From Actinomycetes bacterium (GTDB lineage: Bacteria > Actinomycetota > Humimicrobiia > JAHJRV01): a DNA stretch of 37,326 nt. The stretch lies in NCBI GenBank assembly GCA_023129485.1, contig JAGMBY010000006.1, positions 1 to 37,326 on the forward strand, written 5' to 3'. This document shows positions 1-37,326 of the stretch, one piece after another. The notes under the pieces were generated by a model. That model had not been told where the DNA came from and did not search any database. It saw only the letters and a list, made by a program, of their open reading frames with translations. The first letter of the stretch is position 1, and each line of letters opens with the position of its first letter. The position numbers and the translations under genes were made by a program.

Positions 1-1
1 C

Positions 2-141
2 TTGTCATTCTGACCCTGACCCTTGGGCGTAGCGAAGGAGCTGCTCGCAATGACAACCAGGACCTGTACAGACTCCGTCCTCGACCCTCGAGTGTTAAGC
101 TTGTCCTTGAACGAAGTGAAGGAAAGGGGAAGGAATGACAA
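2..141. repeat. Imperfect intergenic repeat bounded by inverted TTGTCATTC / GAATGACAA
   Basis: TTGTCATTC (2-10) is the exact reverse complement of GAATGACAA (133-141). The interior is GC-richer than the surroundings and contains GCGTAGCGAAGGAG and CGAAGTGAAGGA motifs typical of dispersed intergenic repeats. Confidence 0.5.
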
Positions 142-230
142 CAAATATAAATTAATTCATATTTATATTTTATAAACAGTAAACTATAAACATTAAGCTT
201 AAATAGTATAAATTTAATAAAGGAATATAT

Positions 231-956
231 ATGAAAAGAATAGATGGAAGAAAACCTGATGAACTTAGGAAGATTAAGATTAAAAGAAATTATATAGAGT
301 ATGCTGAAGGTTCTGTATTGATAGAGTTTGGGAAAACAAAATTAATATGTACAGCAAGTATTGAAAATAAGGTTCCACAGTTTCTAAGGGGTGAGGGAAC
401 TGGTTGGATAACTGCAGAATATTCAATGTTACCCCGTTCCACACCTATAAGAACTGTTAGAGATTCTACAATGGGAAGAATAAAAGGCAGAACACATGAA
501 ATCCAAAGACTGATTGGGAGGTCACTTAGAGCAATTATAGAACTTGATAAACTTGGAGAGAGAACAATATGGATAGATTGTGATGTTATTCAAGCAGATG
601 GTGGAACAAGAACTGCTGCAATAACTGGTTCCTATATAGCATTATATGATTGTTTAAATAAATTAGTCTCTCAAGGGCAAATTGATAAGTATCCAATGAT
701 AGATTTGGCAGCTGCTGTTAGTGTTGGATTAATTAATGGAGAAATTCTTTTGGATCTTTGTTATAAGGAAGATAGTAAAGCAGAAGCTGATATGAATGTT
801 GTTATGACCTCAAAAGGTGAAATAGTTGAAATACAGGTAACAGCTGAAGAAAAACCTATATCAAAAGAGCTATTTCAAAAAATGTTGGAGATTGCAGAAG
901 ATGGTATAAAAAAGATAATTGATATCCAGAGAGATTTGATAGATTTTTATAAATAA
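231..956 (+). CDS. rph: Ribonuclease PH
   Basis: RNase PH motifs: [77 protein letters not shown] upstream. Confidence 0.97.
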
Positions 957-1104
957 AAATTGAAATCGATTATTGAAATAGTAAAAATCATTTCTTATTA
1001 AAAAATAAAATATTTAAAATATGAATATTTATAATAAAAAATGATTATGTCAAAATTTATTTAATAAATAATACTTATTAAATACTTAACAGTTTTTAGG
1101 ATAT

Positions 1105-1716
1105 ATGAAGAGAGATAAATACATAGAGATTGCTATTGCTTCAAGAAATAAGGGTAAAATCAGGGAAATAAAATCAATTTTATCTGGTAAAAATATTAAA
1201 CGGTTAACTTATTTGGATTTTAAAAGTTGGCCAGAGATAGAAGAATCAGGTAGTAGTTATGAGGAAAATGCTCTAAAAAAGGCTAAAATAGTAGCAAATT
1301 TTACAAAAAAACCGACATTAGCAGAGGATTCAGGACTAGAAATTGATTATTTGGGCGGAGACCCAGGAGTAAAATCAGCAAGATATGCAGGTGAAAATTC
1401 TACTGACTTAGAAAATATTAAAAAGGTCTTAAATTTAATGAAAAATTGCCCTTTTGAAGGAAGAACTGCAAGATTTCGTTGTGTAGCTGTTCTATATCTA
1501 CCAAATGGAAAATTCTTCATGTCACAAGGAAAATGTGAAGGGAAAATAGATTACTCACCTCATGGTGAATCTGGCTTTGGTTATGACCCTATTTTTGTTC
1601 CTGAAGGTCACTCATATACAATGGCTCAAATAGGAATTGAAGAGAAAAATAAAATAAGTCATAGAGCAAAAGCTTTAAAAAAAATATGGAGAATTGTAAA
1701 TATTGACATTTCCTAG
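1105..1716 (+). CDS. rdgB: Non-canonical purine NTP pyrophosphatase (RdgB/HAM1)
   Basis: ASRNKGKIREIKSIL, SYEENALKKAK, AEDSGLEIDYLGGDPGVKSARYAG, GESGFGYDPIFVPEG, KNKISHRAKAL. Confidence 0.95.
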   Translation: MKRDKYIEIAIASRNKGKIREIKSILSGKNIKRLTYLDFKSWPEIEESGSSYEENALKKAKIVANFTKKPTLAEDSGLEIDYLGGDPGVKSARYAGENSTDLENIKKVLNLMKNCPFEGRTARFRCVAVLYLPNGKFFMSQGKCEGKIDYSPHGESGFGYDPIFVPEGHSYTMAQIGIEEKNKISHRAKALKKIWRIVNIDIS

Positions 1717-1821
1717 AAACTTATTAATTTTTATAATTTATTATTAATATTATATTTTTGAATAGCGATAAATATTTTCCTTTAAATGATTTTTAATTAT
1801 AATTATTAATAAATATTGATT

Positions 1822-1900
<79 letters not shown>

Positions 1901-2006
1901 TTTAATTAAGATCTATAATAATTTAAATTTAAAAGTAGATAATATTTTTAAATAAATATTTTAAATGGTTCCTTATATAATTTGATATAATATTTTTGAT
2001 TTGTGA

Positions 2007-2083
2007 GCGGGAGTAGCTCAGTTGGCTAGAGCGTCAGCCTTCCAAGCTGAAGGTCGCGGGTTCGAGGCCCGTTTCCCGCTCCA
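2007..2083 (+). tRNA. tRNA-Gly (anticodon TCC)
   Basis: Acceptor GCGGGAG/TTCCCGC, anticodon arm TCAGC-CTTCCAA-GCTGA, T73 discriminator, CCA encoded. Confidence 0.95.
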
Positions 2084-2116
2084 TTTTTTTGAGGAAAATT
2101 CTTCTTACTCATTAAA

Positions 2117-2166
2117 TAAAAAAACCTGGTAATATTTCTTATCACCATAATAAAATTCACCAGGTT
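2117..2166 (-). terminator. Putative intrinsic terminator for the minus-strand XRE gene
   Basis: On the minus strand AACCTGGT ... ACCAGGTT followed by a T run. The loop is long (~28 nt), so the call is moderate. Confidence 0.45.
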
Positions 2167-2276
2167 CAATTCATTTATATAAATTCTATTATTTTTTACA
2201 TAGTTTTTATCTTCTAATCTCTTAATATCTTTTATAACTTTTTAAAATTTTAGAAAGTTCTTTATTTTTATATAAG

Positions 2277-2612
2277 TTATCTATATTTTTCTAAAGCCTC
2301 TTTTATTTTCAATAGTTCTTTATCAGAAAGTGGTGGTATGTCATCTCTAACGCCATTTAAATAATCTTTCCACCATCTTGTTCTGTATTCTTTAAAATAT
2401 TCTGGTTTTTTATTAAATACTTTTGCTATTTTTTCTATATTCTCATTTTTTGGAGCTAAATTCTTTCTTTTTACAATATTAACCAAATAAGCATCGGACA
2501 GACCAGTTCTTATTGCTATTTGCATGTATGATAAACCACTTTTTTGTTTTAATTCTAATAGTGCATCTGCGAAATCTTTTTCTGTAAATTCGTTTTCATT
2601 ATTATTATTCAC
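2277..2612 (-). CDS. XRE-family helix-turn-helix protein
   Basis: KQKSGLSYMQIAIRTGLSDAYLVNIVKRKNLAPKNENIEKIAKVFNKKPEYF is a Cro/CI-type HTH. Confidence 0.8.
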   Translation of the reverse strand: MNNNNENEFTEKDFADALLELKQKSGLSYMQIAIRTGLSDAYLVNIVKRKNLAPKNENIEKIAKVFNKKPEYFKEYRTRWWKDYLNGVRDDIPPLSDKELLKIKEALEKYR

Positions 2613-2658
2613 AATAAAATAATTCTAAGGTATTTATTTGAAAATTTGGTTAAAAAAC

Positions 2659-2687
2659 TTGACAAAAAAAGAATAAGTCCTTATACT
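2659..2687 (+). promoter_or_regulatory. Sigma-70-type promoter for the + strand XRE gene
   Basis: TTGACA (2659-2664), 17-nt spacer, TATACT (2682-2687), in the divergent intergenic region. Confidence 0.75.
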
Positions 2688-2748
2688 ATTGTTAGTGTTA
2701 GTCCTAATTCTTATAATAAATCCTGATGTACATATATTAGACTTTAAA

Positions 2749-2982
2749 ATGGCAATGGTAAAAAAATTTAAGACTAATTTAAAAGATATTCTAAAAAATA
2801 TGGGGATAAAGCAGAATTGGCTTGCAAATAAGTTAAATAGAACTGAATCTGAAATTTCAAGGTGGGTAAATGGAGTAAGAGAACCAAGTGACGATATAAA
2901 AGAACAAATTGCAGAAGTTTTAAGACTTCCTAAATCTGCAATTTTTTTTATTAAAAAAACTAATGATAAACAAAAGGAATAA
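2749..2982 (+). CDS. XRE-family transcriptional regulator (short HTH protein)
   Basis: KTNLKDILKNMGIKQNWLANKLNRTESEISRWVNGVREPSDDIKEQIAEVLRLPKSAIFF. The ORF-track TTG start at 2689 lies at or before the expected transcription start of the 2659-2687 promoter, so ATG 2749 (or 2755) is preferred. Confidence 0.8.
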   Translation: MAMVKKFKTNLKDILKNMGIKQNWLANKLNRTESEISRWVNGVREPSDDIKEQIAEVLRLPKSAIFFIKKTNDKQKE

Positions 2983-2984
2983 GA

Positions 2985-3077
2985 ATGGATAAAAAAGATT
3001 GGTTAATTCCAATTTTATATTTAGTAGTTTTTGTACTTATTATAATTTATTTTGAATTCTTTGTTTTAAAAAGGTGA
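2985..3077 (+). CDS. Putative 30-aa single-pass membrane microprotein
   Basis: Reads MDKKDWLIPILYLVVFVLIIIYFEFFVLKR*; AAAGGA Shine-Dalgarno 7 nt upstream; starts 2 nt after the XRE gene stop; one continuous hydrophobic segment with charged ends. Confidence 0.55.
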   Translation: MDKKDWLIPILYLVVFVLIIIYFEFFVLKR

Positions 3078-3356
3078 TAGTTTAAAAGCCAGAATTTTAA
3101 AATGGCAAAAAATAAAATATATATGCCTCCCACTGCTTTATTTGCCTCTAATAGAACCATTAAAGGTGAATTTTTTAAAATATTCTTACTTTAACTATAT
3201 TTAAGAATTATTACTCCTTTTCAATTTTATTAAAATTCATTTTAAAAATTTCAATATTTGATTAATTCATATAGTTAATATAGAATTTAAAATATTATTT
3301 TTAGCTATTTTAATATATAAATTTAATTTTAAGAATTTTAGAGGTGCAAACTTAAT

Positions 3357-3418
3357 AGAAAGGGGGGTAGCTCTCATCAACTCCCTTGAGGAAAAGGAAA
3401 ATGAGCTACATTTCTAAG
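3357..3418 (+). promoter_or_regulatory. Structured leader related to the tig leader
   Basis: AGAAAGGGGGGTAGCTCTCAT...ATGAGCTACATTTCTAAG-ATG; outer stem GTAGCTC/GAGCTAC; matches 7135-7194 at both ends. Confidence 0.6.
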
Positions 3419-4120
3419 ATGAAAATTACTAGAAGACAAAGAGAGTTTCTGTCAAAATTTTTAAAATTATATAGTGAAGCAAATGGATATATTCATTATA
3501 CTGACTTGGCTAAAAAGCTTGGTGTAAGTAAATATACAGCTTATGATATGCTAAGACTTTTAGAGAAGAAAGAGTTAGTTTCTCGGAAGTATGTACTCCG
3601 TTACAAAAGGGGAAAAGGTCGATCAAAAGTTTTATTCTATCCGTTTCCTGAAGCAAAAAAATTATTGGGAGAGATATTACAGGAGGATATTGAGCATAAA
3701 AGGTGGAAAGATTTTAAGGAATTAATGTTAAAGGAGGTGGGTGTAGGAAAAAGAAAATCGTATATAAGACTTTTGAAAAGAATTTCCAAAAAGGCTGATG
3801 GAATTAGAAGACCAATGGAATATTGCACTTATTATATGATGAATCTGTTTTTAGGAATTAAGAAGTTAAAAAATGAATTTTTAAAAACTAGATTAATAAA
3901 AAATCTAAAGAAATTTAGAAAAAAAAGTAAATTGAAAATTAGTTCTCTTGCTGGACTCATTTTAGGTACATTTCAATTGGATGAAGACCTCAATGTTGAT
4001 AATGAGCATTTTTTAAATAACTTTTTAATATATCAGGAATATTTAAATGAGATGAGCAGTGAAAATAGAGATGAGTTTGATTCATTTGTAGAGGAGATAT
4101 TCAGCAAGATATTTGCTTAA
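3419..4120 (+). CDS. Winged-helix DNA-binding domain protein
   Basis: RRQREFLSKFLKLYSEANGYIHYTDLAKKLGVSKYTAYDMLRLLEKKELVSRKYVL is a winged HTH. Track start TTG 3386; ATG 3401 and ATG 3419 are in-frame alternatives. 3419 is preferred because it aligns with the tig AUG. Confidence 0.7.
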   Translation: MKITRRQREFLSKFLKLYSEANGYIHYTDLAKKLGVSKYTAYDMLRLLEKKELVSRKYVLRYKRGKGRSKVLFYPFPEAKKLLGEILQEDIEHKRWKDFKELMLKEVGVGKRKSYIRLLKRISKKADGIRRPMEYCTYYMMNLFLGIKKLKNEFLKTRLIKNLKKFRKKSKLKISSLAGLILGTFQLDEDLNVDNEHFLNNFLIYQEYLNEMSSENRDEFDSFVEEIFSKIFA

Positions 4121-4241
4121 TTTTTTTAGTAGATTATTTATTTAATTTTTTTTAAATTATTTTTTTGGTTTTTTTGGAAATTTCGAAAATGATATAAATA
4201 TAAAATTAAGAATAAAAAAATGAGGAAATAATGGAGGGTAG

Positions 4242-5429
4242 ATGTTAGAAAAATCAGAAAAAATAGTGCTTTTTAAGCAACGATTAAAAGATGCAAAAGA
4301 GGCAAACAGATATTTCTATTTAAGGGAAATTCAAAGCCCATCAATTGGCAGAGTTGTGGTTGAAGGAAAAGAATGTATTAATCTTGCTTCTTATGGTTAT
4401 TTAGGTTTAGTGGATCATCCAAAAATAATGAAAGCTGCAAAAGATGCCATTGATAAATATGGATCAGGAGCAGGGGGAGTTCGATTATTGGCTGGAACAA
4501 CATCAATACATAAAAAACTGGAAGAGAAATTAGCTGATTTTAATAAAGCTGAAACAGCAATTTTGTTTAGTAGTGGTTATGTTACAAACTTATCTACTAT
4601 TTCATGTCTGACTGGTCCAAAAGATATCATTTTGATGGATAAACTTGATCATGCTAGTATCATTGATGGTTGTATGTTATCAGGAGCTCGTTTCAAAACT
4701 TACAAACATAACAATATGGAACATTTGGAGAGAATATTGGAAAAAAGTAAGGATTATAATAATAAGATCATTATAGCAGATGGGGTATTCAGCATGGAGG
4801 GAGATGTTGCTGATCTTCCAAATATAAGAAAATTGGCTGATAAATATGAAGCAGATGTGATGATAGATGAAGCCCATTCATTGGGATTATTAGGTAAAAC
4901 TGGGAGAGGAATTGAACAGCATTTTAATATTGAGGGAAGTGTGGATATCCACATGGGAACATTGAGCAAAACGATACCCAGCGTTGGTGGTTATATTGCT
5001 GCTAAAAAGGATTTAATCGATTACTTAAAACATATTTCTAGAGGATTTGTATTTTCTGCTAGTCTTCCACCATCAGCAGTTGCAGCAGCTCTCGCATCAT
5101 TAGAAGTTATGGAGGAAGAAACCTGGAGATATGAAAAATTGAGGGAAAATACAGTAATGTTTAATCAAGGATTAATAGAAATGGGTTATAATATCATGAA
5201 TAGTGAAACTGCATTAGTTCCAGTATTAATTGGAGACGAGGAGAGAACACTGGAACTTGCTAGATTTATAAATGACAATGGTCTTTATGCCTGCCCAATT
5301 CTTTATCCAGCAATTCCAAAAAATACAAACAGAATTAGAAATCATGTGATGGCTACTCATTCAAAAGAAGATATTAAGAAAGCTTTAGATGTATATTATA
5401 AAGGTGGGAAAAAGGTAGGTATAATATAA
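4242..5429 (+). CDS. Alpha-oxoamine synthase family PLP enzyme (KBL/BioF/SPT-like)
   Basis: YGYLGLVDHPKIMKAAKDAIDKYGSGAGGVRLLAGTTSIHKKLEEKLADF, DKLDHASIIDG, DEAHSLGLLGKTGRG, Lys motif MGTLSKTIPSVGGYIA. The specific substrate cannot be assigned from sequence alone. Confidence 0.85.
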   Translation: MLEKSEKIVLFKQRLKDAKEANRYFYLREIQSPSIGRVVVEGKECINLASYGYLGLVDHPKIMKAAKDAIDKYGSGAGGVRLLAGTTSIHKKLEEKLADFNKAETAILFSSGYVTNLSTISCLTGPKDIILMDKLDHASIIDGCMLSGARFKTYKHNNMEHLERILEKSKDYNNKIIIADGVFSMEGDVADLPNIRKLADKYEADVMIDEAHSLGLLGKTGRGIEQHFNIEGSVDIHMGTLSKTIPSVGGYIAAKKDLIDYLKHISRGFVFSASLPPSAVAAALASLEVMEEETWRYEKLRENTVMFNQGLIEMGYNIMNSETALVPVLIGDEERTLELARFINDNGLYACPILYPAIPKNTNRIRNHVMATHSKEDIKKALDVYYKGGKKVGII

Positions 5430-5584
5430 AATATCAAATATTTTATATTCTCTGAGATTTTGAATTTGAGATTGTAATAACCCCTTCATAATAAATATAA
5501 AGATAGAGGTGATTTATCAATCCTCTTTATTAAATTTAATTATTAACCTTCTAAAATTATTAAGTTTTAATTAAAGTGGGGATT

Positions 5585-6175
5585 TTGAAAATATTATTAT
5601 CAATTTCACTAATAATATTAGGATATCTTTTAGGTTCAATACCTAATGTTTATATAATGGTCAAACTTTTTACAGGTAAGGATGTAAGAAAGATAGGAAG
5701 TGGAAATGTTGGTGGACTTAATGCAATGAGAAATGTGAGTTTACCAGTTGGACTTTTAGGTGGTCTTTTAGATGTAGCAAAGGGAGTTTTAGCAGTATTC
5801 TTGGCTCAAAAACTTGGATTACATGAAATAGTTCCACTTTTAACTGGAATAGCAGCAGTTGCAGGGCATAACTGGCCATTATATTTAAATTTTACAGGTG
5901 GTAAAGGAGTTGGAACAACTGTAGGTGTAATGAGTATGATAAAACCTATGGTACTTATTCCATGCTTAATAGGGGGAGTATTAATTGCTTTAATTTTAAG
6001 AGAATCATCAATTGGAGCAGTTGCAGGATTCTTAGTAGGAACTATTTATCTATGGTACACAACTAAATCCATATATTCTCTTATTTTTGGATTGATTTTA
6101 ACTTTATTCACCATAATGAGATTTAGGAAAGATTTAGTTAGATATTTAGCAAAGAAAAAAATAATTAATCCTTAA
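5585..6175 (+). CDS. plsY: Glycerol-3-phosphate acyltransferase PlsY
   Basis: YLLGSIPNVYIMVKLFTGKDVRKIGSGNVGGLNAMRN, GHNWPLYLNFTGGKGVGTTVG. Track start GTG 5576; TTG 5585 has better SD (GGGGA) spacing. Confidence 0.92.
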   Translation: MKILLSISLIILGYLLGSIPNVYIMVKLFTGKDVRKIGSGNVGGLNAMRNVSLPVGLLGGLLDVAKGVLAVFLAQKLGLHEIVPLLTGIAAVAGHNWPLYLNFTGGKGVGTTVGVMSMIKPMVLIPCLIGGVLIALILRESSIGAVAGFLVGTIYLWYTTKSIYSLIFGLILTLFTIMRFRKDLVRYLAKKKIINP

Positions 6176-6322
6176 TATCTCATCTTCTTTATTGAAATTT
6201 TTATTTTAAAAATTTATATAACTTTTTAATTGAGCATATTTCTTATAGAATCAGAATAGAAAACAAAGTTATTAAAAATTTTTAATAAATAATTGATATA
6301 ATTAGACAATAAATAAAAGTTT

Positions 6323-6399
6323 GCGCCTGTAGCTCAGTTGGATAGAGCTACGGACTTCTAATCCGTGGGTCGGGGGTTCGAATCCCTCCAGGCGCGCCA
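6323..6399 (+). tRNA. tRNA-Arg (anticodon TCT)
   Basis: GCGCCTG acceptor, anticodon arm ACGGA-CTTCTAA-TCCGT, T-arm GGGGGTTCGAATCCCTC, CCA encoded. Confidence 0.95.
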
Positions 6400-6493
6400 T
6401 TATTTCTCTTAATTTCATTTACAAATTAAAATTAATTAAACTATTTTTGTTTGAATTGAAATAATTTTAATAGTTTGAGATAATTTAGTTAAT

Positions 6494-6571
6494 GGTGAAC
6501 GTAGCTCAGCTGGTTAGAGCGCAGGATTGTGGCTCCTGAGATCGCGGGTTCAAATCCCGTCGTTCACCCCA
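6494..6571 (+). tRNA. tRNA-His (anticodon GTG)
   Basis: Encoded G-1 opposite C73, acceptor GTGAACG/CGTTCAC, anticodon arm CAGGA-TTGTGGC-TCCTG. Confidence 0.95.
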
Positions 6572-6582
6572 AGTTTTTAAAT

Positions 6583-6658
6583 GCGGATGTGGTTCAGTTG
6601 GTAGAACATCACCTTGCCAAGGTGAAAGTCGCGGGTTCGAGTCCCGTCATCCGCTCCA
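6583..6658 (+). tRNA. tRNA-Gly (anticodon GCC)
   Basis: GCGGATG acceptor, anticodon arm TCACC-TTGCCAA-GGTGA, CCA encoded. Confidence 0.95.
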
Positions 6659-6756
6659 TTCGATTATAAGGTATGATATTGTGTGAAATTTTGGGAAAAA
6701 ATTAAAAAATATCTGGAATTTTTTTTAAAATAATAAATATTTTAAAATAAATATAA

Positions 6757-6833
6757 GCGCCTGTAGCTCAGTTGGATAGAGCCGCGGACTTCGAATCCGA
6801 AGGTCGGGGGTTCGAATCCCTCCAGGCGCGCCA
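6757..6833 (+). tRNA. tRNA-Arg (anticodon TCG)
   Basis: Identical to the 6323 tRNA except around the anticodon arm: GCGGA-CTTCGAA-TCCGA. Confidence 0.93.
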
Positions 6834-6886
6834 GAAATATTTTGTAAAGCTATTTAATAAAATTTAATATAAATGCTATTAGATGT

Positions 6887-6963
6887 GGGTCGTTAGCTCA
6901 GTTTGGGAGAGCAGCTGACTCTTAATCAGCAGGTCGCAGGTTCGAGACCTGCACGACCCACCA
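6887..6963 (+). tRNA. tRNA-Lys (anticodon CTT)
   Basis: GGGTCGT/ACGACCC acceptor, anticodon arm GCTGA-CTCTTAA-TCAGC, CCA encoded. Confidence 0.95.
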
Positions 6964-6974
6964 CTATCAAAATA

Positions 6975-7059
6975 GCGAGAGTGGTGGAATTGGCAGACAC
7001 GCTAGACTTAGGATCTAGTGGGTAAAACCTTGGGGGTTCGAGTCCCCCCTCTCGCACCA
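6975..7059 (+). tRNA. tRNA-Leu (anticodon TAG)
   Basis: Class II tRNA with long variable arm; GCGAGAG acceptor; anticodon arm CTAGA-CTTAGGA-TCTAG; CCA encoded. Confidence 0.95.
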
Positions 7060-7134
7060 TCTTTATAGAAATAATATTTAGGATTTCCTTCTGGTTCCTA
7101 ATTTTTTTTTCTTGTATTTGGAAATATTATTAAT

Positions 7135-7194
7135 GGAAAGGAGAGTGGCTCTTATTATCTTCAATCAGGAAGATTATCTGAGCTCTATTTTAAG
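7135..7194 (+). promoter_or_regulatory. tig 5' leader: SD, hairpin, start codon
   Basis: GGAAAGGAG then a hairpin (GGCTC/GAGCT outer stem, ATCTTC/GAAGAT inner stem), then ATTTTAAG-ATG. No SD lies between hairpin and ATG. Confidence 0.65.
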
Positions 7195-8490
7195 ATGAGA
7201 TTAAAAACATCAGTGGAAAAAATTGAGAAAAATAAAGTGAAGATGAAAGTGGAAGTTCCAAATGAACTATTTAAAGAGGATGTAGAAAAAGCTTATGAAA
7301 AACTATCAAAATCATTGAAAATTCCTGGTTTTAGGAAGGGAAAAATTCCAAAAAAAATCATAGATACCAAAGTTGGCCAGGATTACGTTTTTAAGGAAGC
7401 TTTAAGAGAATCCCTTTTAAAATATTATTATCAATCAGTTTTAGAAACAAAAATAAGACCAATCGATCAACCTGAAATAAAAATTGGAGAAATAAAAAAA
7501 GAAAAACCTTTAAAATTTGAGGCTAAAGTATTAGTTGAACCAGAGGTGGTACTTAAAAAGTATAAGGGAATTGAGTTAAAGAAGAGAGTAGCTAGAGTTG
7601 GAAAAAAAGAGATTCAATCACAAATAGAAAGATTAAGAAATCAATTTGCAAAATTGGAAGAAGATAAAAGCAATATAATAAAAAATGAAAGTGTTGTATT
7701 AATGGATTTTGATTGCTATATTAATGATAAATTAATAAAAGAAAATAGTGGTGGTGATTACTTATTACAAGTTGGTTCTGGATTTCTCTTTGGTGAGAAA
7801 GAGAAAGAATTAATTGGAATGAAAATAGGAGATGAAAAGCAGATAGGGATTGCGTATCCAGAGGATTTTATAAATAAGAAAATAGCGGGTAAAAAGGCTA
7901 TATATCATATAAAAATTAAGGAAATAAAAAAGAAAATATTACCTGAAGTTAATGATGAATTTGCGAAGATGGTTGGTGGTTTTAAGAACCTTGACAAATT
8001 AAAAAAATATTATAGAGAAGAGATAAAAAAGGGAAAGAAGGAAAATATAGAATCTCTTAATAGAGTTAAGATTTTAGAAGAGCTGGTTAAAAGTAATCCG
8101 ATTGACATACCGGAAGTTATGATAGAAAATCAAGGCAGGCGACTTATAAATAACTTCAAACAAAATCTAGAAAAACAAGGTTCAAGTTTGGAGGAATTCT
8201 TAAGAGTAACTAATCAAAATGAAAATATATTAGAGAAGAGATATAAAGATAGAGCAGAACTTGAAATCAGGCATAGGTTGATTTTAGATGCAATTGCAGA
8301 AAAAGAGAATATAAAAGTATCAGATAAGGAAATTGATGTAGAGGCTAGAAGAATATCAAGTTATGCTAGTGATAAAATGGAAGATGTATACAATTATTAT
8401 TCTGAGGGTATAGGAAAAATTGATTTAAGATTGGAATTAAGAAGAAAAAAGACATTAAATTTTTTAATTAACAATGCAAAAATTGTTTGA
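7195..8490 (+). CDS. tig: Trigger factor
   Basis: VEVPNELFKEDVEKAYEKLSKSLKIPGFRKGKIPKKIID ribosome-binding motif; PPIase-like and C-terminal domains; adjacent to clpP. Confidence 0.95.
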   Translation: MRLKTSVEKIEKNKVKMKVEVPNELFKEDVEKAYEKLSKSLKIPGFRKGKIPKKIIDTKVGQDYVFKEALRESLLKYYYQSVLETKIRPIDQPEIKIGEIKKEKPLKFEAKVLVEPEVVLKKYKGIELKKRVARVGKKEIQSQIERLRNQFAKLEEDKSNIIKNESVVLMDFDCYINDKLIKENSGGDYLLQVGSGFLFGEKEKELIGMKIGDEKQIGIAYPEDFINKKIAGKKAIYHIKIKEIKKKILPEVNDEFAKMVGGFKNLDKLKKYYREEIKKGKKENIESLNRVKILEELVKSNPIDIPEVMIENQGRRLINNFKQNLEKQGSSLEEFLRVTNQNENILEKRYKDRAELEIRHRLILDAIAEKENIKVSDKEIDVEARRISSYASDKMEDVYNYYSEGIGKIDLRLELRRKKTLNFLINNAKIV

Positions 8491-8506
8491 AATAGGTAGG
8501 TGAGAT

Positions 8507-9094
8507 TTGAGTAATTTAATCCCAATAGTTATTGAACAAACAAGCAGGGGTGATAGATCTTTTGACATATATTCAAGATTGCTAAAGGAAAGAATAATCT
8601 TTTTAGGTGAAAATATTGATGATAGATTAGCCAATTTAGTTATGGCGCAGTTACTATTTTTGGAAGCGGATGATCCCGAAAAGGATATTAATCTTTATAT
8701 AAACAGTTCAGGTGGGTTAATAACATCTACTATGGCCATTTATGATACTATGCAGTTTATAAAATCACCTGTTTCTACTATCTGTATGGGGCAAGCAGCA
8801 AGCGGAGCTGCACTAATTTTAGCAGCCGGTGATAAGGGAAAGAGATTTGCCTTACCACATGCCAGGATTCTTCTACATCAACCCAGTGGTGGAACAACTG
8901 GAAGTGCTTCTGATGTCAATATACATGCTAAAGAGATACTAAGGATGAGAAAGATGATGAACCAGATATTATCTAAACATACAGATCAGTCTGTTGACAA
9001 AATAAACAAAGATACTGATAGAGATTTTATTATGACATCAGAAGAAGCAAAGAAATACGGAATAATAGATGAAATTCTTACTAAGAGATTATAA
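8507..9094 (+). CDS. clpP: ATP-dependent Clp protease proteolytic subunit
   Basis: [83 protein letters not shown] start with AGGTGAG SD. Confidence 0.98.
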
Positions 9095-9106
9095 AAGTAT
9101 AAAAAT

Positions 9107-9135
9107 TTGACAAACAGGTTTATAAGAAATAGTAT
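9107..9135 (+). promoter_or_regulatory. Possible promoter for the valS T-box transcript
   Basis: TTGACA, 17-nt spacer, TAGTAT (4/6 match to -10). Confidence 0.4.
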
Positions 9136-9244
9136 AACCACATATAATTTGATATAGAAATAAAAATAACACGCAAAAGATATATTTAATTTAATTTAAT
9201 TAAATACCTGTTTTTTGAAAGTTGCTTTTTTAAAACTTAAAGAA

Positions 9245-9475
9245 AGATAAGAGCTGAGAAGAGAAGTAGTAAGAAGTAAGAACTCACAGAGAGAAGTTAC
9301 ATTCAGTGAGAGTAATTTTGTGAAAATCTGCTTCTGAAGTCGTCTCTGAGCTATTGGACTGAAATTAAGTAAGTCTGATCGGTAATTCCGTTATAGAAAT
9401 GAGTGCTCCCTTTTGGAGAAAGAAGGTGGTACCACGAATTATGCCCAATTCGTCCTTTTAGAATTGGGCGTTTTT
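9245..9475 (+). ncRNA. T-box leader, valine-specific (specifier GUC)
   Basis: AGAGA box CACAGAGAGAAG, specifier context CTGAAGTCGTCTCTGAGC (GUC = Val), T-box AGGTGGTACCACG, terminator stem; precedes valS. Confidence 0.9.
9443..9475 (+). terminator. Intrinsic terminator of the valS T-box
   Basis: GCCCAATTC gtccttttA GAATTGGGC GTTTTT. Confidence 0.85.
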
Positions 9476-9487
9476 AATTTAAATAAA

Positions 9488-9591
9488 GTGTCAGGTCTTG
9501 CAATATAACAAAATCTATCTAATTTAAAGATAATGGAAGCTTTGGGTATACTTTCTCGACTGAAAATGTCTTCGAAAGTATACCACAAAGC
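9488..9591 (+). repeat. Dispersed composite element copy 1 (box plus hairpin)
   Basis: GTGTCAGGTCTTGCAATATAAC box; hairpin GCTTTGGGTATACTTTC...GAAAGTATACCaCAAAGC at 9539-9591. Confidence 0.75.
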
Positions 9592-9637
9592 AATAAATAG
9601 AAATAATCAGACTAAGTTTAATAAAAATCAAAATTTT

Positions 9638-9677
9638 AAGGAGGGAAGCAAATTTAAATAATAAATTTGTAAAAGTC
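9638..9677 (+). promoter_or_regulatory. valS RBS region with hairpin between SD and AUG
   Basis: AAGGAGGG (9638-9645), then CAAATTT-AAATAAT-AAATTTG (9649-9669), then TAAAAGTC-ATG. Confidence 0.6.
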
Positions 9678-12332
9678 ATGAATAAAACTATCAATAAAAA
9701 ATATAATCCTGCATTAGTTGAAGATAAAATATACGATTTTTGGTTAAAAGAGAGTTATTTTCATGTTAGTGTGGATGAAGGTAAAAAACCATACAGTATA
9801 GTAATTCCACCACCAAATCTTACTGGTGTACTTCATTTGGGTCATGCATTAAATAACACAATTCAAGACATAATTATAAGGTATAAAAGGATGCAGGGAT
9901 ATAACACGTTATGGTTACCAGGAACAGATCATGCCAGTATTGCTGTTCATAATATTATAGAGAATATAATGGCTGAGGAGGGAATAACAAGACATGAATT
10001 AGGTAGAGAAAAATTTTTAGAAAGAGCGTGGCAATGGAAGGAGAAATATGGAAACATAATCATTGAACAATTGAAGAAACTGGGTTGTTCATGTGATTGG
10101 AAAAGGGAAAGATTTACTATGGACCCAGGTTTTTCAAAAGCAGTACTTACTGCATTCAAAATGTTTTATGATGACGGACTAATTTATCAGGATTTTCGAA
10201 TGATAAACTGGTGCCCAAAGTGTCTGACTACTATTGCAGATATAGAAGTTAAGAGGGAAGTGGAGGAAGGAAATTTCTGGTATATAGATTATCTAATGAA
10301 AGGTGAAGACAACTTTATAACTATTGCTACTACAAGACCTGAAACAATGCTGGGGGACAGTGCTGTGGCAGTTCATTCTCAAGATAAAAGGTATAAATCA
10401 TATGTAGGAAAGACTGCAATTTTACCATTAATTAATAGAGAATTACCAATAATATCAGATGATAGGGTAGATCCTGAATTTGGAACTGGTGCTGTCAAGA
10501 TAACACCCGCCCATGATTTCGATGATTATGAGATTGGGTTAACTCATAATTTAGAGCAAATAAATATATTTGATGATAATGCAAAAATAAACAAGAATAT
10601 ACCGGAATATAAGGGGTTGGATAGATATGAATGTAGAGAAAAAGTGATAGAGGATCTTAAAAAATTGGGTCAATTAAGAAAAGTAGAGAAGCATAATTTG
10701 GCTATTGGAAGACATGATAGGTGTAACATCATTATTGAACCCAGAATTTCAAAACAGTGGTTTGTGAAAATGAAATCATTAGCCAATATGGGAATAAAAG
10801 TAGTAAAGGACCATAAAATTAAGTTTATACCCAAAAATTGGGAGAAGGTTTATTTTCACTGGATGGAGAATATTAAGGATTGGTGTATATCAAGACAACT
10901 CTGGTGGGGGCACAGAATTCCCGTTTGGTACTGTGAGGACTGTGATGATATTATGGTTGAGTTAGAACCACCAAAAAAATGTAAGAGTTGTGAAAGTGAA
11001 AGTATATATCAGGATGAGGATGTTTTAGATACATGGTTTAGTTCAGCACTTTGGCCATTTTCTACAATGGGATGGCCTGAACAAACAGCAGAATTAGGTT
11101 ATTTCTTCCCAACAGAGACATTAACAACAGCCAATGAGATTATCTTCTTCTGGGTTGCAAGAATGATAATGACATCATTATATTTCATGAAAAAAATTCC
11201 ATTTAGAAGAGTTTTTATCCACCCAACCATATATGATAAGTTCGGAAAAAAGATGAGCAAATCATTAGGAAATGTAATTGACCCCATTCCTGTGATGGAA
11301 AAATATGGAACAGATGCTTTAAGATTTACGCTTTCATTTCTAACATCACCTGGAAGAAATATAGCTTTGGGAGAAGAGACAATAAAAGGAATGAGGAATT
11401 TTGCAAATAAGATATGGAATGCAGCAAGATTTGTACAAATGAGTACAGAAGGAATTAATTTTAAAGATATAAATGAAGATAGCTTATGTTATCAATTAGA
11501 AGATAGATGGATTATAAGAAGATTCAACATAACAGTTAGAAATGTAATAGACAATCTTGAAGAATTCAATTTTGCTGAAGCATCAAAACAGCTTTACAAA
11601 TTCTTTTGGGGTGAATATTGCGATTGGTACATTGAACTTTGTAAAAATAGACTATATCAGGATGAGGATAAAATAGCTAAGAAAACAGCAGGATATCTAT
11701 TAATAAAAATTTTGGAGAGTTATTTAAGGCTTCTTCATCCTTTCATGCCATTTATTTCAGAAGAGATATGGCAAAGCATACCTCATGATGGTGAAAGCAT
11801 AATGATATCGCCATATCCAGAATATAAGATAGAGGAGATTGATAAAGAAGCAGAATATAAGATGGAGATTCTGATGGATGTAATAAGTGCAATAAGAGAG
11901 GTCAGAAGTCAATTATCTGTAAGTCCACAAAAGAGATTTTCAGCTTATTTAATTACAGATCATTTGGAGAAGAAAAGTCTGATAATAAAAAATAATGAAA
12001 AAATTATGAGATTAGCGGGTCTTAATAGTGTTGATTTTGTGGGTAAAATAGATGACTTAGCTAATTATTCTAAATCAATTGCATCAGGAATTGATATTTT
12101 TATTCCTCTTCTTGAATTGATTGATAGAGATAAAGAGCTGATGAGATTGAATAATCGTCTTGGTGAAGTTAAAGAAAGATACGAAAGAAGTTTAAATAAA
12201 TTTTCTAACAAACAATTCTTAGAGAAGGCTCCTGAGCAAGTTGTTTTAGGAGAAAGAGGAAATTTAGAAAAATTTAAAAAAGAGATTGTAAGTATAGAAG
12301 AGCAAATATCAATTCTAAAAAGTAAAAAATAA
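9678..12332 (+). CDS. valS: Valyl-tRNA synthetase
   Basis: IVIPPPNLTGVLHLGHALNNTIQDIIIRYKRMQGYNTLWLPGTDHASIA, KMSKSLGNVIDP, coiled-coil C-terminus. Confidence 0.98.
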   Translation: MNKTINKKYNPALVEDKIYDFWLKESYFHVSVDEGKKPYSIVIPPPNLTGVLHLGHALNNTIQDIIIRYKRMQGYNTLWLPGTDHASIAVHNIIENIMAEEGITRHELGREKFLERAWQWKEKYGNIIIEQLKKLGCSCDWKRERFTMDPGFSKAVLTAFKMFYDDGLIYQDFRMINWCPKCLTTIADIEVKREVEEGNFWYIDYLMKGEDNFITIATTRPETMLGDSAVAVHSQDKRYKSYVGKTAILPLINRELPIISDDRVDPEFGTGAVKITPAHDFDDYEIGLTHNLEQINIFDDNAKINKNIPEYKGLDRYECREKVIEDLKKLGQLRKVEKHNLAIGRHDRCNIIIEPRISKQWFVKMKSLANMGIKVVKDHKIKFIPKNWEKVYFHWMENIKDWCISRQLWWGHRIPVWYCEDCDDIMVELEPPKKCKSCESESIYQDEDVLDTWFSSALWPFSTMGWPEQTAELGYFFPTETLTTANEIIFFWVARMIMTSLYFMKKIPFRRVFIHPTIYDKFGKKMSKSLGNVIDPIPVMEKYGTDALRFTLSFLTSPGRNIALGEETIKGMRNFANKIWNAARFVQMSTEGINFKDINEDSLCYQLEDRWIIRRFNITVRNVIDNLEEFNFAEASKQLYKFFWGEYCDWYIELCKNRLYQDEDKIAKKTAGYLLIKILESYLRLLHPFMPFISEEIWQSIPHDGESIMISPYPEYKIEEIDKEAEYKMEILMDVISAIREVRSQLSVSPQKRFSAYLITDHLEKKSLIIKNNEKIMRLAGLNSVDFVGKIDDLANYSKSIASGIDIFIPLLELIDRDKELMRLNNRLGEVKERYERSLNKFSNKQFLEKAPEQVVLGERGNLEKFKKEIVSIEEQISILKSKK

Positions 12333-12371
12333 GAAATTAAAAATATTAATTCTATTTTTTAAAAAAAATAG

Positions 12372-12447
12372 CGATCAAGTCCTGTGATATATTAGCTTTG
12401 GGTATACTTTCTCGACTGATAATATCTTCGAAAGTATACCCAAAGCT
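12372..12447 (+). repeat. Dispersed composite element copy 2
   Basis: Degenerate box CGATCAAGTCCTGTGATATATTAG directly joined to a perfect inverted repeat AGCTTTGGGTATACTTTC...GAAAGTATACCCAAAGCT (12394-12447). Confidence 0.8.
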
Positions 12448-12502
12448 AGTGATGAAAATTGAATTTGTCAAAATATTGAATTTTTAAATATAGAGGTGAT
12501 AA

Positions 12503-13873
12503 TTGACATTTAAAGAGGTTGTAGCTGAGTTAGATGCTACTGAGAAATTTGGCACAAATCCGAGTCTTAACACTATAAGAAAAATCTGCAGGAGACTCAA
12601 TAATCCTCAAAAAGATTATTCCACTATTCATGTAGTTGGGACTAATGGCAAAACATCAACAGCAAGAATGATTAGTTCAATATTAACCCATTTGGGATAT
12701 AAAACTGGTTGTTATATTTCTCCTCATACTTACTCATATATTGAGAGAATTGCAGTTGATAATAAATATGTAAGTGAAGACGATTTTGCTCTTTATTATG
12801 AAAAAATTAAACCAATTGTTAATGAGTTAAATAATTCACCAGAAGTTGAAGTTGTAACTCATTTTGAAATTTTAACTTCAATGGCTTTTTTATATTTCAG
12901 TCGGAATAGATGTGATTTTGTAGTATTGGAAGCTGGAATGGGGGGTAGATGGGATGCAACAAATTTAGCTGATTCAAAAGTTGCTGTGCTAACTAATGTC
13001 ACTAAAGAGCACACAAGATATTTAGGTGATACTATTTATAAAATTGCAGTAGAAAAGGCTGAAGTTATAAAGAATAAATCTAATGTGGTAACTGGTTCAT
13101 CAGATATAGATGTATTAAAGGTTCTTAATAAAAAATGCAAGGAAAAAGATGCAAAGTTATACCAGTTCGAAAAAGACTTTTTTATAAAGAATTGTCAAAG
13201 AAAAAATAATCATAGATTGGCTTATGTTAAGGGAATTTACAACGATTATTCAAATATAAAAATAAACACTATTTCAAAATATCAATGTGAAAATGCAGCT
13301 ATGGCAATTACAACAACAGAACTTTTTTTGGAAAGAAATTTGATAAAATCTAAATTTATAAAAAATATTATGAAGTCTGAGTTGTTAGAAAATTCATTAC
13401 TTCCAGTTGACTTTAGGGGAAGATTAGAAATAGTTGCTAAAAGTCCTACTATTGTTTTAGATGGGTCTCATAATCCTGGAGCGATGAAAAAGTTAGTATC
13501 TGAAATAAAGGATAATTTTAAATATGGAAAATTTCATTTAATATTTGCCTGTTTTAGGGACAAAGATTCTGAAAGAATGTTAAAAATAATCTGGCCAATA
13601 TTAAATAATTTGGATAATTTAATAATTACAGAAAGTGAGTCATATAGAAGAACCCCTTATGAAAAGTTATATGAAATTTCTAAAGATGTGGAAAAAGAGA
13701 TGAGAAGCGATCCATTAAAAGAATATAAAAAGGTGAAAATTTATAAGAAAGATAGCATATCAAAATCCGTAGATTTAGCATTGAAACTTGCTAATAAAAA
13801 TGATTTTATCTGTATCTGTGGTTCATTTTCAAATTTACCACTTGCAAAAAAGGCATTAAATATAAAATTTTAA
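12503..13873 (+). CDS. folC: Bifunctional folylpolyglutamate/dihydrofolate synthase
   Basis: VVGTNGKTSTARMISSIL, YISPHTYSYIERIAVD, LEAGMGGRWDATN, VLDGSHNPGAMKKLV. Confidence 0.95.
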   Translation: MTFKEVVAELDATEKFGTNPSLNTIRKICRRLNNPQKDYSTIHVVGTNGKTSTARMISSILTHLGYKTGCYISPHTYSYIERIAVDNKYVSEDDFALYYEKIKPIVNELNNSPEVEVVTHFEILTSMAFLYFSRNRCDFVVLEAGMGGRWDATNLADSKVAVLTNVTKEHTRYLGDTIYKIAVEKAEVIKNKSNVVTGSSDIDVLKVLNKKCKEKDAKLYQFEKDFFIKNCQRKNNHRLAYVKGIYNDYSNIKINTISKYQCENAAMAITTTELFLERNLIKSKFIKNIMKSELLENSLLPVDFRGRLEIVAKSPTIVLDGSHNPGAMKKLVSEIKDNFKYGKFHLIFACFRDKDSERMLKIIWPILNNLDNLIITESESYRRTPYEKLYEISKDVEKEMRSDPLKEYKKVKIYKKDSISKSVDLALKLANKNDFICICGSFSNLPLAKKALNIKF

Positions 13874-14029
13874 AATAAAATTGGATAGTTAATTTTTTAA
13901 ATTTATATTTTCTTGCTATATAATGAGCAAATATTATAGAATTTACTAAATTTTTAAGCTGGTATTTTTTAACAATTATTAATTTAAATAAATTAGATTT
14001 AGAATTTATATTTAATAGGGAGGAATATA

Positions 14030-14470
14030 TTGGAAGTTTTTCAAGATATATTAAACTTTTTCCAATCAGGAACTTTTAGATTCATAATATTACTCTTTTT
14101 ATATTGCATTGTTGTGATCTGGTTAAGTTTTGTATATTGGACATATCGTGATGCAAATCAAAGAGGAGCAAATGGGATACTCTGGGCTTTAGTAGTTTTA
14201 ATCTTAAATTTTTTTGGGCTTTTAATATATTTAATCCTTAGACCCTCTGAATACATTCAAGATGTTATGGAGAGAGAATTAGAAATAGAAGCAAAGGAAA
14301 GGTTAAAGAGTGGCCAGGCTATTGATTGTCCAGCTTGTGGAAATATAGTTGAGAAGGACTTTTTGGTATGTCCATATTGTCGTAAAAAATTAAAGAATCC
14401 CTGTCCAAAATGTGGCAAACCACTTCAATTAAATTGGTCAATTTGCCCTTATTGTAAAACAGTTTTATAG
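14030..14470 (+). CDS. Membrane protein with C-terminal double zinc ribbon
   Basis: Two N-terminal TM segments, then CPACGNIVEKDFLVCPYCRKKLKNPCPKCGKPLQLNWSICPYC. Confidence 0.75.
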   Translation: MEVFQDILNFFQSGTFRFIILLFLYCIVVIWLSFVYWTYRDANQRGANGILWALVVLILNFFGLLIYLILRPSEYIQDVMERELEIEAKERLKSGQAIDCPACGNIVEKDFLVCPYCRKKLKNPCPKCGKPLQLNWSICPYCKTVL

Positions 14471-14482
14471 AAATGAGGGGAG

Positions 14483-14911
14483 ATGATAACTAAGCAAAAA
14501 ACGCTTGTAATTATAAAACCAGATGGAATTCAAAAAAATATAATAGGTGAGATTATCTCACGTATAGAAAAAAAAGGTTTAAAAATATTAAATATGAAGA
14601 TGATGAAACTCTCCAGAGAATTAGCAGAAAAACTTTATGAGGAACATAGAAATAAACCCTTTTTTAAAAGTTTAGTAAATTTTATAACATATGCCCCTAT
14701 TATTGTTATTATAGTGGAAGGGGAAGATGTTATCTCTATTTTTAGATCCATGATGGGTTCAACAGACCCTAAGAATGCAGCACCAGGGACAATAAGAGGT
14801 GATTATGGTACTGATATAGAAAGAAATATCATTCATGGGTCAGATTCCATTGAAAGCGCTAAAAGAGAGGTAGATTTATTTTTTCCTGAAGAACAAGAGA
14901 GGGTGATCTAA
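14483..14911 (+). CDS. ndk: Nucleoside diphosphate kinase
   Basis: TLVIIKPDGIQKNIIGEIISRIEKKGLKI, MMGSTDPKNAAPGTIRGDYG, NIIHGSDSIESAKREVDLFF. Confidence 0.97.
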   Translation: MITKQKTLVIIKPDGIQKNIIGEIISRIEKKGLKILNMKMMKLSRELAEKLYEEHRNKPFFKSLVNFITYAPIIVIIVEGEDVISIFRSMMGSTDPKNAAPGTIRGDYGTDIERNIIHGSDSIESAKREVDLFFPEEQERVI

Positions 14912-14913
14912 AG

Positions 14914-15162
14914 GTGAAAAGAAAAAGCGGATGGACAATTTTTATGATATTACTCATCGGACTTATTTTTGGTTCACTATTAGGGCATATATTGAGAGAT
15001 GTAGTGCCAATTTTGGACGAGGGTTTAAAAGTTGGATTTGAACAATTAACCTTAAATCTTTATCTATTTGATATAAGTTTCAGTATTAATCTTAGAATTA
15101 CTTTTGCAGCAATAATTGGAATGTTAATTTCATTTCTTATAGCAGATTTTATAAGAAAATAA
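14914..15162 (+). CDS. DUF4321-like small membrane protein
   Basis: MKRKSGWTIFMILLIGLIFGSLLGHIL...; short two-TM protein upstream of mreB. Confidence 0.65.
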   Translation: MKRKSGWTIFMILLIGLIFGSLLGHILRDVVPILDEGLKVGFEQLTLNLYLFDISFSINLRITFAAIIGMLISFLIADFIRK

Positions 15163-15296
15163 TATTTAATAATTTAAATAGTATTAAAAAAAGTATTTTT
15201 ATACAATTTATTTGTATATTTTAAAATAAATGTGATTGATAGTTATTAATAAAAGATTTTTAGGAAGAAATATTTTAAATTTAAAGGAGATAGCAG

Positions 15297-16331
15297 ATGA
15301 TTAATTTATTTGCTGACTTATTTGGATGGGATTTAGGAATAGATTTAGGTACTGTAAATTCAAAGGTTTATGTTAAAGGAAAAGGAATTGTTGTGAGAGA
15401 ACCATCTGTTGTAGCAATAAATAAGCAAAATAATGAAATATTAGCAGTGGGAAAGGATGCTAAAAGGATGGTCGGGAGAACCCCTAGCTCTATTGTTGCA
15501 GTAAAACCAATGAGAGATGGTGTGATATCAGATTTTGATATTACACAGAAACTTTTACGTTATTTTATTAAAAAAGTTCATAAATTTAGTTTATTTGCAC
15601 GACCAAGAGTAATAATCTGCGTTCCATCAGGTATTACTGGTGTAGAAAGAAGGGCAGTTATCGAGGCTGCTGAACAATCGGGAGTTAGAGCAGCATATAT
15701 TTTAGAAGAAGCAATGGCAGCTGCTATAGGAGTAGGTTTGCCAGTTAGTGAACCTATTGGAAATATGATAATAGATATAGGTGGTGGTACAACAGAAATA
15801 GCAGTTATATCCTTAGGTGGAATAGTTGTTTCCAAATCAATAAGAATAGGTGGAAATGAAATGGATGAAGCAATAATAAATATGGTTAAAAGGGATCACA
15901 ACATGCTAATAGGTGAAACTACTGCTGAAGCCATAAAAATAGAGATAGGATCAGCTTTTGTTCAGGAAGAGGAAGAGGTAGCAGAAGTTAGGGGAAGGGA
16001 TTTAGTAGGTGGATTACCAAAGAGTATAATGCTTTCAAGTAAAAATATTAGAGAAGCATTAGATGAAACCATATCAAAAATTACTAATGCTGTGAATGAA
16101 ACATTGGATATGACTCCACCTGAACTAATTGCGGATATTTATAATTATGGAATAACTCTTGTTGGAGGTGGCTCCCTTATTAAAGGGATGGCAGGTAGAT
16201 TAAGAGCTCTTACGAATTGTGAAGTTCATACAATTGATAATCCAATGGAAGCTGTTGCGTTAGGAGCAGGAAAATGCATAGAAAACTTTAATATTTTTAA
16301 AAATCTTATTACACAAGAAAGGGAAACTTAA
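15297..16331 (+). CDS. mreB: Rod shape-determining protein MreB
   Basis: DLGIDLGTVNSKVYVKGKGIVVREPSVVAI, CVPSGITGVERRAVIEAAEQSG, MIIDIGGGTTEIAVISLGG. Confidence 0.98.
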   Translation: MINLFADLFGWDLGIDLGTVNSKVYVKGKGIVVREPSVVAINKQNNEILAVGKDAKRMVGRTPSSIVAVKPMRDGVISDFDITQKLLRYFIKKVHKFSLFARPRVIICVPSGITGVERRAVIEAAEQSGVRAAYILEEAMAAAIGVGLPVSEPIGNMIIDIGGGTTEIAVISLGGIVVSKSIRIGGNEMDEAIINMVKRDHNMLIGETTAEAIKIEIGSAFVQEEEEVAEVRGRDLVGGLPKSIMLSSKNIREALDETISKITNAVNETLDMTPPELIADIYNYGITLVGGGSLIKGMAGRLRALTNCEVHTIDNPMEAVALGAGKCIENFNIFKNLITQERET

Positions 16332-16411
16332 ATTTTAAATCTTTATATATAATAGTAAATTATACCTTTTTAAAAATCTTATATTTTATGAAATAAGAAC
16401 TTAGATAAATT

Positions 16412-17242
16412 ATGTCTCTCTTTTTATCAGGAAGAAAAAATAGAATAATTTTTATTATCTTAACCATTTTATGCATTATTTTAATTACTTTAAATTTGAG
16501 ATATGAGAAGATATTGCCTTTTGGAAAGTCAGTAGTCATAGAAATAATCTCACCTATTCAAAAAGTTACAACTATTATAATTAATCCTTTTGTTAGATTT
16601 ATAAAAACCATAAATAAATTATCCGATATTCTTGAAGAAAACAAATTACTTAAAGAAAAAATTAATCTATTTCTAAAAGAAAATATAAGTTTAAAAGAAT
16701 TAGAGAGAGAAAATAGGGAACTTAGAGAACTTTTAGGTAGTTCTTATTATGAACAGTTTGAATTAAAACTGGCATCAGTAATTGGAAGAACAAAAACTGA
16801 TTGGAAGAACACAATTTTTATTGATAAAGGTAAAAATCATAATATAAAAATAGACATGCCTGTTATTAGTCAGTCTGGTTTAATAGGAAAGGTCATAGCA
16901 ACATCTAAGAATTTTTCAGAGGTAAGACTTATAAATGACCCAAACAGCTCAGTTGCTTCTATGGTTCAAAAAACAAGAAAAACAGGTGTTATTCAGGGAA
17001 TAGGTGATACAATTTTAAATATGGATTTAATTCCAAAGGAAGCAGAGATAGAAATTGGTGACATTATTGTAACCTCAGGATTAGGTGGTGTTTTTCCTAA
17101 AGGTATTCTGATTGGTAGAGTTTATGATATTAAAAATTTAGATTACGAATTATATAAATCTATTGAAGTTTTACCATCAAGTAATTTTAAAGATTTAGAA
17201 GAAGTTCTCATTATTACAAATTTTGCTCCATTAACAAAATAA
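16412..17242 (+). CDS. mreC: Rod shape-determining protein MreC
   Basis: N-terminal TM, coiled coil, then beta domain with SQSGLIGKVIATSKNFSEVRLINDPNSSVASMVQKTRKTGVIQG. Confidence 0.93.
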   Translation: MSLFLSGRKNRIIFIILTILCIILITLNLRYEKILPFGKSVVIEIISPIQKVTTIIINPFVRFIKTINKLSDILEENKLLKEKINLFLKENISLKELERENRELRELLGSSYYEQFELKLASVIGRTKTDWKNTIFIDKGKNHNIKIDMPVISQSGLIGKVIATSKNFSEVRLINDPNSSVASMVQKTRKTGVIQGIGDTILNMDLIPKEAEIEIGDIIVTSGLGGVFPKGILIGRVYDIKNLDYELYKSIEVLPSSNFKDLEEVLIITNFAPLTK

Positions 17243-17263
17243 CAGTATTACTATTATGCACAA

Positions 17264-17749
17264 ATGAAAAAATTCTTATTTTCACTTTTTTTACTACTTA
17301 TAACTTTAGCGATACAAAGTACATTAGCAAATTATGTAATGTTTAAAGATGTTCAATTAAATTTAATTTTATTGGTTGTTATATCTATTTCTTTAATATT
17401 TGGTGAATTTTCAGGTATCATTTTTGGTTTTTTTGCTGGAATTTTTAGTGATTTTCTATTCGGGCATATTTTAGGATTGTTTGCATTTGTCAATATGAGT
17501 TGTGGTTTTATAAGTTTAAAGGTTAGAAGATTATTTCCATCAAGCCATTATATTATTCCATCTTTTATAACAATAATAATTACTGAAATATGGATATTTC
17601 TAACATATTTAATATCCTACTTTCTAGGAAAACAGTCTATATCAGGAAATTTAATTAGCAATATGATTTATCAACCTTTAATTAATGGTCTTATAATATT
17701 AATTATTCATCCTGTAATTAAAAAAACCTCATCATTATTAAAATTATAG
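17264..17749 (+). CDS. mreD: Rod shape-determining protein MreD
   Basis: Polytopic ~160-aa protein with GIIFGFFAGIFSDFLFGHILGLFAFVNM, between mreC and the PBP2 gene. Confidence 0.88.
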   Translation: MKKFLFSLFLLLITLAIQSTLANYVMFKDVQLNLILLVVISISLIFGEFSGIIFGFFAGIFSDFLFGHILGLFAFVNMSCGFISLKVRRLFPSSHYIIPSFITIIITEIWIFLTYLISYFLGKQSISGNLISNMIYQPLINGLIILIIHPVIKKTSSLLKL

Positions 17750-17806
17750 AAACATTTATAAAAACATTAATTTAAAAAATGAAAAATCTTTAAGGTCATA
17801 GGAGCA

Positions 17807-19699
17807 TTGAATCATTTGGAGAGGGAAACATCAATATTTTATAGATTAAGATTTTTCTATGTTATAGTTTTCATTATTTCTCTCATTTTACTTTTTCGTC
17901 TCTGGTATGTTCAGGTGATAATGGGCGAAACATATGCTCAAGAAGCAAAGGAGATTAGAACTAAAACAATAAGAGAGGTAGCCCCACGAGGTTTAATTTT
18001 TGATAGAAATGGAATTTTACTGGCATCTAATCGTCCCGGTTTAGTAGTCAGTGTTGATCCAGATATAGTTGATAAAAACCCCGAAATCTTGAGGGAATTG
18101 TCACTTGTTTTAGAAAAAAATTACTACAATTTGAAACAAAAAATATCCCATGAAAAAGGTTATATAAAGGGTCATGTGGATATAGCTATTGATATAGACA
18201 AAGAACTGGCAATATATATAATGGAACATTCTGATGAATTCCCCGGTGTTTTGGTAAAAGTAGTTCCATTTAGATATTATCCAAATAAAGATATTGCTTC
18301 TCATATATTGGGATATATTGGACAAATAACATTAGATGAGTTAGAACAGGAGAAATTTAAATATGGATATCATCCCGGTGATTTAGTGGGAAAATCGGGG
18401 GTTGAGTTATATTATGAAAATTTTATTTCGGGACAGAATGGGAGTAAAACAGTAGAAATTGATCCAACTGGGAAAATAGTCAGGGAACTTGGTAATATAA
18501 AACCGATTCCAGGAAACAACATATATTTAACGATAGATATAAATTTGCAGAGAAAAGCTGAAGAAGTCCTGAAGAAACAGATTGAGAAAGTCAGAAAAAT
18601 GCAGGATGAAGATACTGGGGAATATTATAAAGCTCCAGGTGGTGCAATAGTTATATTAGATGCGAAAACAAATCAGATTCTTGCGATGGCATCACACCCA
18701 AGTTATGATCTAAACATTTTTGTTGGTCGAATATCTGAAGAGGATTGGAAAGAGTTAAATGATCCAAAAAACAATTTTCCATTAAACAATAGGGCTTTAA
18801 TGAGTTATCCTCCAGGGTCAATATATAAAATTGTAACTGCAGTTGCTGGTTTAGGTGAGAATTTAGTTGAACCATATGGTAAGAATTATAAATGTCTTGG
18901 CGTTTGGAAAGAATTTGGAGATAAGTATGAAAAATACTGCTGGAAAAAATGGGGTCATGGTGACATTAATTTTATAGAGGGTATTCAGGAATCATGTAAT
19001 GTTGTTTTTTTTGAAATTGGTTTAGCACTACATGATAATAGTAAATATTCTGGGGATGCTTTTTATCATTATTCAAAGATATTAGGGTTAGATGAACCTG
19101 CTGGGGTTGATCTACCATTTGAATCTAAAGGTATAATCCCAAATAAAAAGTGGAAAACTGAATATTTTAAAGATATTCCAGTTCTTGCAAAATGGTATCC
19201 TGGAGATACAGTAAATATGGCTATCGGTCAAGGAGATATTTTACTTTCACCAATTCAAATAGCTCAACTTTATTCAGTTGCAGCTAATAAAGGAGAATTA
19301 ATGACTCCTTATATTAGTTTGAAAATAGTTTCGCCACAAAAAGAGTTGGTAGAAAATACAGTTAGAGTAGTAAACAATAGAAAAACAGTAGATAAGGAAA
19401 TCTTTGAAACAATAGAAGAAGGATTTATTTTGGTTACAAAGAAAGGCACTGCAAAAACAGCTTTTCAGGATTTTCCTTTGGATAAGATCCCCGTTGCTGG
19501 AAAAACTGGGACAGCTGAGGTTAGAGGAAAACAGGGCTACTCCTGGTTTGCATGTTATGCCCCTGTTGATGATCCTGAATATATTATTGTATCGATGATT
19601 GAGGAAGCTGGTTCAGGTGGAAAATCTGCAGCTCCTATTGCAAGAGAATTACTTGAATTTATTTATGAGGTCGAGAGCGGTCACGAGAGTGAAGAATAA
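17807..19699 (+). CDS. mrdA: Penicillin-binding protein 2
   Basis: APRGLIFDRNGILLASNRP, GKSGVELYYENFISGQNG, YPPGSIYKIVTAV (SXXK), ESCN (SXN), AGKTGTAE (KTG). Confidence 0.95.
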   Translation: MNHLERETSIFYRLRFFYVIVFIISLILLFRLWYVQVIMGETYAQEAKEIRTKTIREVAPRGLIFDRNGILLASNRPGLVVSVDPDIVDKNPEILRELSLVLEKNYYNLKQKISHEKGYIKGHVDIAIDIDKELAIYIMEHSDEFPGVLVKVVPFRYYPNKDIASHILGYIGQITLDELEQEKFKYGYHPGDLVGKSGVELYYENFISGQNGSKTVEIDPTGKIVRELGNIKPIPGNNIYLTIDINLQRKAEEVLKKQIEKVRKMQDEDTGEYYKAPGGAIVILDAKTNQILAMASHPSYDLNIFVGRISEEDWKELNDPKNNFPLNNRALMSYPPGSIYKIVTAVAGLGENLVEPYGKNYKCLGVWKEFGDKYEKYCWKKWGHGDINFIEGIQESCNVVFFEIGLALHDNSKYSGDAFYHYSKILGLDEPAGVDLPFESKGIIPNKKWKTEYFKDIPVLAKWYPGDTVNMAIGQGDILLSPIQIAQLYSVAANKGELMTPYISLKIVSPQKELVENTVRVVNNRKTVDKEIFETIEEGFILVTKKGTAKTAFQDFPLDKIPVAGKTGTAEVRGKQGYSWFACYAPVDDPEYIIVSMIEEAGSGGKSAAPIARELLEFIYEVESGHESEE

Positions 19700-19773
19700 A
19701 ATATAAAATAATAAGATGCTAAGTGTGCTAATGAAAATGATGGATAAAATATAAAAGAATAAAAATAATAAGA

Positions 19774-20946
19774 GTGACAATGAAAATGAGAAATAAGATA
19801 AAAACTTATTTAAAAAGAAATAAAATATTAACTAATATAAAGGATTTTATAAGAGGATTTGACTACATCTTATTTTTTTCTGCTATATTGCTTGTAATTT
19901 ATGGATTAATTTTAATAAACAGTGCTATTGGATTAAAGGAGTTTTCATTTAATTTTGATTTCTCATCATTTTTTTATAGACAGATATTATGGTCAATATT
20001 AGGATTGATAATCTTTTTCATACTTCTATTTTTTAATTATGCATGGTTAAAAAAATTCTGGTGGTTAGTATATATAATTAATTTAGTAGGACTTATTGCA
20101 GTTTTTATTATTGGTCATGTCTCTCATGGAGCAAGAAGCTGGATAGGATGGAGGATGTTGAAAATAGAACCATCAGAGTTTTTTAAAATTGGAATTATTA
20201 TAACTTTGGCTGGTTTTTTATCTAGAAAAAAAGAAGAGGATGTGAATTTCTTCCATCTTTTTATAACAATTTTTCTAGCAGGGTTACCAATTATACTAAT
20301 AATATTACAACCTGATATAGGTACAGCTGTTATATATATTGGAATTGTGATTGGAATTTTATATTTAGCTGGACTCAGGAAAATATATCTTTTTACTTTA
20401 TTCATTTTAGGCCTTTTAAGCATTTTAATAATTATAAAATTTGGATATGTAGAGCAATATGTATTAAATAGACTACTTGTATTTCTAAACCCAAATCTTG
20501 ACCCTTACGGAATTGGCTACACATTAAACCAATCAATAATTGCCATTGGCTCGGGTGGACTATTTGGAAAAGGCTTATTTAAAGGAATTCAAACTGCTCT
20601 TCGTTTTGTTCCCGAACCTCATACAGATTTTATTTTTTGCATACTTGGAGAGGAATTGGGATTTGTGGGCGCAGTAATTTTGATTTCCTTATATGCAATA
20701 ATCATTTTTAGGATAATAAGAGTTGGAATAACCTCTAAGGATAAATTTGGAGCCCTTATTTGTGGTGGAATTGCTACTTTCCTTTTACTACAATTTTTTA
20801 TAAATATTGGAGTGACTATAGGAATTATGCCTATTACTGGGCTTACCCTTCCTCTTATAAGTTATGGTGGAAGCTCTCTAATTACTACATTTTTTGGATT
20901 GGGGTTGGTGGAGAGTATTTATCTGAGAAGATTTTATACCCCATAA
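19774..20946 (+). CDS. rodA: Rod shape-determining protein RodA (SEDS)
   Basis: GHVSHGARSWIGWRMLKIEPSEFFKIGIIITLA, LQPDIGTA, PEPHTDFIFCILGEELGF, GLTLPLISYGGSSLITT. Confidence 0.96.
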   Translation: MTMKMRNKIKTYLKRNKILTNIKDFIRGFDYILFFSAILLVIYGLILINSAIGLKEFSFNFDFSSFFYRQILWSILGLIIFFILLFFNYAWLKKFWWLVYIINLVGLIAVFIIGHVSHGARSWIGWRMLKIEPSEFFKIGIIITLAGFLSRKKEEDVNFFHLFITIFLAGLPIILIILQPDIGTAVIYIGIVIGILYLAGLRKIYLFTLFILGLLSILIIIKFGYVEQYVLNRLLVFLNPNLDPYGIGYTLNQSIIAIGSGGLFGKGLFKGIQTALRFVPEPHTDFIFCILGEELGFVGAVILISLYAIIIFRIIRVGITSKDKFGALICGGIATFLLLQFFINIGVTIGIMPITGLTLPLISYGGSSLITTFFGLGLVESIYLRRFYTP

Positions 20947-20947
20947 T

Positions 20948-21140
20948 AGGGGTCAGGTTTTTACATGGGACATATCAACTTTGAGTATATTTTCTCTCCC
21001 CCCCCCCTTCTCCTTACCCTTCGTTACACTGGAGGGTCAAGGACAAGCTCTAAACCTGAGGTCAAGGATAGGCTTTACACTCAAGGGTCAAGAGTAGTCA
21101 ATATAGAGGTCAGGTCTTGATATAAGACATATTTATTTCA
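20948..21140. repeat. Repeat-rich intergenic region (two box copies, C10 tract, imperfect GGTCAAGGA tandem units)
   Basis: GGGGTCAGGTTTTTACATGGGACATATC right after the rodA stop; C10 at 20998-21007; repeated GGGTCAAGGACAAGC / GAGGTCAAGGATAGGC / AAGGGTCAAGAG; GAGGTCAGGTCTTGATATAAGACATATT. Confidence 0.65.
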
Positions 21141-21233
21141 AAGATTTAATATCAGTTTCTTTTATAAAAATTTTAGGTATTATAATAAATTAAAAAAGTT
21201 AAAATATTTTTAAGAATTAGATTTGAAAAAATT

Positions 21234-23117
21234 ATGGTTATAAAAAATACTTTGAAAAATAAATCTAAAATGAATTTAAAACCCATAAATATATATCCAT
21301 TAATTAATAAGGTTAGAAAACCAGCTCAATATATCGGCGGAGAATTAAACTGTGTTCATAAGGATATTAAAAAATGCAAAGCATCAATGATCCTGGCTTT
21401 TCCAGACCTTTATGAGATAGGAATGTCAAGTATGGCTATTCACATTCTCTACAATATCATAAATAACCACCCAGGCTTTGTTGTAGAAAGAGTATTTTCT
21501 CCATGGCTGGATATGGAAGAGCAAATGAGGACATTAAATATTCCTCTCTTTTCTTTAGAAAGCAGGTTGCCTATTAAAGAATTTGATATATTAGGTTTTT
21601 CTATTCAACATGAGCTATGTTTTACAAATATACTAAATATGCTAAATCTTGCAAAAATACCTATAAATAGCAAAGATAGGGGTGAAGAATATCCAATTAT
21701 AATAGCTGGTGGACCAGGTGTTTTTAATCCGGAACCCATGTCTCCTTTTATTGACTTTTTTGTAATAGGAGATGGTGAAAAAGTTGTTATAGAAATTCTT
21801 AAAAAAGTAGCAAAATTAAAAAATAAAGGTTTTAAAAAAACTGAAATTATTAAGGAAATTGGTCAAATTGATGGAATTTATGTACCTGAATATTATGATT
21901 TCATTTATGAAACTGATGGAAGATTAAAGGAAATAAATGTGAAAAATTCATTTCCTAAAAAAGTTGTAAAAAATATCTATACAGATTTTGATAATTATAA
22001 TAAGTCAATGAAATTGATAGTTCCTAACACCAAAATTGTACATGATAGATTTGGGGTTGAGATAATGCGAGGATGTAGCAGGGGTTGCAGATTTTGTTTA
22101 GCAGGTTCAATTTATAAACCTGTCAGAGAGCAAAATACAAAATCAATTCTAAAATTAATTAAAGATGGATTAGCAAATACAGGTTATGGTGAAATCTCAC
22201 TATCCTCACTCTCTTCAACTGATTATTCTCAAATTGATTATTTGTTAAAAAATTTAAGGAGAAATTTAAGTGATAGTCATGTTGCCATATCATTACCATC
22301 TCTTAGATGTGATTCTTTTTCTGTTAAATTAGCTAATTTAATAGGGCAGGAAAGAAAAACAGGACTTACATTTGCTCCTGAAACCGGAACTCAGAGATTA
22401 AGAGATGTTATAAATAAAGATATTAAAGATGAAGATATTTTCGAATGTATTCGAGCGGTATTCTCAAGTGGTTGGGAGAAAATTAAACTTTATTTTATGA
22501 TAGGACTTCCCACTGAAAAAAAAGAAGATTTAGATGGGATAGTAAGTATAATAAATAGAGTATTAAAAATTGCTAAATACGAGGTTCCGAAAAATAAATG
22601 GCATAGAGTAAAAATAAATATAAATATTTCACCCTTTTGTCCAAAATCGCACACACCATTTCAATGGGTTGGTCAGGATTTACCTGAAAATTTAAATAGA
22701 AAGATAGATTATTTAAGAAGTAAACTTAAAAGCAAAAAAATATTTTTAAAAATTCACGATACAAAAATGAGTCAAGTAGAAGCTGTTCTTGCAAGAGGTG
22801 ATAGAAGAGTTTCAAAAGCAATAGAGATTGCCTGGGAATCGGGTTGTAAATTTGATAGTTGGACTGAAAAATTTTCTTATGATAGATGGACAACTGCTTT
22901 TAAAAAAGCCAATATCAATATTCAGTTTTATGCAAATAGACAAAGGGATGATGATGAAATATTTCCATGGGAAACAATTTCTACTGGTCAATATAGGAAG
23001 TTTCTATTTAATGAATATAAAAAAGCTCTAAAAGGAAAAACTACTCCCGATTGTAGGTTTGTAGGATGTATTAACTGTGGTTTACAAGAAATAATCAAGT
23101 GCAATATAAAAATTTGA
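21234..23117 (+). CDS. TIGR03960-type B12-binding/radical SAM protein
   Basis: KPAQYIGGELN, FPDLYEIGMSSMAIHILYNIIN, EIMRGCSRGCRFCLAG (CxxxCxxC), LTFAPETGTQRLRDVINK. Confidence 0.88.
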   Translation: MVIKNTLKNKSKMNLKPINIYPLINKVRKPAQYIGGELNCVHKDIKKCKASMILAFPDLYEIGMSSMAIHILYNIINNHPGFVVERVFSPWLDMEEQMRTLNIPLFSLESRLPIKEFDILGFSIQHELCFTNILNMLNLAKIPINSKDRGEEYPIIIAGGPGVFNPEPMSPFIDFFVIGDGEKVVIEILKKVAKLKNKGFKKTEIIKEIGQIDGIYVPEYYDFIYETDGRLKEINVKNSFPKKVVKNIYTDFDNYNKSMKLIVPNTKIVHDRFGVEIMRGCSRGCRFCLAGSIYKPVREQNTKSILKLIKDGLANTGYGEISLSSLSSTDYSQIDYLLKNLRRNLSDSHVAISLPSLRCDSFSVKLANLIGQERKTGLTFAPETGTQRLRDVINKDIKDEDIFECIRAVFSSGWEKIKLYFMIGLPTEKKEDLDGIVSIINRVLKIAKYEVPKNKWHRVKININISPFCPKSHTPFQWVGQDLPENLNRKIDYLRSKLKSKKIFLKIHDTKMSQVEAVLARGDRRVSKAIEIAWESGCKFDSWTEKFSYDRWTTAFKKANINIQFYANRQRDDDEIFPWETISTGQYRKFLFNEYKKALKGKTTPDCRFVGCINCGLQEIIKCNIKI

Positions 23118-23164
23118 ATTTACAAAAGGAGATTTAAAGGAAGGAGAAAACTGAGAAAATAAGT

Positions 23165-23818
23165 ATGGTTAGAAATATTAATAAAATTATTATGCGTTTT
23201 AGATTTTCGAAACAGAATGATATAAAATATATATCTCATTTAGATTTGATTACTCTATTAATAAGAGCATTAAGAAGGGCAAAAATACCAATTCATTATT
23301 CAAGGGGATATCATCCTAAACTAAAATTATCAACTGCATTTGCATTAAAAGTAGGATGGGAAAGTATAGGTGAGTACGCCGATATAGTTTTAAAAAAGAA
23401 GCTATTACCAGATCTTTTTAAAGAAAGATTGAATAATCAATTACCAGAGGGAGTAGAAATTTTAAAAGCAATATGTGGGAGTTCGTCTAAGTCACTTTCA
23501 AATCAAATAAATTGTGCAAAATATCAGATAACATTGTCTCATTACCATAAAAAGAAAGAATTGGAGAAAATTAAGAAGGTCCAATATTTTAGAGAGCGGT
23601 TATTTAACATTAAAATAAGAGAACTAAATAATAATATTTTAATATTAAATTTTTTAACACCTATTGGTAGTGGAAATGACTTAGATATCAATGATTTTAT
23701 TAAATTTTTAAACTCCATAAAAAATGAGTTAAGATTTATTTTAAAGAGAGTTTTAAGAGTAAATATGTATAGAAAGGAGGGGGATTTTCTTTTAAGCCCC
23801 TTTTCATTATTGAAATAA
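23165..23818 (+). CDS. DUF2344 / TIGR03936 family protein
   Basis: MRFRFSKQNDIKYISHLDLITLLIRALRRAKIPIHYSRGYHPKLKLSTAFALKVGWES, directly after its radical SAM partner. Confidence 0.85.
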   Translation: MVRNINKIIMRFRFSKQNDIKYISHLDLITLLIRALRRAKIPIHYSRGYHPKLKLSTAFALKVGWESIGEYADIVLKKKLLPDLFKERLNNQLPEGVEILKAICGSSSKSLSNQINCAKYQITLSHYHKKKELEKIKKVQYFRERLFNIKIRELNNNILILNFLTPIGSGNDLDINDFIKFLNSIKNELRFILKRVLRVNMYRKEGDFLLSPFSLLK

Positions 23819-24010
23819 TCGTATTGATCTTTAAGATAAATAAGGGGATTTTTTATGTACATTTTTTAAACACTTTTGAAAAATTCAACTTGTAATTTCA
23901 ATTTTCAAAAGAAGAAACACAATTTTTAATTATTATTTATTATAATACTTAAATGAAACTCAAATAATTATTTAATTTTTTTAAACAAGGGATATATAAA
24001 AGAGATTTTT

Positions 24011-25681
24011 ATGAAATATGATTTATTAATAACTTCTGAGCCAAATGAAACCAGAGTAGCTATTTTAGAAAATAATAAGGTAGTTGAACTCTATTTTGAC
24101 AGAAAAGACAAAGAATCAGTAATCGGTAATATCTATTTGGGAAGAGTTCAAAATATAATGCCAGGTTTAGATTCAGCTTTTGTGGATATAGGAATTGAGA
24201 AGAATGCATTTTTATTTGTAAAAGAGGTTGTTACTCCTTTTGAAGAAACCGATAAAGAATTAAAAAGAGAAATAAAGCAAGTATTAAAACCTGGACAGAT
24301 GTTAGTGGTTCAGGTAACAAGAGTTCCAATGGGTACGAAGGGAGCGAGATTAACATCTTTTATATCTCTTCCTGAAAGACATTTAGTCATGATGCCATAT
24401 GATGAAGGTGTGGGTGTTTCTAAAAAGCTTGATAGTCAGGAGAGATTAAGGCTAAGAAAATTAAGCGAAAAATTAAAAATTAAAAATTTCGGAATAATAA
24501 TTAGAACTGCTGCAGAGGGTGTTCAGTTATATACTTTAAATAAGGAGTTAAAATATCTTAAACGCTTATGGAGAAGTATACAAAAGAGAGTCAGGAGGTT
24601 GAGTACTCCAACTCTGATCTATAAAGAATTGGATTTAAGCCGTAGAGTTTTAAGAGATAGATTGACCTTAAATTTTAATAGCATAATTGTGGATAATAGC
24701 CATTTATATAAAAATCTATCTTACTATTTAAAAAAGAAAATTCCTCAAATGCGGTCAAAATTACAATTGTATAGAGGAGAAAAACCGTTATTTGAAAAAA
24801 AAGGCATCGAGAGAGTAATTAACCTGGCGCTTGAAAGGAAAGTTTGGTTAAAATCTGGTGGGTTTATTGTAATTGATAAAACAGAAGCACTAACTGCTAT
24901 TGATGTAAACTCTGGACGTTTTTTAGGAAAAGGAAGTTTTAAAGAGACCATACTTCAAACAAATTTAGAAGCTGTAGAGGAAATTAATAGGCAAATTAGA
25001 CTACGTGATATTGGAGGATTGATTGTTATTGATTTCATTGATATGGAGAAGGAGAGCCACAGGAAGAAAGTTGTGGATGCTATGAAGAGAGAATTAGAAT
25101 CTGACAAAGCAACAACTAATATCTCTGATATTTCGGAATTTGGTTTACTTGAGATGACAAGAAAGAATGTTACAGAGGGAGTTCAAGAAGTCTTATGTAA
25201 ACCCTGTCCTTATTGTGATGAAAGTGGATACATATTATCCGAGGAATCTATGAGGTTAAAAACCGAGAGGGAAATTTTAAAAATTACACGAGAAAACAAA
25301 TCAGAAGCATTCCTTATAGAATTAAACAGCACAGTTGCTGCCATGGTTATAGGTCAGGGTGGAGAAAATCTAAGAAGATTGGAGGATATAACTAAAAAAC
25401 ATATTTCTATAAGGGGTAATGACAGTATCCCAATTAATGCTTTTAATTTAGTTAAGCAGGGAACAAGAAGTGAAATAGAAAAAGCAGCTATACCTGTTTA
25501 TCAAGGGCAGATTTTAGATATATTAATTGAAGAACCTCATTCATATATTTCAAAGGATGCTATTTCGAGAATTGGAGGGTACGTTATACACATAATTGAT
25601 GGCAGGAAATATCTTCATAAGAGAAAGAGAGTAAAAATAATAGATATTACAAAAACCCATGCTCAAGCTGAAATAGTTTGA
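24011..25681 (+). CDS. rng: Ribonuclease G/E family
   Basis: NIYLGRVQNIMPGLDSAFVDIGIEKNAFLFV, TALTAIDVNSGRFLGKGSFKETILQTNLEAVEEINRQIRLRDIGGLIVIDFIDM, CPYCDESG. Confidence 0.95.
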   Translation: MKYDLLITSEPNETRVAILENNKVVELYFDRKDKESVIGNIYLGRVQNIMPGLDSAFVDIGIEKNAFLFVKEVVTPFEETDKELKREIKQVLKPGQMLVVQVTRVPMGTKGARLTSFISLPERHLVMMPYDEGVGVSKKLDSQERLRLRKLSEKLKIKNFGIIIRTAAEGVQLYTLNKELKYLKRLWRSIQKRVRRLSTPTLIYKELDLSRRVLRDRLTLNFNSIIVDNSHLYKNLSYYLKKKIPQMRSKLQLYRGEKPLFEKKGIERVINLALERKVWLKSGGFIVIDKTEALTAIDVNSGRFLGKGSFKETILQTNLEAVEEINRQIRLRDIGGLIVIDFIDMEKESHRKKVVDAMKRELESDKATTNISDISEFGLLEMTRKNVTEGVQEVLCKPCPYCDESGYILSEESMRLKTEREILKITRENKSEAFLIELNSTVAAMVIGQGGENLRRLEDITKKHISIRGNDSIPINAFNLVKQGTRSEIEKAAIPVYQGQILDILIEEPHSYISKDAISRIGGYVIHIIDGRKYLHKRKRVKIIDITKTHAQAEIV

Positions 25682-25822
25682 CCAGAAAGGATAATTTTGG
25701 TATAATTTGCGATTATTTTAAATTTAAACATTTAAATTTAAATCAATATGTTTAGATTTACTATTTAAATATATTAATAAAGAGGATTTATTATACAAAA
25801 TATAAACTGAAAGGAGATCGAA

Positions 25823-26254
25823 ATTTATATAGTTCTTGAAACTGGAGGAAAACAGTATAAAGTTGAATTAGGAGAATCTTTCTTAATTGAGAAGGTAAAA
25901 GGTGAAAAAGGAGATGAGATTATTTTTGAAAGTATAAAATTGATTTCATCTGATGATGGATTAATAATTAATAAAAATGATCTTTCAAAATATAAGGTAA
26001 TTGGAGAAATAGTCGAGCATATCAAAGGTAAAAAAATAATAGCTTTTAAGCATACTTCTAAAACTGGGTATAGGAGGAAGATAGGCCATAGACAAAGATA
26101 TACAAAAGTAGTTTTAAAAGAGATTCAAACACCTATACCAAAAAAGAAAAAATCAGAAAGAAGTGCTAAAAAATCAAAAAAAGTTAAAGAGGAATCAAAT
26201 AAAGCTAAACAAGAAACAAATAAAGCCAAAAAAGAGTCAAGAAAAGTTAAATAA
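25823..26254 (+). CDS. rplU: 50S ribosomal protein L21, likely AUU start
   Basis: Reads (M/I)YIVLETGGKQYKVELGESFLIEKVKGEKGDEIIFE...KHTSKTGYRRKIGHRQRYTKVVLKEI. An in-frame stop at 25808-25810 excludes any upstream start; AAGGAG SD sits 5-6 nt before ATT 25823. The track start at 25940 would remove the conserved N-terminus. Confidence 0.9.
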   Translation: MYIVLETGGKQYKVELGESFLIEKVKGEKGDEIIFESIKLISSDDGLIINKNDLSKYKVIGEIVEHIKGKKIIAFKHTSKTGYRRKIGHRQRYTKVVLKEIQTPIPKKKKSERSAKKSKKVKEESNKAKQETNKAKKESRKVK

Positions 26255-26325
26255 AAAAAATATTAAATAAATTAAATTCAATATAAATGATAAATAGGTT
26301 ATAATATTATATAAAGGTGATATAA

Positions 26326-26580
26326 ATGGCACATAAGAAAGCTACGGGAAAATCACGTAATGGAAGAGAGAGTGGATCAAAGCGTTTAGGAATAAAGCGT
26401 TTTGGTGGGCAGTTTGTAAATGCTGGGGAAATTCTTGTTAGACAGAGAGGTACCTGTTATAAACCAGGATTTAATGTTGGAAGAGGAAGAGATGATACTC
26501 TTTTTGCTAAACTTTCAGGAACTGTATTTTTTAGAAGATCATCCAAAAATAGTAAAACTATAAATATAATACCTTCCTAA
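26326..26580 (+). CDS. rpmA: 50S ribosomal protein L27
   Basis: [43 protein letters not shown]. Confidence 0.98.
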
Positions 26581-26680
26581 ATATACTATAAATATTATAT
26601 TTTCTTATTTTTTAATATAATAGTAAAAAATAGAAATTTTAGATATATTTTGTTTACAATAAAATAATTAAAACTAAAAT

Positions 26681-26713
26681 AAAAATAGACCATAAAACTA
26701 TGGTCTATTTTTT
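26681..26713 (+). terminator. Intrinsic terminator after rpmA
   Basis: AAAATAGACCATA-AAAC-TATGGTCTATTTTTT. Confidence 0.85.
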
Positions 26714-26807
26714 ATTAAAAAAATTAGTATATTGGTGTATTTTATAAAAACTATCATATAATATTGATAAAAATTTAAAAACTAAATGAAAGAATAAATT
26801 TTAAAAG

Positions 26808-28121
26808 ATGAAATACAAAGAAAAACTTGATATTTTAGATGAAGCCAGGATATTCGTTAAAGGTGGGGATGGAGGTAATGGTTGTGTTAGTTTTCTCAGG
26901 ACAAAATATAAAGCAAAGGGTGGACCAAATGGTGGAAGTGGAGGAGATGGAGGAAATGTTATTTTAATAGCTGACTTGACAAAAGATTCATTACTTGATT
27001 TCAATTATAATGTTCATTTCAAAGCAGAGAGAGGTGAACATGGAAAAGGTGGAAATAAACATGGAAAAACTGGAAAAAACTTAATAATAAAAGTCCCAGT
27101 TGGTACAGTTATAAAAGATGAAAACGGATTAGTTACTGCAGACTTATATGAAAATGGTATGGAAATGATTATAGCTAAAGGTGGAAGAGGAGGGAAAGGA
27201 AATAAAAGTTTTGTGAGTTCAAAATTAAGAGCCCCAACTTTTGCTGAAAAAGGAGAAACTGTTGATGGGAAATGGATTAATATTGAATTAAGATTGATTG
27301 CTGATATTGGGATAGTGGGATTTCCAAATGTAGGAAAGTCGACCTTACTTAGTAAATTGACATCAGCTAAACCAAAAATTGCTAATTACCCATTTACAAC
27401 TTTATATCCAAAATTAGGAGTTAGAGGAGAGGAGGATTTCAGCTATATAATTGCGGAGATTCCAGGATTAGTTGAAGGAGCTCATAAAGGGGCTGGTTTA
27501 GGAATTAGATTTTTAAAACACCTTTTAAGAACAGAAATTATAATTCATATTTTGGAGGTTTCAATTTCATCCTATAGGGATCCCATTGAAGACTATAAGA
27601 AATTAAATAATGAGATGAAATTATTTGACAAACAATTAATTAAAATGCCTCAGATTATTGCTTTAAACAAAGTGGATTTATTAAAAGATGATGAAGAAAT
27701 AAAAAGGGTAGAAAAATTTTTTAAAGAAAAATATAAAAAAGATGTCCACATAATTTCAGCTCTTATGTCCAAAGGTTTGGAAAATCTTAGTATTGATGTT
27801 AAAAATCAATTAAAAAAGATAGAAGAAAGAAAAAAGAAAAAACCTAAAATAATTAAGAAATATATCTTTAAAGAGAAAAAGAAAATAGAAATTAAAAAGG
27901 AAGGTAGTACATTTAGAGTAATGGGAAATGAGGTGGAAAGGATTGTAAAAATGACAGATTTCGACAATTCACAAGCCATTTCATATTTACAGAAGAGATT
28001 TGATAAACTGAAATTAGATGAAAAATTATTAAAATATGGAGCAAGAGAAGGGGATACTATATTAATTTGTGATAAGAGTTTTGAGTTTGTACCTGGAAAA
28101 AGTAATAAAAAAAGAAGATGA
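26808..28121 (+). CDS. obgE: GTPase Obg/CgtA
   Basis: LDEARIFVKGGDGGNGCVSFLRTKYKAKGGPNGGSGGDGGNV, GFPNVGKSTLL, PGLVEGAHKGAGLGIRFLKH, NKVD; C-terminal Obg domain. Confidence 0.97.
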   Translation: MKYKEKLDILDEARIFVKGGDGGNGCVSFLRTKYKAKGGPNGGSGGDGGNVILIADLTKDSLLDFNYNVHFKAERGEHGKGGNKHGKTGKNLIIKVPVGTVIKDENGLVTADLYENGMEMIIAKGGRGGKGNKSFVSSKLRAPTFAEKGETVDGKWINIELRLIADIGIVGFPNVGKSTLLSKLTSAKPKIANYPFTTLYPKLGVRGEEDFSYIIAEIPGLVEGAHKGAGLGIRFLKHLLRTEIIIHILEVSISSYRDPIEDYKKLNNEMKLFDKQLIKMPQIIALNKVDLLKDDEEIKRVEKFFKEKYKKDVHIISALMSKGLENLSIDVKNQLKKIEERKKKKPKIIKKYIFKEKKKIEIKKEGSTFRVMGNEVERIVKMTDFDNSQAISYLQKRFDKLKLDEKLLKYGAREGDTILICDKSFEFVPGKSNKKRR

Positions 28122-28311
28122 AATAAGATAAAATTTATGTTATAATACCTGATTAAATTTAATATTATAAATGTATTAAATTATATATTGTAATAATATT
28201 TTTAAATATTATTTTTATTTCATTCATTTTTTACTTTTAATTTGTATTATTAATTTTTAAAATATTTAGCAAATTACAAACTATATATATTTTCACAAGG
28301 TAGGTGTAAAT

Positions 28312-28929
28312 TTGAAATTAGGAATAATGGGAGGTACTTTTAACCCCATTCACTATGGACATTTAGTAACAGCAGAGGAAGCCAGGATACAATTTAATTT
28401 AGATAGAGTCATATTTATTCCTGCTGGTGATCCTTACTATAAAAAGGGTCAAAAAATTGTTACTGCACAGCAGAGATATCTAATGACAATTATGGCCACA
28501 GGCTCAAATCCTTATTTTTATGTATCAAGAATAGAAATTGACCGTCATAAACCCACATATACAATTGATACATTAATTGAATTAAATAAAATTTATAAGG
28601 ATTCGCAATTTTTCTTTATAACAGGTGCTGATGCAGTTTTAGATATACTTACCTGGAAAAATCCTGATGATATTTTAAATTTGTGTACTTTTATTGCAGC
28701 TACCCGCCCAGGTTATGATATGAGTAAAATAGATGAAATTAAGAAAAAGTTAAAGGACGAAAGAGAAATAACTAATATTAATACTAAAATACATATTATA
28801 AGAATACCAGCACTCGCTATTTCCTCAACAGATATTAGAAATAGGGTAAAAGAGGGAAAGCCAATTAGATATCTTTTACCAGAGGGAGTGGTTAATCATA
28901 TTTATAAAATGGGTTTCTACAAAGAATAG
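28312..28929 (+). CDS. nadD: Nicotinate-nucleotide adenylyltransferase
   Basis: KLGIMGGTFNPIHYGHLVTAEEARIQFNLDRVIFIPAG, ITGADAVLDILTWKNPDDIL, ISSTDIRNRVKEGKPIRYLLPEGV. Confidence 0.96.
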   Translation: MKLGIMGGTFNPIHYGHLVTAEEARIQFNLDRVIFIPAGDPYYKKGQKIVTAQQRYLMTIMATGSNPYFYVSRIEIDRHKPTYTIDTLIELNKIYKDSQFFFITGADAVLDILTWKNPDDILNLCTFIAATRPGYDMSKIDEIKKKLKDEREITNINTKIHIIRIPALAISSTDIRNRVKEGKPIRYLLPEGVVNHIYKMGFYKE

Positions 28930-29040
28930 TTTATTTCTTAAACTTAAATAAATTATTAAGAAAGTGTAAAATCAAGTGATAACTTTTCTTATAAAATATA
29001 AGAATTCAAGATTGAGTTATATTTAGTGAGGAGATTAGAA

Positions 29041-30294
29041 TTGGAAAAGCAGAATATTGGTACGAGAATGAGAAGGAGATTGGAATCAAGAAAGAAGAAG
29101 AGAAAATTGTTCATAATATTCTTCTCTTTATTAGTGATCTTATTGCTAATTTATTTGATTTTTTATATTCTTCGACCAGCTGAAAAAATAGGTAAAGAGC
29201 CAACAGTTATTTCAGAGGAAGAAACTACAGGTGAAATTAAAGAGGAAGTAGTTTTTACTGGAAGAAAAAACTTTTTAATAATTGGTTCTGATCATGGTTT
29301 AGAACAAATCTCTCCAAATTCAGTTGTATTAGTTAGTTATAATTCTAGTTCAGAAGAGGCTCTAATGCTCTCTATACCTTTAAGAACATTATTACAATCT
29401 GATGAAGAAGCCATGACTGTAGAGAAGTTATTAAAAGAATTTCAAGTTGAGGATTTAAAATTAGCTATAAAGAATACACTGGTAACGGAAATAGATAATT
29501 ATATTTTGGTTAATATTTTTGACTTAGTAGAGAAAATTGGTGGAATTTCTGTTTATATTCCAGAGAGTATAAGCTTTCCAGATGTTGACAGCAATGTTAC
29601 AGTTACACTTGAAAAAGGGGAGAGAAATTTAACTGGAGACTTAGCTATAAGTTATCTACATTATACAAGTGGAGAGAGTGAAAGCATATTACAAGTTTCA
29701 GATCAACAAGATGTTCATCTTTCCATTTTAGATAAATTGATGGCTGATAAGGATTTTTCTGAGATAGCTAATGAAATGCAATTGATTTCGGAATACATTT
29801 CATCTGACTTCTCTGATGTTGAACTAATATCTTTAGGTTCATCTATAGTGAAATTAGAAGAATCTAAAATCTTTAAGAACAAAACTTTACCAGTATTAGC
29901 AACAAAAATTGATGGTGGAAACTATTATGTTCCACAAATTGAGGAAACAGCTAAGATACTTAGTGAATTTACAACTGTTGCAGAGATTAAAGAAAGAGAA
30001 AAATCCAATATCATAGTTTTAAATGGTTGTGGAAGCCCTGGAATTGCTCATAATTTAAGTAATAAACTGCAACGGGATTTTCAAATAGTTGAAATAGGAA
30101 ACGCAGCTAGTTTTCAATATACAATGTCTGAAATAATAGTAACCTCATTTAATATAAATTCGATTGAAGATGCTATTTCCATTAGAAATACTATGGGAGT
30201 AGGAGAGATAATAACGGATGGAGGATTAACTGAGGCAACCAAACAGAAGACCGATATTGTTATAATAATAGGTGGTGATTATATACCATTATAG
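29041..30294 (+). CDS. LCP-like / LytR C-terminal domain membrane protein (degenerate LCP)
   Basis: Basic N-terminus, one TM helix, LCP-like NFLIIGSD...IGGISVYIPE, C-terminal NIIVLNGCGSPGIAHNLSNKLQ typical of LytR_C. TTG 29041 has a GAGGAG SD; the track uses GTG 29026. Confidence 0.7.
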   Translation: MEKQNIGTRMRRRLESRKKKRKLFIIFFSLLVILLLIYLIFYILRPAEKIGKEPTVISEEETTGEIKEEVVFTGRKNFLIIGSDHGLEQISPNSVVLVSYNSSSEEALMLSIPLRTLLQSDEEAMTVEKLLKEFQVEDLKLAIKNTLVTEIDNYILVNIFDLVEKIGGISVYIPESISFPDVDSNVTVTLEKGERNLTGDLAISYLHYTSGESESILQVSDQQDVHLSILDKLMADKDFSEIANEMQLISEYISSDFSDVELISLGSSIVKLEESKIFKNKTLPVLATKIDGGNYYVPQIEETAKILSEFTTVAEIKEREKSNIIVLNGCGSPGIAHNLSNKLQRDFQIVEIGNAASFQYTMSEIIVTSFNINSIEDAISIRNTMGVGEIITDGGLTEATKQKTDIVIIIGGDYIPL

Positions 30295-30375
30295 AGATCA
30301 GATCTTGAAATAAAATATATCTGCTTTGGGTATACTTTCTTGACTGATAATGTCTTCGAAAGTATATCACAAAGC
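30295..30375 (+). repeat. Dispersed composite element copy 3
   Basis: AGATCAGATCTTGAAATAAAATATATCT box starting at the upstream stop codon; hairpin GCTTTGGGTATACTTTC...GAAAGTATATCaCAAAGC at 30323-30375. Confidence 0.78.
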
Positions 30376-30477
30376 TACTTCAAAGTTATAAGTGGTTAAA
30401 TATTGAAATATATATAAAAATAAATTATAGAAAAATTAACTTTAAACAGGAAGAGGTAAGAAAAGGTAGCTAAGAAA

Positions 30478-30834
30478 ATATCTTATAAAAAATCTCCGTT
30501 ACATGCTATCAAGGCAGCTAAAGCTGCTGATGACAAAAAAGCTCTAAATATTTTAGTTTTAGATGTAAGTGGTAGACTGATAATTACTGATTATTTTGTA
30601 ATATGTAGTGGTCAAACAGATAGGCAAATAAAAAGTATATCTGATGAAATACAGAAAAGACTAAAGGAAAATGATATATTACCACTTAGAATTGAGGGTT
30701 CTGCTGTGGGAGGATGGGTTCTTCTGGACTATTATGATTTTGTCGTTCACATTTTCAATATCGAATTAAGGAATTACTACAAACTAGAACGGTTGTGGAG
30801 AGACGCTCCTAACATTTCATGGAATAGTCAATAA
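30478..30834 (+). CDS. rsfS: Ribosomal silencing factor RsfS (Iojap), non-canonical start
   Basis: Reads ...AIKAAKAADDKKALNILVLDVSGRLIITDYFVICSGQTDRQIKSISDEIQ...EGSAVGGWVLLDYYDFVVHIFNIELRNYYKLERLWRDAP. In-frame stop at 30457-30459 and no ATG/GTG/TTG before the conserved domain; ATA 30478 is the best near-cognate guess. Absent from the ORF track. Confidence 0.88.
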   Translation: MSYKKSPLHAIKAAKAADDKKALNILVLDVSGRLIITDYFVICSGQTDRQIKSISDEIQKRLKENDILPLRIEGSAVGGWVLLDYYDFVVHIFNIELRNYYKLERLWRDAPNISWNSQ

Positions 30835-30958
30835 GTGCTTAGTAAACAAAAAAGGGCAAATTTCTATTAAATTTATAATTAAAATACCAAAAATTTTAAT
30901 TGAATTTGAACTTTTGAAATGATATAAGTGTTTATAAAAATCAAGTATTTATAAGAGT

Positions 30959-31033
30959 GGGGATGTAGCTCAGTGGAAGAGCGCTTCTCTGGCAGGGAAG
31001 AGGTCGTGGGTTCAAGTCCCATCATCTCCACCA
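30959..31033 (+). tRNA. tRNA-Ala (anticodon GGC)
   Basis: Acceptor GGGGATG/CATCTCC carries the G3:U70 alanine identity pair; anticodon arm CTTCT-CTGGCAG-GGAAG; CCA encoded. Confidence 0.95.
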
Positions 31034-31100
31034 TTATTTTATTAAAAATAATAGATAAATTTTAAATGGACTTATTTATAATATATATTAGGTGGATATC

Positions 31101-33560
31101 ATGGAAAAGTACAATCCTCAAAAGATAGAAAAAAAATGGCGAATAATCTGGGAAGAGAGTAAAATCTATAGAACTGAAGAGACACTTGAGAAACCAAAAT
31201 ATTACTGTTTGGATTTTTTCCCATATCCTTCTGGAGATGGTTTATCGGTAGGTCATTGTAAGAATTATATTCCTACGGATGTATTTTCAAGGTTCAAGAA
31301 AATGTGCGGATATAGTGTACTTCATCCCATGGGATGGGATGCATTCGGACAACCTGCTGAGCAAGAAGCTATAAATAAAGGTATTCATCCAAAAATAACA
31401 ACAGAAAAATACACTGCAAATTATAAAAGGCAACTAAGTTTAATTGGAACATCATATGATTGGGAAAGAGAAATTAACTCAAGCCATCCCGATTATTATA
31501 AATGGACTCAATGGTTCTTCCTGCTTCTGTATAAAAGGGGTTTAGCTTATCGCAAAAAAGCTCCAGTCAATTGGTGTCCGACCTGTCTCACTGTTCTTGC
31601 AAATGAAGAGATAGAAGATGGTAAATGCTGGAGATGTGGCAGTGAAGTTACAAAAAGGGATTTAATGCAATGGTTTTTCAAAATTACTGATTATGCAGAT
31701 TATCTTTTGAAGGATTTGGAAACTATTGATTGGCCTGAAAAGATAGTATTAATGCAGCAAAATTGGATTGGAAGAAGTGAGGGAATAGAGTTTAATTTGA
31801 AAGTTAAAAATAGTGAAAAAACTATACCTGTTTTCACCACTAGACCCGACACAATTTATGGAATGACTTTTGTTGTTTTAGCACCAGAACACCCGTTAAT
31901 TAATGAACTGACAACTCAAGAATTTAAAAATGCTGTTGAAAACTATCGTAAGATTGCTTATCAGAAATCCGAGATTCAAAGACTTGCTCTTGAGAAAGAA
32001 AAGGATGGAGTCTTTATTGGTGCATATGCTATAAATCCTATGAATAATGAAGAGGTTCCGATATACGTTACAGATTATGTGCTTATGACATATGGAACAG
32101 GAGCAATAATGGCAGTTCCTGCTCATGATGAGAGAGATTTTGAATTTGCTAAGAAATATAATCTACTAATTAGAGTTGTAATATCTCCACCTGATTGGGA
32201 AGGGGAGGAGTTAAAAGAAGCGTACACTGGAAAAGGAATTATGGTAAACTCGGATGAATATAATGGATTACCTTCTCAAGAAGGGATTGAAAAAATTTGT
32301 AATTATTTAGACAACAAAGGTATAGGTAGAAGAAAAGTAAATTATAAAATGAGAGATTGGTTAATCTCAAGGCAACGTTATTGGGGTGCCCCAATACCCA
32401 TTATATATTGTGATGCTTGTGGTGAAGTCCCGGTTCCAGAGGAAGATTTACCTGTTTTACTACCGGATATTGAAAAATATCAACCCACGGAGACTGGTGA
32501 ATCTCCTTTAGCAAAAGTTCAAGAATTTGTTAATACATTTTGTCCAAAGTGTAGAAAACTCGCAAAGCGTGAAACAGACACAATGGGAGGATTTGCTTGT
32601 TCTTCCTGGTATTTCTTAAGATTCACAAGCCCACATTATAAAAAAGGTCCATTTAATCCTGATAAGGTTAAATATTGGATGCCAGTTGATTTGTATGTTG
32701 GAGGTGCGGAACATGCAGTGATGCATCTACTTTATGCAAGATTCTGGACTAAAGTCATGTATGATGCAAATATTGTAAATTTTAGAGAACCGTTCAATAA
32801 GCTATTAAATCAGGGTATGATGCATGCACCTGATGGTAGATTGATGTCAAAATCCAAGGGAAATGTAATAACTCCTGATGAAGTAGTTGCAGAATATAGT
32901 GCTGATGCATTGAGAGCTTATGAATTATTCTTAGGACCTTTTGAACAAGATGCTATATGGAGTGATAGAGGAATAAATGGTGTATTTAGATTCTTAAATA
33001 GAGTTTGGAGACTAATACTTAAGGAGAAACCTTTAATATTTACAAAGAGACCATCAGGTGGTGCTGAGGATATTAGTAGGCAATTGCAAAAGATGACACA
33101 CAAGACAATTAAAAAAGTGACATTAGATTTTGAAAAATTCAAATTCAATACAGCAGTCGCAGCTTTAATGGAATATATCAATTTTTTATACAGTTCACTT
33201 GATAAAAAAGTTTTAGAAGAGATCTGGTCAGAAACAATAGATACACTGATGCTTTTACTTGCACCTATTGCACCATTTATGACTGAGGAACTCTGGGAAA
33301 GAACAGGTCATAAAGAAAGTATTCACATACAACCCTGGCCTAAATGGGATGAGAAATTAACTTATGAGGAAAAATTCACATTGGTCATTCAAGTAAACGG
33401 TAAATTAAGAGATAGAGTAGAAGTCCCAGTTGGAATATCAGATGAGGAAATGAAAAAGATAGCACTAAAATCACCAAATGCTCAAAAATTCATTAAAGAT
33501 AAAGAGATAATTAAATTTGTAACAGTCCCAAATAAACTAATAAATATAGTTGCTAAGTAA
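31101..33560 (+). CDS. leuS: Leucyl-tRNA synthetase
   Basis: FFPYPSGDGLSVGHCKNYIPTDVFSRFKKMCGYSVLHPMGWDAFGQPAEQEA, LMSKSKGNVITPDEV. Track start GTG 31092; ATG 31101 has AGGTGG SD. Confidence 0.97.
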   Translation: MEKYNPQKIEKKWRIIWEESKIYRTEETLEKPKYYCLDFFPYPSGDGLSVGHCKNYIPTDVFSRFKKMCGYSVLHPMGWDAFGQPAEQEAINKGIHPKITTEKYTANYKRQLSLIGTSYDWEREINSSHPDYYKWTQWFFLLLYKRGLAYRKKAPVNWCPTCLTVLANEEIEDGKCWRCGSEVTKRDLMQWFFKITDYADYLLKDLETIDWPEKIVLMQQNWIGRSEGIEFNLKVKNSEKTIPVFTTRPDTIYGMTFVVLAPEHPLINELTTQEFKNAVENYRKIAYQKSEIQRLALEKEKDGVFIGAYAINPMNNEEVPIYVTDYVLMTYGTGAIMAVPAHDERDFEFAKKYNLLIRVVISPPDWEGEELKEAYTGKGIMVNSDEYNGLPSQEGIEKICNYLDNKGIGRRKVNYKMRDWLISRQRYWGAPIPIIYCDACGEVPVPEEDLPVLLPDIEKYQPTETGESPLAKVQEFVNTFCPKCRKLAKRETDTMGGFACSSWYFLRFTSPHYKKGPFNPDKVKYWMPVDLYVGGAEHAVMHLLYARFWTKVMYDANIVNFREPFNKLLNQGMMHAPDGRLMSKSKGNVITPDEVVAEYSADALRAYELFLGPFEQDAIWSDRGINGVFRFLNRVWRLILKEKPLIFTKRPSGGAEDISRQLQKMTHKTIKKVTLDFEKFKFNTAVAALMEYINFLYSSLDKKVLEEIWSETIDTLMLLLAPIAPFMTEELWERTGHKESIHIQPWPKWDEKLTYEEKFTLVIQVNGKLRDRVEVPVGISDEEMKKIALKSPNAQKFIKDKEIIKFVTVPNKLINIVAK

Positions 33561-33615
33561 GTGTCAGGTCTTGACATGGGACATATTAGAACTAATAAAT
33601 ATAGTTGCTAAGTAA
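33535..33615 (+). repeat. 26-bp direct duplication of the leuS 3' end flanking a 29-nt box copy
   Basis: AACTAATAAATATAGTTGCTAAGTAA at 33535-33560 and exactly again at 33590-33615, separated by GTGTCAGGTCTTGACATGGGACATATTAG (33561-33589). Confidence 0.95.
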
Positions 33616-33684
33616 AAATAGATTCAATTGTCATTTATACAATAAAATTAAATAATACTTGAGAATAATTTTATAAAAGTATAA

Positions 33685-33715
33685 AAGGAGTGGGTTAAAA
33701 ACCACTCCTTTTTTT
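33685..33715 (+). terminator. Intrinsic terminator after leuS
   Basis: AAGGAGTGG-TTAAAAA-CCACTCCTTTTTTT. Confidence 0.85.
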
Positions 33716-33954
33716 ATTAATAACTTTAAATTATTTATTTTTCAGTAAGTTAACGCTCACTCTCTAATTCCCCTAATAGGATGGCAACTCAATTAAAGTT
33801 TATGAGCTTGTTTCATTTTTATTACAAATTATTCAATTAGGAATTTGTATATTTATAATTTAAAACATTATAATATTATATATTTACATAAATGTATAAA
33901 TATGTTATAATTTAGTTAATTTTTAAATAGATTTAATAAAGGATTCATTTCTAA

Positions 33955-34758
33955 ATGGAATTAATTAAAGAAAAAGTAAATAACTACCTGAGTAAATTTA
34001 AATTAAAAATTTTTAATATAAAAAATATAACTTTTGAAAAGTGGCAGATTTTAGCCGTGGTTCTCTTTGCAATAATTATTGTTATTGGTAGTGTATATCT
34101 ATATTTTAGTTCAAAACCCAAACTATCTGAACCTGGACTTCCTGTACAAAACTTATCACAAATCAATAAGAATCAAAATGAAATTAAAAATGAGAATAAT
34201 AAATATTTTATGGAAAATGAAGTAACTTCATTAAATCAGAATAATTTTGACTATTCAACTGATGAAGAAAATACATTATTTGATGTAAATGATACTTATT
34301 TATCTGATGGGAATAACTATGAAGAATTAAAAAATAAAGAAATTGTTGTGCATGTTTGTGGTGAAGTTAAATATCCAGGAGTATATTATCTTAAGTATGG
34401 GCAGCGAGTTTATGATGCTATTCAAAAAGCAGGTGGCGCCACAGAGGATGCTGATATTCATTTAATGAATTTAGCTCAAATTTTATATGATGAGGAAAGA
34501 GTATATATCCCAAAGAAAGGTGAATTTATGTCAACAAACAGTTTTGGTTTAAACCCTATAGCTAATCAAAAAATAAATATAAATAGGGTAGACTCCTTAA
34601 CATTGCAGGAGCTTCCAGGAATAGGACCTACCTTAGCTCAAAGAATAATAGATTATCGTAAAGAAATTGGTAGGTTTAAAAGCATAGAACAGTTATTGAA
34701 TGTAAAAGGAATTGGTCCATCAAAATTCAATGATATCAAAGACAAAATACAGGTGTGA
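33955..34758 (+). CDS. comEA: ComEA-type competence protein (SLBB + helix-hairpin-helix)
   Basis: N-terminal TM; VHVCGEVKYPGVYYLKYGQRVYDAIQKAGGATEDAD (SLBB); INRVDSLTLQELPGIGPTLAQRIIDYRKEIGRFKSIEQLLNVKGIGPSKFNDIKDKI (HhH). Confidence 0.93.
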   Translation: MELIKEKVNNYLSKFKLKIFNIKNITFEKWQILAVVLFAIIIVIGSVYLYFSSKPKLSEPGLPVQNLSQINKNQNEIKNENNKYFMENEVTSLNQNNFDYSTDEENTLFDVNDTYLSDGNNYEELKNKEIVVHVCGEVKYPGVYYLKYGQRVYDAIQKAGGATEDADIHLMNLAQILYDEERVYIPKKGEFMSTNSFGLNPIANQKININRVDSLTLQELPGIGPTLAQRIIDYRKEIGRFKSIEQLLNVKGIGPSKFNDIKDKIQV

Positions 34759-34859
34759 GTAATTTAAGGTAGTTCTCCATTAAATTTGTAAACCTTAACT
34801 AAGTTAGTCATAAATTTTTCTGAAAAGTGGGAGATGAAAGTTAATAAATAATAAAAACA

Positions 34860-37289
34860 TTGGACAAAAAGAAACTTCAAGTTTGGATTTACTACATAAC
34901 ACCTTCATATATATTAGGTATTGTAATAGGAGAAAATATCAAAATTTCCCTATCTTCAATTATCATTTTTCTGTCAATTCTATCTATAATAATCATTTTC
35001 TGTAGCTTTTATGATGGAAGATTTATTAAATATCTGATAATAGCATTATTTCTGATTATTGGAATTTTTATTATCAATTTAACTCAAACTGAAATGTCAC
35101 AAAGCATTCTACTTAAACTTTCTGAAGAGAAATCCTATGTTAAAGTAGAGGGTAATATCTGTTCAAGACCACATTTTTTCAAAAACTCCGTCTCATTCTT
35201 TTTACAAGTAAAGTACATAGATTTTAATGGCAAAAGATACAAATTAAATGATAGAACCCAGATAACATTATTTCATAATAATGAAAATCCAAATAATGAT
35301 TTATTGGACAATTATAAAAAATTAAACTCTAAAGATGACTTAAAAGATTCTATTTTTTTAGGTAATAGCATTGCTATTTCTGGAAGATTGAATAAAATTG
35401 AAAGAGAGATTTCAAAAGGTTTTTCATGGGAGAAATATTTATATCATAATAAAATTCAGACAAAACTTGTTGCAGATGTCAGTAAAATTGAAGATATCTC
35501 AATACATATTTTATCAAGAATCAGGAAATATGTAGTTTACAAAGCCGAGAAACTTTTCAAAGAGAGGATAGATTCGAAACATTCTACCTTTCTGATTGGT
35601 GCAGTTTTAGGTGATAGAAGCGAAATTTCACCTGAGACAATAGAACACTTTACAAAATCTGGTTTACTTCATCTATTAGCAATTTCTGGACAAAACATGG
35701 TGCTTATCGCTTCTATAATAATATTCTTTTACCGAATATTCAAACTCTCATTTTTTAAGAGAATTTTTATAACAATAATAATGATTGTTTCCTATACATA
35801 CCTTGTTGGTTATGAAGCATCAGTTTTAAGAGCTTCAATCACTACACTGCTAACTATGTTAGCATTAATTTTGGGAAGGAAGAAAGACCCATTTGCTTTG
35901 CTTTCAACATCAGCATTATTCTTAACTTTTTGGGATCCATTTTCAATATATGATGTAGGCTTTCAACTCTCTTTCTTATCTGTTGCTGGAATTTTTCTAA
36001 TCTCACCTATAATAATGAAGCTTTTTAATAATAAAAAGAATTTATTAACTAACACTTTTTCAATAACATTTTCTGTTCAGTTAGCAATAGCTCCCATTAC
36101 CCTTTATCATTTTAAACAGTTCTCTATTGTTTCCATATTGAGTAATTTTTTAGCTCTTCCTGTATCATCCTTGATATTAAGTTTGGGAATGATTTGTGTA
36201 TGGTTATCATTAATATTTGAGAAAATGATTCATCCTCTCTTATGGGTTTTGGATAAAGCAACTGGTTATCTATTTCTAATTAGTGAATTCTGTTCAAAAA
36301 TTCCATATGGTCAATTGTATTATTCAAAATTTTCTATTTATTTAGTTGTTGTATATTTCTTTTTCATGATAATTTCGCTGTATTTTCTTATAAAAACCAA
36401 TGTTGAGCAAAAAGTCAAAACTAAATTTGTGCTTTCTTTAATAGCATTATTAATACTATTAGTATTTACTTATCAATTTCTTTTATCATTACCACCTAAA
36501 AATCTGTCAATTACTTTTTTTAATATTGGTAATGGAGATGCCTGCCTGGTTAGAACGCCTGAAGGTCATGATATTTTAATAGATGGAGGTCCTGAAGGAA
36601 AAAATATTGTGAAAAAACTTCATTTAAAAGGTGTTAAAAAGCTTAATTTAGTTATTCTATCTCATCCACATTCAGACCATATAGGTGGTTTAATAGAAGT
36701 ATTAAATGAGATACCAGTAAACCTTGTTTTGGTTGGTAGCTTAGACCTTTCTGAATGTGATCATTCATTAATTGATAAATATAATTCTTTTTTAGAGATA
36801 ATTAGAAATAAAAATATAAATATTAAATGTATAAAATCTAAGGATATTTTAAATATATCTTCTAAATTAAGTTTATTTTCAATTTGGCCTGATCCTGATA
36901 AAATCTCCTTTCTAAAATCAAACCTAAATAATCAATCATTAGTTTTTTTATTGAGGTATGCAAATAAAAGAATACTTTTTACTGGAGATGTTGAAATTGA
37001 GGCTCAAAAAGAAATTTTAAATGATTTTAAAAATTTATCCATAAATGCAGATATCTTGAAAGTTCCTCACCAGGGAAGCAAAGATGCAAATTTCTACCCC
37101 TTTTTAAAAGCAGTTTTACCCAAGATAAGTATTATTTCGGTAGGATTACATAATAAACATAATCACCCATCAGATGAAATAATTAAATCATTGAAGAAGA
37201 TAAACTGTCCTATTTTTCGCACAGATAAAATGGGTGATATAAATTTAATTGCAATAAATAATAATTGGAAAATATCAAAAGAAAGATAA
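34860..37289 (+). CDS. comEC: ComEC/Rec2 DNA uptake channel protein
   Basis: Competence domain HLLAISGQNMVLIASIIIF, SYTYLVGYEASVLRASI; C-terminal metallo-beta-lactamase fold FFNIGNGDACLVRTPEGHDILIDGG, LSHPHSDHIGG. Confidence 0.93.
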   Translation: MDKKKLQVWIYYITPSYILGIVIGENIKISLSSIIIFLSILSIIIIFCSFYDGRFIKYLIIALFLIIGIFIINLTQTEMSQSILLKLSEEKSYVKVEGNICSRPHFFKNSVSFFLQVKYIDFNGKRYKLNDRTQITLFHNNENPNNDLLDNYKKLNSKDDLKDSIFLGNSIAISGRLNKIEREISKGFSWEKYLYHNKIQTKLVADVSKIEDISIHILSRIRKYVVYKAEKLFKERIDSKHSTFLIGAVLGDRSEISPETIEHFTKSGLLHLLAISGQNMVLIASIIIFFYRIFKLSFFKRIFITIIMIVSYTYLVGYEASVLRASITTLLTMLALILGRKKDPFALLSTSALFLTFWDPFSIYDVGFQLSFLSVAGIFLISPIIMKLFNNKKNLLTNTFSITFSVQLAIAPITLYHFKQFSIVSILSNFLALPVSSLILSLGMICVWLSLIFEKMIHPLLWVLDKATGYLFLISEFCSKIPYGQLYYSKFSIYLVVVYFFFMIISLYFLIKTNVEQKVKTKFVLSLIALLILLVFTYQFLLSLPPKNLSITFFNIGNGDACLVRTPEGHDILIDGGPEGKNIVKKLHLKGVKKLNLVILSHPHSDHIGGLIEVLNEIPVNLVLVGSLDLSECDHSLIDKYNSFLEIIRNKNINIKCIKSKDILNISSKLSLFSIWPDPDKISFLKSNLNNQSLVFLLRYANKRILFTGDVEIEAQKEILNDFKNLSINADILKVPHQGSKDANFYPFLKAVLPKISIISVGLHNKHNHPSDEIIKSLKKINCPIFRTDKMGDINLIAINNNWKISKER

Positions 37290-37326
37290 TATAATTAAAT
37301 AATTCATTTGCTACTGGAGATGTTTG

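Follow-up and report, generated by a model that had tools for sequence, protein, structure and literature searches.

Leader elements of tig and a winged-helix-like gene

The window (the whole 37,326 nt stretch of DNA analysed here) carries tig, which encodes trigger factor, and a winged-helix-like gene, each preceded by a leader with an extended SD (Shine–Dalgarno) sequence and a hairpin (Table 1). The initial annotation had noted that these two leaders resemble one another, and rereading of the sequence bore this out: the 5′ blocks are identical at 17 of 23 nt, all six differences being transitions, and the 3′ blocks agree at 17 of 19 positions with one gap. The stems described for both leaders are also present, although the outer stem of the winged-helix leader lies at 3367–3373/3403–3409 and not, as first placed, at 3368–3405; the elements themselves extend slightly beyond the range given at first. 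The similarity is not due to chance, because the shared 23 nt pattern, allowing up to three mismatches, has 16 occurrences across four congeneric genomes, compared with none for a reversed-pattern control. Each of these 16 places is just 5′ of an ATG, save one that is cut by a contig end. Orthologues of the winged-helix-like gene were found only in G001–G004 among 61 genomes. Elsewhere in the window, a T-box leader (Rfam RF00230, 121.9 bits) lies at 9247–9460, ahead of an 884-codon ORF at 9678.

Table 1 Features of the two leaders and their genes (window coordinates)
Feature	Position	Strand	Basis
Winged-helix gene leader element, putative solo IscB right end, in all four congeners	3355–3418	+	R1/R2 scores
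Extended SD of the winged-helix leader, AGAAAGGGGG	3357–3366	+	16S-tail duplex energy
Winged-helix leader hairpin; outer stem GTAGCTC 3367–3373/GAGCTAC 3403–3409	3367–3409	+	Sequence, folding, covariation
Winged-helix-like gene, 3′ of the element	3419–4120	+	Weak sub-cutoff Pfam winged-helix matches
tig leader element, putative solo IscB right end (extended SD, hairpin, A/U-rich spacer)	7133–7194	+	R1/R2 scores; homology to iscB 3′ ends
21-codon open frame overlapping the tig start, MERRVALIIFNQEDYLSSILR	7133–7198	+	Read from sequence
Extended SD of the tig leader, GGAAAGGAG, approx. 50 nt from the tig AUG	7135–7143	+	16S-tail duplex energy
tig leader hairpin; outer stem GGCTC 7147–7151/GAGCT 7180–7184, inner stem ATCTTC 7157–7162/GAAGAT 7169–7174	7147–7184	+	Sequence, folding, family covariation
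tig, trigger factor	7195–8490	+	Pfam Trigger_N, Trigger_C

A family of elements at start codons

Covariance models were built from ten copies (R1), from 25 copies (R2) and only from leaders without iscB (R3), and this genome (G000) and the congeners G001, G002 and G003 were searched with R1 and R2. This search, which the initial annotation had proposed, found further copies: there are three in this genome (at the winged-helix gene, tig and, as the third, enolase), eight in G001, eight in G002 and nine in G003. The tig leader scored 69.4 (R1) and 60.2 bits (R2) and the winged-helix leader 71.7 and 71.8 bits, values that are not independent, as both leaders are members of the training sets. A start codon follows every one of the 28 genus-wide matches, one of which is cut by a contig end. 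A further weak match in the window (23769–23841, 24.8 bits, E 0.0024) overlaps the end of an ORF at 23165–23818 with no start codon after it; it is either chance or a dead right end and was left out of the family count. Outside the genus, in a 398-genome sample of the phylum, the models match copies in G009, G019 and G143 only, all of them linked to iscB. The named records that fit the pattern are Actinomycetota metagenome assemblies.

Besides tig and the winged-helix gene, the downstream genes encode, according to Pfam, an EF-G-type GTPase, a nucleotidyl transferase (rfbA-like), GltX, ribosomal protein L34 (rpmH), GatC, CobO, TadE, an iPGM-like protein, an N-acetylmuramoyl-alanine amidase and enolase. 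These genes share no common pathway and the set varies between species, so that the regulatory link once suggested between tig and the winged-helix gene is unsupported and a regulon of the two was rejected. In one of these cases (L091:3407–5014 in G003:C100, with the same start in G001:C105), the gene after the element resembles a circularly permuted iPGM, with the metalloenzyme part first and the iPGM N-terminal part second, and starts at what is an internal ATGA in the usual gene order.

The winged-helix element is present in all four congeners, and the eno element is found in this genome and, in a diverged SD–hairpin form, in G001 and G003. The rfbA-like and gatC elements occur in G001–G003 and the cobO element in G002 and G003, none of the three being in G000; the TadE element occurs in G001 and G002 and is absent from G000 and G003. 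The tig element of this genome is not conserved with tig orthologues, since tig in G001 and G003 has a plain leader. Where orthologues with and without an element are compared, similarity begins at the start codon.

A covarying hairpin between the SD and the AUG

The hairpin between SD and AUG is conserved, as judged from covariation in two alignments. In alignment A3, 84% of stem cells were paired, with 22 double-change cells compared with 6.8 in shuffles (0/500), and in the leader-only alignment A5 the values were 81.5% and 18 compared with 9.0 (0/500). In slid controls, pairing fell to 30–53%. Compensated forms of the outer stem include GGCTC/GAGCC, GACTC/GAGTC, CAGCTC/GAGCTG and GGTTC/GAACC. 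These data uphold the earlier proposal of a conserved cis-acting element in which the stems are kept and the interior varies; the stems covary, and the element recurs in this genome and in relatives. The support for the structure comes from covariation and not from folding energy: the minimum free energy of the tig and winged-helix leaders was no better than that of shuffled sequence (z=−0.16 and −0.88). Some family copies have imperfect stems.

A strong SD at an unusual distance

Read 5′ to 3′, the family consists of AGAAAGGAGG, an outer stem such as ATGGCTC/GAGCCAT, a variable inner hairpin, (C)ATTTTAAN and the ATG. In two congeners 16S rRNA ends in GGATCACCTCCTTTCT, the last ten bases of which are complementary to AGAAAGGAGG. 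The calculated duplex with the 16S tail is −13.3 kcal/mol in the tig element compared with −1.9 kcal/mol at the usual position, and −15.6 compared with −3.5 kcal/mol for the winged-helix gene; the means for 15 leaders of the genus are −14.5 kcal/mol in the element and −3.2 kcal/mol near the AUG. For thirteen other genes of the window the means are −4.9 kcal/mol at the usual position and −1.9 kcal/mol far upstream. Both the tig and the winged-helix leader thus have a strong SD that is too distant from the AUG and none at the usual position, and most copies lack a good near SD, one winged-helix copy having in addition a fair SD near the AUG. The distance from SD to ATG is 50–54 nt in the leaders and 62 nt at eno. 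Some winged-helix copies contain in-frame upstream ATGs, which are possible alternative starts. Predicted accessibility of the SD averages approx. 0.5 and is alike in solo leaders and intact elements (0.48 and 0.53 respectively). Pairing of the SD with the U-run that precedes the AUG is also possible; this pairing and the moderate accessibility would leave room for regulation.

Homology with the right ends of IscB/HEARO elements

An Rfam search of the flanking DNA revealed a HEARO RNA 1.3 kb upstream of one copy. In G003 the order is HEARO (111 bits), an iscB with RRXRR and HNH domains, and an ATGAAA that is the start of a MazE-type antitoxin gene; the last codons of iscB, KTLLIERRMALLPYLKEGVSEP, are the leader element itself. 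IscB is of the type ancestral to Cas9. R3 matches iscB 3′ ends or tails at 77.9 (G009), 77.6 (G003) and 73.8 bits (G019), and two intact elements of G143 at 34.8 and 32.4 bits. Since R3 was trained without iscB, its finding of iscB 3′ ends and tails identifies the leaders as IscB right ends, and a descent of the tig and winged-helix leaders from the right ends of IscB/HEARO elements is strongly supported by this homology. The two genes would then have a leader in common because in each case such an insertion sequence inserted before ATGA. In the iscB tail the codons E-R-R read GAAAGGAGG and I-E-R-R read ATAGAAAGGAGG. The open frame in the tig leader is probably a relic of the iscB C-terminal frame, as comparison of MERRVALIIFNQEDYLSSILR with the iscB tail LIERRMALLPYLKEGVSEP suggests.

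Three intact HEARO–iscB elements, one in G003 and two in G143, lie between the native SD of a gene and its ATGA start. Their left flanks end in the native SD (TATAGGAGGTATTTT, GGATGGGAGGACATT and CGAAGGAGGGTGGCC) and their right flanks begin with the ATGA of the gene; therefore the element inserted between SD and AUG, substituting its own SD. The NTGA motif, including ATGA, is the measured target-adjacent motif of the related IsrB (PMC9581776). It is found on the right flank of the elements at tig (ATGAGA) and the winged-helix gene (ATGAAA), and nearly all copies have ATGA, gatC having ATGG.

The leaders thus resemble IscB/HEARO (OMEGA; Rfam RF02033 with RRXRR/HNH IscB) in matching the iscB 3′ end and right-end hairpin, followed by ATGA as in intact elements, whereas the window copies are right ends only, with HEARO, iscB and left end absent. 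No HEARO match was obtained at 2500–7300 of the window and no iscB is detectable in this genome, the source element being seen only in relatives. Miniature non-autonomous IS200/605-type elements are short, carry a transposon-end hairpin but no transposase or nuclease gene, and keep both ends. An internally deleted IscB element in G009 (L083/L089) is of this type, whereas the window copies show the right end only and are, for that reason, probably immobile. In L090, a perfect 16 bp repeat, ATTAATAGAAAGGAGG, precedes iscB and recurs in its tail, and recombination between SD-like repeats such as these may be one way in which the body is lost and a solo end is left.

Solo IscB ends as putative split ribosome-binding sites

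We consider it probable (roughly three chances in four) that the leaders are solo IscB right ends which inserted 5′ of ATGA and have been retained as split ribosome-binding sites. According to this model, an IscB/HEARO element (OMEGA, IS200/605-type) would insert immediately 5′ of an ATGA that is often a start codon, and its right end would bring an extended SD (originally the iscB codons I-E-R-R), a subterminal hairpin and an A/U-rich spacer up to the AUG. The SD of the element would substitute for the native SD that has been cut off from its gene, and the hairpin would absorb most of the distance, placing the SD at approx. 8–13 nt from the AUG (counting unpaired bases) and so permitting 30S initiation. 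The rest of the transposon would later be lost and the end retained as the leader of the gene. Use of the SD by the ribosome through the hairpin, selection that keeps it and the route to solo ends are the parts of this model that we infer from sequence.

In phage T4 genes 25 and 38, the SD is 27 and 22 nt from the AUG and an intervening hairpin restores a working distance, as shown experimentally (PMC3014915). By analogy with these genes, retention as split sites is the most likely explanation of the leaders, which likewise have an SD too far from the AUG with a hairpin between. They differ from the T4 sites in their spacing of approx. 50 nt and in being recurrent elements of transposon origin at many cellular genes, for which this role is predicted. 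Against a split-site reading stand the shuffle-level folding energy, the moderate SD accessibility, the imperfect stems, the 62 nt spacer of eno, the upstream ATGs of the winged-helix copies and the lack of iscB in G000.

Homology with the iscB right end would by itself suffice to explain the sequence if the ends were neutral debris and translation relied on something else, and some IscB elements do lie in unrelated places, such as within a coding gene (L159). We regard this as unlikely, because the SD and stem are kept where the coding constraint of iscB is gone, eno retains both in G000, G001 and G003 despite its diverged sequence, most copies would be left without a good SD near the AUG, and the SD–AUG distance is steady at 50–54 nt outside eno.

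A trans-regulated cis RNA (a riboswitch, or a site for a protein or small RNA) governing a regulon that includes tig and the winged-helix gene is decidedly unlikely. Conservation of the 5′ block and of one strand of the stem, GCTCTY, exceeds what pairing requires, and the U-run is predicted to be able to sequester the SD; however, descent from a single transposon end accounts for this conservation, and the downstream genes lack a common pathway and differ by species. Rfam models matched none of the leaders to a known riboswitch or leader family, and an Rfam family of that kind was rejected. The role of the element is therefore likely to be in translation initiation rather than in a shared regulon.

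Open frames run to the start codon in the tig, winged-helix, EF-G, gltX and rpmH leaders, and the iscB of intact elements can itself terminate on or beside the downstream start, as would suit a leader peptide whose translation is coupled to that of the next gene (for tig, the frame ending over its ATG). Early stops in the rfbA, gatC, cobO, TadE and iPGM leaders make this very unlikely, with no frame or peptide conserved across the copies; in addition, several copies lack a usual start codon with an SD, and the likeness of the peptides is explained by the iscB C-terminal frame. It is hardly credible that the 5′ part is mainly a promoter with the SD and hairpin secondary, for although an A/T-rich TATTAAT-like block precedes many copies (just before AGAAAGG), it is part of the iscB reading frame (codons for L-L-I) in intact elements, and inspection by eye showed no consistent −35.

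Generality among IscB elements

The SD–hairpin–ATGA layout also occurs in IscB elements on named plasmids of Bacillota, Fusobacteriota and Pseudomonadota, before annotated or likely starts, in a comparison that was a sample and not a census. An Anoxybacillus plasmid element has TTGAAAGGAGG, a hairpin and ATGAAA; the left flanks of elements on Paenibacillus and Finegoldia plasmids are GGAGGAATAAGA and TAGGAGATTTTTCAA respectively; and elements on Cetobacterium, Shewanella and Pseudoalteromonas plasmids have the layout of the leaders. In Ligilactobacillus the SD (AGAAAGGAG) lies 3′ of the iscB stop and so is not merely a set of codons. The layout may therefore be general among IscB elements. Two sister right ends, L158 (G013:C158) and L111 (G019:C57), have the SD after the hairpin (CAAAGGATGGAAG followed by ATGAAA and CCAAGGAGGTAGA followed by ATGAGC), which is a second way of providing an SD at the start codon. 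The first layout is not universal, because no SD precedes the hairpin in IscB elements of Aneurinibacillus, Pontibacillus and Geoalkalibacter or in the dnaE-linked copies of G009 and G031.

These dnaE-linked copies (L156 in G031:C18 and L157 in G009:C80) lie just upstream of a dnaE-like start, at the same site in two species, with no SD beside the ATG. Another IscB element (L159, G001:C54) apparently interrupts a dnaE-like gene, identified by eye, at an ATGA within its coding sequence, and IscB insertion is thus not restricted to start codons.

On balance we favour the view that a widespread class of IscB (OMEGA) elements is adapted to start-codon (NTGA) targeting, carrying in its right end a portable ribosome-binding site (SD–hairpin–ATGA or hairpin–SD–ATGA) by which the target would stay translated, and that hosts have repeatedly domesticated such ends as housekeeping leaders. 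A search of the open-access literature found no report of IscB ends as ribosome-binding sites; judged on that literature, it appears to be new that the end of a transposon should carry its own signal for translation initiation and be retained by the host as a leader.

If correct, this model would account for the survival of target genes when a transposon lands at their start codons, and the leaders would represent a repeated case of transposon ends becoming the translation signals of central genes (those for the EF-G-type GTPase, gltX, rpmH, eno and tig). They would also provide natural, comparable split ribosome-binding sites outside phage T4, and would allow host gene expression to be linked, in a single testable model, with the target motif of IscB and the end of the transposon.
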